From assembly GCA_002790835.1 (NCBI GenBank), contig PFVX01000041.1, positions 1 through 41,038 of the forward strand: 41,038 bases of DNA, written 5' to 3'. Below, piece by piece: positions 1 to 41,038 of this stretch. The stretch comes from a bacterium CG_4_9_14_3_um_filter_65_15. GTDB lineage: Bacteria > Krumholzibacteriota > Krumholzibacteriia > LZORAL124-64-63. Below the pieces are notes generated by a model. The model saw only the letters and a program-made list of their open reading frames with translations, ran no database searches and was not told the DNA's origin. A program made the position numbers and the translations under genes. Each line of letters begins with the position of its first letter. The stretch's first letter is position 1.

Positions 1-1
1 C

Positions 2-85
2 TTCGCCAAACGACAGCAGGCCCTGGCGAAGTCGGTTAATTGCCTGGATGACCCGGCAAGTGCGGTGTTCTACGCGGCAACATAG
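2..85 (+). CDS. 3' end of an unidentified plus-strand gene
   Basis: An open frame enters from the left edge and stops at TAG 83-85. The last 27 residues end in ASAVFYAAT and have mostly G/C third positions, as in the real genes here. It converges on the PorV-like gene, and a strong hairpin lies between the two stop codons, which supports a real gene end. The fragment is too short to identify. It could also be a chance open frame. Confidence 0.45.
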   Translation, partial: FAKRQQALAKSVNCLDDPASAVFYAAT

Positions 86-98
86 CCAAACACGAGAC

Positions 99-120
99 GG
101 GCCGCCCGAGAGGGCGGCCC
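99..120 (-). terminator. GC-rich hairpin between convergent gene ends
   Basis: A perfect 9-bp stem (99-107 with 112-120) closes a GAGA tetraloop. It lies 35 bp beyond the stop of the PorV-like gene and 13 bp beyond the stop of the converging plus-strand gene, so it could end both transcripts. Neither side has a clean run of T, so intrinsic termination is likely rather than certain. Confidence 0.6.
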
Positions 121-154
121 GCTGCACAATATTCCGGAAGGTGACCTGCTCCAA

Positions 155-1222
155 TCAGAATGAATAAGTCACGCTGATCCGGTGGGTCACCTCGTCGATG
201 TCCAGGGTGTCCCCGGCATAGGCGTAATCAACCGTGAGGGGATCGAGACGGAAGCCCGCCCCGGCCGTCAGGTCGCCTGCTCCCCAGCCTGAATCGAATC
301 CCGTCCGCAGGTAGACCTTTCGCGAAAATCCGACCTCCATCCCGAGATGGGCGTTGGCGCTCAGGGTGCCGCTGGAGAACTGGTCGGCAACGCCGCGGTT
401 CTCGAAGCGGGTCTCCATGCTCCCGGCCAGGGTCAGGTCCATGTCCCAGCGCGGCAGCGGTTGGCGCCAGGCCAGCCCGGGAACCACAGCCGGCGAGATC
501 TGCTCGTTCCGGCCGGTGCTCCAGGAAAGGTAGGTCGTGGTCAGGTCCTGGAACTTGACGCCGAAATCCAACCTCCGCCAGACCGCGGGCCGCAGCAGGG
601 CGATGTCCGCCCCGATGCCCAGGCTGGAATAATCGCCGACGCTCTGGCGAATGAACTTCACCGAGCCGCCGACACGCCACCGGCCGAGGTTTTCACCGTA
701 CGAAAGCAGCAGGGCGAGTTCTTCGTCGGTCTTGAACCGGATCTGATCCTGGAGATCGAGCAGGCCCCGCAACTCCCCGTCATCCACCACCCCGTCACCA
801 TTGGTATCCAGTTGTTCCTGCAGGTGTTCGGTGAAGGGAATATCCTCGACTCCCAGCCGGATGACCGAGATGCCGAAGCCGGCTCCGGTTCCCCCAAGCA
901 GGGACCAGGAAACCGGTTGGGCGAACACCGCGAAATCCCGGTTGATGAGATCCCCGAAACGTTCGGAATGCATGACCATGATGCCGCCGCGATCCATGCC
1001 GGACAAGCCGGCGGGATTCCAGAAGGTGGTTGAAGGGTCGTCGGCCACCGCGGTGAAGGCTCCACCCATGGCCAGCGCCCGGGCACCGCCGCCGTTTTCC
1101 ATGAACGCGCCGGCATACTTGGTAGCCCGGGCGGACCCGGACCCCAGCGTCACGACGAGCAGGGCAAGGACGGCTGAACCGAGGCTGCGGCTAACAGACC
1201 GCAGCAATCGCACGTGAAGCAT
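155..1222 (-). CDS. PorV/UPF0164-type outer-membrane beta-barrel protein with an EF-hand-like loop
   Basis: 355 residues. An N-terminal signal peptide (residues about 1-33, basic then LALLVVTLGSGSARA) precedes the family signature GGGARALAMGGAFTAVADDP and FWNPAGLSGM. Alternating hydrophobic strands follow to a C-terminal ISVTYSF, typical of an outer-membrane barrel. This family (PorV/PorQ, UPF0164) is common in FCB bacteria and is linked to secretion or fatty-acid-transporter-like barrels; its role here is unknown. Residues 139-150 read DTNGDGVVDDGE, a textbook EF-hand/dockerin calcium loop within the barrel. The ATG at 1222 is chosen because the signal peptide begins there and a sigma70-like promoter with predicted start near 1271 rules out the longer frames at 1279 and 1333. 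Confidence 0.85.
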   Translation of the reverse strand: MLHVRLLRSVSRSLGSAVLALLVVTLGSGSARATKYAGAFMENGGGARALAMGGAFTAVADDPSTTFWNPAGLSGMDRGGIMVMHSERFGDLINRDFAVFAQPVSWSLLGGTGAGFGISVIRLGVEDIPFTEHLQEQLDTNGDGVVDDGELRGLLDLQDQIRFKTDEELALLLSYGENLGRWRVGGSVKFIRQSVGDYSSLGIGADIALLRPAVWRRLDFGVKFQDLTTTYLSWSTGRNEQISPAVVPGLAWRQPLPRWDMDLTLAGSMETRFENRGVADQFSSGTLSANAHLGMEVGFSRKVYLRTGFDSGWGAGDLTAGAGFRLDPLTVDYAYAGDTLDIDEVTHRISVTYSF

Positions 1223-1277
1223 ATTCGTCTCGCTCACCAGGGGTTGAGGCTGGAAGTGGCATCCGTCTCTCGACTTC

Positions 1278-1306
1278 ATTATAGGAGATTTTCCTTCCCC
1301 TGAAAA
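1278..1306 (-). promoter_or_regulatory. sigma70-type promoter of the PorV-like gene
   Basis: On the minus strand TTTTCA (1306-1301) and a perfect TATAAT (1283-1278) are separated by 17 bp. Transcription would start near 1271 and give a leader of about 50 nt before the ATG at 1222, with GGTGAG as a possible ribosome site. It separates the barrel gene from the flagellar operon. Confidence 0.55.
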
Positions 1307-1329
1307 GGGTTCCCCGCAACGATGTCCAT

Positions 1330-2892
1330 TCAAGTCAGTCCGTAGTGCTTCAACTTCCGGTACAGAGTCCGCTCGCTGATCCCGAGCCGTTCGGCCGCCT
1401 GGCGACGATTTCCGCCCGTGGCCCGCAAGGCCTGCTGGATCAGCGTTCGCTCGGCGGCCTGCAGATCACCGCCCTCCTCGCCCCCCAGGGGACTGAACTC
1501 ATCGCTGTCGCCGAAGGTCTCCACCACCGGACCGTGCCCGCTGCCGGCCATCCTGTTTGAGCCGTGCCAGGCGTCGGAGCTCACGCGCCCCAATCCCGCA
1601 CGGGTCAGCATTTCCTTGATCTCCCGGAGTTCCTGGCGCAATTCCAGCAGGCTACCGGCCAGCATTCCGGGATCGAGATTCTGGTAGGGACGGTAATCGA
1701 GGGGCACGGGCAAATATCCCTCCGCAACAGGATTTCCCACTTCGGGTCGCAGATCCCGGGGCAGGTCCTCGACCTCGATGAGCCCGCTCTGCTTGATGAC
1801 GACCGCGGAACTGATGGCATTGCGCAGTTCCCGCACATTGCCGGGCCAATCGTGTGCCAGCAGCAATTGCTCGGCCGCCCGCGTCATTCCCCGAACGTGA
1901 AGCTCGTGGCGCTTGTTCTCGTGGTTCAGAAAAACCCGGGCCAGGACCAGGATGTCATCGCGGCGTTCCCGCAGAGGCGGGGTTTCGATCACCACGACAC
2001 GCAGGCGATAGTAGAGGTCCTGCCGGAATTGCCCCCGGGCCACGGCCACCGCCAGATCCTGGTGCGTGGCGGCGATGAGACGGATATCGCTACGCTGGAG
2101 GGACCGGCCGCCGACCGGGGTGAACTCCCCTGTTTCCAGGGCCCGCAGGAATCGGGTCTGCATTTCCAGGGGCATTTCCGCCACTTCGTCCAGAAAGAGC
2201 GTGCCCTTGTCCGCGCGCCGGAAAACGCCCGCGTGGTCCTTGACCGCGCCGGTGAAGGCGCCCCTGGCGTGACCGAAGAGTTCGGATTCGAGAACCCCGG
2301 CCGACATGGCGCCGCAATTGATGCTCACGAAGGGGCCGTCCTTGCGCCCCGAATTGCGATGAATGGCCTGGGCCACCATTTCCTTGCCCGTCCCGCTTTC
2401 CCCGAGGATCAGGACGTTGACGTCCAGGGGAGCGCTATTGGCGACCATCGCCAGCATTTCCCGCACGGCGCGGCTGCGTCCGATGATGCCGCTGTTGCGC
2501 CTGACGATGCGCAGCTGCAAGGCCCTTTGGACCGAGTGGGCGATCTCCTGACCGTCCGCACCCCCCGACAGGATGCTCACGGCACCCTCGAAGATCTCCA
2601 GGTCGAGATCCTGCTGCACCAGGTCACCGATCAGCACCAGATCGGCATCCTGGTTCAAACTGAGGAATTTTTTGATGACATGCCGGTAGCGGGGATAGTC
2701 ACGGGTATCGAACAGGAAGACCGTGGTTTGGCCCATGTTGATGCGGGCCAGGGCCTCCGCGGGGGAATCGAACAGGAAAAGTTCGCAATCATCGAGATTC
2801 CATTGCGATGCCTCGGCATAGAGCTTTTGCCGCCGGCTGAGCAAAACCACCGAATCCAAGCTTCCCTCCCGGGTAAGAAGTTTACCTGACAT
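1330..2892 (-). CDS. FleQ/FlrA-like sigma54-dependent transcriptional activator with pseudo-receiver
   Basis: 520 residues in three parts. An N-terminal receiver-like domain (about 10-130) keeps the Asp-like position (VFLFDTRDY) but lacks the acidic DD pair and the KPF lysine, as in FleQ. An AAA+ sigma54-interaction domain follows, with Walker A GESGTGKE (164-171), the GAFTGA loop (211-216), Walker B TLFLDE (231-236) and an arginine-finger region. The C-terminal Fis-type helix-turn-helix is RRQAAERLGISERTLYRKLK. Such proteins bind upstream sites and drive RNA polymerase-sigma54 at flagellar promoters; five such promoters are seen in this window. It is last in the minus-strand flagellar run, after two HDOD genes. 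The ATG at 2892 matches the family N-terminus; a GTG at 2970 would add 26 residues without similarity. Confidence 0.88.
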   Translation of the reverse strand: MSGKLLTREGSLDSVVLLSRRQKLYAEASQWNLDDCELFLFDSPAEALARINMGQTTVFLFDTRDYPRYRHVIKKFLSLNQDADLVLIGDLVQQDLDLEIFEGAVSILSGGADGQEIAHSVQRALQLRIVRRNSGIIGRSRAVREMLAMVANSAPLDVNVLILGESGTGKEMVAQAIHRNSGRKDGPFVSINCGAMSAGVLESELFGHARGAFTGAVKDHAGVFRRADKGTLFLDEVAEMPLEMQTRFLRALETGEFTPVGGRSLQRSDIRLIAATHQDLAVAVARGQFRQDLYYRLRVVVIETPPLRERRDDILVLARVFLNHENKRHELHVRGMTRAAEQLLLAHDWPGNVRELRNAISSAVVIKQSGLIEVEDLPRDLRPEVGNPVAEGYLPVPLDYRPYQNLDPGMLAGSLLELRQELREIKEMLTRAGLGRVSSDAWHGSNRMAGSGHGPVVETFGDSDEFSPLGGEEGGDLQAAERTLIQQALRATGGNRRQAAERLGISERTLYRKLKHYGLT

Positions 2893-2982
2893 TTTGGCAG
2901 GATAGCGCGAACGGCGGATTTTGCCACCTGAAATCCTGGCCTCGGGGCCGGGAATCCCCCACTTCGGCACCGATGAGGCGGC

Positions 2983-3888
2983 TCAGCTCAGATCCAGGAA
3001 TGCGGAGACCTGGGTGATGTCCTCGCGAATGGCGGCGAGGTGGCTTTCCACCTGGCCCACGGTGAGGCCGGCGGCGACGTGAAGCTCCTCCACGCTCACC
3101 ATTTCGGGATCGAAACCCAGGTCGCTGGTCGGTGGTTCAACGGTGTTGGCAAGGTAATCAGCCAGGGCTACCAGGGCGGTAGCCGCCCGGATCGCGGGAT
3201 TGCTATCGCGCGGAGCAAAACCGTGGTGGTAACGGCTGCAGGATGTCAGCACGGCCGGAAAGCGCCAGGACGTCCCGAAGGCCTCACCCAGTTCCGCGTG
3301 GTCGAAGCCGAAGGCTTCCTTCTCCCTTTCCAGAAGGGTCTTCCCACCGGCGCTGCGTTCACCGATCAAGCGCCAGTACATCTCCGGGGCGTGGAGTTCC
3401 AGGATGAACTTGCCCATGTCGTGCAGCAGACCGGCGGTGAACAATTCCTCCGGGTCCTCATGCCCGCTCATTTTCGCCAGGTGCTTGCTGACCGCTGCGG
3501 TCACCACCGAGTGACGCCACAGCTCCCGATAATCCATTTTGCCGCCCGAGTTGGCCACGGCCGCCATGACGCTCGATGCGACCGAAACACAGATGGCCAC
3601 CTGGCGCACGGTCCGGTAGCCCAGAACCGTCACACAGCGACCGATGTCGGTAATGTCCCCGCGTCGCGAGTAGTAGGGCGAATTCGCCAGGCGAAGGATC
3701 CGGGCCATCAGGGGAGCGTCGAGCCGCACCACCCGTCCCAGATCGGACGGCCCGCTCCGGGGGTCGTCCAGGACCTTGAGGATCTCCATCAGAGTTTCCG
3801 GGATGGAAGGGAGGTCATCGATTTCCAGCAAGAGCCGCTGAAGCCTAGCTTCCGTTTCTTCCTTGGTGGTCGGGGCCGCGATAGTCAT
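2983..3888 (-). CDS. HDOD domain signalling protein (first of two)
   Basis: 301 residues, soluble. The HDOD fold begins at about residue 30 (DDLPSIPETLMEIL) and includes the LLHDMGKFIL motif with an HD pair and a following FDHAELGEAFG segment. HDOD proteins are regulatory relatives of HD phosphohydrolases, usually scaffolds rather than enzymes, and often sit in motility and stress circuits. The start is supported by GGGAGA upstream of the ATG. It follows a second HDOD gene by 12 bp, and the FleQ-like gene lies downstream, so the three probably share a transcript and a pathway. The partner or signal cannot be read from sequence. Confidence 0.85.
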   Translation of the reverse strand: MTIAAPTTKEETEARLQRLLLEIDDLPSIPETLMEILKVLDDPRSGPSDLGRVVRLDAPLMARILRLANSPYYSRRGDITDIGRCVTVLGYRTVRQVAICVSVASSVMAAVANSGGKMDYRELWRHSVVTAAVSKHLAKMSGHEDPEELFTAGLLHDMGKFILELHAPEMYWRLIGERSAGGKTLLEREKEAFGFDHAELGEAFGTSWRFPAVLTSCSRYHHGFAPRDSNPAIRAATALVALADYLANTVEPPTSDLGFDPEMVSVEELHVAAGLTVGQVESHLAAIREDITQVSAFLDLS

Positions 3889-3900
3889 TCCTGTATCTCC

Positions 3901-4803
3901 CTAAACAAAGATTTCCATTTCCGTTTCCAGCGTGGTGCGCACCAATTCCATGATCGTCTCGAAGTCCTCTGCCTGGAGCTGGAACCGGTTGTTGGCCGGG
4001 CAGCCGACGAGGTCGAAGTCGGGGTCCTCCACGAACCCGATTCCCATCTTGTGGCAGATCTTGTTGCCGAGGTCGAGGATCGCATGCAGGGGATTCTCAT
4101 CCTGCAGGATGGCGGGATCATGATGATTGCAGATGACTTCCTCGAGGATCGAGGCCAGTTTCCACTTGCTGATCAGCAGGCCTCCAACCTGGGCGTGATC
4201 GAACCCGAGAATAATGCGTTCGGTCTTGTGGAAGGTCCGGTTCTGGTTGTAGACCACCTGCACGATCTCGTCGAACTCCCGCGGGGCTTTCTGGTTGAGG
4301 ACCAACTTTCCGATGTCGTGCAACAAACCGGCCAGGAACGCTTCCTCGGTGTACTTCGGTGCGTGGGCTTCGGCCAGAATGCGGCAGGCGAAGGCGGCCC
4401 CGATGGAGTGTTCCCACAACAGGCGTTCCTTCAGACCGGTCCGGGAGCTGTGGGTGTTGTAGAGGTTGCGCGCGGCACTCGTGACCACCAGGCTGCGGAT
4501 GGAGTTGAATCCCAGCATGACGATGGCTTCGGTGAGGGTCTTGATGCGCCGGCTGCAGGAGTACATGGCGCTGTTGGCGATCTTCAGGATCCGGGCAGTC
4601 ATGGCCTGGTCGTCTGCGATCACCTGCTGGAGTTTCTGCGCCGAGGTATCAGGATCGGAGGAAAGCTCCAGCACCTTCGCCGCCACCTGCGGCATGGCCG
4701 GCAGGTCGCGCGTTGTCATGATAATGCTGCGCAGCTTGTCCTCGATCCCCGACTTGATCGAGGGATCGGGCGGAGCCGGAGGGGCCTCGGCAACCCTGGT
4801 CAT
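3901..4803 (-). CDS. HDOD domain signalling protein (second of two)
   Basis: 300 residues. The domain starts at about residue 30 (TTRDLPAMPQVAAKVLELSS) and carries LLHDIGKLVLN and FDHAQVGGLL. It is homologous to the downstream HDOD protein in the same order of motifs, although the two are clearly diverged, so this is an old duplication. The N-terminal roughly 20 residues are Pro/Ala-rich and probably flexible. The ATG at 4803 is preceded by GGGAG at 5 nt; an ATG at 4851 in the same frame has no comparable ribosome site. A role in flagellar or c-di-GMP-linked regulation is inferred from position only. Confidence 0.85.
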   Translation of the reverse strand: MTRVAEAPPAPPDPSIKSGIEDKLRSIIMTTRDLPAMPQVAAKVLELSSDPDTSAQKLQQVIADDQAMTARILKIANSAMYSCSRRIKTLTEAIVMLGFNSIRSLVVTSAARNLYNTHSSRTGLKERLLWEHSIGAAFACRILAEAHAPKYTEEAFLAGLLHDIGKLVLNQKAPREFDEIVQVVYNQNRTFHKTERIILGFDHAQVGGLLISKWKLASILEEVICNHHDPAILQDENPLHAILDLGNKICHKMGIGFVEDPDFDLVGCPANNRFQLQAEDFETIMELVRTTLETEMEIFV

Positions 4804-4866
4804 GAAAGCTCCCAAGGAAATTGCAGTTGCGACCCGCCGCCTGGCGGCCAAGGCCGAAACATCCTG

Positions 4867-5301
4867 CTAACCAACACCTTTCTTGAAAATGTATTCGACA
4901 GCGGGAGCCTGGTGCTTTAGCGGGGAATCGCCCCGGTCACCGGCGATCCGGCGCAAATCGTCCCGGAGATCCTCCAGATTGTCGGCGGTTTCCCGCAATC
5001 TCCCCAGGAGTTCCCCGTAGCCGGATGTTTGCGGAGCCGAGACGGCTGATGATTCCGCGGCGCGGTAGGCCCGGGCCTGGGCGTTTCCCAGGACGGTCGC
5101 AGGTTTCTGCACCCGTGCGACAGGGCTGTCGGCCTTCTGCGGCGGGCGTTGTTTGCGGCCTCGCCACTGCCTGCGCAGGTACAGGAATCCGACAACCACC
5201 AGGATGGTCAGACCGGCCGCCACGGCTGCGGCAGCCACCCAGAAAAGAGTGTCCTGTCCATTGAACAGGTTGCCTGCCTCTTTGATGACTTCCGAAGCCA
5301 T
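4867..5301 (-). CDS. Single-pass membrane protein in the SwrB position
   Basis: 144 residues with no family I recognise. One transmembrane helix lies at about residues 19-42 (TLFWVAAAAVAAGLTILVVV), followed by a basic stop-transfer stretch (RRQWRGRKQRPPQK), a flexible region, and a charged helix GRLRETADNLEDLRDDLRRI likely to form a coiled coil in the cytoplasm. In the Bacillus fla/che operon the gene next to the FliA homologue sigD is swrB, also an N-anchored cytoplasmic helical protein that assists export-apparatus activation. The topology and position match; sequence similarity is not evident to me. The ribosome site GGGAAGGG precedes the ATG. It is 14 bp from the upstream gene. Confidence 0.75.
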   Translation of the reverse strand: MASEVIKEAGNLFNGQDTLFWVAAAAVAAGLTILVVVGFLYLRRQWRGRKQRPPQKADSPVARVQKPATVLGNAQARAYRAAESSAVSAPQTSGYGELLGRLRETADNLEDLRDDLRRIAGDRGDSPLKHQAPAVEYIFKKGVG

Positions 5302-5315
5302 GGGTATCCCTTCCC

Positions 5316-5660
5316 TCAGGCCATGATATCGATGGTCACGCCCAGGGCGTCAGCATCCTCCTGGGGCGAGTCGTCCGGTCCGTCCCCGGACCCCTCTTCC
5401 GTCAAGTCCTCGTTCTTGTTCCGTCGAGCAAGCCGGCGCCGCTTGCGCCGGTCCTTTTCCTCCCGCCGATCGGCCTCCACGCGTTCCTTGGCCGCCTTCT
5501 CGATTTCCCGGACCTTCTTCAGCTTCAGGTCGTCCCGGTTTTCTTCCCGTTCGTTGTACGGGGTAACCGCCGTCGCCTGTTGCTGGCTCTTGACCTGGGA
5601 CCTCGCCACTTTCCCCATTTGGGAAAGGGTCGTGGGCAGCGAAACTCCGTCGGCGTTCAT
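5316..5660 (-). CDS. Small, highly charged helical protein downstream of fliA
   Basis: 114 residues, soluble, unknown family. The middle (about 35-90) is an almost continuous charged helix rich in Lys, Arg and Glu (REIEKAAKERVEADRREEKD, then KDRRKRRRLARR). The C-terminal quarter is acidic and flexible (EEGSGDGPDDSPQEDADALG). A strong ribosome site (GGGAGG) stands 8 nt before the ATG, so this is very likely translated. It lies between fliA and the membrane protein at 4867-5301, in the same transcript. A structural or export-related cytoplasmic partner is possible, as is a nucleic-acid-binding role given the basic run. Confidence 0.7.
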   Translation of the reverse strand: MNADGVSLPTTLSQMGKVARSQVKSQQQATAVTPYNEREENRDDLKLKKVREIEKAAKERVEADRREEKDRRKRRRLARRNKNEDLTEEGSGDGPDDSPQEDADALGVTIDIMA

Positions 5661-5684
5661 GGATCGTATCCTCCCGGAAGGCCC

Positions 5685-6653
5685 TTACGAGATGGGCCAA
5701 CCACCTCCGTGTCGTCCCAGCCAGGCCAGGTACCCGCAAAGCTGGCAAAGGCTGAACGCAGCCATGACGTTGATGGGTTCCAGGCTGGCCTTCACCTTTT
5801 CGGACACGGTGCCCACGGGCATCTTCTCCGGGGTGGGCTGCTTGTCGCGAATCTGCCGCGTCAACTGCCCGATGGAGGACTTGCCCTCGTTCCGGTCGAT
5901 CTTACCCTTGAGACGCAGGATGGCCTTGGTGTGGATCTGGCAGACGCGGCTCTCGGTCACGTCGAGGATTTCGCCGATTTCCTTCAGCGTGAGCTCCTCG
6001 TAATAGTAGAGCACCAGGACCAGCTGTTCCTTTTCCGGAAGCTCGGCAATGCGCTTGCCGATCAGATCCTTCATTTCCTGCTTCGCGAGTTCCTGCTCGA
6101 TGTTGTCGGCGGCAGGGTCGGCCAGGAATTCCACCAGGGCGGTGGAATTGTCGCTGTCGGAGGAATTGCTCTCCGCATCCAGGGACATGATGGTGGCGAC
6201 CGAGACCTCCCCCATCATCTCGTCCAGTTCCGGAAGTTCGATATCCAGTTCCTTGGCCACTTCGGCGTCGGTTGCCGGCCGCCCCAGACGCATCTCCAGG
6301 ATGGAGTACGCCTCCTCGAGTTGTTTGGCCTTGCGGCGCAGCGAACGGGGAAACCAATCCTGGCTCCGCAGTTCATCGAGGATCGAACCACGGATGCGCG
6401 GAATCGCGTAGGTCTCGAACTTGATCTGGCGCCCGGCGTCGAAATTGTCGATGGCCTGGATCAGACCCAGCAGACCTGCCGAGACCAGATCGTTGAATTC
6501 CACGTAGTGGGGCAGGCCGATCGCCATGCGTCCGGCCACATATTTCACAATGCGGGCGTAGATATCCACCAATTCGCAACGGGCGTTCTGACTGTCCTCG
6601 CCCGTCATGCGGTCCCAGATGTCGCTATGGGCGATTTGCAGGATCTCGGTCAT
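5685..6653 (-). CDS. fliA: Flagellar sigma factor FliA (sigma28) with a C-terminal extension
   Basis: 322 residues. Region 2 is clear (YVEFNDLVSAGLLGLIQAID and IKFETYAIPRIRGSILDELR, the FliA/WhiG signature), as is region 3 (FPRSLRRKAKQLEEAYSILE) and region 4.2 (LTLKEIGEILDVTESRVCQI, residues 221-240). FliA normally ends just after region 4.2, near residue 250. Here about 65 residues follow, ending in a hydrophobic, Cys-containing tail (SLCQLCGYLAWLG). FliA directs late flagellar genes and is held by FlgM, which is also present (37287-37658). A sigma54 promoter lies directly upstream (6692-6706). Confidence 0.95.
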   Translation of the reverse strand: MTEILQIAHSDIWDRMTGEDSQNARCELVDIYARIVKYVAGRMAIGLPHYVEFNDLVSAGLLGLIQAIDNFDAGRQIKFETYAIPRIRGSILDELRSQDWFPRSLRRKAKQLEEAYSILEMRLGRPATDAEVAKELDIELPELDEMMGEVSVATIMSLDAESNSSDSDNSTALVEFLADPAADNIEQELAKQEMKDLIGKRIAELPEKEQLVLVLYYYEELTLKEIGEILDVTESRVCQIHTKAILRLKGKIDRNEGKSSIGQLTRQIRDKQPTPEKMPVGTVSEKVKASLEPINVMAAFSLCQLCGYLAWLGRHGGGWPIS

Positions 6654-6691
6654 GTTTCAGCCTTTCTGGTGCGATTACCCGCGTGCTATTT

Positions 6692-6706
6692 GCACGATCC
6701 ATGCCA
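6692..6706 (-). promoter_or_regulatory. sigma54 promoter of fliA
   Basis: The minus strand reads TGGCATG-GATC-GTGC followed by A, with exactly 10 bp between the GG and GC pairs. It differs from the consensus TGGCACG-N4-TTGCA at two bases. The start would be near 6680, giving a leader of about 27 nt to the fliA ATG at 6653, which includes AAGG. It sits in the 68-bp gap after the small membrane protein gene. Confidence 0.7.
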
Positions 6707-6721
6707 GCGGCGGCTCTCGTG

Positions 6722-6946
6722 TCAGGACGCCTTTTTGCCCACGTGGGGGGACTTTTCCATGCCATCCTCCGGTTCGTGTCCCGCCGCCTGTAACGCCAGC
6801 ACGGCCAACGCCCCGAGGATGAAGATGGCCATGTAGGCCACCGCCATCTTTTTGAAGGTGACGTAGAGGGACCAGCCTTGCCAAAGGCCCACGCAAAGGA
6901 CCAGAAACGCTCCCAACAAGGCCATGGTCTGCAGGATGCGCTGCAT
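6722..6946 (-). CDS. Two-helix membrane protein in the slot normally held by flhG
   Basis: 74 residues, unknown family. Two predicted transmembrane segments (about 4-27, including MALLGAFLVLCVGLWQGW, and 34-53, AVAYMAIFILGALAVLALQA) are joined by a short VTFKKM loop. A polar, charged tail (EPEDGMEKSPHVGKKAS) follows. The ATG at 6946 starts one base after the TAG of the FlhF-like gene, and GGTGA lies 8-9 nt upstream, so the two are translationally linked. Most FlhF-encoding clusters have the MinD-like ATPase FlhG here. This protein shares nothing with FlhG. Function unknown; a membrane partner of the FlhF-like protein is a reasonable guess. Confidence 0.7.
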   Translation of the reverse strand: MQRILQTMALLGAFLVLCVGLWQGWSLYVTFKKMAVAYMAIFILGALAVLALQAAGHEPEDGMEKSPHVGKKAS

Positions 6947-6947
6947 G

Positions 6948-8069
6948 CTATCTTTCACCCCTTGCCGTTGCCTCAACCGCCGCCAATAGGGTAGCGGCGG
7001 CCAAGTCGGACCCCCCGCTCAGACGCGCAACCAGGTCGGCGGCCCGAGCAATCCTCACGCCACCTCCCTCCCGGTCGCTGACTCCATCGAGGGAGACGGG
7101 CAGGGAAATCAATTCCAACAGGTCCAGAATCTTGCCCTCGCGCTCGAAGCGGCGCGGCCGGGATACGGCCAACCAATCGCAGTTCCACGTGCGTGCCAGG
7201 TCCGCCCCGGTTCCCGCAGCCGGCAAATCCGTGCCCAGTGAGACCACCATGTGCCGATGGAACCCGGCGTTTGCGGCCAGCCAGGTCTGGAACTCGGGAA
7301 ATTCCCCGAGCACCGGATCATCCAGGTCCGGGAGTTCGAACAGCACCACGTCGTAGTCGCCGAAGTGCTCCTGGCAGCTTTGCAGTTGCCGGGGATGGCG
7401 AATGACCGCGGCGTCATATCCGTGACGGGAGGCTTCGGCCTGGACGCGCGCGATGGTCCCTTCGTGTTCGGGGAAGGCGACCAGCAGCAAGACCTCCCGG
7501 CCCAGTTCCCGGAATTGGGCGCAGGTCCGGAAGACCAGTTCCTGGCGTGCGTGTCGGTCGAAGCCCAGGAAGGCATGGGAGCCGTAGAAGCCGTCCCAAT
7601 CACACTCGGCCGCGGACAACTTGCCGGTCAGCCATTTCAGGAAGGCGTCACGTTCGGTCGGTTCCTGACCGGTTTCCGCCCGGTATCGATGGGTGAGGCG
7701 CAAAACGGTCTCCCGGCTCGTGCCGAGGGATTCCAGATAAGATGTCGCCGGGGACGAAACGGGCCCGTCTTCCCTGGCGTGCACCCGTTCGAGTTCCACC
7801 TGGACGTCGGCCACAAGGTTGTCGATGCGGTCAAGTTCCGCCTGGACGGCCTGGGCCGGGGGCCCCGCTTCCGGGCGCCGGTGGATCACGGGTTTGTTTC
7901 CTTGGCCTCCAGTGCCGGGTTCACCCACCGTCACTTCCACCATTTTCTTCGTTCCCAATCCGTTGCCCATGCGGACCGCAACGGTTCGCGTACCCTGGAT
8001 CACGGCGTTCTCGCCATGGACCAGGCGGACCTTTCGGTAGGCTTCCTTCAGCGAATAGCCCGTGATCAC
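6948..8069 (-). CDS. flhF: FlhF homologue lacking all GTPase motifs (pseudo-GTPase)
   Basis: 373 residues. The N-terminal B domain (1-48) is typical FlhF: TGYSLKEAYRKVRLVHGENA, then TRTV and LGTKKMVEVTV. A helical N domain follows (about 110-160). The expected NG GTPase core is present by length and strand pattern, but the P-loop GPTGVGKTT is replaced by GSHAFLGFDRHAR (about 163-175). The G3 DTAGR is replaced by ELPDLDD (244-250), and the G4 TKxD region reads AVSRPRRF (301-308). FlhF normally uses GTP-dependent dimerisation to place the flagellum at a pole. This one cannot bind GTP in the usual way. The GTG at 8069 gives the family N-terminus and follows the flhA stop by 13 bp; an ATG at 8117 would overlap flhA by 35 bp. 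Confidence 0.88.
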   Translation of the reverse strand: MITGYSLKEAYRKVRLVHGENAVIQGTRTVAVRMGNGLGTKKMVEVTVGEPGTGGQGNKPVIHRRPEAGPPAQAVQAELDRIDNLVADVQVELERVHAREDGPVSSPATSYLESLGTSRETVLRLTHRYRAETGQEPTERDAFLKWLTGKLSAAECDWDGFYGSHAFLGFDRHARQELVFRTCAQFRELGREVLLLVAFPEHEGTIARVQAEASRHGYDAAVIRHPRQLQSCQEHFGDYDVVLFELPDLDDPVLGEFPEFQTWLAANAGFHRHMVVSLGTDLPAAGTGADLARTWNCDWLAVSRPRRFEREGKILDLLELISLPVSLDGVSDREGGGVRIARAADLVARLSGGSDLAAATLLAAVEATARGER

Positions 8070-8082
8070 CCGCGGGTTCTCT

Positions 8083-10200
8083 TCAGCTTGCGGCCGTGAA
8101 TTCCTTGCCGTGAACATTGGTCACCACCGTTCCGGTTGAATGGACCTTGGCAGCCGAGGACACTTCCGTGTAACCCATGACCGCCAGGTTGGGATAAGTC
8201 GGCTCGACAAGCCGTTTGATGAACAGCCGCATGGGCGTCGGCACCAGCAGCACCGGTGGGGTGCCTGCGGCGTACGCCGCCCGCAAGTGGCCCTCGATCT
8301 GGGACAGGAAGTCCCGCGTGAAGGCCGGATCCAGGACCACACCCTGGGCCTGTTCGCTTTGACGCGCCGCCTCCAGGAGGGTCTGTTCCGTGCCCGGATG
8401 CAGGGAGATCACGTGCAGGCTGCCGTCGCTCTCGCAGTGCAGGGCCGTGATGGAACGGGCCAGGGATTCACGCACCTTTCCGCACATGAAATCCGCCCCC
8501 ATGCCCGTGCCGCTGTAGTTGGCCAGGGTCTCCAGGATGGTCACGATGTCGCGCACCGGAATGCGCTCATGCAGCAGGGCCTTGAGCACGTTGTGCAGGG
8601 TGTTGACCGGGACCTTGTCCGGCACCAGATCCTCGATGAGGGCCGGAGCGAAATCCCGGACCGACTCGCACATGTCCTTGATGTCCTGGCGGCTGAGCAA
8701 CTCGTCGGCGTGACTGCGGATGATTTCCGAGAGGTGCGTCGCCAGCACGGCCGCCGGTTCGACCACCGTGTAGCCCTGGTGCTCGGCGTGGCTCTTGTCG
8801 TCCGGGTCGATCCACACCGCCGGCAGGTTGAAGGCGGGCTCCGTGGTGGCCTCACCCGTGAGTTCCCCCGCATCGGGCTGGGTGCTCATGGCCAGCAGTT
8901 TTTCCGGCACCAGCCTGGAGCGACCGATTTCCACGCCCTTGAGTTTGATCACGTAATCCTGTGCCCCCAGCTGGAGGTTGTCGCGCACGCGGATGGGGTG
9001 GATGAAGATCCCGAGTTCCGAGCCCACCTGCCGCCTGATGTTCCCCACCCGGTGGAGCAGGTCACCGCCACGGGCATCGTCGACCAGGGGAATCAGGCCG
9101 TAGCCGATCTCCAGTTCCAGGCGGTCCAGGACGAAAAGGTCTTCGCCCCTGAGTCCTTCGGGCTCCGCGACCCCTTCTTCCTCGGCCTGGCGAGCCTGAT
9201 CCTCGGCCTCCTCCATGTTGTCGTCGTACTTCTTCACCCGGCGGCTCATGACGGCCCCCGTCACCGCCGTGGCGACGGCGAAGAAAAGGAACGGTCCGGT
9301 CGGCAACCCCGGAATCAGGCCCAGAACCATGATGGCGCCGGCGGCCAGGTACAGGGCCTTGGCTTGCCTGAAGATCTGCAGGGTGACCGCCTGGCCCAGG
9401 TTCAGCGAACCGCTGGTCCGGGTGACGACGAGACCGGCACTGGTGGAAATCAAGAGGGCCGGAATCTGGCTCACCAAACCGTCACCAACGGTCAGCACGG
9501 TAAAGCGGGCCAGGGCTTCATGTGCCGTCATGCCCATCTGCAGCATGCCGATGATGAAACCGGCGGCGATGTTCACCACGGTGATCAGGATCCCCGCCAT
9601 GGCGTCGCCCTTGACGAACTTGCTGGCACCGTCCATGGCCCCGAAGAACTCGGCCTCGCGCGCGATCTCATCGCGGCGGTCCCGTGCCTGCTTCTCGTTG
9701 ATCAACCCGGTATTGAGGTCCGCGTCGATGGCCATCTGCTTGCCGGGCATCGCGTCCAGGGTGAATCGCGCAGCAACCTCGGCGATACGCCCGCTACCCT
9801 TGGTGATGACCATGAAATTGATGATGACCAGAATGATGAAGACGATGACGCCGATGACGTAGTTCCCCCCGACCACGAAATCTCCGAAGCTCTCGATGAC
9901 CTGCCCGGCGGAGCCCTTGCTCAGGATCAGTCGGGTCGACGCCACGTTCAGTGACAGACGCATGAGAGTCAGGATCAACAGGAGGGAGGGAAAGCTGTTG
10001 AACTGAAGGGGTTCCTTGAGATAGAGCGAAACCAGGAGCACGGTCACCGAGAAGGCGATGCTGAACGTGAGCATGAGGTCCATGAGGATCGGCGGTACGG
10101 GTACCACCATGAGGCCCAGGACCATCATGACCGCCACCGCGCTCAGGATGTTGCTGTTCGCCAGGACCAGATCCCGATCAATTACACTCTCATGCTCCAC
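8083..10200 (-). CDS. flhA: Flagellar export gate protein FlhA
   Basis: 705 residues, a usual length. About eight transmembrane segments occupy residues 15-315, including the conserved FHIPEP-family block FPSLLLILTLMRLSLNVAST and the cytoplasmic loop with DAMPGKQMAIDADLNTGLI. A linker leads to the large C-terminal cytoplasmic domain (about 360-705) that docks chaperone-substrate complexes. FlhA forms the nonameric ring of the type III export gate in the inner membrane. The start is GTG (VEHESV), preceded by AGAAGGA. It follows flhB by 20 bp and is followed by the FlhF-like gene. Confidence 0.97.
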   Translation of the reverse strand: MEHESVIDRDLVLANSNILSAVAVMMVLGLMVVPVPPILMDLMLTFSIAFSVTVLLVSLYLKEPLQFNSFPSLLLILTLMRLSLNVASTRLILSKGSAGQVIESFGDFVVGGNYVIGVIVFIILVIINFMVITKGSGRIAEVAARFTLDAMPGKQMAIDADLNTGLINEKQARDRRDEIAREAEFFGAMDGASKFVKGDAMAGILITVVNIAAGFIIGMLQMGMTAHEALARFTVLTVGDGLVSQIPALLISTSAGLVVTRTSGSLNLGQAVTLQIFRQAKALYLAAGAIMVLGLIPGLPTGPFLFFAVATAVTGAVMSRRVKKYDDNMEEAEDQARQAEEEGVAEPEGLRGEDLFVLDRLELEIGYGLIPLVDDARGGDLLHRVGNIRRQVGSELGIFIHPIRVRDNLQLGAQDYVIKLKGVEIGRSRLVPEKLLAMSTQPDAGELTGEATTEPAFNLPAVWIDPDDKSHAEHQGYTVVEPAAVLATHLSEIIRSHADELLSRQDIKDMCESVRDFAPALIEDLVPDKVPVNTLHNVLKALLHERIPVRDIVTILETLANYSGTGMGADFMCGKVRESLARSITALHCESDGSLHVISLHPGTEQTLLEAARQSEQAQGVVLDPAFTRDFLSQIEGHLRAAYAAGTPPVLLVPTPMRLFIKRLVEPTYPNLAVMGYTEVSSAAKVHSTGTVVTNVHGKEFTAAS

Positions 10201-10220
10201 GCTTCACGCATCCTTCTGGG

Positions 10221-11282
10221 TTAGGCCTTCTTCAACCGGTACACGTAGGCCAGCACCTCGGCCACGGCCTGGAACAGACTGTCGGGGATGGACTGCCCCA
10301 CCTCCACCTGACGGAAGAGGGATCGGGCCAGGAGTTTGTTCTCCAGGATCGGCACCCGCGCCTTGCGGGCGATGCCCTTGATCGTGGCCGCCAGGGTGTC
10401 CGCACCCTTGGCCACGACCACCGGTGCGGCGCTGCCCGGACTGTATTTCAGGGCCACCGCATAGTGGGTCGGGTTGGTCACCACGACATCGGCCGTCGGC
10501 ACATCCGCCAGCATGCGCTGCTGGGCCATCTTGTACTGCATGCCCTTGATCCTGGCCCGGATCTGCGGGTCACCCTCGATGTCCTTGTGCTCCTCCTTGA
10601 TCTCCTGCTTGCTCATCATGAGGTTTTCCTCGTACTGGCGTTTCTGCCAGATCCAGTCGATGAGGCCGAGCAGGGAGGCAAAGGCAAGCAGCCGGATCAT
10701 GAGCTTGATGAAGGCCCCCTGACCCAGCTTGACGATGCCGGCCAGGGACAACAATCCGGCGGAATAGAAGGACCCCATCAGCCCGTGGATGCACCCGTAG
10801 GCCAGCAACCCGATGATGCTGATCTTCACCATGTTCTTGACCAGTTCGAAGAAGGCGGTCTTCTTGAAGAACTTCTTCATACCGGCGATGGGATTGAGGG
10901 AGTCGGTCTTGAACTTCAGGGATTCGCCGCTGGCGTGGAAACCCACCTGGATGAAGTTGGCTCCGAAGGCGGCCAGGATCACGGCCAGCAGAAGCGGGGC
11001 CATGGCCTCCGCGAAAACCTTCATGTTCCCTTCCATGAGGATGCGCAGGCTCGCGCCGTTGCTCGGGGCCAGAAGCGGCGCCTCGGCGAAGAGGTAAGCC
11101 GCGTTGCTGCCCATCACGCTGGCGAAATGGCCGCCGCTGAGCACGAGGACGCTGATGCCGGTGATGAGCAGCAGGGCGCCCGTCACCTCCTGGCTGCGTG
11201 CGACTTGTCCCCTGTCCCGCGCCTCACTCCGCCGTTTCCCCGTGGCTTTTTCTGTCTTCTCGCCCGCAGGTCCGTCAGCCAT
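10221..11282 (-). CDS. flhB: Flagellar export switch protein FlhB
   Basis: 353 residues. The N-terminus has the typical EKTEKATGKRRSEARDRGQV, then four transmembrane helices (about 30-210) and a cytoplasmic domain with the autocleavage site NPTH at residues 270-273 (VVVTNPTHYAVALKY). Cleavage after Asn switches export from rod/hook to filament substrates once FliK has measured the hook. All residues needed for self-cleavage are present. The strong ribosome site GAGGAGGTG precedes the ATG. An 81-bp gap with a hairpin separates it from fliR. Confidence 0.97.
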   Translation of the reverse strand: MADGPAGEKTEKATGKRRSEARDRGQVARSQEVTGALLLITGISVLVLSGGHFASVMGSNAAYLFAEAPLLAPSNGASLRILMEGNMKVFAEAMAPLLLAVILAAFGANFIQVGFHASGESLKFKTDSLNPIAGMKKFFKKTAFFELVKNMVKISIIGLLAYGCIHGLMGSFYSAGLLSLAGIVKLGQGAFIKLMIRLLAFASLLGLIDWIWQKRQYEENLMMSKQEIKEEHKDIEGDPQIRARIKGMQYKMAQQRMLADVPTADVVVTNPTHYAVALKYSPGSAAPVVVAKGADTLAATIKGIARKARVPILENKLLARSLFRQVEVGQSIPDSLFQAVAEVLAYVYRLKKA

Positions 11283-11325
11283 TTCTCACCTCCTCGTGAC
11301 CGGTTGGTCGGTTCCGTCATGCCTG

Positions 11326-11345
11326 GGGCGGTCGCGAAACCGCCC
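11326..11345 (-). other. Small hairpin in the fliR-flhB gap
   Basis: GGGCGGT pairs with ACCGCCC (11326-11332 and 11339-11345) around a 6-nt loop in the 81-bp spacer between fliR and flhB. There is no T run, so it is more likely an RNA-stability or processing element than a terminator. Confidence 0.35.
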
Positions 11346-11363
11346 TACCTGGTTGAAAATCAT

Positions 11364-12146
11364 TCAACTGAGCGCCAGCAGGACCTCTCCCAGCTTGTCG
11401 GTCAAGCCGCTCATCAGCGAAAGGGTGATATCCCGGAAATAGACCAGGGACACCCCGAATACCATGAGTCCCACCGCAATCTTCACGGGGAACCCCACCG
11501 CCAGGATGTTCAGCTGCGGAACCGTCTTGACGACTACGCCCATGGCGCTGCTGACCAACAGCAGGATCAGGACCACCGGAGCGGCAATCCGCAAACCCAG
11601 GCTGAAAACGTCGCCGAACCTGCTGGCCAGATACCACGCTCCGGCCGGCGCGTCCGGATTCACGAACGGCGGCACCACCAGGCAGGACTGGTACATCGCC
11701 TGAATCAAGATCAGGTGGGAGCCCGACACGAAGAACAGCAGGACCGCCAGCAGGTGGTAGATGCGGCTGAGTACCGAAATCTGGGAATTGGTCATGGGGT
11801 CGTAGGCGTTGACGATGGAAAAGCCGACCTGCATGCCGGCGATGGAGCCGGCGAATTTTACGGTTTCAAACACCAGGTTGACCGTGAAGCCCAGCATGGC
11901 CCCCACCACCAGCGAACGCAGGACTTCCGCCACCAGGTTGGGCCAGGTCCAGGTAACGACAACGGTGGCGGTCTGGGCCTCAACGCTCGGTGCCAGGGAT
12001 ACCCCCAGGCAGACGGCCAGGGCGAACCTCCACAGGGGGGGAACCGTCTGCGTGTCCAGCAGGGGCATCGTGGCGGCCAACACGGCAAAGCGGATGGCCA
12101 GGGCCACCGTCACCGAGAGCAAGGCCAGATCGATCTGGAAACTCAT
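11364..12146 (-). CDS. fliR: Flagellar export channel protein FliR
   Basis: 260 residues, all-helical membrane protein with about six hydrophobic segments. It includes the conserved block GFTVNLVFETVKFAGSIAGM and, near the C-terminus, VPQLNILAVGFPVKIAVGLM, both characteristic of FliR. It forms the FliP5-FliQ4-FliR1 export channel in the inner membrane with the two proteins encoded just upstream. The gene begins 7 bp after fliQ with GAGGGG as ribosome site. Confidence 0.95.
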   Translation of the reverse strand: MSFQIDLALLSVTVALAIRFAVLAATMPLLDTQTVPPLWRFALAVCLGVSLAPSVEAQTATVVVTWTWPNLVAEVLRSLVVGAMLGFTVNLVFETVKFAGSIAGMQVGFSIVNAYDPMTNSQISVLSRIYHLLAVLLFFVSGSHLILIQAMYQSCLVVPPFVNPDAPAGAWYLASRFGDVFSLGLRIAAPVVLILLLVSSAMGVVVKTVPQLNILAVGFPVKIAVGLMVFGVSLVYFRDITLSLMSGLTDKLGEVLLALS

Positions 12147-12153
12147 GGTCCCC

Positions 12154-12417
12154 TCACATATTCGCGATGCGAGCGAACATCGCCGAGGCGAAACCCGTCA
12201 GCTGGCTGATGGCCCAGGGCAGGGTGATGATCAGCACCACGAACACCGTCAGGATCTTCGGCACGAAGGTCATGGTCATCTCGTTGATCTGGGTGGCCGC
12301 CTGGAAAATGCTGATGATCAGACCGACCATCATACCCGCAAGCAGCATGGGGCCGGCCACGAAGATGACCGTGCGCATGGCGTACTGGGCGATCTCGATG
12401 ACGGATTCAGGAGTCAT
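12154..12417 (-). CDS. fliQ: Flagellar export channel protein FliQ
   Basis: 87 residues with two transmembrane helices and the family pattern VGLIISIFQAATQINEMTMT and FVPKILTVFVVLI. FliQ supplies the outer helices of the FliPQR channel. Length, order and spacing (16 bp after fliP, 7 bp before fliR) are all standard. Confidence 0.95.
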   Translation of the reverse strand: MTPESVIEIAQYAMRTVIFVAGPMLLAGMMVGLIISIFQAATQINEMTMTFVPKILTVFVVLIITLPWAISQLTGFASAMFARIANM

Positions 12418-12433
12418 ATCCGGGTTGCACCTC

Positions 12434-13261
12434 TCAGTGGAAAGCTTCGACGAGGGACTTGACGATCAGGAACCATCCGTCCACCAGGACGAAGAGCAGA
12501 ATCTTGAACGGCAGGCTGATGAGCACCGGCGGCAGCATCATCATACCCATGGACATCAGGACCGAAGCGACGACCATGTCGATGATCAGGAAGGGGATGA
12601 ACAGCACGAAACCCATCTGGAACGCGGTCTTCAGCTCGCTGATGACGAAGCTGGGCACGACCACCAGCATGGGCAGTTCTTCCGGGGTATCGGGGGTTTC
12701 AACTCCCGTCATATCCAGGAAAAGCTGGATGTCCTTCTCGCGGACCTGGGCCAGCATGAATTCCTTCAGGGGCACCGAACCCAGTTTGAGGGCGTCTTCC
12801 TGGCTGATGTTCCCCTGGAGAAAGGGCTGCACCGCATCCTGGTTCACCCTGGTCAAGGTCGGCGACATGACGACGATCGTCAGGAAGAGGGCCAGGCCGA
12901 TGATGATCTGGTTGCCCGGAGCCGAGTTGGCCCCGATGGCCTGACGCAGAAAACCCAAAACGATCACGATGCGGGTAAAACTGGTCAGCAGGATCAGGAA
13001 GGCGGGCGCCAATGAGATCACCGTCATCAAGAGGACGATCTTCAGGGCCGAATCCATGCCCTGGGTCCCGTTCATGCCGTCGATACTGAAGGTAAGGGGG
13101 GCGCCGACAGCGTCCGGCGAAGCCTGGGTGGCCGGATCCTGTGCCCAGACCGGGCCGGCCGTCCAGGCCAGCAGGAGGATCGCCAGCACGAGGGTGATCC
13201 ACAGCCGACGCTCAGGACCCCGGCGATGATGCGATGTCGACACAGGTGCAAAATCGGACAT
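12434..13261 (-). CDS. fliP: Flagellar export channel protein FliP
   Basis: 275 residues. A cleavable signal peptide (about 1-40, hydrophobic LVLAILLLAWTAGPVWA) is followed by the FliP core: LLTSFTRIVIVLGFLRQAIG, PLKEFMLAQVREKDI, and the C-terminal helices PSFVISELKTAFQMGFVLFI and VASVLMSMGMMMLPPVLISL. It builds the core of the export channel. The frame is open to an ATG at 13327, but that codon overlaps a sigma54 promoter whose start is predicted at 13300. The ATG at 13261, with GGGA upstream and a leader of about 39 nt, is therefore the likely start. Confidence 0.95.
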   Translation of the reverse strand: MSDFAPVSTSHHRRGPERRLWITLVLAILLLAWTAGPVWAQDPATQASPDAVGAPLTFSIDGMNGTQGMDSALKIVLLMTVISLAPAFLILLTSFTRIVIVLGFLRQAIGANSAPGNQIIIGLALFLTIVVMSPTLTRVNQDAVQPFLQGNISQEDALKLGSVPLKEFMLAQVREKDIQLFLDMTGVETPDTPEELPMLVVVPSFVISELKTAFQMGFVLFIPFLIIDMVVASVLMSMGMMMLPPVLISLPFKILLFVLVDGWFLIVKSLVEAFH

Positions 13262-13311
13262 TTCACGGTCCCGGATGGGGGTTCCTGCTAAGGCCTTCAT
13301 TCCCGATAGTG

Positions 13312-13326
13312 GCAATGGCCGTGCCA
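13312..13326 (-). promoter_or_regulatory. sigma54 promoter of fliP-fliQ-fliR-flhB-flhA
   Basis: The minus strand reads TGGCACG-GCCA-TTGC, a perfect match to the core consensus with exact GG-to-GC spacing. It lies in the 222-bp gap between fliO and fliP, the widest gap inside the structural operon after the motE gap region. The predicted start is 13300. Confidence 0.85.
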
Positions 13327-13483
13327 TGCCCCTGTGGCGCAGGACCCGCCGGAGAATTTGTAACCTTTTATGAATATTGTTGTTGGGAGACCAGGCAATT
13401 TCGGCCCGGGAAACGCGGGGGGGCGATTGGTGGAGATTCTTTCAGGTGCCCGGGAAACTGGCAGGTAGCGGGAGAGCGGAATG

Positions 13484-13837
13484 TCAGCCGGAGGCTGCCC
13501 CCAAGAACCGCTTCTTGTCTCCCTCACCATGCTCGACGGCCAAGGTACCGGACTCCTCGAAAGCGGCCAGGGATTGCTGCTGGAGCTGGACCATTCCGCC
13601 GTCATGACAATAGATGTAATGGACGGTATCGAACAGTCTCAACACCTGGATTTCCCGTTTGGGACCCAGCTGCCAAACTTTCAGGAGAGCGGCGTCGCCC
13701 ACGGCCCGCCGCTTGTTGAAGCGTCCCAGCAGGCGAAGGCTCAGGAGCAACAGAGAGAAGACTACCAGCAGCCCCCCGATGGTCTGCCACCAGGAGACGC
13801 CCCCTGAAGCCACTTCCTGCAGTGCGCAAAAGGTCAT
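13484..13837 (-). CDS. fliO: Flagellar export assembly protein FliO
   Basis: 117 residues. One transmembrane helix (about 16-38, TIGGLLVVFSLLLLSLRLLG) is followed by a small cytoplasmic domain with the FliO-type LKVWQLGPKREIQVLRLFD. FliO helps assemble FliP into a stable complex. The ATG overlaps the fliN stop as TGATG, so translation is coupled. FliO is poorly conserved, so the call rests on topology plus position between fliN and fliP. Confidence 0.88.
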   Translation of the reverse strand: MTFCALQEVASGGVSWWQTIGGLLVVFSLLLLSLRLLGRFNKRRAVGDAALLKVWQLGPKREIQVLRLFDTVHYIYCHDGGMVQLQQQSLAAFEESGTLAVEHGEGDKKRFLGAASG

Positions 13838-14217
13838 CACAGCACCCTCTTGAGCCTCTCGACCCTGTTCAGCAACTTGGTGATGCGGACGGCGAAATGG
13901 TCGTCCACCACGACGACTTCTCCAGTCGCCAACAAGGCCCCGTTGACCATGATGTCCACCGGTTCGCTGGTCTGTCGCCCCAGTTCCACGACGGAACCCG
14001 CGGACAGGTTCAGCACGTCCCGGAACTTCAAGCGGGTGCGACCAAGTTCGACGGAAATCTTGAGGTTCACGTCGAGCAGCAGATCCAGGTTTCCGACGCC
14101 CTGCATCCCATTCCCCAGGTCTTCGATCAGGGACTGGGATTCCTCGTCCAGGGACCCGCCGGCAGCGATGGAGACCCCGGGGGCATCCTGTTCCAGGACG
14201 GTGGTATCGTCGCTCAT
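13837..14217 (-). CDS. fliN: Flagellar motor switch protein FliN
   Basis: 126 residues. An acidic N-terminal tail (about 1-45) precedes a SpoA domain: LLLDVNLKISVELGRTRLKF, LSAGSVVELGRQTSEPVDIM, VNGALLATGEVVVVDDHFAV and RITKLLNRVERL. FliN forms the bottom of the C-ring with FliM and also docks FliH at the export gate. It is a short FliN, not the longer FliY with a CheC-like phosphatase domain. Confidence 0.96.
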   Translation of the reverse strand: MSDDTTVLEQDAPGVSIAAGGSLDEESQSLIEDLGNGMQGVGNLDLLLDVNLKISVELGRTRLKFRDVLNLSAGSVVELGRQTSEPVDIMVNGALLATGEVVVVDDHFAVRITKLLNRVERLKRVL

Positions 14218-14221
14218 TGCA

Positions 14222-15241
14222 TTACTCCTTGGTCAGTTGTCTCGTAAGTTTCACGGCCCGATTCTGGCCCAGACGACCGGCCTCTCCCAACCATGCGTCC
14301 GCACCCTCAACCTGGATCCGCAAAGGCGCTTCCACGGCCTGGGCCAAGTGCAGGACATCCCCCACCCGGAGATTCATGATTTCCTCGAGGTTTGTGTCGA
14401 TTTCCCCAAGCGTGGCAACGAGTTCACTGCTCGTGCCCCGCACCATGTCCATGATCCGGCGCCGGTCATCACGCATCTCTTCGGAAGTGCGCAGTTCCCT
14501 GGCTCCCTGGGGATCGAAGACATCCTTGACCGTCCCGAAGGCAGACAGGGGAAATACCAGTTCCACCGGCGACTCCACGGTGTTCAGCTGGATCTTGAAG
14601 TTCATGACGATGATGTTCTCGCCCTCGGCCGCCCCGCCCAGGTAGTTGGGATTGTTCTCCAGGGCGACAAAAGACGGCTCCAGTTCGACGAGCTTGCCTG
14701 CGGCCTTGCGCAGGATCTCCGTGAAACGATTGACCAGACCGGCGCCGATGCCGCGTTCGATTTCCGTGAATTCCCGCACCGTGTCTTCCGGCACGGGGAC
14801 TCCACCCATGAGCTTCTTCATGAAGATGAAGCACAGACCCAGGTCCAGGTGGACCAGGCAACTTCCCTTCAGGGGGGGCAGGTTCACCAGGGCCACGCAG
14901 GTCGGCTGATCGAGGCCGGCCAGGTAATCCCCGTAGGTGCGCAGGGTCAAGCCGGTGAAATCGACCTGCATGCTCATGCGCAACAGGCTCGTGAAATCGA
15001 TGGTTGCGATCTTTCCGAAACCCTCCCCGACCGAGCGGAGGTTCCGCTCGAAATTGCGGGAGAGGTTGTGGGGGCTGTTGAAGTCGTAGGGCTTGGGTCC
15101 CTCGAGATGTTCGTCGGCGCTGGAGTCGGCGTTGAGAACATCATCGAGATCGGCACCGATGCTCCCACCATCGTCAAGGAGCTCCTCGGCTTCGCCGATG
15201 GCGGCATCCAGATCCAGGCTGTCGAATTCTTCGTTGCTCAT
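14222..15241 (-). CDS. fliM: Flagellar motor switch protein FliM
   Basis: 339 residues. The N-terminal segment is SNEEFDSLDLDAA, only loosely like the usual CheY-P-binding LSQxEIDALL. The CheC-like middle domain (about 45-240) includes FGKIATIDFTSLLRMSMQVD and the GGVPVPEDTVREFTEIERGI block. A C-terminal SpoA domain follows (LRVGDVLHLAQAVEAPLRIQ). FliM links CheY signalling to the C-ring. The ATG at 15241 is preferred over a GTG two codons upstream because GGGGTGA then sits at a suitable distance. Four bases separate it from fliN. Confidence 0.95.
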   Translation of the reverse strand: MSNEEFDSLDLDAAIGEAEELLDDGGSIGADLDDVLNADSSADEHLEGPKPYDFNSPHNLSRNFERNLRSVGEGFGKIATIDFTSLLRMSMQVDFTGLTLRTYGDYLAGLDQPTCVALVNLPPLKGSCLVHLDLGLCFIFMKKLMGGVPVPEDTVREFTEIERGIGAGLVNRFTEILRKAAGKLVELEPSFVALENNPNYLGGAAEGENIIVMNFKIQLNTVESPVELVFPLSAFGTVKDVFDPQGARELRTSEEMRDDRRRIMDMVRGTSSELVATLGEIDTNLEEIMNLRVGDVLHLAQAVEAPLRIQVEGADAWLGEAGRLGQNRAVKLTRQLTKE

Positions 15242-15283
15242 GATCACCCCGCGCCCGCACCTGCCGGCGACTGGTCCGGCGTC

Positions 15284-15808
15284 CTACTGGACGACCAGGT
15301 CGGAAAAATAGATGTTCATCAGGGTACCGTCGGGGAAATGGGCGTCGATCTTCCGGAAGATCTCGTCGCGGATTTCCTTGCGACCCTCTGCGGAATTCAA
15401 ATCCTCGGCCGTGCGACCCGATAGGGTCATGATCACGATGTCCCGCAGCTGGGGGATCCGTGAGGTGACGATATCAGCCGTCACCTGGTTCTTGACCTCG
15501 AGGTCGACGTTGATCCTCAGGTAGCGCGGCTGCTGGGGCGTCGACTTCAGGGTCACGATGATCTCGTTGAGCCCCACCAGCACCCCCATCTCGGGCATGG
15601 TGGCGTCCTTTTCGGCCTGGGCCTCCTCTTCCGTCACCGCAGCGCCCTGGACGCCGAGCTTGGGAACGATCACGAACTGGGTCAGCCCGAAGGCCAAACC
15701 GACCTGGACCACCACGATGATACCCAGCAGGATGGCCTTGTTCTCGAATAGCCCAAGCTTGGATTTCTTGGGGGCCTCTTCGACTGCTTCCTTCTTTGCG
15801 TCAGCCAT
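15284..15808 (-). CDS. fliL: Flagellar basal body-associated protein FliL
   Basis: 174 residues. A short charged cytoplasmic N-terminus is followed by one transmembrane helix (about 26-46, ILLGIIVVVQVGLAFGLTQF) and a periplasmic domain with RYLRINVDLEVKNQ and PQLRDIVIMTLSGRTAEDLN, typical of FliL. It surrounds stator units and raises torque. The strong ribosome site AAGGAGC precedes the ATG. It is 14 bp after motB. Confidence 0.95.
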   Translation of the reverse strand: MADAKKEAVEEAPKKSKLGLFENKAILLGIIVVVQVGLAFGLTQFVIVPKLGVQGAAVTEEEAQAEKDATMPEMGVLVGLNEIIVTLKSTPQQPRYLRINVDLEVKNQVTADIVTSRIPQLRDIVIMTLSGRTAEDLNSAEGRKEIRDEIFRKIDAHFPDGTLMNIYFSDLVVQ

Positions 15809-15822
15809 TTCCGCTCCTTGTG

Positions 15823-16686
15823 CTACTTGACTCTACCGGGCAGGTCGACGGGCCTGCCGTGGAATAACTGGTTGGTCACCGGGTCGATTATTGGCCGCTC
15901 CGACCGTTTTTCGACCTGTGGGACCTCGTCGTTCCCGTCCGCCGGCGCCCCTTCACCCAGGGGCAGCCTCTTTTCCTTGGCCAGGTCCTTGTGATCCAAT
16001 TTGAGGAAAACCTCCACCCTGCGATTCCTGCTGCGGCCCTCGGCCGTATCGTTCGATTCCAGTGGCCGGTATTCCCCGAATCCGGTGGCCGCCAGGCTCT
16101 CCGGCGCCACCCCCAGGCTTTGAAAGTATCGTGCCACCGACACGGCCCTGGCGGCCGAGAGTTCCCAGTTGCTGGGATATCGAGCCGACCGGATGGGGAT
16201 GTTGTCCGTGTGACCGTTGATGGTGACGTGATAAGGGAACTTCGCGAACATGCCGGCCATCCTGACCAGCAGGTCCTTGGGCGCCGACTCCAGCTGGGCG
16301 CTGCCCGTGGCGAACAGGAACGGCGCCTGGATCCTGAACAGGACCCCCTCCTCGCGGACCTCCACGGCCACCTGGTTCTCCAGGCCGTCCTCCATGATCA
16401 TCTTCTCGACGCTGCGGACCTCGTAGAGCACGTCCGCGTCACGGGCTTCGGGGTTGTGCTTGGGGACAATGGGCATGTTGAAATCGATTACGGATTCCGG
16501 GTTGCTCAGGATCCCGAAGGCGTCACGCAGGGAAGCGGCGGCCTCCTCGAACTTGGTTTCCTGCATGGAGGAAAACGACACGATGAGCACGAAGAAAGTC
16601 AGCAGCAGGCTCATCATGTCCCCGTAGGTCATGACCCATTCGTCCAGCCCCTGCTTGACGATGATGTTCTTCGTTTTCTTGGCCAT
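15823..16686 (-). CDS. motB: Stator protein MotB/PomB
   Basis: 287 residues. The single transmembrane helix carries the ion-binding aspartate at residue 23 in YGDMMSLLLTFFVLIVSFSS. A periplasmic OmpA-like peptidoglycan-binding domain follows (about 120-235) with NGHTDNIPIRSARYPSNWEL, RAVSVARYFQSLG and SRNRRVEVFL. The aspartate-helix reads more like sodium-type PomB (DLMSLL-x-FFVLLLSFS) than the proton-type Escherichia MotB. It is the peptidoglycan anchor and ion path of the stator. It lies 51 bp from motA. Confidence 0.95.
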   Translation of the reverse strand: MAKKTKNIIVKQGLDEWVMTYGDMMSLLLTFFVLIVSFSSMQETKFEEAAASLRDAFGILSNPESVIDFNMPIVPKHNPEARDADVLYEVRSVEKMIMEDGLENQVAVEVREEGVLFRIQAPFLFATGSAQLESAPKDLLVRMAGMFAKFPYHVTINGHTDNIPIRSARYPSNWELSAARAVSVARYFQSLGVAPESLAATGFGEYRPLESNDTAEGRSRNRRVEVFLKLDHKDLAKEKRLPLGEGAPADGNDEVPQVEKRSERPIIDPVTNQLFHGRPVDLPGRVK

Positions 16687-16737
16687 GACTCACCGTTTCC
16701 GCTGCGACTGGTACCTGTCCGAATCTCCGTTGGAAGG

Positions 16738-17520
16738 TCAGGCAGCCTTCTCCTTGGCGGCATCCAGCTTCTGGCGTGCCGCGGGGGGCAGGAATGACTT
16801 GAGCTTCTCCTCCACGATGCGCGGGGAATCGCCGCTCTGGATGGCCATGATCCCTTCGATGATCATCTCCTTGATCATCATCTCTTCCTTGGACCGGGTT
16901 TCCAATTTCCCGGCCATGGGCAGGAAGAAGGCATTGGCCAGGACGGCTCCGTAGAAGGTCGTGATCAAAGCGGTCGCCATGCCGGCGCCGATCTGCGTCG
17001 GATCCGACAGGTTGGCGAGCATGTTGACCAGTCCGATCAGGGTTCCGATCATGCCGAAGGCCGGCGCGTAGGTTCCCCCGCTGGACAGCACCTTGGCTCC
17101 GTTGGAGTGCCTGGCTTCGAGCTGGGAGACGTCGGTCTCCATGATCTTTTCCAGCAACTGGGGATCCGTCCCGTCGACCGCCAGCCTCAGGCCCTTGCGC
17201 AGGAAGGGGTCGGCCTCGTTTTCGGAATCCTCCTCGAGCGCCAGCATCCCTTCGCGGCGCGCCCGTTCGGCGTACTTGACCATCTTGCCGATGATGTCCT
17301 CCGGCTGGTCCAGGGCGAAGAGAAAGGTCTTCTTGAAGAAACCCGCGATGCTCAGGATGGTGGGCAGGGGAAAGCTGATCATCAGGGCGCCCAAGGTACC
17401 GCCGATGACGACCGCCACCGATGGCATATCGATGAACCCGCTCAGGCTGCCGCCCAGCAGGATGGACCACACGATCAGACCAAAGGCAACCGCAAGACCA
17501 ACTACTGTTGCAACATCCAC
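16738..17520 (-). CDS. motA: Stator protein MotA/PomA
   Basis: 260 residues, PomA-like in length and pattern. It has four membrane helices: VATVVGLAVAFGLIVWSILL and the next at about 34-55, then the TM3 block APAFGMIGTLIGLVNMLANL and TM4 TALITTFYGAVLANAFFLPM. The cytoplasmic loop carries the charged segment DQPEDIIGKMVKYAERARRE that contacts FliG. The start is GTG with GGGAG upstream. It lies between flbD and motB in the normal order. Confidence 0.95.
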   Translation of the reverse strand: MDVATVVGLAVAFGLIVWSILLGGSLSGFIDMPSVAVVIGGTLGALMISFPLPTILSIAGFFKKTFLFALDQPEDIIGKMVKYAERARREGMLALEEDSENEADPFLRKGLRLAVDGTDPQLLEKIMETDVSQLEARHSNGAKVLSSGGTYAPAFGMIGTLIGLVNMLANLSDPTQIGAGMATALITTFYGAVLANAFFLPMAGKLETRSKEEMMIKEMIIEGIMAIQSGDSPRIVEEKLKSFLPPAARQKLDAAKEKAA

Positions 17521-17568
17521 CCTGGGTCTCCCTACTTCCGGGTCGAACGGCTCTCCGGGTCCGGGGCC

Positions 17569-17793
17569 CTAGCCCTCGAACACCGATCCGTTACCGCCGA
17601 CGGGCACGGGATAGGCCCGCGCCTTGTTCCTGAATGCCACCGCGAGTTCGATCACGTGGTCCGGATCCTCCAACACCATGATCTTCCGCCCGGTGGTCAG
17701 GCTGATGAGCGTATCGGGCGTGCTTTCGATGAATTCGATGAGATCGGCATTCACCACCAGCTCGCTACCATTAAGTTTCGTTACTTTAATCAT
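17569..17793 (-). CDS. flbD: FlbD/SwrD family protein
   Basis: 74 residues matching the small FlbD (SwrD) family: IKVTKLNGSELVVNADLIEF, IESTPDTLISLTTGRKIMVL, then a helix. In Bacillus the homologue supports stator power for swarming and lies between flgE and fliL, as here. This family is unrelated to the Caulobacter transcription factor of the same name. The ribosome site AAGGAGC is strong. A hairpin separates it from flgE. Confidence 0.9.
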   Translation of the reverse strand: MIKVTKLNGSELVVNADLIEFIESTPDTLISLTTGRKIMVLEDPDHVIELAVAFRNKARAYPVPVGGNGSVFEG

Positions 17794-17822
17794 GAACTTT
17801 AGCTCCTTGTGTGCCTAACGGG

Positions 17823-17851
17823 ACGGCCCGACCGAATTCCGGCCGGGCCGT
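17823..17851 (-). terminator. Strong hairpin between flgE and flbD
   Basis: A 12-bp stem with one mismatch (17823-17834 with 17840-17851) closes a 5-nt loop, starting 28 bp after the flgE stop. No T run follows on the minus strand, so it is either an inefficient attenuator that lowers stator and export gene expression after the abundant hook protein, or an RNA-stability element protecting the flgE 3' end. Confidence 0.55.
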
Positions 17852-17878
17852 ACCCGGGTACCAAACCGGTCACCGAAC

Positions 17879-19921
17879 CTACCGGATCAGGTTGACCAGC
17901 TCCTGCATGACCTGGTCCGCCGTGGTCACAACGCGGCTGTTGGCCTGGAAGGCGCGCTGCGCCACCACCAGGTTGGTGAATTCCTTGGCCAAGTCCACGT
18001 TGCTGGTTTCGAGCGCTCCCGGCACGAGGGTCACGCCGTTTCCGATGCCCGCGAAGGTCTCCACCGCCTGGCCCGAGTTGCCGCTCAGGCTGTAGGTGTT
18101 GTTGGCCGCCCGAATAAGCCCGTCGGCGTTGCTGAAGGTCGCCATTCCGATCTGGCCGATGGTCTGCATGGTGTCGTTGGAGAAAATGCCGGTGATGATC
18201 CCCGACTGGTCGATGTTGAAATCGACCAGATTTCCCGTTCCGTAGCCGTCGGCCATGGACTGCAGGGTGCCGGTGCCTTCGAACTGGGTCAGACCGGTCA
18301 ACTGGCCGATCTGTCCGTAATCGATGTTCAACGTGACGTTGGAGGCACCGTCCCCCACCCCGCCCTGGGGCTGGAAGGTCATGACTCCCGAATCGTCGTC
18401 GAAGGTGAAGTTGCTGATGCTCCCGTTGTCGGCGAAACGGATCCGCCCGGAGCCGCCGTTGACGATGTTCTCATTGGCGTCGAGGTCGGCGTCCCAGATC
18501 CATTCGTTTTCGCCGGCGATCTTCTCGAAGTTGAAGTTCACGGTGTGCTCACCGCCCAGACTGTCGTAGACGATGGTGGACATGGAGAAGGTCTTCTTGT
18601 CCTTGGCTTCCTGGGTCTCGGTGAAGGAATAGGCGCTTTCGAGGACCGAATTGAGCTGACCCTCCTCGCTGATCGAGATGTCGGCAATGGTCGCGCTCGT
18701 GCCGACCTCGCCGCGGACGATGACCTGGCCCCAGTCGTTGATCTCCACGGGCTGGGAGTTGATGTTCATCGCGTACTGGAGTTCGGTGGCGAAATCGGCC
18801 AGGGTGGTCGTGGCATCGACGAACATGGCCTGGTTTTCCACCGGGTTGCCGCCCACCGAACCGCCGATATTCAGCTGGGCCGGCGGTGAGCTGAGGTCGA
18901 TGTCCAGCGCGTTCCCGTTGGAATCGTACATGGCCGACAGAAGGTCGTCCGACGTGGCGTAGGCCCGCAGTTCGCTCGACATATCCACACTGCCGTTGGC
19001 GATGGAGCTTGAGAAGGAGAAGTTGTTGTTGAACTGAGTCTTGGCGGTGGCCGTCAAACTCAGTCCCTCGAGTGTGGACCCTGTGTTGTTGGTGACTTCA
19101 AGGGAACCGGTGCTGTCCAGGGCGAAGGTGATGTTCTGGCCCGCGGTGGACATGGCGCCATTGAGCCAGTCCACCAGGTCCTGGTAAGTCGAGGTTTCGG
19201 AAATGGTGAATGTTTCATCGGTCAGAGCCACGCCGCCGACCCGCCCGTTGATCCGCACGGCGTCACCCGAATTCATGTCCAGGATTCCGTTGCTCTCGCC
19301 ACTCATATCCACCAGGAGGTCCCCCCCCTCGGCCGCGGCCAGGAAGGAAGGGCTTTCCATGATGGTACCCTTGGCGTCGCTGGAGGAATCCAGGTTGCCC
19401 ATGAGCTCGACCGTGGTGGAAGGCTGCGCCGGAACCACCAGACCCGGATCGATGACCAAGTCGGTCAAGGGGCCGGTGCTGATGTTCCCCATATCGTCGG
19501 CCATGCGCCCCTGAACCTTCAGTCCGGTCGAGGGATTCACCAGTTTGTGCTGGCTGTCCAGGCCGAAGACTCCCGCGCGGCTGAAGGATCGGGAATTTCC
19601 GTCACTGAGGATGAAGAAGCCGGGGCCCTGGATGGCCAGGTCGGTTTTCTTTCCCGTGGTCTCGAAGTTTCCTTGATTGAAGTTGCTGTCGATGCTTGCG
19701 ACCTGGGTCCCCAGGCCGATCTGCTGCGGGTTGGTTCCCCCCAAACCTCCGGCTACCGGTCGGCTGGCGGTCTTGAGGGTCTGGGTCAACATCTCGTTGA
19801 AGGTGACCCGGCCGGACTTGAAACCGACCGTATTGCTGTTGGCGATGTTGTTGCCGATAACGTCCAGCTTGGTCAGGTTCGCCGAAAGCCCGGAAACGCC
19901 GGAGTACAGGGACTTGAACAT
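17879..19921 (-). CDS. flgE: Flagellar hook protein FlgE
   Basis: 680 residues, longer than the enterobacterial protein (about 400) because of extra surface domains in the middle. The N-terminus is canonical (MFKSLYSGVSGLSANLTKLD, VIGNNIANSNTVGFKSGRVTF region), and the C-terminal helix is DLAKEFTNLVVAQRAFQANS with VVTTADQVMQELVNL. The ATG at 19921 has a strong GGGAGG ribosome site; the frame upstream adds 8 residues without similarity. It forms the hook, with length controlled by FliK two genes upstream and cap by FlgD directly upstream. Confidence 0.95.
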   Translation of the reverse strand: MFKSLYSGVSGLSANLTKLDVIGNNIANSNTVGFKSGRVTFNEMLTQTLKTASRPVAGGLGGTNPQQIGLGTQVASIDSNFNQGNFETTGKKTDLAIQGPGFFILSDGNSRSFSRAGVFGLDSQHKLVNPSTGLKVQGRMADDMGNISTGPLTDLVIDPGLVVPAQPSTTVELMGNLDSSSDAKGTIMESPSFLAAAEGGDLLVDMSGESNGILDMNSGDAVRINGRVGGVALTDETFTISETSTYQDLVDWLNGAMSTAGQNITFALDSTGSLEVTNNTGSTLEGLSLTATAKTQFNNNFSFSSSIANGSVDMSSELRAYATSDDLLSAMYDSNGNALDIDLSSPPAQLNIGGSVGGNPVENQAMFVDATTTLADFATELQYAMNINSQPVEINDWGQVIVRGEVGTSATIADISISEEGQLNSVLESAYSFTETQEAKDKKTFSMSTIVYDSLGGEHTVNFNFEKIAGENEWIWDADLDANENIVNGGSGRIRFADNGSISNFTFDDDSGVMTFQPQGGVGDGASNVTLNIDYGQIGQLTGLTQFEGTGTLQSMADGYGTGNLVDFNIDQSGIITGIFSNDTMQTIGQIGMATFSNADGLIRAANNTYSLSGNSGQAVETFAGIGNGVTLVPGALETSNVDLAKEFTNLVVAQRAFQANSRVVTTADQVMQELVNLIR

Positions 19922-19957
19922 GGGATCCTCCCGGTTTTTGCCCAACGGGGCTGGTTG

Positions 19958-20605
19958 CTAGCTCACTTTATAAATATCAGAGACGTAGAATTCCTGGTCG
20001 TCGACCATCACCACGCCCGCTCCGTTCTCGTAACGCAAACTCTCCACGTGCCCCGTCATGAGGGTGGTGAAACCGACGGCTGCGCCGTCATTTTCCACGC
20101 TCACGTTCAGGGTGTAACGGCCGTCGGAAGCTGTGCTGCCGTCAGCCAGGGTTCCGTTCCAGGAGATATCCGAGAGACCGGCTGTAACGTCTTTGGTGTA
20201 GGTCGCCACCACGTTGCCGGACTCATCCTTGACCTCGACGGTGGCCGTTCCGGCGTCGTCGCTGTTGATCATGCTCACCGAAGGTTCGCCGTTCTCGACC
20301 CAGGCGGCCTTTCCGGCAACGGTCACGTCCTTGCCCACCAGGGCCAGCATCGCGGTGTTGTTGATGGACTGCCCGACGAGGATGTTGTCATCCATCTTCC
20401 CGTTCAACGCGGACAGGTCGTCCAGCATGGAGAACTGGGTCAACTGGCCCGTGAATTCCGCGTTGTCCATGGGGCTCATGGGATCCTGGTTCTGGATCTG
20501 GGCCACCAACAGCGTCATGAAATCGATGTCGGTTATCTCGGAGTAGTCACGCGCCGGCTGTCCGAGGACCGGTCCGGTGCTGTTGGTTACGCTCGTTACG
20601 GGCAT
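19958..20605 (-). CDS. flgD: Hook-cap protein FlgD
   Basis: 215 residues. The conserved N-terminal block is DFMTLLVAQIQNQDPMSPMD with NAEFTGQLTQFSMLDDL. A FlgD Ig-like/Tudor C-terminal domain follows (about 75-215), including WNGTLADGSTASDGRYTLNV. FlgD caps the growing hook. The ATG at 20605 overlaps the fliK stop (TAATG) and has the best ribosome site of the window, GAAGGAGGAGG. The longer frame to 20638 is not needed. Confidence 0.95.
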   Translation of the reverse strand: MPVTSVTNSTGPVLGQPARDYSEITDIDFMTLLVAQIQNQDPMSPMDNAEFTGQLTQFSMLDDLSALNGKMDDNILVGQSINNTAMLALVGKDVTVAGKAAWVENGEPSVSMINSDDAGTATVEVKDESGNVVATYTKDVTAGLSDISWNGTLADGSTASDGRYTLNVSVENDGAAVGFTTLMTGHVESLRYENGAGVVMVDDQEFYVSDIYKVS

Positions 20606-22365
20606 TACGCCTCCTCCTTCATGTCGAACCAGGACCACGCCTGACTCTCCCGTCCATTTTCGGACCTATTCTCTCGGCGACCACGCTCGCGGGATCCGTC
20701 CTGGCGCCCGTCGCCTCCCTGCCGTTCTTGTCCCCGTTGCTGGTCGCGCCGGTCCGGCTGCCCGTCCTCCGGCTTGATGCGCACGGTTTCCCGGGACTCG
20801 ACCTGGACATCCAGGTGTTGGTAATGCACGGCTTTCGCCTTCAATCCTTCGGTCAATTCATGGAGATTCCCCTGCAGGGATTGGGCGGCCTGGGGGTTGT
20901 CGGCCACGATGCGGACCTCCAGAACGTTGTTCCTGGCGACCAGGGAAACTTCCACTCGGCCGAGGTGCTCCGGATTCAGTTGGATCTTCACGCGGCTCCC
21001 GGTGCTCTGCATGTCGATATTCTCGACGACCTGTCGGAATACCGGAGCAGCGGTCCGGGCTGAGGGACCCTCGGCAAGCGAGGACCCCTTGCCCGTGGCG
21101 TTGGCCTCGCCGGAGCCCGCGTGTTCGGTTGAACCGGCCGGTTCCGCGCTGGGGACCATCGCCGGTCTCGCCACGTGGTTCGTCAGGGGCACGGCCGGGG
21201 AATCCGCCTTCCCTTCTGTGGGGGTTTCCTTTTGCTGCCCCTTGTTCCCCGCAGGTGCGGCCTGGGTTTCCAGGTTGGCCGACTCAACCGCCGGCAGCTC
21301 CTGGGCGGGGACCGGAAATTCCGCGTCAGCGGCGACGGCCGCCTGGGAAAGCTGTGAGTTCTGCAGGCTTTGCGAGTTCTGCGAGATTGGTGAAAACTGC
21401 AAGCCTTGCAAATTCTGCAAACTTTGCGAGTTCTGCGAGTCCTGGACCCCGTCCACCTGGGCAACGGTCACCGGCACCGCCAATTTGCCGGAAAGACCCT
21501 CGGGAGTGGTGACGGGGATCCGATTTTCCGGCCCCTGGGACGGAAGCTGTTCTGCTTTACCCGACGCAGGGATCCGTTCCCCGGACAGCCGCGGATCCTC
21601 GTAGGTGGGCTTGGCGGTTCCGCCCTCGGCCGCCAGTCGGCGCAGATGGCGTGCCTTGAGAGCCAGCACGTCCGCCACTTCCAAGGGACGGCCGGCCGGC
21701 CGCTGCGTCTCCAACTTCTGGGGATTCTGCGTGCTGTCTGTCGATACCGGCAGGATGGACTTGGCGGCCAGGGGCTGGAGTTCCTTACCGTCGGAAGCCA
21801 CCTCTGCGTTGGCGATGGTCGCGGTTTCGGTTTCCGCTGTCCCGGAACCGCCCGGAACCTTACGGCTCTCCGGGATAGGGTCCGCCGCCACGACGGGTGC
21901 GGTGAGCACGTTGTCGACGGCTACGGATCCGGCAAAGCCCACTTCTGCACCTGCTGCGGGCGATGTCCCGGTAGTTGAAGCCGGCTCGGCAGCATCGGTC
22001 TGCGGGGGGATTTTTGCCGCCGGGAAGTGATCCCCGTCAGGCAGATTCGGATCGATCTTGACCGGCGCCGGGCCCAGGGACGGGGATTTCCACAGATCCG
22101 CAAGGATCGGGAAACCGCCGGCGGCTTCGCTTTCTTCCGCAGCGGTAGGTTCCCCCTCACTGACCCCTTCAGGGTTCTCGGTGGCTACCGTGATTTTCGC
22201 TGCCGTTTCACCGGACACCGGCGTCACCTGGCCCGCGATGATCTCGCTGGCCAGCAAGAGCCCCGCGAATTCCTCTTCGGCGCCCGGCTTGGGTGCCGCG
22301 AGTTTCGAGCCGGGATTCATGGCCGTCGAAGGATCCAGGACCGTCAGAGGAAGCCGGGCCTGCAT
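20605..22365 (-). CDS. fliK: Hook-length control protein FliK
   Basis: 586 residues. A long low-complexity, Pro/Ala/Ser/Gln-rich ruler (about 30-430) contains two copies of a SQNSQSLQN repeat (about 310-345). The C-terminal Flg_hook domain (about 450-530) has RVKIQLNPEHLGRVEVSLVA and NNVLEVRIVADNPQAAQSL. A very charged tail follows. FliK is exported, measures the hook, and triggers the FlhB switch. The start overlaps the upstream stop as TGATG. Confidence 0.93.
   Translation of the reverse strand: MQARLPLTVLDPSTAMNPGSKLAAPKPGAEEEFAGLLLASEIIAGQVTPVSGETAAKITVATENPEGVSEGEPTAAEESEAAGGFPILADLWKSPSLGPAPVKIDPNLPDGDHFPAAKIPPQTDAAEPASTTGTSPAAGAEVGFAGSVAVDNVLTAPVVAADPIPESRKVPGGSGTAETETATIANAEVASDGKELQPLAAKSILPVSTDSTQNPQKLETQRPAGRPLEVADVLALKARHLRRLAAEGGTAKPTYEDPRLSGERIPASGKAEQLPSQGPENRIPVTTPEGLSGKLAVPVTVAQVDGVQDSQNSQSLQNLQGLQFSPISQNSQSLQNSQLSQAAVAADAEFPVPAQELPAVESANLETQAAPAGNKGQQKETPTEGKADSPAVPLTNHVARPAMVPSAEPAGSTEHAGSGEANATGKGSSLAEGPSARTAAPVFRQVVENIDMQSTGSRVKIQLNPEHLGRVEVSLVARNNVLEVRIVADNPQAAQSLQGNLHELTEGLKAKAVHYQHLDVQVESRETVRIKPEDGQPDRRDQQRGQERQGGDGRQDGSRERGRRENRSENGRESQAWSWFDMKEEA
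21356..21439 (-). repeat. Two 30-bp imperfect direct repeats inside fliK
   Basis: 21356-21385 and 21410-21439 are near-identical 30-bp units encoding SQNSQSLQN-type sequence, with a related degenerate unit between. They lie in the ruler region, where gain or loss of a unit would keep frame and change FliK length. Confidence 0.7.
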
Positions 22366-22889
22366 CAGGCGCCCCCTTTCAGACTCATGCGGGTGCTCAA
22401 CTGGGCCGCCAGGGCGGGGTCCATGCGGGCCAGGATCTTGGCTGCCTGCCGATCCTTCATCCGGGCCATGATTTCCAGAATGACGTCGGGGTCCAGGCTG
22501 CCCAGAATCGGCGCCGCCTGATCCGGCTTCATGGCCTCGTACATCTTGGCCAGCTTGGTGGCCGAATTATCCTTCTCGGAAATGTACGCCTTCTGCGCTT
22601 TTGCCAGCCTCTCCACCGTTTCCAGCAATTGTTTGTTCCCCCGGGAGAGAACCTGTTCCTGGATCTGGACGCGTGCCTGGCGCATCTTGAGTTCTTCCCG
22701 TTCCTGCTGGATGCGATCCCGTTCCAATTCCATGTCGTGGAAGACGCGCTCGGACGCCGCGTAGTCATCGGGGGCCAGTTCCGGCCGACCCCGATCGCCG
22801 GCAGCCTTGTTCAGCTGGGCGCTCAAGACCAGGACGCCCCCAAAGATCAGGACGAAGGTCACAACGGAAATCACGATGACGCTCTTCAT
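22365..22889 (-). CDS. MotE/YlxF-like protein (MgtE N-domain fold)
   Basis: 174 residues. An N-terminal membrane helix (about 4-24, VIVISVVTFVLIFGGVLVLS) is followed by a long coiled coil (about 45-105, MELERDRIQQEREELKMRQA and beyond) and a C-terminal MgtE-N-like repeat domain (AKMYEAMKPDQAAPILGSLD, ILEIMARMKDRQAAKILARM). In alphaproteobacteria MotE is a chaperone for the stator-linked MotC; in Bacillus the homologue ylxF lies between fliJ and fliK, exactly as here. Its ribosome site is GAGGAG. A sigma54 promoter lies 59 bp upstream of the ATG. Confidence 0.85.
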   Translation of the reverse strand: MKSVIVISVVTFVLIFGGVLVLSAQLNKAAGDRGRPELAPDDYAASERVFHDMELERDRIQQEREELKMRQARVQIQEQVLSRGNKQLLETVERLAKAQKAYISEKDNSATKLAKMYEAMKPDQAAPILGSLDPDVILEIMARMKDRQAAKILARMDPALAAQLSTRMSLKGGA

Positions 22890-22947
22890 TTTTTCTCCTC
22901 AAGTCCTCGTCCCGGCGGACGAAGACGATACCGGGTGCGCGTCTCAG

Positions 22948-22962
22948 GCAACACCAGTGCCA
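22948..22962 (-). promoter_or_regulatory. sigma54 promoter of motE-fliK-flgD-flgE
   Basis: The minus strand reads TGGCAC-T-GGTG-TTGC, matching the -24 and -12 cores fully with exact 10-bp spacing. It lies in the 186-bp gap between fliJ and the MotE-like gene. Start predicted near 22936, leader about 47 nt. Confidence 0.85.
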
Positions 22963-23009
22963 TCGGTCCCTTCAAAATCTTGACTGCCCCGGATCAGCCA
23001 TCATGTTCC

Positions 23010-23027
23010 TTTGCAGGAAGTTGCAAA
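23010..23027. other. Inverted repeat TTTGCA-N6-TGCAAA upstream of the motE promoter
   Basis: A perfect 6+6 palindrome about 50 bp upstream of the -24 element at 22962. Its position and symmetry would suit an enhancer site for a sigma54 activator, though it is rather close for that. A GC-rich imperfect hairpin at about 23036-23058, just after the fliJ stop, may end the upstream transcript. Confidence 0.3.
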
Positions 23028-23075
23028 CCGCGCCCCCCGGCTCAAGCAAGCCCGGGGCCCAAGACGCGGGGAAAG

Positions 23076-23534
23076 TTATGCCCGCTTGAGGGCAAATATT
23101 GACCGGCTGGCGCGATCACTGCGGATCTGGCCGATTTCATCGAGTTCTTTGCGTTCACGGGTTTCCTGATCGGCCAACCAGGCCAATTCCTGTCTTTGCC
23201 GGAGCTGCTTGAGGACTTCCAGGTCCCTCCAGGAAGCCTGCAATTCCTCACGCGCCGCTGCCAGTTGCATCCGGGCCAGTGAAAGACCGGCTTCCAGCTC
23301 CTGACGCCGCCTGCGCAGGTGTTCCAGCCAAGCGGTCTTGGCCACCAGGTCCTGGACCTTCAGCCCTGGGGATTGGTGCTGGTTCAGATAGGCGTTGATC
23401 TCCGCGTCCAGTTCCATCCGCCGGGCGTTCCAGCGCGCCACTTCGCCCTGGGCCACGGCCACCGCACGCCCCTTGTCGTCAACGATGCGCTGGCGATACT
23501 TCAGGACGCTCTCCAGCCGAAAGGTGAAAGGCAT
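23076..23534 (-). CDS. fliJ: Flagellar export chaperone FliJ
   Basis: 152 residues, almost entirely alpha-helical coiled coil, starting FTFRLESVLKYRQRIVDDKG, the normal FliJ opening. FliJ is the stalk-like subunit of the FliI ATPase ring and escorts export chaperones. The ATG follows the fliI stop directly (TAGATG), so translation is coupled. It is the last gene before the 186-bp gap with a sigma54 promoter. Confidence 0.92.
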   Translation of the reverse strand: MPFTFRLESVLKYRQRIVDDKGRAVAVAQGEVARWNARRMELDAEINAYLNQHQSPGLKVQDLVAKTAWLEHLRRRRQELEAGLSLARMQLAAAREELQASWRDLEVLKQLRQRQELAWLADQETRERKELDEIGQIRSDRASRSIFALKRA

Positions 23535-24851
23535 CTAGACCACCCCCGTCAATTCGCGGAGCCCGGCGAGGGTCTGGTCAAGGGAAGAGGATTCCGTCAC
23601 GCCCTGAGTCAGGTAGGATCGGATCTCGTCGGACTTGGCCAGGGCGCCGTCCAGAACCGGATCGCTGCCCGGCACGTAAGCCCCGATGTTGACCAGGTCC
23701 CGATTGTCCTCAAGGGACTTCAACCAGCGCATCAAACAGGCCCCGGCCTGGATATCCTTCGCGCCCACGATGTCGTTACGCAACCGACTGACGCTGCCCA
23801 GCACGTCAACGGCCGGATAGTGGTGTTGGCGGGCAAGATCGCGGCTGAGCATGATGTGCCCATCCAGGATGGACCGCATGGCGTCGCCGATGGGGTCGTG
23901 GATATCGTCACCTTCGATCAGGACGGTGAAGAATGCGGTCATGGCGTTGACGTCTGACCAGCCGGCCCGCTCGCACAGGCGAGGCAGGGCCGAGAACACC
24001 GATGGTGGATACCCCTTGGTCGTGGGGGGCTCACCCGCCGCCAAACCGATTTCCCGCAGAGCCATGGCGTAGCGGGTGGCCGAGTCCATGAGAAAGAGAA
24101 CTTCCCGGTCGCCGGCTCTGAAGTGTTCCGCGATGGTCATGGCCGTCTCGGCCCCTTTGGCCCTCATGACGGCGCTTTCGTCGCTCGTCACCACGACGAT
24201 CACGCTGCGCGCCAGCCCCTCCGGTCCCAGATCCCGTTCGATGAACTCGCGCACTTCACGGCCCCGCTCCCCGATGAGGGCCAGGACGTTCACATCGACG
24301 GTCGCCTGCCGTGCCAACATCCCCAGCAAGATGGACTTGCCCACGCCGCTGCCGGCAAAGATACCCAGACGCTGACCGCGTGCGGTGGTGATCATCCCGT
24401 CCAGGGACCGGATACCCGTGGTCATGACTTCGGCCGACCGGCGGCGTTGCATGGCCGAGGGAGCGCGTCCACCCAGGAGTGCCCGAGGCAGATCACCCAG
24501 CGGCGGGCCACCGTCCAGGGGGCGCCCCATCCCGTCGATGACACGGCCGAGCAGCGCATCTCCCACCGGAACGGTGAGCTGGTCGGCGACAAGGGTCACC
24601 GCGTGCCCTGGCGCGATACCCTGACCATTGCGCAGGGGCATCAGGAGCAACCGGTCGCCCCGGAACCCCACCACTTCGCACAGGACCGGGTCCTCGTTCC
24701 GGCCCCGCTCGATCCCGCACAGCGAACCAATCGGGCCGGCCATGCCGTCGACTTCGATCACCATCCCCACCAGGTCGCTTACCCGGCCGCGAGGCCGGAT
24801 GGGATCCGCCATGGCGATGCTGGATGTGGCTTCAGCCCAGATCGGCAGCAT
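23535..24851 (-). CDS. fliI: Flagellar export ATPase FliI
   Basis: 438 residues, F1-beta-like. It has Walker A FAGSGVGKS (about 166-174), the signature PTTKGYPPSVFSALPRLCER, Walker B REVLFLMDSATRY, and VDVLGSVSRLRNDI near the C-terminus. It powers unfolding and release of export substrates. The ATG at 24851 is chosen because GGAG stands 6 nt upstream and the resulting length equals that of well-studied homologues; it overlaps fliH by 20 bp. A start at 24812 is possible but lacks a ribosome site. Confidence 0.95.
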   Translation of the reverse strand: MLPIWAEATSSIAMADPIRPRGRVSDLVGMVIEVDGMAGPIGSLCGIERGRNEDPVLCEVVGFRGDRLLLMPLRNGQGIAPGHAVTLVADQLTVPVGDALLGRVIDGMGRPLDGGPPLGDLPRALLGGRAPSAMQRRRSAEVMTTGIRSLDGMITTARGQRLGIFAGSGVGKSILLGMLARQATVDVNVLALIGERGREVREFIERDLGPEGLARSVIVVVTSDESAVMRAKGAETAMTIAEHFRAGDREVLFLMDSATRYAMALREIGLAAGEPPTTKGYPPSVFSALPRLCERAGWSDVNAMTAFFTVLIEGDDIHDPIGDAMRSILDGHIMLSRDLARQHHYPAVDVLGSVSRLRNDIVGAKDIQAGACLMRWLKSLEDNRDLVNIGAYVPGSDPVLDGALAKSDEIRSYLTQGVTESSSLDQTLAGLRELTGVV

Positions 24852-25653
24852 CGTCTTCTCCGGAGGGGTTGGCAGGAACCGGGGGCTGCTCCGTATCGGG
24901 AGCCTCACCGGTGAAGGGGATGTCGAGGGAACCGGCGGCGCCCCGTGGTGAAACGGCCACCTGGTCCCGGATCAGCCGGGCCATGGCCTCGAGTTGGCCT
25001 GACAAGGTCGCGTCCCATTCCCGACCCCCGGCTTCAACCTGACAACCGCCTCTTTCGATGCGTCTGTCCGCGTGAATGTGCCCGATGTTCAAGCGGGAAA
25101 TTGCTTCGGGGTTCAATTCAAGGAATTCGGCGTCCTCGGGGTTGACCGTGAGATTCATGGGGTGTCCGGTAGGAACCTTGTGCAAGGTCGCCTCCAGGGC
25201 CCGGATCAGGGTCTCGGGGTCGCGTTCGACATCCGCCCGCAAAATTTTGTGGGCGAGTTGAATCGAGAATTCCACGCAGGCGGTGGCCAGATCCCGAAAT
25301 TCGTCATTGACCGCCGTCTGGAACGAACCGGCCCAGGCAGCCAGGTCCTGCTTTTGCGCTTCGAGTCGAGCGGCGAACGCCTCTTCCTGCGCCTTGAATT
25401 TGGCCTCGTATTCCCCGGCCACATCAACTTCGACGAGTTCGAAAACGGTGGCCCGTTCCTCGCGGGTCAGATGCGACATCAGGGCATCGTCGGTGGCGAA
25501 CCCGGCTTCCCGGCGAAACCGGGAATGTCCTCCGGCAGCCGCTTCTGTGGCCCCGACGACTTCCTGGGGAAAGAATTCGACCGCCGCGCCGGCTGCGCCG
25601 ACGACGACCTTGCCGGGTTCGGGGGCAAACGAATCAGGAGACCATTTCTGCAT
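24832..25653 (-). CDS. fliH: Flagellar export ATPase regulator FliH
   Basis: 273 residues. The N-terminus (1-60) is variable. A charged coiled coil (about 65-110, EYEAKFKAQEEAFAARLEAQ) leads into the conserved domain (115-225: ATACVEFSIQLAHKILRADV, NPEAISRLNIGHIHADRRIE, GGCQVEAGGREWDATL). FliH holds FliI and links it to FliN. It overlaps fliG by 20 bp and fliI by 20 bp, so fliG-fliH-fliI are translationally chained. The acidic, Pro-rich C-terminal tail (about 235-273) is unusual. Confidence 0.92.
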   Translation of the reverse strand: MQKWSPDSFAPEPGKVVVGAAGAAVEFFPQEVVGATEAAAGGHSRFRREAGFATDDALMSHLTREERATVFELVEVDVAGEYEAKFKAQEEAFAARLEAQKQDLAAWAGSFQTAVNDEFRDLATACVEFSIQLAHKILRADVERDPETLIRALEATLHKVPTGHPMNLTVNPEDAEFLELNPEAISRLNIGHIHADRRIERGGCQVEAGGREWDATLSGQLEAMARLIRDQVAVSPRGAAGSLDIPFTGEAPDTEQPPVPANPSGEDDAADLG

Positions 25654-26635
25654 CTTTGCCGCCCTTGCCGAGGGTGATGGTTCCTGCTTCCTCCAGACTC
25701 CGGATCACTTCGACGATCCGTTGCTGGGCCTCCTCGACTTCGGACAAACGCACCGGTCCCATGTACTCCATGTCCTCGGCGATCCCTTCGGCCGCCCGTT
25801 TGGACATGTTCCCGAAGATGCGACCACGGATCTCGTCGGTCGCGCCCTTGAGGGCCATGGTCAATTCCTTGCCGTCGATCTCCTTGAGAATCTCCTGGAT
25901 GCTGGCATCGCTGAGGGTGACCACGTCATCGAAGATGAACATCAGGTTGTTGACCTCGTTGGCCACCTCGTCGTCGATTTCCCGCATCTCATCGAGGATC
26001 TCCTGCCAGACCTCGCGCTCGATTTCGTTCAGGATTTCGGCCACCTGTTTCTTGCCGCCGTACTTCGTCTCCCGCGCGCTGATCTCACCTTGAAGCTGGC
26101 CGGCCAGGACCTTCTCCACTTCCTTGAGCGTCTCCGGATTGGGGGCCTCCAGCACGGCCATGCGATGGGCAACGTCCCCCTGGAGTTCCGCCGGAAGCAG
26201 AGCCAGGATCGGACCGCTGCCGCGGGGATCCATGTGGGCCAGGACCACGGCGATGGTCTGGGGGTGTTCGTTCTTGAGATAGTTGGCGATGGTCAGGGAA
26301 TCGACGTTCTTCAGGTGTTCGAAGCTCTTGATTTCGCTGTAGCTCGTCACGCGGCTCAGCATGGAGCTTGCCGCATGGGAGCCGAATCCCGCCTCCAGGA
26401 TCTGCTTGGCCGCTTCCTCTCCGCCAAAGGCGATCCCGCTGATCCGGCTGCTCAAGGCGATGAAATCGCTGAGGACGGCCTTCTTCTCCTTGTAGGTCAC
26501 TTGCCCGATGCTCGCGATTTCGTGAGTGATCTCCTCCACGATGGTCTGGGGCAGTTTCGACATGACTTTTCCCGCCACATCGGGGCCCAGGGCCATGAGG
26601 AAGACCGACGCCTTGCGCAGGTAATCCGGTTGCAT
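25634..26635 (-). CDS. fliG: Flagellar motor switch protein FliG
   Basis: 333 residues, the standard length. The N-terminal domain (LRKASVFLMALGPDVAGKVM) binds FliF; the C-terminal torque domain has FIFDDVVTLSDASIQEILKE, ELTMALKGATDEIRGRIFGN and MSKRAAEGIAEDMEYMGPVR. The ATG at 26635 overlaps the end of fliF by context (TGACATG) with GAGGAGA upstream; a longer frame to 26734 lies inside fliF and is not used. Confidence 0.97.
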   Translation of the reverse strand: MQPDYLRKASVFLMALGPDVAGKVMSKLPQTIVEEITHEIASIGQVTYKEKKAVLSDFIALSSRISGIAFGGEEAAKQILEAGFGSHAASSMLSRVTSYSEIKSFEHLKNVDSLTIANYLKNEHPQTIAVVLAHMDPRGSGPILALLPAELQGDVAHRMAVLEAPNPETLKEVEKVLAGQLQGEISARETKYGGKKQVAEILNEIEREVWQEILDEMREIDDEVANEVNNLMFIFDDVVTLSDASIQEILKEIDGKELTMALKGATDEIRGRIFGNMSKRAAEGIAEDMEYMGPVRLSEVEEAQQRIVEVIRSLEEAGTITLGKGGKDAEMVS

Positions 26636-26636
26636 G

Positions 26637-28187
26637 TCAGTCTCCTCGGGCCTGCATGGCCAAGTCAGCGGGATTGATCCCGTGGACCCAGGACTGGATG
26701 ACCTCGGCCACCCTTTCCGGGTTTTCCGAGGCAAAATCCTGAATGTCAGAGATCACCTGGTCGTTGAATTCGGGGATCCCGTCAAAGTGTTCGGCTTCGA
26801 CCTCCAGGTCGGATGCCCCGCCTCTGGCCCCGGCTGCAGCCACGGACTTCTTGCCGACCGCCGTCAGACTTCCACCCGCTAGCAGCGCGTTGAGGTTCTT
26901 GCGCAGGACCAGCACCATGACGCCCAACATGATCACCAACACGACCTTGCCGCCGTACTGCGTCACCACTCCGACGAGGTCCAAAGGAGTGCCCTGGACC
27001 GCCGGCAATTCCGGGGGGGCCTGGAACTGCATGTTGGCGACTTCCACGCGATCGCCGCGGGAAGCGTCCACGCCCACAGCCAACTCCACGTTGCGTTTCA
27101 GCATGGCCAGGTCGTCGTCACCCAACGGCGTGTAGATCGGGTCCCCGCCCTCGGGGTCGGCCGCGTAGTTGCCGTCCACAAACACGGCCACCGAAAGCTT
27201 TTCCAGACCGCCGGTCGGGGACACCACGTGTTCGACCGTCTTGTTGATCTCGTAGTTGGTCGTGCTCTCTTCGCTGGTCTCACCCGACGAAGGAACAGTG
27301 CTCTCGGTCCGCACTTCGCTGCGCACGACGGTGGAGGCCGGATCGTAGATTTCCCGTTGACTATCGATCTTCTCGAAATTCAGGGTGGCGTCGACCTTGA
27401 CGATGGAGCGGCCCGGTCCCAGGACTCGGTCAAGCATGCTGGATGCCTTCTCCGCCAGGTGTCCCTCGACCTCCTTGCGCAAGGCCAACTGCGTCTCGCT
27501 CCGTCCCACGTCGTCGTCACGGGCTGTGCTGGACAGGACCTCTCCCGCCTGATCCAGTACCGTCACGTTCTCGGCCGTCAGGTTCTCAACCGCCCCGGCC
27601 ACCAGGTTCTGGATGCCGGTGATCTGATGCGCGGCCACACCATTGCCGCGGGCCAGGGTCAGCACCACGCTCGCGGTGGGCTCGGCCGCAAGCCTCTTGA
27701 ACATCGAAGGCTTCGGCAACGACAGATGGACACGCGCGGCCCGGATGCCCTGCAGGGATTCGATCGTCTGGGTCAGTTCCCCTTCCAGGGCCCGCTTGAA
27801 ATTCACGTTCTGCAGGAACTCCGTCATCCCGTACTGGTTGCTGTCGAATACCTCGAATCCCACGGTCCCGGACGAGGGCATGCCCTTGGCGGCCAGGTCG
27901 AGCCGCAGTCGGTCCTTCATGGCGCTGGGCACGAGGATGGTCGTGCCGCCGTTCTGCAGTTCCGTGGGGACATCCTGCTTGGCGAGTTCCTGAAGGGCGG
28001 ACGAGGCGTCCTCGGGGCTCATGTTGGTGAACAGAACGGCCATTTCGTCGTTCTGGAGCCACATGGAGAACACCAACAGGCAGACTACCGTGGCAGCTCC
28101 CACGGCACCCAGGATGATCTTCTGGCTGAAGGACATGCCGTTGAAGCGCACGCCCAGGCTGTCGAGTGTCTGTTTGAATCCGTTCAC
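26637..28187 (-). CDS. fliF: Flagellar MS-ring protein FliF
   Basis: 516 residues. The first membrane helix is at about 24-44 (IILGAVGAATVVCLLVFSMW). The ring-building motifs include MSPEDASSALQELAKQDVPT, GTVGFEVFDSNQYGMTEFLQ and NVNFKRALEGELTQTIESLQ. The second helix is at about 410-428 (GGKVVLVIMLGVMVLVL), and the C-terminal FliG-binding tail contains NPERVAEVIQSWV. The start is GTG with GAGAGG upstream. It forms the MS ring on which rod, C-ring and export gate assemble. Confidence 0.96.
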   Translation of the reverse strand: MNGFKQTLDSLGVRFNGMSFSQKIILGAVGAATVVCLLVFSMWLQNDEMAVLFTNMSPEDASSALQELAKQDVPTELQNGGTTILVPSAMKDRLRLDLAAKGMPSSGTVGFEVFDSNQYGMTEFLQNVNFKRALEGELTQTIESLQGIRAARVHLSLPKPSMFKRLAAEPTASVVLTLARGNGVAAHQITGIQNLVAGAVENLTAENVTVLDQAGEVLSSTARDDDVGRSETQLALRKEVEGHLAEKASSMLDRVLGPGRSIVKVDATLNFEKIDSQREIYDPASTVVRSEVRTESTVPSSGETSEESTTNYEINKTVEHVVSPTGGLEKLSVAVFVDGNYAADPEGGDPIYTPLGDDDLAMLKRNVELAVGVDASRGDRVEVANMQFQAPPELPAVQGTPLDLVGVVTQYGGKVVLVIMLGVMVLVLRKNLNALLAGGSLTAVGKKSVAAAGARGGASDLEVEAEHFDGIPEFNDQVISDIQDFASENPERVAEVIQSWVHGINPADLAMQARGD

Positions 28188-28217
28188 GCCTTACCTCTCC
28201 GTGCCGCCGTCACCGGC

Positions 28218-28517
28218 TCAAACCTGCATCCGCATGACTTCCTGGTAGGCTTCCAGGAGCTTATTTCGAGTTTCCAACATCAATTCGAAGGCCAATTGCG
28301 ATTCCCGTGCCGCAATCATCACATCGTGGACCTCCGTCGGTCCGCCGGCGACCATGTCGGTCACCATTTCCTCGCGGCGGTCCTGCAGACTGCCCACTTC
28401 GTTGATCGCCTGCTGCAGTTTGTGGGCAAAATCGGGTTTTACCTGTTCCTTGGCGCCGACACCGTAAATGGCACGCGGGTCCAGACTGCCCAGGGATTTC
28501 ACACTACCGATACTCAT
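28218..28517 (-). CDS. fliE: Flagellar rod-MS-ring adaptor FliE
   Basis: 99 residues. The C-terminal half carries the family pattern GPTEVHDVMIAARESQLAFE and LMLETRNKLLEAYQEVMRMQ. FliE connects the MS ring to the proximal rod. Order and length are normal, 37 bp after flgC and 30 bp before fliF, with AGGAG as ribosome site. Confidence 0.95.
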   Translation of the reverse strand: MSIGSVKSLGSLDPRAIYGVGAKEQVKPDFAHKLQQAINEVGSLQDRREEMVTDMVAGGPTEVHDVMIAARESQLAFELMLETRNKLLEAYQEVMRMQV

Positions 28518-28554
28518 CCATCCACTCCTGCTCGGGCTGCGGCCGAGGCCGTCA

Positions 28555-29061
28555 TCAAATCTTCAGGGCGTCGTTGAACATGTCCTTCGCGGCCTGAACC
28601 GCGCTGACGTTGGCTTCGTAGGCCCTGCTGGCGGTGATCATGTCAACCATTTCGCTGATCGGGTTGACGTTGGGCATCAGGACATACCCGTCGGCGTCGG
28701 CATCGGGGTGGCCGGGGTCGTAGACCACCCGGAACTCCGAGGAATCCGGGGCCACTTCGACCGCGCTCGAAACACCGTCCGGGGTGTGGCCGCCGGGCCG
28801 GGTGGCCGGAGAGGTCATGTGCCTGGGGTCGGTCCGGACCATGTCTTCGGCGGGATTGCGCCCCATGGTCCCATGATGCCGCTGGATGCGCTCCCCCAGC
28901 ATCTGCTTGAAGATGGCCCGCTGGCGCCGGTACGGGGTGCCGTCGGCGGTCCGGGTGGTCTCGGCGTTGGCCAGGTTGCTGGCCACGACGTCCATCTTGG
29001 TGCGCTGGCCGCGCAGGCCGCTGCCGCTGATCTTGATTGCCGAGAACATTCCGTCACTCAT
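28555..29061 (-). CDS. flgC: Flagellar proximal rod protein FlgC
   Basis: 168 residues. The N-terminus is AIKISGSGLRGQRTKMDVVA with SNLANAETTR; the C-terminus is NPISEMVDMITASRAYEANV with SAVQAAKDMFNDALKI. These are the axial-family helices shared by rod and hook proteins. The ribosome site AAGGAGAT is strong. It is 17 bp after flgB. Confidence 0.96.
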   Translation of the reverse strand: MSDGMFSAIKISGSGLRGQRTKMDVVASNLANAETTRTADGTPYRRQRAIFKQMLGERIQRHHGTMGRNPAEDMVRTDPRHMTSPATRPGGHTPDGVSSAVEVAPDSSEFRVVYDPGHPDADADGYVLMPNVNPISEMVDMITASRAYEANVSAVQAAKDMFNDALKI

Positions 29062-29078
29062 GTCATATCTCCTTCAGC

Positions 29079-29489
29079 CTAGACCACTCGGCCCTTGATC
29101 GCGCTACTGAGCATGTTGTAGCGCATGCTCAACAGGCGTGTGGCCATCCGGTAGCTCAGGTCCGTCGTGGCCAGATCGGTCATCTCGGTGTCGATGTCCA
29201 CGTCGTTGACCCCGTTGTCGAATCCCGTTTCCGCCGCCACGACCTGTTCCTCCAGATCCATGGGGTTGCGTGGGTTGATGGGAATGTGGCGGGGATCGGT
29301 GGTCGTCCCGGCCATGGACATCCGGCTGCGGTCCAGCATTTCCTCGAATTTGACCTTCTCCGTCTGGTACCCGGGCGTCTCCACGTTGGCGACGTTGCGG
29401 GCGGTCACGGCATGCCGCCGCGCATAGACATCCACGGCCTTCTTGAGGGTTGACAGGTAATTGCGATCGAACAATCCTGTTTTGATCAT
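29079..29489 (-). CDS. flgB: Flagellar proximal rod protein FlgB
   Basis: 136 residues. It has the FlgB pattern LKKAVDVYARRHAVTARNVA, then NVETPGYQTEKVKFEEML, with NDVDIDTEMTDLATTDLSYR and a C-terminal axial helix. It begins 3 bp after the stop of the FlgR-like regulator, so the kinase, regulator and rod genes are one transcript. Confidence 0.95.
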   Translation of the reverse strand: MIKTGLFDRNYLSTLKKAVDVYARRHAVTARNVANVETPGYQTEKVKFEEMLDRSRMSMAGTTTDPRHIPINPRNPMDLEEQVVAAETGFDNGVNDVDIDTEMTDLATTDLSYRMATRLLSMRYNMLSSAIKGRVV

Positions 29490-29492
29490 GAC

Positions 29493-30866
29493 CTACCCCG
29501 GAATATCCATACCCAGGCGGGTATAGAGATTCAGTTTGTTGCGCAGGGTCCGGACGCTGATGCCCAGCTCGTTCGCGGCCTGGGTCCGGTTCCCGTGGGT
29601 CAGTTGCAGCTTGCGCAGGATGAGCTCCCGCTCCATATCCTTGAGGGTCATTTCCGGATTGATGGCCGCGGGTCCCGCCGTGGCGTCGATTTCGTCGGAC
29701 AGGCCCAGTGCGCTTTCGTCCAGGGTATCCCCGCCCGTCAGGATCACCGCCCGCTCGAGAACGTTCTGGAGCTGGCGCACGTTGCCGGGCCAATCCATGG
29801 CCAGCATGGTCTTCATGGCCGGCTCGGTGATGGTCATCACCGGTTTGCCGTTCTCGGCGCAGAAGATCTGGCAGAAATGGCTGGCCAGCAGGGGGATGTC
29901 GTCCTTGCGACGGCGCAGGGGCGTGATGACCATGGGAATCACGTTGAGCCGGAAGTACAGATCCTCGCGGAACCGCCGCGCCTGGATCTCCTCCTTGAGA
30001 TTCCGGTTGGTGGTCGCGATGATGCGCACGTCGGCCGAAGTCGCGTACTTGGCTCCCAGGCGGGTGAATTCGCGCTCCTGAAGGACCCGCAGCAGCTTGG
30101 CCTGCATGGGAAAAGCCATTTCGCTGATTTCGTCCAGCAGCAGAGTCCCCCCGTCGGCCAGTTCGAACTTGCCCATGCGGGCCTGGGCCGCGCCCGTGAA
30201 CGCCCCCCGCTCATGGCCGAACAACTCCGACTCCAACAGGGTCTCGGGAATGGCCGCGCAATTCAAGCGGATGAACGGCCCTTCGGCCCGCGGTCCGGAT
30301 TCGTGGATGGCCCGGGCCACCACTTCCTTGCCCGTACCGCTCTCGCCCTGGAGCAGAACCGTTCCTCGCGAACCGGCGATCATGGCGATCTTCTCGCGCA
30401 GTTTGACCATTTCGTTGTTGTTGCCCAGCAGACCGTGGTGGTCGTTGCGCGCCGCCACGGTCTTGCGCAGGGTGCGATTCTCCGTGCGCAGTCGGACGAA
30501 GGACTGGGCCTGACCGATGACGTGGTTCAACTGGTCGAGACCGAAGGGTTTGGTCAGGTAGTCGAAGGCGCCCTTGCGGGTCGCATCGACGGCCTGCTCG
30601 ATGGTACCGAAGGCGGTCATCATGATGATCAGCGGCTTTTCCCCGTGCTCGGTCATGATCCGATCGAGAAGTCCCATCCCGCCCATGCCCGGCATCTGGA
30701 TATCGCTGAGCAGGAAGTCGAACTTTCCGCCCCGCAATTTTTCCCAGGCGTCTTCTCCGCTGGTGGCGGTGGTGACCTTGAATTGACCGTTCAGGGACGC
30801 CTCGAGAAAATCCCGCATGGTGCTTTCGTCGTCGGCGATCAGAATGCTACGCTTACGCTCCATCAT
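29493..30866 (-). CDS. FlgR-like sigma54-dependent response regulator
   Basis: 457 residues, NtrC family. The receiver domain has the acidic pair (ILIADD), the phospho-acceptor in LLSDIQMPG (Asp about 55) and Lys in YLTKPF (about 106). The AAA+ domain has Walker A GESGTGKE (174-181), GAFTGA (221-226) and Walker B LLLDE (about 242-246). The Fis helix-turn-helix is RTQAANELGISVRTLRNKLN. It directly follows and overlaps (14 bp) a cytoplasmic kinase gene, the arrangement of FlgS/FlgR, which couples sigma54 hook-basal-body genes to export-gate assembly in Epsilonproteobacteria. The name is by analogy. The AGGA ribosome site supports the ATG at 30866. Confidence 0.88.
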   Translation of the reverse strand: MMERKRSILIADDESTMRDFLEASLNGQFKVTTATSGEDAWEKLRGGKFDFLLSDIQMPGMGGMGLLDRIMTEHGEKPLIIMMTAFGTIEQAVDATRKGAFDYLTKPFGLDQLNHVIGQAQSFVRLRTENRTLRKTVAARNDHHGLLGNNNEMVKLREKIAMIAGSRGTVLLQGESGTGKEVVARAIHESGPRAEGPFIRLNCAAIPETLLESELFGHERGAFTGAAQARMGKFELADGGTLLLDEISEMAFPMQAKLLRVLQEREFTRLGAKYATSADVRIIATTNRNLKEEIQARRFREDLYFRLNVIPMVITPLRRRKDDIPLLASHFCQIFCAENGKPVMTITEPAMKTMLAMDWPGNVRQLQNVLERAVILTGGDTLDESALGLSDEIDATAGPAAINPEMTLKDMERELILRKLQLTHGNRTQAANELGISVRTLRNKLNLYTRLGMDIPG

Positions 30867-31635
30867 CGGCCTTTCCTGCCATGGCCACAGCCGCTTGCAG
30901 CGGTGCCGCAACCTCCAGTGTCACGATTGTCCCCACCCCGTGTTCGCTTTCCAGCGACCAGGCCAGGCCGTGCAGATCCATGATCGTTTCCACTCGAGAC
31001 AAGCCAATGCCCACGTGGCCGGACTTGCCCGTGACGAAGGGGTCCCGAACCTGGGCACCCAGTTGCAGGGGAATGCCGCCGGCGTCGTCCCTGACCTCGA
31101 GGGCCAGCCGACCGGAGTCCCCTTCTCTCCATTCCAACTCCACCCGAACCGAATCCGTATCGCCCCCGGGACCCTCGGCGGCGTTGTCCAGGACATCCCG
31201 CAGGACCTGGCCGAAATCCGCCGCCGGCAGCATCAGTCGGCTCTCGGGCATGGGCATGGCCGTCAGATCCAGACCAGGGTGCCGACGGGACGCCTCTCGC
31301 AACCCGACCTCCAGGACCACCCGGGGATCGTCCAAGTCCAGGGCCCGCTCCGTTTGCCGGGTCAGGCCGTCGACCGAGACGAAAAGACGCTCCATTTTCT
31401 CGACTTCACTGATGATGCGGCGGGCCCAGCGTGCGTTTTCGTCCGCATCCTGGCCCAGTCCGGCGATGAGGCTGGCGTACCCCTTGATCCCGCACAGGAC
31501 GTTGCTGGTCTTGTGCAGGTACCCCCGCAACAGACGCTGCTGGGGTTGGGACTGCTGAGAGTCCAGACGCACCTCTTTGGACCCTGCGTCAGCGGAGTAT
31601 TCGTCGGGTAGCGCTTTTGCCAGCAACGCCTGCAT
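30853..31635 (-). CDS. FlgS-like cytoplasmic histidine kinase with an altered H-box
   Basis: 260 residues with no membrane helix and no sensory domain beyond a short N-terminus. The H-box reads LHKTSNVLCGIKGYASLI (His at 41): the His and the Asn four residues later are kept, but the usual Glu/Asp right after His is Lys. The ATPase domain is intact: N-box VLDNAAEG, G1 RDDAGGIP and G2 SGHVGIGLSRV. The ATG overlaps the stop of the FlgN-like gene (TGATG). The cognate regulator follows with a 14-bp overlap. With Lys at H+1, autophosphorylation may be weak or differently regulated. Confidence 0.82.
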   Translation of the reverse strand: MQALLAKALPDEYSADAGSKEVRLDSQQSQPQQRLLRGYLHKTSNVLCGIKGYASLIAGLGQDADENARWARRIISEVEKMERLFVSVDGLTRQTERALDLDDPRVVLEVGLREASRRHPGLDLTAMPMPESRLMLPAADFGQVLRDVLDNAAEGPGGDTDSVRVELEWREGDSGRLALEVRDDAGGIPLQLGAQVRDPFVTGKSGHVGIGLSRVETIMDLHGLAWSLESEHGVGTIVTLEVAAPLQAAVAMAGKADDGA

Positions 31636-32030
31636 CACACGTCCTCAACCTGTTGCAGGAGGATCTGGTCGTTGCGTTCTTCGCACGCCAGGGTTTCCTC
31701 GATGAGCTTGGCCACCGTCCGCAACGAAACGTTCAACCTCGCACGGGCCCCCGCCGACCACTTGCCGCGGCCGCGTTCCCAGGCCTGCTTGGGGCCGGCG
31801 GCGGACTTTTCCAGGTTCTGCACCGCTGTCAGGCAATTCCGCTTGGCTTCCAGAAGTCGCCGCACCTCGGTGACCGGGGCGCAGCTCGCCAGGGCCTCAC
31901 CCTGACGCCGCGAAAGGTCCAGCACCTGGGCGTAGAGCTGCTTCTCGTCCTCGTAGAGCCTGAGCAGTCTACCCAGGACCTCGGTTTCCCCGAGGCGGGG
32001 ATCAAGGGGTGTAGAAACGGCCGGTGCCAT
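31635..32030 (-). CDS. FlgN-like type III export chaperone
   Basis: 131 residues, all-helical, with the FlgN-type pattern LGRLLRLYEDEKQLYAQVLD and LEAKRNCLTAVQNLE in the first half and a C-terminal amphipathic helix (LIEETLACEERNDQILLQQV). FlgN binds the hook-filament junction proteins FlgK and FlgL before export; those genes are not in this window. The ATG at 32030 has AAGGCGAG upstream and overlaps the preceding gene by 29 bp. Sequence conservation in this family is low, so position and helical content carry much of the call. Confidence 0.65.
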   Translation of the reverse strand: MAPAVSTPLDPRLGETEVLGRLLRLYEDEKQLYAQVLDLSRRQGEALASCAPVTEVRRLLEAKRNCLTAVQNLEKSAAGPKQAWERGRGKWSAGARARLNVSLRTVAKLIEETLACEERNDQILLQQVEDV

Positions 32031-33099
32031 AGGGCTCGCCTTCCCTTCGAATCCGTTCCAGGTCCTCGGTGGTTTTCGCCAGAGCGCAGGCCTGGTCGTG
32101 CCAGGTGCCGACCAACGAAGAGCGGCACACCATGGCAAAACCGGTCGCGGCCGCCTGGTACTGCCCGGCGGCGAAATCCAGGCCGGCCAGCTGGTAGGTG
32201 GCCCACAAGTTCAGGTTTTCCAGTGGTGAATCGAGAAGCACGCTGTAGAGACTGCGAGCCTGCTCATCCAGGCCCAGCATGAAGGAGACGTCCGGCAGGG
32301 TGGTCAGCATCCAGCCGCGTTGGTTGGTCGTTAACCCGAGACTGAGCCCGCCGTTGAGGATCAGCTGGCGCAGTTGTCCGTAAAGGTCATCCCTGCGCTC
32401 CAAACGCTGGAGGCTGCGGGCAAGCCAGAATCGGGTTCCGCCGTCCAGGCTGTCGGACCGGGACATGAGCGAATCCGCCAGGGCGCCCAGATGGGTTCGG
32501 CTCCCGCTGGCCAGGGTCCACCGCAGGGCGAGAATCCACATATCGCGGCTGTCGTCCGTAGGCCCCTTTTCCAGAAGGGTGTCCAGTTCGCCGGCCATCC
32601 GCGCCGAATCACCCAAGGCCGCCGCGGTTGCCAGGGTTGCGGCCTCGATTTCCCCGGACAGATCTCCGGTCGAGTCCAGCACGGCCGCTGCGTCGAACCA
32701 GACAAGCGCCGAATCGTATTCGGTGAGATTGACGAAATTGCGAGCGTTGGCCAACGCCACCAAGGCCGTCAGGTGTTCGGCCCGGGCAGGATCGGGGAAC
32801 TGCGTCTCCAGGACCTGCAGGGCCTTCGCGATGGTCAGATGACGGTAGGGGGATCCGGCGGTATCGGCCTGGGCTTTCCCGCCGAACGGGTAGAGTCGCC
32901 AGTCCTCCGCATGGCCGGTTTCCTGCCGGAGCGCCACTTCCTGTTCCACCGAATGGAGCAACTGCAGGTAGCCGTCGAAATGGGTCTGGTCCAAAGGCAG
33001 GTTCCCGTCCTCGGACGAGGCCTGGCTCATGACCCCGGAAACCAGTCCCAGGGACAGCACCAAAACCGAAATTTTTCCCAACATTCGCAGCATGGTCAT
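32002..33099 (-). CDS. Secreted helical-repeat (TPR-like) protein leading the flagellar operon
   Basis: 365 residues, family unknown. A signal peptide (about 1-24, ISVLVLSLGLVSGVMSQA) predicts export to the periplasm. The rest is helical, with TPR/SEL1-like pairs such as ARNFVNLTEYDSALVWFDAA, SLYSVLLDSPLENLNLWATY and AGLDFAAGQYQAAATGFAMV. The ATG at 33099 has AGGA at 5 nt. It is the first gene behind the sigma54 promoter at 33143-33157 and overlaps the FlgN-like gene, so it belongs to the flagellar transcript. A periplasmic scaffold for the rod, rings or motor is possible; nothing in the sequence proves it. Confidence 0.75.
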   Translation of the reverse strand: MTMLRMLGKISVLVLSLGLVSGVMSQASSEDGNLPLDQTHFDGYLQLLHSVEQEVALRQETGHAEDWRLYPFGGKAQADTAGSPYRHLTIAKALQVLETQFPDPARAEHLTALVALANARNFVNLTEYDSALVWFDAAAVLDSTGDLSGEIEAATLATAAALGDSARMAGELDTLLEKGPTDDSRDMWILALRWTLASGSRTHLGALADSLMSRSDSLDGGTRFWLARSLQRLERRDDLYGQLRQLILNGGLSLGLTTNQRGWMLTTLPDVSFMLGLDEQARSLYSVLLDSPLENLNLWATYQLAGLDFAAGQYQAAATGFAMVCRSSLVGTWHDQACALAKTTEDLERIRREGEPYGTGRFYTP

Positions 33100-33142
33100 T
33101 TTTTCCTGTCGCTGGCAGTTCTCACCCATTGCGGGGGGTACC

Positions 33143-33157
33143 GCAATCTCCATGCCA
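33143..33157 (-). promoter_or_regulatory. sigma54 promoter of the main flagellar operon
   Basis: The minus strand reads TGGCATG-GAGA-TTGC, with exact GG-to-GC spacing and only one change from the consensus. Start predicted at 33131, leader about 32 nt to the ATG at 33099. It would drive the TPR-like gene, flgN, the kinase-regulator pair and at least flgB through fliJ. Confidence 0.85.
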
Positions 33158-33301
33158 GGCCCAAGGAGCGGGGAACTCCCTCCCGAAGCTCCGTCCAAGG
33201 GAATCCGGCGACGCCACCCACCGGGGGCCAACTTCTTATTCCATTATGTTTTATTGATTTTCTTCCCTGACGGGGAAAGGGAAGATGGAGCGGCAACGCC
33301 G

Positions 33302-33346
33302 CAAGAGGTACGAAAAGAAATCCCGGGTGCGCGGGGAACCCGGGAT
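33302..33346 (-). terminator. Rho-independent terminator after the second NtrC-type gene
   Basis: A 9-bp perfect stem (33320-33328 with 33338-33346) closes a 9-nt loop, and on the minus strand it is followed by TTCTTTTC. It starts 61 bp after the regulator stop at 33407 and isolates the kinase-regulator operon from the main flagellar operon. Confidence 0.8.
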
Positions 33347-33406
33347 GAAGACTGCCCAGATACTGGACATGGGGTGATCAGACCGGAGCAACCCGTCCTG
33401 GGGAGG

Positions 33407-34858
33407 TCAACTCCGAGCTGCGTCGCTCTTGAGGTCCGTTTCGCCGTCGGTGGATTCCTCGTATTGACGGAGCTTTTCCCGCAGGGTCTGCCGGCTGATG
33501 CCGAGGATCCTCGCCGCCTTGGATTTGTTGTTCTCGGTCATCTCCAGGGTGTAGAGGATGTGCAGTCGTTCGACCTCCGAAAGGGGAACCAATCCGGTGG
33601 CGCGTCCGAGTTCCTGTTGCCGCGATCCCGACCGGGGGTTCCTTCCGTCCATGACGAAGGGGGGGAAATGTCCCGGATCCAGCCGGGAGGGTTCCTCCAG
33701 GATCATGATCCGCTTGAGCAGGTTTTTCAGTTCGCGCACATTCCCCGGCCAAGGATATTTTTGCAGGGCTTCGAGAAGGGCCTGGTCGACGGGAGCGCAA
33801 GACAGACCCAATTGCTGGTTGAAATCCCGCAGGAAGGAGTTGATGAGCACTTCCAGATCCTGGGGCCGCTCCCGCAGAGGGGGCACGTGGATTTCCAGCA
33901 CCTGGAGCCGGTAGTACAGATCGTTACGGAAGGTCCCCGCCACGATGGACTCGGCGAGCCGTTGGTTGGTGGCCGCGACCACCCGGGCGCGCACATCGAG
34001 ATCGTCCTTGCCTCCCACCCGCCGGAAACGACGGTTCTCCAGGACCCTCAGCAGGCGGCTCTGCAACAGGATGCCCATCTCCCCGATCTCGTCCAGGAAG
34101 ATGGATCCCCGACCCGCCAGTTCGAAGAGACCCTCCTTGCGATTCTTGGCATCGGTGAAGGCGCCTTTCTCGTGTCCGAACAGCTCACTTTCCAGCAGGG
34201 TCTCGGGCACGGCCGCACAATTGATTTCCATGAACCGGTCCTGGCTGCCGGCGCTGACCTCGTGGACCGCACGCGCGATGATCTCCTTGCCGGTACCCGA
34301 TTCACCCTGGATGAGAATCGAAGTGTCGTTGCCGCTGCGACTGCTGCCGATCTTCTCCAGCATCTCCGCCACGCGAACCAGACCAGGACAGGACCGGATC
34401 ATCCGGATGTACTGCCCGTCATTCTTCCGCTCGGGGGGCGCCGCAACTTCGATGGGCTCGGCTTCCGGTTCGGCATCGACCCTCACCGAGGCCGTGGTGG
34501 CGCGCAAGGCGGCACGCACCTGCTTCTTGATGGTGCCGAGCTTGAAGGGTTTGGGGATGAAATCGTAGGCGCCGCCGCGCATGGCGCTGACCGCGGTATC
34601 CACATCGCCGTAGGCGGTCATCATGATGACCGGAACCTGGTTGCCCTGATTGCGCAGCGCGTTGAGCACGTCGAGACCGGAAACGCCCGGCAGCTTGAGG
34701 TCCGACACCACCAGCGCGAATTCCTCCCCGTGAAGCTTGGCGAGCGCTTCTTCCCCGCTTTCGGCCGTGGCCACCTCGTAGCCTGCAGCCAGGAGGGCTT
34801 CGCTGAGCGAGTCGCGAATGGTGGCTTCGTCGTCGATGACCAGGATCTTCGGTTTCAT
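33407..34858 (-). CDS. NtrC-family sigma54-dependent response regulator (GAFTDA variant)
   Basis: 483 residues. The receiver is canonical (ILVIDDE, phospho-acceptor in VVSDLKLPG at about 53, Lys in IPKPF at about 103). A Pro/Glu-rich linker leads to the AAA+ domain: Walker A GESGTGKE (185-192), Walker B IFLDE (253-257). The sigma54-contact loop reads GAFTDA (232-237) in place of GAFTGA. The Fis helix-turn-helix is KSKAARILGISRQTLREKLR. The ATG overlaps the kinase stop (ATGA) with GGAGG 7 nt upstream, so the kinase at 34855-37131 is its partner. Whether it controls the flagellar promoters is inferred from position. Confidence 0.9.
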   Translation of the reverse strand: MKPKILVIDDEATIRDSLSEALLAAGYEVATAESGEEALAKLHGEEFALVVSDLKLPGVSGLDVLNALRNQGNQVPVIMMTAYGDVDTAVSAMRGGAYDFIPKPFKLGTIKKQVRAALRATTASVRVDAEPEAEPIEVAAPPERKNDGQYIRMIRSCPGLVRVAEMLEKIGSSRSGNDTSILIQGESGTGKEIIARAVHEVSAGSQDRFMEINCAAVPETLLESELFGHEKGAFTDAKNRKEGLFELAGRGSIFLDEIGEMGILLQSRLLRVLENRRFRRVGGKDDLDVRARVVAATNQRLAESIVAGTFRNDLYYRLQVLEIHVPPLRERPQDLEVLINSFLRDFNQQLGLSCAPVDQALLEALQKYPWPGNVRELKNLLKRIMILEEPSRLDPGHFPPFVMDGRNPRSGSRQQELGRATGLVPLSEVERLHILYTLEMTENNKSKAARILGISRQTLREKLRQYEESTDGETDLKSDAARS

Positions 34859-37131
34859 TCGGCAACCTCCATGCGGGAAGGCGCGGCGGCTGCACGCGGC
34901 AGCACGACCCTGAACACGGTGGTGTCCCCTTCGCGCAATGCTGTGATGTTCCCCCCGTGGGCGGTAACGATCTTGTGGCAAAGCGAAAGCCCCAGCCCGG
35001 TGCCGGAACTCTTGGTTGTGAAAAACGGTCGGAATATCCTCTCCTGCACTCCGTCACCGAATCCGGGACCGTTATCCCGAACCTTGATGATGATCCCCGG
35101 GGCCAGGAAACGTCCTTTCCCCTCGGGCGCCGGCAGGTCCACCGCCGAACTGGCGGACAATTCGAGCACGATGCGCCCCTTGCACGGCGGCACGGCGTCG
35201 ACGGCGTTGAGCAACAGGTTCAGCAGCACCTGCTTGAATTGCCCCGAATCGAGCACCACGGTCCAGCCCCGGGCCACATCCGCTCCCGCCAGGGGCTTGA
35301 GGTCCAGATCGAGTTCGGCGCCTCGGGCCTCGGCTCGGCTGCGGCAAAGGTCCAGGGCATCGCGAACCGGCGTGAGGATGTCTCCGGCAGCCAGTTCCGG
35401 ATGGTAGGGGCGGGTGTAGTTGAGCATCCGGTCGATGGTGGAGTTGATCCGGTCCACCTCTCGGGTGATGACATCGATGTAGCGCCCGCGGGGATCACCC
35501 TCGGCCAGTTGATCCGCCAGCAATTCCGCCTGGGCGCTGAGCCCCATGAGCGGGTTGCGGATCTCATGGGCCAGGGTCGCGGACATCTCCACCAGCCCGC
35601 GCAGCTGGTCGACACGCATGCGCTCGTGTTCCAGTTGGCGCCGTTCCCGCTGGTCCTCGGCCACGATCACCATCCAGGTCTGGTTGCGGGATTGCCCGGC
35701 CATGAGGGAGGATCGGACCGCCACCGGAACGATCTCTCCGTCGAGGCTGGTCATCTCGCCGCCACCCTGGAAAACCCCGCCGGCTCCGTCTCGCAGGAAG
35801 GGCATGAGAAGCCCCTCCTGGCCGTCAACGCGCAGCCGGCCATCGCTGACCAGTTCGGGAAAATCATCGCCCGGCCCCACGGCGTCGGCCAGACGTCCGC
35901 GGCCAATGCGATAGAGGAAGGCGCTGGGGTCGCCGGCGGGCACGGCGGACCCGGCCAGCATCTCCTGCCCGGCGCGGTTGCAGTAGACCGTGGTGCCGCT
36001 TTCGTCGAAGACCCAGATCCCGCTGCTCACGGTTTCCAGCACACGGGCGTTGAACAGGCCGATGTCCCGGATGCGGTCGAGCATCTGGGCCCCGGCCACT
36101 TCCTCGGCCAGCACCACCTGCACGGCCTGCAGGAAGGGGAGAAAACGGCCGCGCGCCAGCAAGGCAAGGTCGGGCGAGGGGAACAGCACCAGCAAGAACC
36201 CCAGGCGCAACCCCTGGTGATCCAGGGGCAGGGCGATGACCTTTCCGCCGGTCGGTCCATCCACCGAAGTCACCGTGGCAGCATCGCCCAGCACCCCCCA
36301 CTCCAACAGCTTTTCCCCGATGGCGACCTTGGTGTCCTGCTCCAGATCCAACAGGATCCGATCCCAGGAACCGTCCTCCCAGCCCCAGGTTCGCCGCGCC
36401 CGAAAGGCACCGCCCACCGCGGACTTGAGCACCAAGGTGGCGCCGTTGGCGCCGAGGAATTCCCCCAGCTCGGCCAGGATCCTGCCCAGGACTTCATCCC
36501 AGTTGCAGGCCTGGCTCAACTCCCGCCCGAAGCGGTAGAGCAGGGATAGTTCCTCCATGTCATGGGTCAGGCGGCGGTTGACGGATTCCAGGGTCTCCTG
36601 CGCCTGCAACAGGTCCCCGGCGTTCCGGTCGTAGACCTCGCCGAGGGAATCCTTCAATTCACGCAACAGATCCTGGGCGTGGGAATTGTCCTCCAACAGC
36701 ATCCGCTTCTGTTGCCGCAACTGCATGCGCTTTTCCACGCGGATCAGGAGGTTGAGCCAGTGATGCTGCTCCACCGGAAGGGATAAGGCATCGCAAAGTC
36801 CCACCCGGAACAGGCGCACCAGCAGGGGGCCTTCGAGTCCGCCGTGAAGAAGCACCGGAAGATGGGCCACACTCAGATCCTGCAGCGCCTGCAACCAGGC
36901 CTCGAGCTTGTCGGCACCCTCGGACCCGGCGAAAGCATCCTGGTGCAGGATGACCAGCCGAGGGGCACCCGGGCCGTTTTGGCCCTGCAGGAAACCAAGG
37001 GCGGCGACGGGATCGGAGAATACGGACATCCCAGGCTGGGAAGCTCCCGCCTCCTGCTCCCAGGCATGCGGCCCCACCAAAACCGCATCCTGCGGGCACG
37101 GTCGAGGAATCTTGTGCAGACCTTGCGGCAT
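34855..37131 (-). CDS. Cytoplasmic hybrid-like histidine kinase: pseudo-receiver, GAF, PAS, HisKA, HATPase
   Basis: 758 residues without membrane helices. The domains in order are a receiver-like N-terminus (about 15-135) whose phospho-acceptor Asp and KPF Lys are replaced (RLVILHQDAF, SLPVEQ); a coiled coil (135-195); a GAF-like domain (195-340); a PAS domain (about 360-490; GIWVFDESGTTVYCNRAGQE); HisKA with LAHEIRNPLMG (His 522); and HATPase_c (about 620-750; LLLNAVDAV, RDNGPGFG, SSGTGLGLSLCHKI). It senses an internal signal, perhaps through GAF or PAS, and passes phosphate to the regulator it overlaps. The ATG at 37131 is favoured; a TTG at 37140 touches its own ribosome site. A sigma70-like promoter lies 47 bp upstream. 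Confidence 0.9.
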   Translation of the reverse strand: MPQGLHKIPRPCPQDAVLVGPHAWEQEAGASQPGMSVFSDPVAALGFLQGQNGPGAPRLVILHQDAFAGSEGADKLEAWLQALQDLSVAHLPVLLHGGLEGPLLVRLFRVGLCDALSLPVEQHHWLNLLIRVEKRMQLRQQKRMLLEDNSHAQDLLRELKDSLGEVYDRNAGDLLQAQETLESVNRRLTHDMEELSLLYRFGRELSQACNWDEVLGRILAELGEFLGANGATLVLKSAVGGAFRARRTWGWEDGSWDRILLDLEQDTKVAIGEKLLEWGVLGDAATVTSVDGPTGGKVIALPLDHQGLRLGFLLVLFPSPDLALLARGRFLPFLQAVQVVLAEEVAGAQMLDRIRDIGLFNARVLETVSSGIWVFDESGTTVYCNRAGQEMLAGSAVPAGDPSAFLYRIGRGRLADAVGPGDDFPELVSDGRLRVDGQEGLLMPFLRDGAGGVFQGGGEMTSLDGEIVPVAVRSSLMAGQSRNQTWMVIVAEDQRERRQLEHERMRVDQLRGLVEMSATLAHEIRNPLMGLSAQAELLADQLAEGDPRGRYIDVITREVDRINSTIDRMLNYTRPYHPELAAGDILTPVRDALDLCRSRAEARGAELDLDLKPLAGADVARGWTVVLDSGQFKQVLLNLLLNAVDAVPPCKGRIVLELSASSAVDLPAPEGKGRFLAPGIIIKVRDNGPGFGDGVQERIFRPFFTTKSSGTGLGLSLCHKIVTAHGGNITALREGDTTVFRVVLPRAAAAPSRMEVAE

Positions 37132-37177
37132 GGGGCGCAACCTTCAACGTCCGGGGATCGGAATCGTGTGCCCCACA

Positions 37178-37206
37178 ACTGTAAATTTTCTTACCACTTC
37201 CATCAA
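37178..37206 (-). promoter_or_regulatory. sigma70-type promoter of the kinase-regulator operon
   Basis: TTGATG and TACAGT on the minus strand are separated by 17 bp, right after the flgM terminator. Each hexamer matches the consensus at four of six positions. The predicted start is near 37171. This operon has no sigma54 motif I can accept, consistent with its being at the top of a regulatory chain. Confidence 0.5.
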
Positions 37207-37226
37207 CTGAAAAAGCTGTCCAGGGC

Positions 37227-37255
37227 AAAAAAAGGTTCGGCCAAGCGGCCGAACC
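37227..37255 (-). terminator. Rho-independent terminator after flgM
   Basis: A perfect 9-bp stem (37234-37242 with 37247-37255) closes a 4-nt loop and is followed on the minus strand by seven T. It begins 32 bp after the flgM stop. The clearest intrinsic terminator in the window. Confidence 0.92.
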
Positions 37256-37286
37256 CTTTTGCCCACAAATCGTTGTCGCAGTCAAG

Positions 37287-37658
37287 TCAGGGAGAATCGG
37301 CATCCAGAGCGCCCAGGACACCGCTCAGCCTCTCGGCCACCTTTTCCCTCACCGCTATGGAATGGTAAAAGCCTTCGGCCATCCGCTCGCGTGCCTGCGC
37401 GACCCTGTCCTCACGGACATCAGGCAAGGCAGCCAAAGCCGCCTTCCCCACTTCAACGGCCTGTTTCAGTTCGACCAATTGTTTACCCGCCACCGAAATA
37501 TCAGCGATATCACCGGCCGTGCCGCTGCCTGACGCATCCCGTCCAACCGGGGCAGAACCCTCATCCCTGCCGGATTCCCCCGCCTTCCCGGTGCGCGTGA
37601 AGTTGTTCAATGCGCTTTGAGCCGGAAGGGAAGAACCTTGAATTTTGTCCATCGCCAT
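37287..37658 (-). CDS. flgM: Anti-sigma28 factor FlgM
   Basis: 123 residues. The N-terminal half is flexible and Gly/Ser-rich. The C-terminal half matches FlgM: DIADISVAGKQLVELKQAVE, then ALAALPDVREDRVAQARERM, AEGFYHSIAVREKVAERLSG. The family pattern of ALPdVReeRVaeLreRIaeGxY followed by a final helix is plain. FlgM binds FliA until the hook is complete and is then exported. It is about 25 residues longer than usual at the N-terminus. The ATG at 37658 lies 53 nt after the start predicted for a sigma54 promoter. Confidence 0.88.
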   Translation of the reverse strand: MAMDKIQGSSLPAQSALNNFTRTGKAGESGRDEGSAPVGRDASGSGTAGDIADISVAGKQLVELKQAVEVGKAALAALPDVREDRVAQARERMAEGFYHSIAVREKVAERLSGVLGALDADSP

Positions 37659-37722
37659 GTGTTGACCTACCTCGGTAACTCCCAATGGTCGCCGGAGCGT
37701 TCCGGCGTTTCTCCTCGACGAA

Positions 37723-37737
37723 GCAATCTCAATGCCA
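37723..37737 (-). promoter_or_regulatory. sigma54 promoter of flgM
   Basis: The minus strand reads TGGCATT-GAGA-TTGC with exact spacing, in the 95-bp gap between the glycosyltransferase stop (37754) and flgM. The core from GGCAT through GAGATTGC is nearly the same as that of the promoter at 33143-33157. Start predicted at 37711. Confidence 0.82.
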
Positions 37738-37753
37738 ACCGGCAGGGCCGCCC

Positions 37754-38863
37754 CTACCAACCCAATCCTTCCCGAGTATTATCGCCACTTTGTGGAAAAA
37801 CTTGAGTTTCCATTTTCCCCAGGACGGTGTCCAGAGGAAACAGGGCCTGGCCCTGAGCGCACAGTTTTCGCGCACGAGGGAGGTTTCCCCGCAAGGCATT
37901 GGCCCGAGCCGCTTCGATCCAGCACTCCGGCAGGTCCGGCCGGGACCGCAGGGCCGTCTCCGCCTCGTGGCAGGCTTGTTCCGGACAATCGCCCCAACCA
38001 AGACGCGCCAGCATGAGGTGGGCCTGGTACAGTTCGGAGTGGCCGGGCGCGACGGCCACGGCTCGGTGACACAAGCGCCGAGCCGCTTCGGTCTGGCCTT
38101 CGGCCACAAGCTGGGTGGCGAACTCGGTCAACAGCACCGGGTCCTGGGGTCGGTCATGCACTTCCCTGCGCAACAACTCCCCGTTTCGTCTCGACCGCCG
38201 CAGGTGCCCCCCGGAACCTTCGAGATGCCCATAATGATGGATGCAAATATCGAGTTTAATTTTTTTATAATTTCGACTTGCCGGTGAACGTTCAACTGTT
38301 TCATGAACTCTGCCACTGTAGGTGATTCCGGTGCCACCGGGAAAGACCCGAATCTGTCGCCGCGGAATGTAGCCGGGGGATTTGCAGGCCAGGCCCTCTT
38401 GGCCTGGTCCATTGGGGACAAATCCGAGAGCTTGGCGGCGCCAGGTGTAGTTTCGCTGCTCCAGCACCACCAGGGAGGGAGACAGGCTCTCCAGCAAATT
38501 CCGCAGATCCTCCTGATCGACCGGGGTGATGGCTTCATCGCAATCCAGGACCACGACCCACCTCCCCCGCGCCGCGTCCAGACCTCGATTGCGGGCCGCA
38601 CTGAAATCATGCCCCCACTGGCTGGAAATCAACCGGGCCCCATGCAGGGTCGCCACTTCTCGCGATCCATCGCGCGATCCGGTATCGACCACAACCGCTT
38701 CGTCGTACAAGGTCCGATGATCGCGCAAAAGGGTGTCCAAATGGTCCGCTTGGTCCTTAACAATGACGGCCAAACTCAAGAAAGGCAGGCTAGATTTCAC
38801 GATTCCCACGCTTTGGTTCGTTTCCCCTTGCCGTCCGGTTTCTCCGGACCTTGCAACGATCAC
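37754..38863 (-). CDS. Family 2 glycosyltransferase with C-terminal helical repeats (probable flagellin glycosylation)
   Basis: 369 residues. The N-terminal GT-A domain (about 28-230) has LSLAVIVKDQADHLDTLL, the donor-binding VVVDTGSRDGS and the metal-binding LDCDEAI (DxD-like), plus GRVHETVERS typical of the SunS/WaaE-like group. The C-terminal third (about 245-350) is TPR-like (TEFATQLVAEGQTEAARRLC, CWIEAARANALRGNLPRARK). TPR-linked glycosyltransferases often modify proteins. The neighbours, an acyltransferase, flgM and flagellin, suggest flagellin as target. The GTG start overlaps the upstream stop (GTGA). Confidence 0.82.
   Translation of the reverse strand: MIVARSGETGRQGETNQSVGIVKSSLPFLSLAVIVKDQADHLDTLLRDHRTLYDEAVVVDTGSRDGSREVATLHGARLISSQWGHDFSAARNRGLDAARGRWVVVLDCDEAITPVDQEDLRNLLESLSPSLVVLEQRNYTWRRQALGFVPNGPGQEGLACKSPGYIPRRQIRVFPGGTGITYSGRVHETVERSPASRNYKKIKLDICIHHYGHLEGSGGHLRRSRRNGELLRREVHDRPQDPVLLTEFATQLVAEGQTEAARRLCHRAVAVAPGHSELYQAHLMLARLGWGDCPEQACHEAETALRSRPDLPECWIEAARANALRGNLPRARKLCAQGQALFPLDTVLGKMETQVFPQSGDNTREGLGW
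37793..37812. other. Inverted repeat TGGAAA-N8-TTTCCA upstream of the flgM promoter
   Basis: A perfect 6+6 palindrome about 57 bp upstream of the -24 element of the flgM sigma54 promoter, inside the 3' end of the glycosyltransferase gene. It is a possible activator site, though it does not match the palindrome near the motE promoter. Confidence 0.25.
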
Positions 38864-39843
38864 ACCGAGTCAAAGCCCCACACGCCAATTTTCAGGATTC
38901 CCGGGCGGATACCGCCTTGATCATTCACATCTCCCAGCCAATAAGTCGGCGGATGGGCTTCGTCGGCGGAGAGAACCGCTACGCCACAGAGGCGGGAAAG
39001 GCCCGCCTGATCCAGGACGCGCCAAAATCCGGAGGTCCGAACAGCCCATCCCGCTCCCGACTTGACGAGAGTTTCCGCGAAAACCTCCTCGCCCGCGGGA
39101 ACCAGAATGTTGTGGGCCAGATTTTCCCGGCGCGCGTGCTCCAGCAGCATCAACACGCCGGACGCATCACCATCCCATTCGCCTATGTATCCGGGAAAAT
39201 CAGCCCCTTTCCCGCAAAACACGACTGCCTCCACCCCCGCGGCGCCCTCCAGGACCAACCCCCTGGTGCCGGGCATCATGTATAAAGCCTCGGCATCGCC
39301 GGGTCGGCGCAGCGTCCGGCAAGGATGCTGGTCATAGAGACGGGAAACTGCGCCGACATCAGAACCCTGAAGGGGTCGGATCCGTTTTTCGCTCCCCAGA
39401 GCGGTCGGCAGGTCGGCATCCTGGATGTTCAGATGGAATTCCCAACCGGCAGCATGGAAGCCCCGACCGGCATAAATTTCCGGTTGGTCGGTCCAGAGCA
39501 CCGCCAGCGGAACTGAGCGTGGGGCGAATTCCGCCAGCAAATTTTCCTGGAGGCGGCGGCTGATACCCCGCCCCCGAAAATCCGGATGCGTCACGACGCT
39601 GCCGATTCCCGCCACCGCAACGGGCCCGTAATCACTGGAAAATTCGCGGATTAACCCGGCAATGCCCCCTGCAATGCGACCGGTCTCATCCCGTGCAATC
39701 AGCACGGAGTCCCGGTTGGAATCGTGCAGAATGAGAGGAAAATCTTCCCATGCGTGGGTTTTTGCACGATCTGGCCTGATCTCTGCATCCACCAGCCTGA
39801 GGAACTCGGCATGTTCTGCCGCAGAGGGCTTGTCAATTTGCAT
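38860..39843 (-). CDS. GNAT-family N-acyltransferase (possible flagellin or sugar modification)
   Basis: 327 residues. The first half is a GNAT domain with the acetyl-CoA-binding motif VVTHPDFRGRGISRRLQENL; the second half (about 165-327) is a further GNAT-like region, giving a tandem, Eis-like architecture (IRPLQGSDVGAVSRLYDQHP; VLMLLEHARRENLAHNILVP). Such enzymes acylate amines on small molecules, sugars or proteins. It is divergent to the flagellin gene and overlaps the glycosyltransferase, which supports a role in the filament glycan or in protein modification. The ATG at 39843 is the conserved start, with a weak ribosome site. Confidence 0.8.
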   Translation of the reverse strand: MQIDKPSAAEHAEFLRLVDAEIRPDRAKTHAWEDFPLILHDSNRDSVLIARDETGRIAGGIAGLIREFSSDYGPVAVAGIGSVVTHPDFRGRGISRRLQENLLAEFAPRSVPLAVLWTDQPEIYAGRGFHAAGWEFHLNIQDADLPTALGSEKRIRPLQGSDVGAVSRLYDQHPCRTLRRPGDAEALYMMPGTRGLVLEGAAGVEAVVFCGKGADFPGYIGEWDGDASGVLMLLEHARRENLAHNILVPAGEEVFAETLVKSGAGWAVRTSGFWRVLDQAGLSRLCGVAVLSADEAHPPTYWLGDVNDQGGIRPGILKIGVWGFDSV

Positions 39844-39993
39844 GGTTGGGCATCCAGCCGTCAGGAGACATCGCCTGCATCGGCACAACCCTACGGGGGG
39901 TCGAGCTCCCGGGCAAGCTGCAAATGATTCGGGCAGTGCGTCCTGTCGGGAAGGAATCCCGCATCAGGCGCCGTATTCAGGGAGGACAAGACT
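39844..39993. other. Divergent control region between acyltransferase and flagellin
   Basis: This 150-bp gap must hold both promoters. I find no acceptable sigma54 site and no FliA-type TAAA-N15-GCCGATAA on either strand. A small hairpin CGGGA-AGGAA-TCCCG lies at 39948-39962, and the flagellin ribosome site GGGAGGA at 39980-39986. Confidence 0.5.
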
Positions 39994-40839
39994 ATGGGTC
40001 TTCGCGTCAACACGAATGTGGCATCTTTGAATGCCCAACGACATCTCTACGACACAACCACCAAGTTCCAGAAATCCATGGAGCGCCTCAGTTCCGGCAT
40101 GCGCATCAACCGCGCCGGGGACGACGCCGCTGGCCTGGCCATCAGCGAGGGCTTGAAATCGGACATCCGCGCCCTTCAGCAGGCCAGCCGCAACGCGGCC
40201 GACGGCATCTCCCTGGTGCAGACGGCCGAAGGTTCGCTGGATGAGGTGAACAACATCCTGCTGCGTCTGCGTGAACTCTCCGAGCAGGCAGCGACCGAAA
40301 CTCTCGGCGAGCAGGAACGAGGCTTCCTGAACGACGAGTTCCAGAATCTGCTGGATGAAATCGACCGCATCGCCGGAACGGCAGAATTCAACGGCATCAA
40401 GCTGCTGGACGGAACCAACACGTCCCTCAGCGTCCAGGTCGGTATCGGAACCGATGCCTCGACCAGCACGGTGACCATCGATCTGAGTCAGGCCATGACC
40501 TCCTCGGATCTCGGACTGACCTCGGGCTCCCTCAGCATCGCCGGAACCAACGGCGCGGCAGCCCGCGCGGCCATGGCCAATATCATCACGGCCACCGGAA
40601 CGGTCAGTTCCGTGCGGGCCAGTTTCGGTTCTGCCCAAAACCGCTTCGAGACATCCGTCAGGAATATTGGGATGACCGCGGAGAACCTTTCGGCCGCCAA
40701 CAGCCGGATCCGCGACGTGGATGTGGCCCTGGAAACCGCCAATATGACCAGCCTGCAGATTCTGCAGCAGGCCGGTGTGTCGATCCTCTCCCAGGCCAAC
40801 ACCACCGCGCAGCTGGCTCTGAACCTGCTGCAGCGTTAG
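39994..40839 (+). CDS. fliC: Flagellin
   Basis: 281 residues, a compact flagellin. The N-terminal D0/D1 helices are canonical (GLRVNTNVASLNAQRHLYDT, MERLSSGMRINRAGDDAAGL, AISEGLKSDIRALQQASRNA), as are LLRLRELSEQAATETLGEQE and the C-terminal D1/D0 (SRIRDVDVALETANMTSLQI, LQQAGVSILSQANTTAQLAL). The variable middle is only about 60 residues, so the outer D2/D3 domains are nearly absent. It contains Ser/Thr-rich stretches (SSDLGLTSGSLSIAG) suited to O-glycosylation. A strong ribosome site (GGGAGGA) precedes the ATG. It is the only plus-strand gene of the locus and ends in a terminator. Confidence 0.97.
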   Translation: MGLRVNTNVASLNAQRHLYDTTTKFQKSMERLSSGMRINRAGDDAAGLAISEGLKSDIRALQQASRNAADGISLVQTAEGSLDEVNNILLRLRELSEQAATETLGEQERGFLNDEFQNLLDEIDRIAGTAEFNGIKLLDGTNTSLSVQVGIGTDASTSTVTIDLSQAMTSSDLGLTSGSLSIAGTNGAAARAAMANIITATGTVSSVRASFGSAQNRFETSVRNIGMTAENLSAANSRIRDVDVALETANMTSLQILQQAGVSILSQANTTAQLALNLLQR

Positions 40840-40850
40840 TCGGCCTTGAG

Positions 40851-40866
40851 CCGGGACGGATCCCGG
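40851..40866 (+). other. Small hairpin just after flagellin
   Basis: CCGGGA pairs with TCCCGG around a CGGA loop, 12 bp beyond the flagellin stop. With the terminator that follows, it may protect the 3' end of the abundant flagellin mRNA. Confidence 0.45.
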
Positions 40867-40888
40867 CGACTCGAATCCCTGCAGTGAA

Positions 40889-40926
40889 GGGCCGGAAACG
40901 CTCGTTTTCGGCCCGCCCACTTTTTT
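40889..40926 (+). terminator. Rho-independent terminator of flagellin
   Basis: A 10-12 bp stem with one G-U pair (40889-40900 with 40903-40914) is followed after 6 nt by six T (40921-40926). It lies 50 bp after the flagellin stop. Confidence 0.85.
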
Positions 40927-41002
40927 CCTCCCCCTCGATATATTAGAGCCTGTCCCTCTACAGCCTACCGCTTTGATCACAATCGGTTAGCGAGAAAAAC
41001 AG

Positions 41003-41038
41003 TGGGGCAAGACAGCCGGATTTCGGTGTCTCGCCCCA
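41003..41038. other. Hairpin at the window edge
   Basis: TGGGGC/GCCCCA and AGACA/TGTCT pair in register with one mismatch around a 12-nt loop, ending at the last base of the window. It could be a terminator for a minus-strand gene beyond the edge or a leader element of a plus-strand gene. About 75 bp before it (40927-41002) show no gene. Confidence 0.4.

Follow-up and report, generated by a model that had tools for sequence, protein, structure and literature searches.

The flhF gene described here, from a 95% complete genome of the little-known, uncultured phylum Ca. Krumholzibacteriota, probably encodes an FlhF orthologue that has become a pseudo-GTPase, with a function that we infer to be that of a nucleotide-independent FliG-FliF tether left after the loss of FlhG. 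The gene has been kept despite its losses and so probably works as a simple tether. FlhF normally uses GTP to set the site at which a flagellum is built, and the usual gene order is flhA-flhF-flhG-fliA. The window (the whole stretch of 41,038 nucleotides that was analysed) is a flagellar cluster with fliF, G, H, I, J, K, motA/B, fliL, M, N, P, Q and R, together with flhB, flhA, flhF, fliA, two HDOD genes (named by reading their sequences) and a sigma-54 activator. Within it, flhF is flanked by flhA and fliA, a small membrane-protein gene lying directly 3' of flhF and before fliA (Table 1). The likely start of flhF is the ATG at 8117, since it gives an overlap with the 3' end of flhA, and since the additional N-terminal residues align with those of relatives; it replaces the start at 8069 given in the original prediction, which is an internal GTG.

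Table 1. Features of the flhF gene, its product and associated genes in the window
Feature	Coordinates	Strand	Basis
FlhF-derived pseudo-GTPase, 389 aa	6948..8117	minus	ORF; FlhF TIGR03499 on residues 17-65; PDB FlhF by family profile; fold
FliG-interaction domain (FID), residues 16-66, beta-alpha-beta-beta	7920..8072	minus	N-terminal profile match to 9EN1; model
Variable linker, residues 67-118	7764..7919	minus	partly low pLDDT; 37-38% identity within genus
NG domain (N ~119-175, G ~176-350)	7068..7763	minus	Foldseek: 8R9R TMt 0.77, 2PX3 TMt 0.76
Former P-loop: GFDRHARQ replaces GxxGxGKT	7542..7565	minus	alignment
Former DTYR (G2): PEHEG	7458..7472	minus	alignment
Former DTAG (G3): ELPD	7326..7337	minus	alignment
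Former TKxD (G4): SRPR	7152..7163	minus	alignment
flhA	8083..10200	minus	TIGR01398, 850.8 bits
Small two-helix membrane protein in usual flhG slot	6722..6946	minus	helices judged by eye
fliA (sigma-28)	5685..6653	minus	TIGR02479, 266 bits
fliG, proposed binding partner	25634..26734	minus	FliG_N, FliG_M, FliG_C
fliF, proposed indirect cargo	26637..28187	minus	YscJ_FliF, YscJ_FliF_C

Taken singly, the protein matched no Pfam family and found nothing relevant in the PDB with phmmer, so that profiles were required; its sole family match was to NCBIfam FlhF, at 36.7 bits against a cut-off of 174.15. The best solved relative of the family profile was FlhF of B. subtilis (2PX0, E 1e-8), with the match running through both the N and the G domain. 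When the profile was built from the N-terminal 60 residues, it had one significant match in the PDB, the FID of FlhF (9EN1, E 2e-4; the next chain was at 0.17), which bears out the claim of the original prediction that this is an FlhF homologue with its N-terminal domain kept. The AlphaFold2 model (mean pLDDT 84, mostly >90 in the NG region) was laid out as an FID-like unit (E16-20, H23-34, E39-49, E56-65), a linker and an NG fold. Foldseek matched the NG part to SRP GTPases, and the top target-normalised TM scores among the matches listed were those of FlhF structures; a relative with a P-loop (L059) had the same predicted fold, with 8R9R and 2PX0 ranked top. The NG layout thus survives as had been claimed, and a fold unrelated to the SRP GTPase domain, which would have spoken against that claim, was not what the model gave. 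By its FID, predicted NG fold and place beside flhA, the krumholzibacterial gene is, on sequence and model, an orthologue of FlhF by descent. Ffh and FtsY share the NG fold, but both occur as separate intact copies in the source genome and neither has an FID.

All four GTP motifs have been replaced, as originally claimed. Their positions were taken from an alignment of PDB FlhF sequences, including 2PX0, to the profile of the family, and the letters read earlier were found at the expected sites: GSHAFLGFDRHARQEL (residues 179-194) at the P-loop, ELPDLDD (261-267) at DTAG and LAVSRPRRF (316-324) at TKxD. The former P-loop retains neither of its inner glycines, nor the lysine or the Ser/Thr, and the loop is also gone in the two congeners that have the region, the three loops reading FDRHARQ, YARPQRL and ADRSVRQ. 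The loss is not an assembly effect, since the GTP motifs of the Ffh and FtsY encoded by the source genome are perfect; chance or sequencing error is likewise excluded by an in-frame ORF, a gene order shared by about 50 genomes and a loss shared by congeners. Set against FlhF (TIGR03499; 2PX0, 2PX3, 8R9R; FID 9EN1), this protein has the FID, linker, NG fold and place after flhA but not what marks the FlhF GTPase as a functional family, that is, the P-loop, DTYR, DTAG, TKxD and a score at the TIGR03499 cut-off (36.7 bits vs 174); no FlhG partner with DQAxxLR was found.

A rebuilt switch, binding a nucleotide or another ligand at a non-canonical site (the lysine replaced by arginine; newly conserved G-x-H and P-x-H-x-G residues), would account for the retention of GxGR[ST] plus the remaining loop in many relatives and for the conserved flanking residues G179, H181 and P216. 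We consider it unlikely, as the source genus has kept none of the key P-loop residues (both inner glycines, lysine, Ser/Thr) and has lost the D of TKxD as well, and no two of the three congeners share a loop sequence.

The original prediction depended on there being no second intact flhF plus flhG elsewhere in the genome, and neither was found. The two matches to FlhF in the source genome that scored higher were FtsY and Ffh, whose motifs are intact. The ParA-like proteins encoded there (one beside ParB, one with a glycogen-binding-like fusion, two others, and Mrp) were considered as FlhG and rejected. In 58 relatives an FlhG query (PDB 4RZ2) gave only low scores (<=62 bits), where a true FlhG, FleN, scored 139 bits with a related query; the best 20 matches were read, and all were Mrp-type or similar, none with DQAxxLR. 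The genomes all appear to be metagenome assemblies, so that absence from a single genome is weak evidence, yet it was consistent across dozens. The missing FlhG had been tied to this lineage in particular; its absence from the source genome stands, but the tie does not, as FlhG went undetected in 58/58 relatives, including those with an intact P-loop, for which reason FlhG loss is probably older than P-loop loss. As a separate observation, L076:1444-2571 encodes a ParA-type ATPase with a C-terminal domain that, judged by eye, resembles a glycogen-binding (AMPK-like) module.

The survey of FlhF covered this phylum. Among 80 genomes, flhA was present in 51 and the FlhF orthologue in 51, with both in 48 and neither in 26 (co-occurrence 48/51, Fisher p 1.5e-14). 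Of the exceptions, three were genomes with flhA fragments only, one fell at a contig edge and two belonged to family f2. The order of the flhF neighbourhood was constant throughout the relatives, and no genome of the phylum passed the NCBIfam FlhF cut-off. The two f2 genomes, which are without flhA, encode an NG domain that resembles that of FlhF and has its P-loop intact, but no recognisable FID (L118:6353-7765 and L119:5146-6177), each gene adjoining sigma-54 activator-like genes; these proteins are possibly a flagellum-free descendant of FlhF.

The original prediction proposed checking whether the P-loop is absent from all homologues, and it is not. Families f2, f3 and f7 have its lysine intact, as do the early branches of f1 and parts of f4 and f5. 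Most of f1 has arginine instead, as do some members of f4 and f5, and three groups (the source genus, g12 and g7) have lost the loop. Neither DTYR nor DTAG was found in any orthologue with those columns filled, including those with a perfect P-loop, which places their loss first. The D of TKxD was kept in 40/52 sequences. On a tree of FlhA (short search, SH-aLRT only, midpoint root), which is independent because the FlhF sequence was not used in it, the four P-loop states required 8 changes, among them about three losses and several replacements of lysine by arginine; the well-supported branches force two losses rather than three, as part of the branching within f1 is not settled by the tree. 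Outside this phylum the P-loop is general in FlhF, and the direction of loss was set by that. Outside f1, among L067 and L072 (f4) and L064 and L065 (f5), there were independent lysine-to-arginine changes and, in L065, a loop reading GxxGSAKT; this is convergent erosion of the same loop.

The other part of that check, purifying selection on the gene, was borne out by dN/dS (Nei-Gojobori). Values for flhF among congeners of the source genus were ~0.3-0.46, with ~0.16-0.23 in the FID, ~0.22-0.27 in the G domain and higher values in the N domain and linker, all of them rough because dS between congeners is near saturation. Values in other lineages were ~0.1-0.3, and P-loop-free pairs of g12 and g7 gave ~0.1-0.2. 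By these estimates the gene is under purifying selection, most strongly in the FID. The dN of FlhF was 4-5 times that of FlhA in the source genus vs ~2.3-3.3 times in other lineages, so that relative to flhA the gene evolves ~1.5 times faster there, which suggests some relaxation without lost constraint. This relaxed rate, together with the fast divergence of the N domain and linker, is what a slow decay would produce, in which FlhF has become superfluous to the flagellum, the gene is on its way out and the remnant is functionless. Such decay is nevertheless improbable given an open frame at the same place in ~50 deeply diverged genomes, dN/dS well below 1 and lowest in the FID, a confidently predicted fold and co-occurrence with flhA.

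The original prediction had also suggested that the protein serves FliA or the export neighbourhood as a scaffold, and flhF does sit between flhA and fliA, as FlhF usually does. That position goes back by inheritance to the ordinary flhA-flhF-flhG-fliA order, however, and the best-conserved part of the protein is its FliG-binding domain, which points instead to FliG and the basal body. Family f3 moreover keeps flhF though fliA was not found there (between the small membrane-protein and HDOD genes, fliA was not found in f3 and f7: L070, L068, L120-L123). A scaffolding role towards FliA or the export gate is therefore very unlikely in our view.

In each of the flagellated families sampled, the gene for the small membrane protein lies directly 3' of flhF; the protein had no convincing match in Pfam and is, speculatively, a candidate FlhF anchor. 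In gammaproteobacteria the FlhF anchor is FipA (DUF2802) (PMC11620751). Downstream of fliA, the gene at 4867-5301 encodes a 144-aa protein that, like FipA, has one N-terminal membrane helix and follows the flhF-fliA genes; it was rejected as FipA, as neither it nor its relatives matched DUF2802 at permissive thresholds, and no DUF2802/FipA was found in the source genome. Proteins at this position in f3 and f7 end in an LRLYMHVG-like sequence. A search for FimV gave no match in the source genome and none in any control genome.

We propose that the phylum ancestor lost FlhG, upon which the hydrolysis residues would have become dispensable and been lost first. The P-loop lysine would have followed, with arginine in several lineages, and nucleotide binding would have gone last, in about three lineages including the source genus. 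The outcome would be a constitutive tether in which the FID holds FliG, and FliF through FliG, while the NG domain, free of nucleotide, attaches to an anchor at the pole or in the membrane; competition or protein level, not a GTP/FlhG cycle, would govern how FliG is released to FliM/FliN. Dimerisation of known FlhFs is GTP-dependent, so dimerisation as well as FliG release would have to differ in this protein.

Known FlhFs provide precedents on both sides. In Shewanella the FID by itself binds FliG, the bound FliG can still meet FliF but not FliM/FliN, and NG-HubP binding is independent of nucleotide (PMC11236974). The Vibrio FlhF catalytic mutant R334A has normal flagella (PMC6092412), so a hydrolysis-free FlhF can still place a flagellum; the loss described here differs in being natural and fixed and in extending to the nucleotide-binding loop. 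Together these data make a switch-free tether mechanically possible, requiring only an FID, a linker and an NG surface. GTP-free function is, however, not expected from precedent, as GTP-binding mutants are impaired (in V. alginolyticus K305A is reduced and T306A and D439A are aflagellate, as cited in PMC6092412) and GDP destabilises the FlhF-FliG complex of P. aeruginosa (PMC12713375). FlhG-stimulated hydrolysis is thought to drive FliG release (PMC12826062). GTP-independent flagellar placement, as inferred in the original prediction, is plausible as a hypothesis.

More broadly, we suggest tentatively, at a little under an even chance, that the whole phylum places its flagella with an FlhG-less FlhF which in several lineages is a GTP-free tether, perhaps anchored by the membrane protein in the flhG slot. 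Our search of the literature found no report of an FlhF of this kind, and a 2025 review describes FlhF flagellar placement and the contribution of the GTP cycle as incompletely understood (PMC12826062). Mutants suggest that hydrolysis is dispensable and binding indispensable. The order of losses (first FlhG and the hydrolysis motifs, next the lysine of the P-loop, and last the remainder) is that expected if the switch mainly serves FlhG. If the phylum-wide reading is true, GTP binding by FlhF would not be universally required. The natural series from P-loop-bearing to P-loop-free proteins, in the same neighbourhood and with no FlhG found, separates tethering from switching and supplies proteins for testing.
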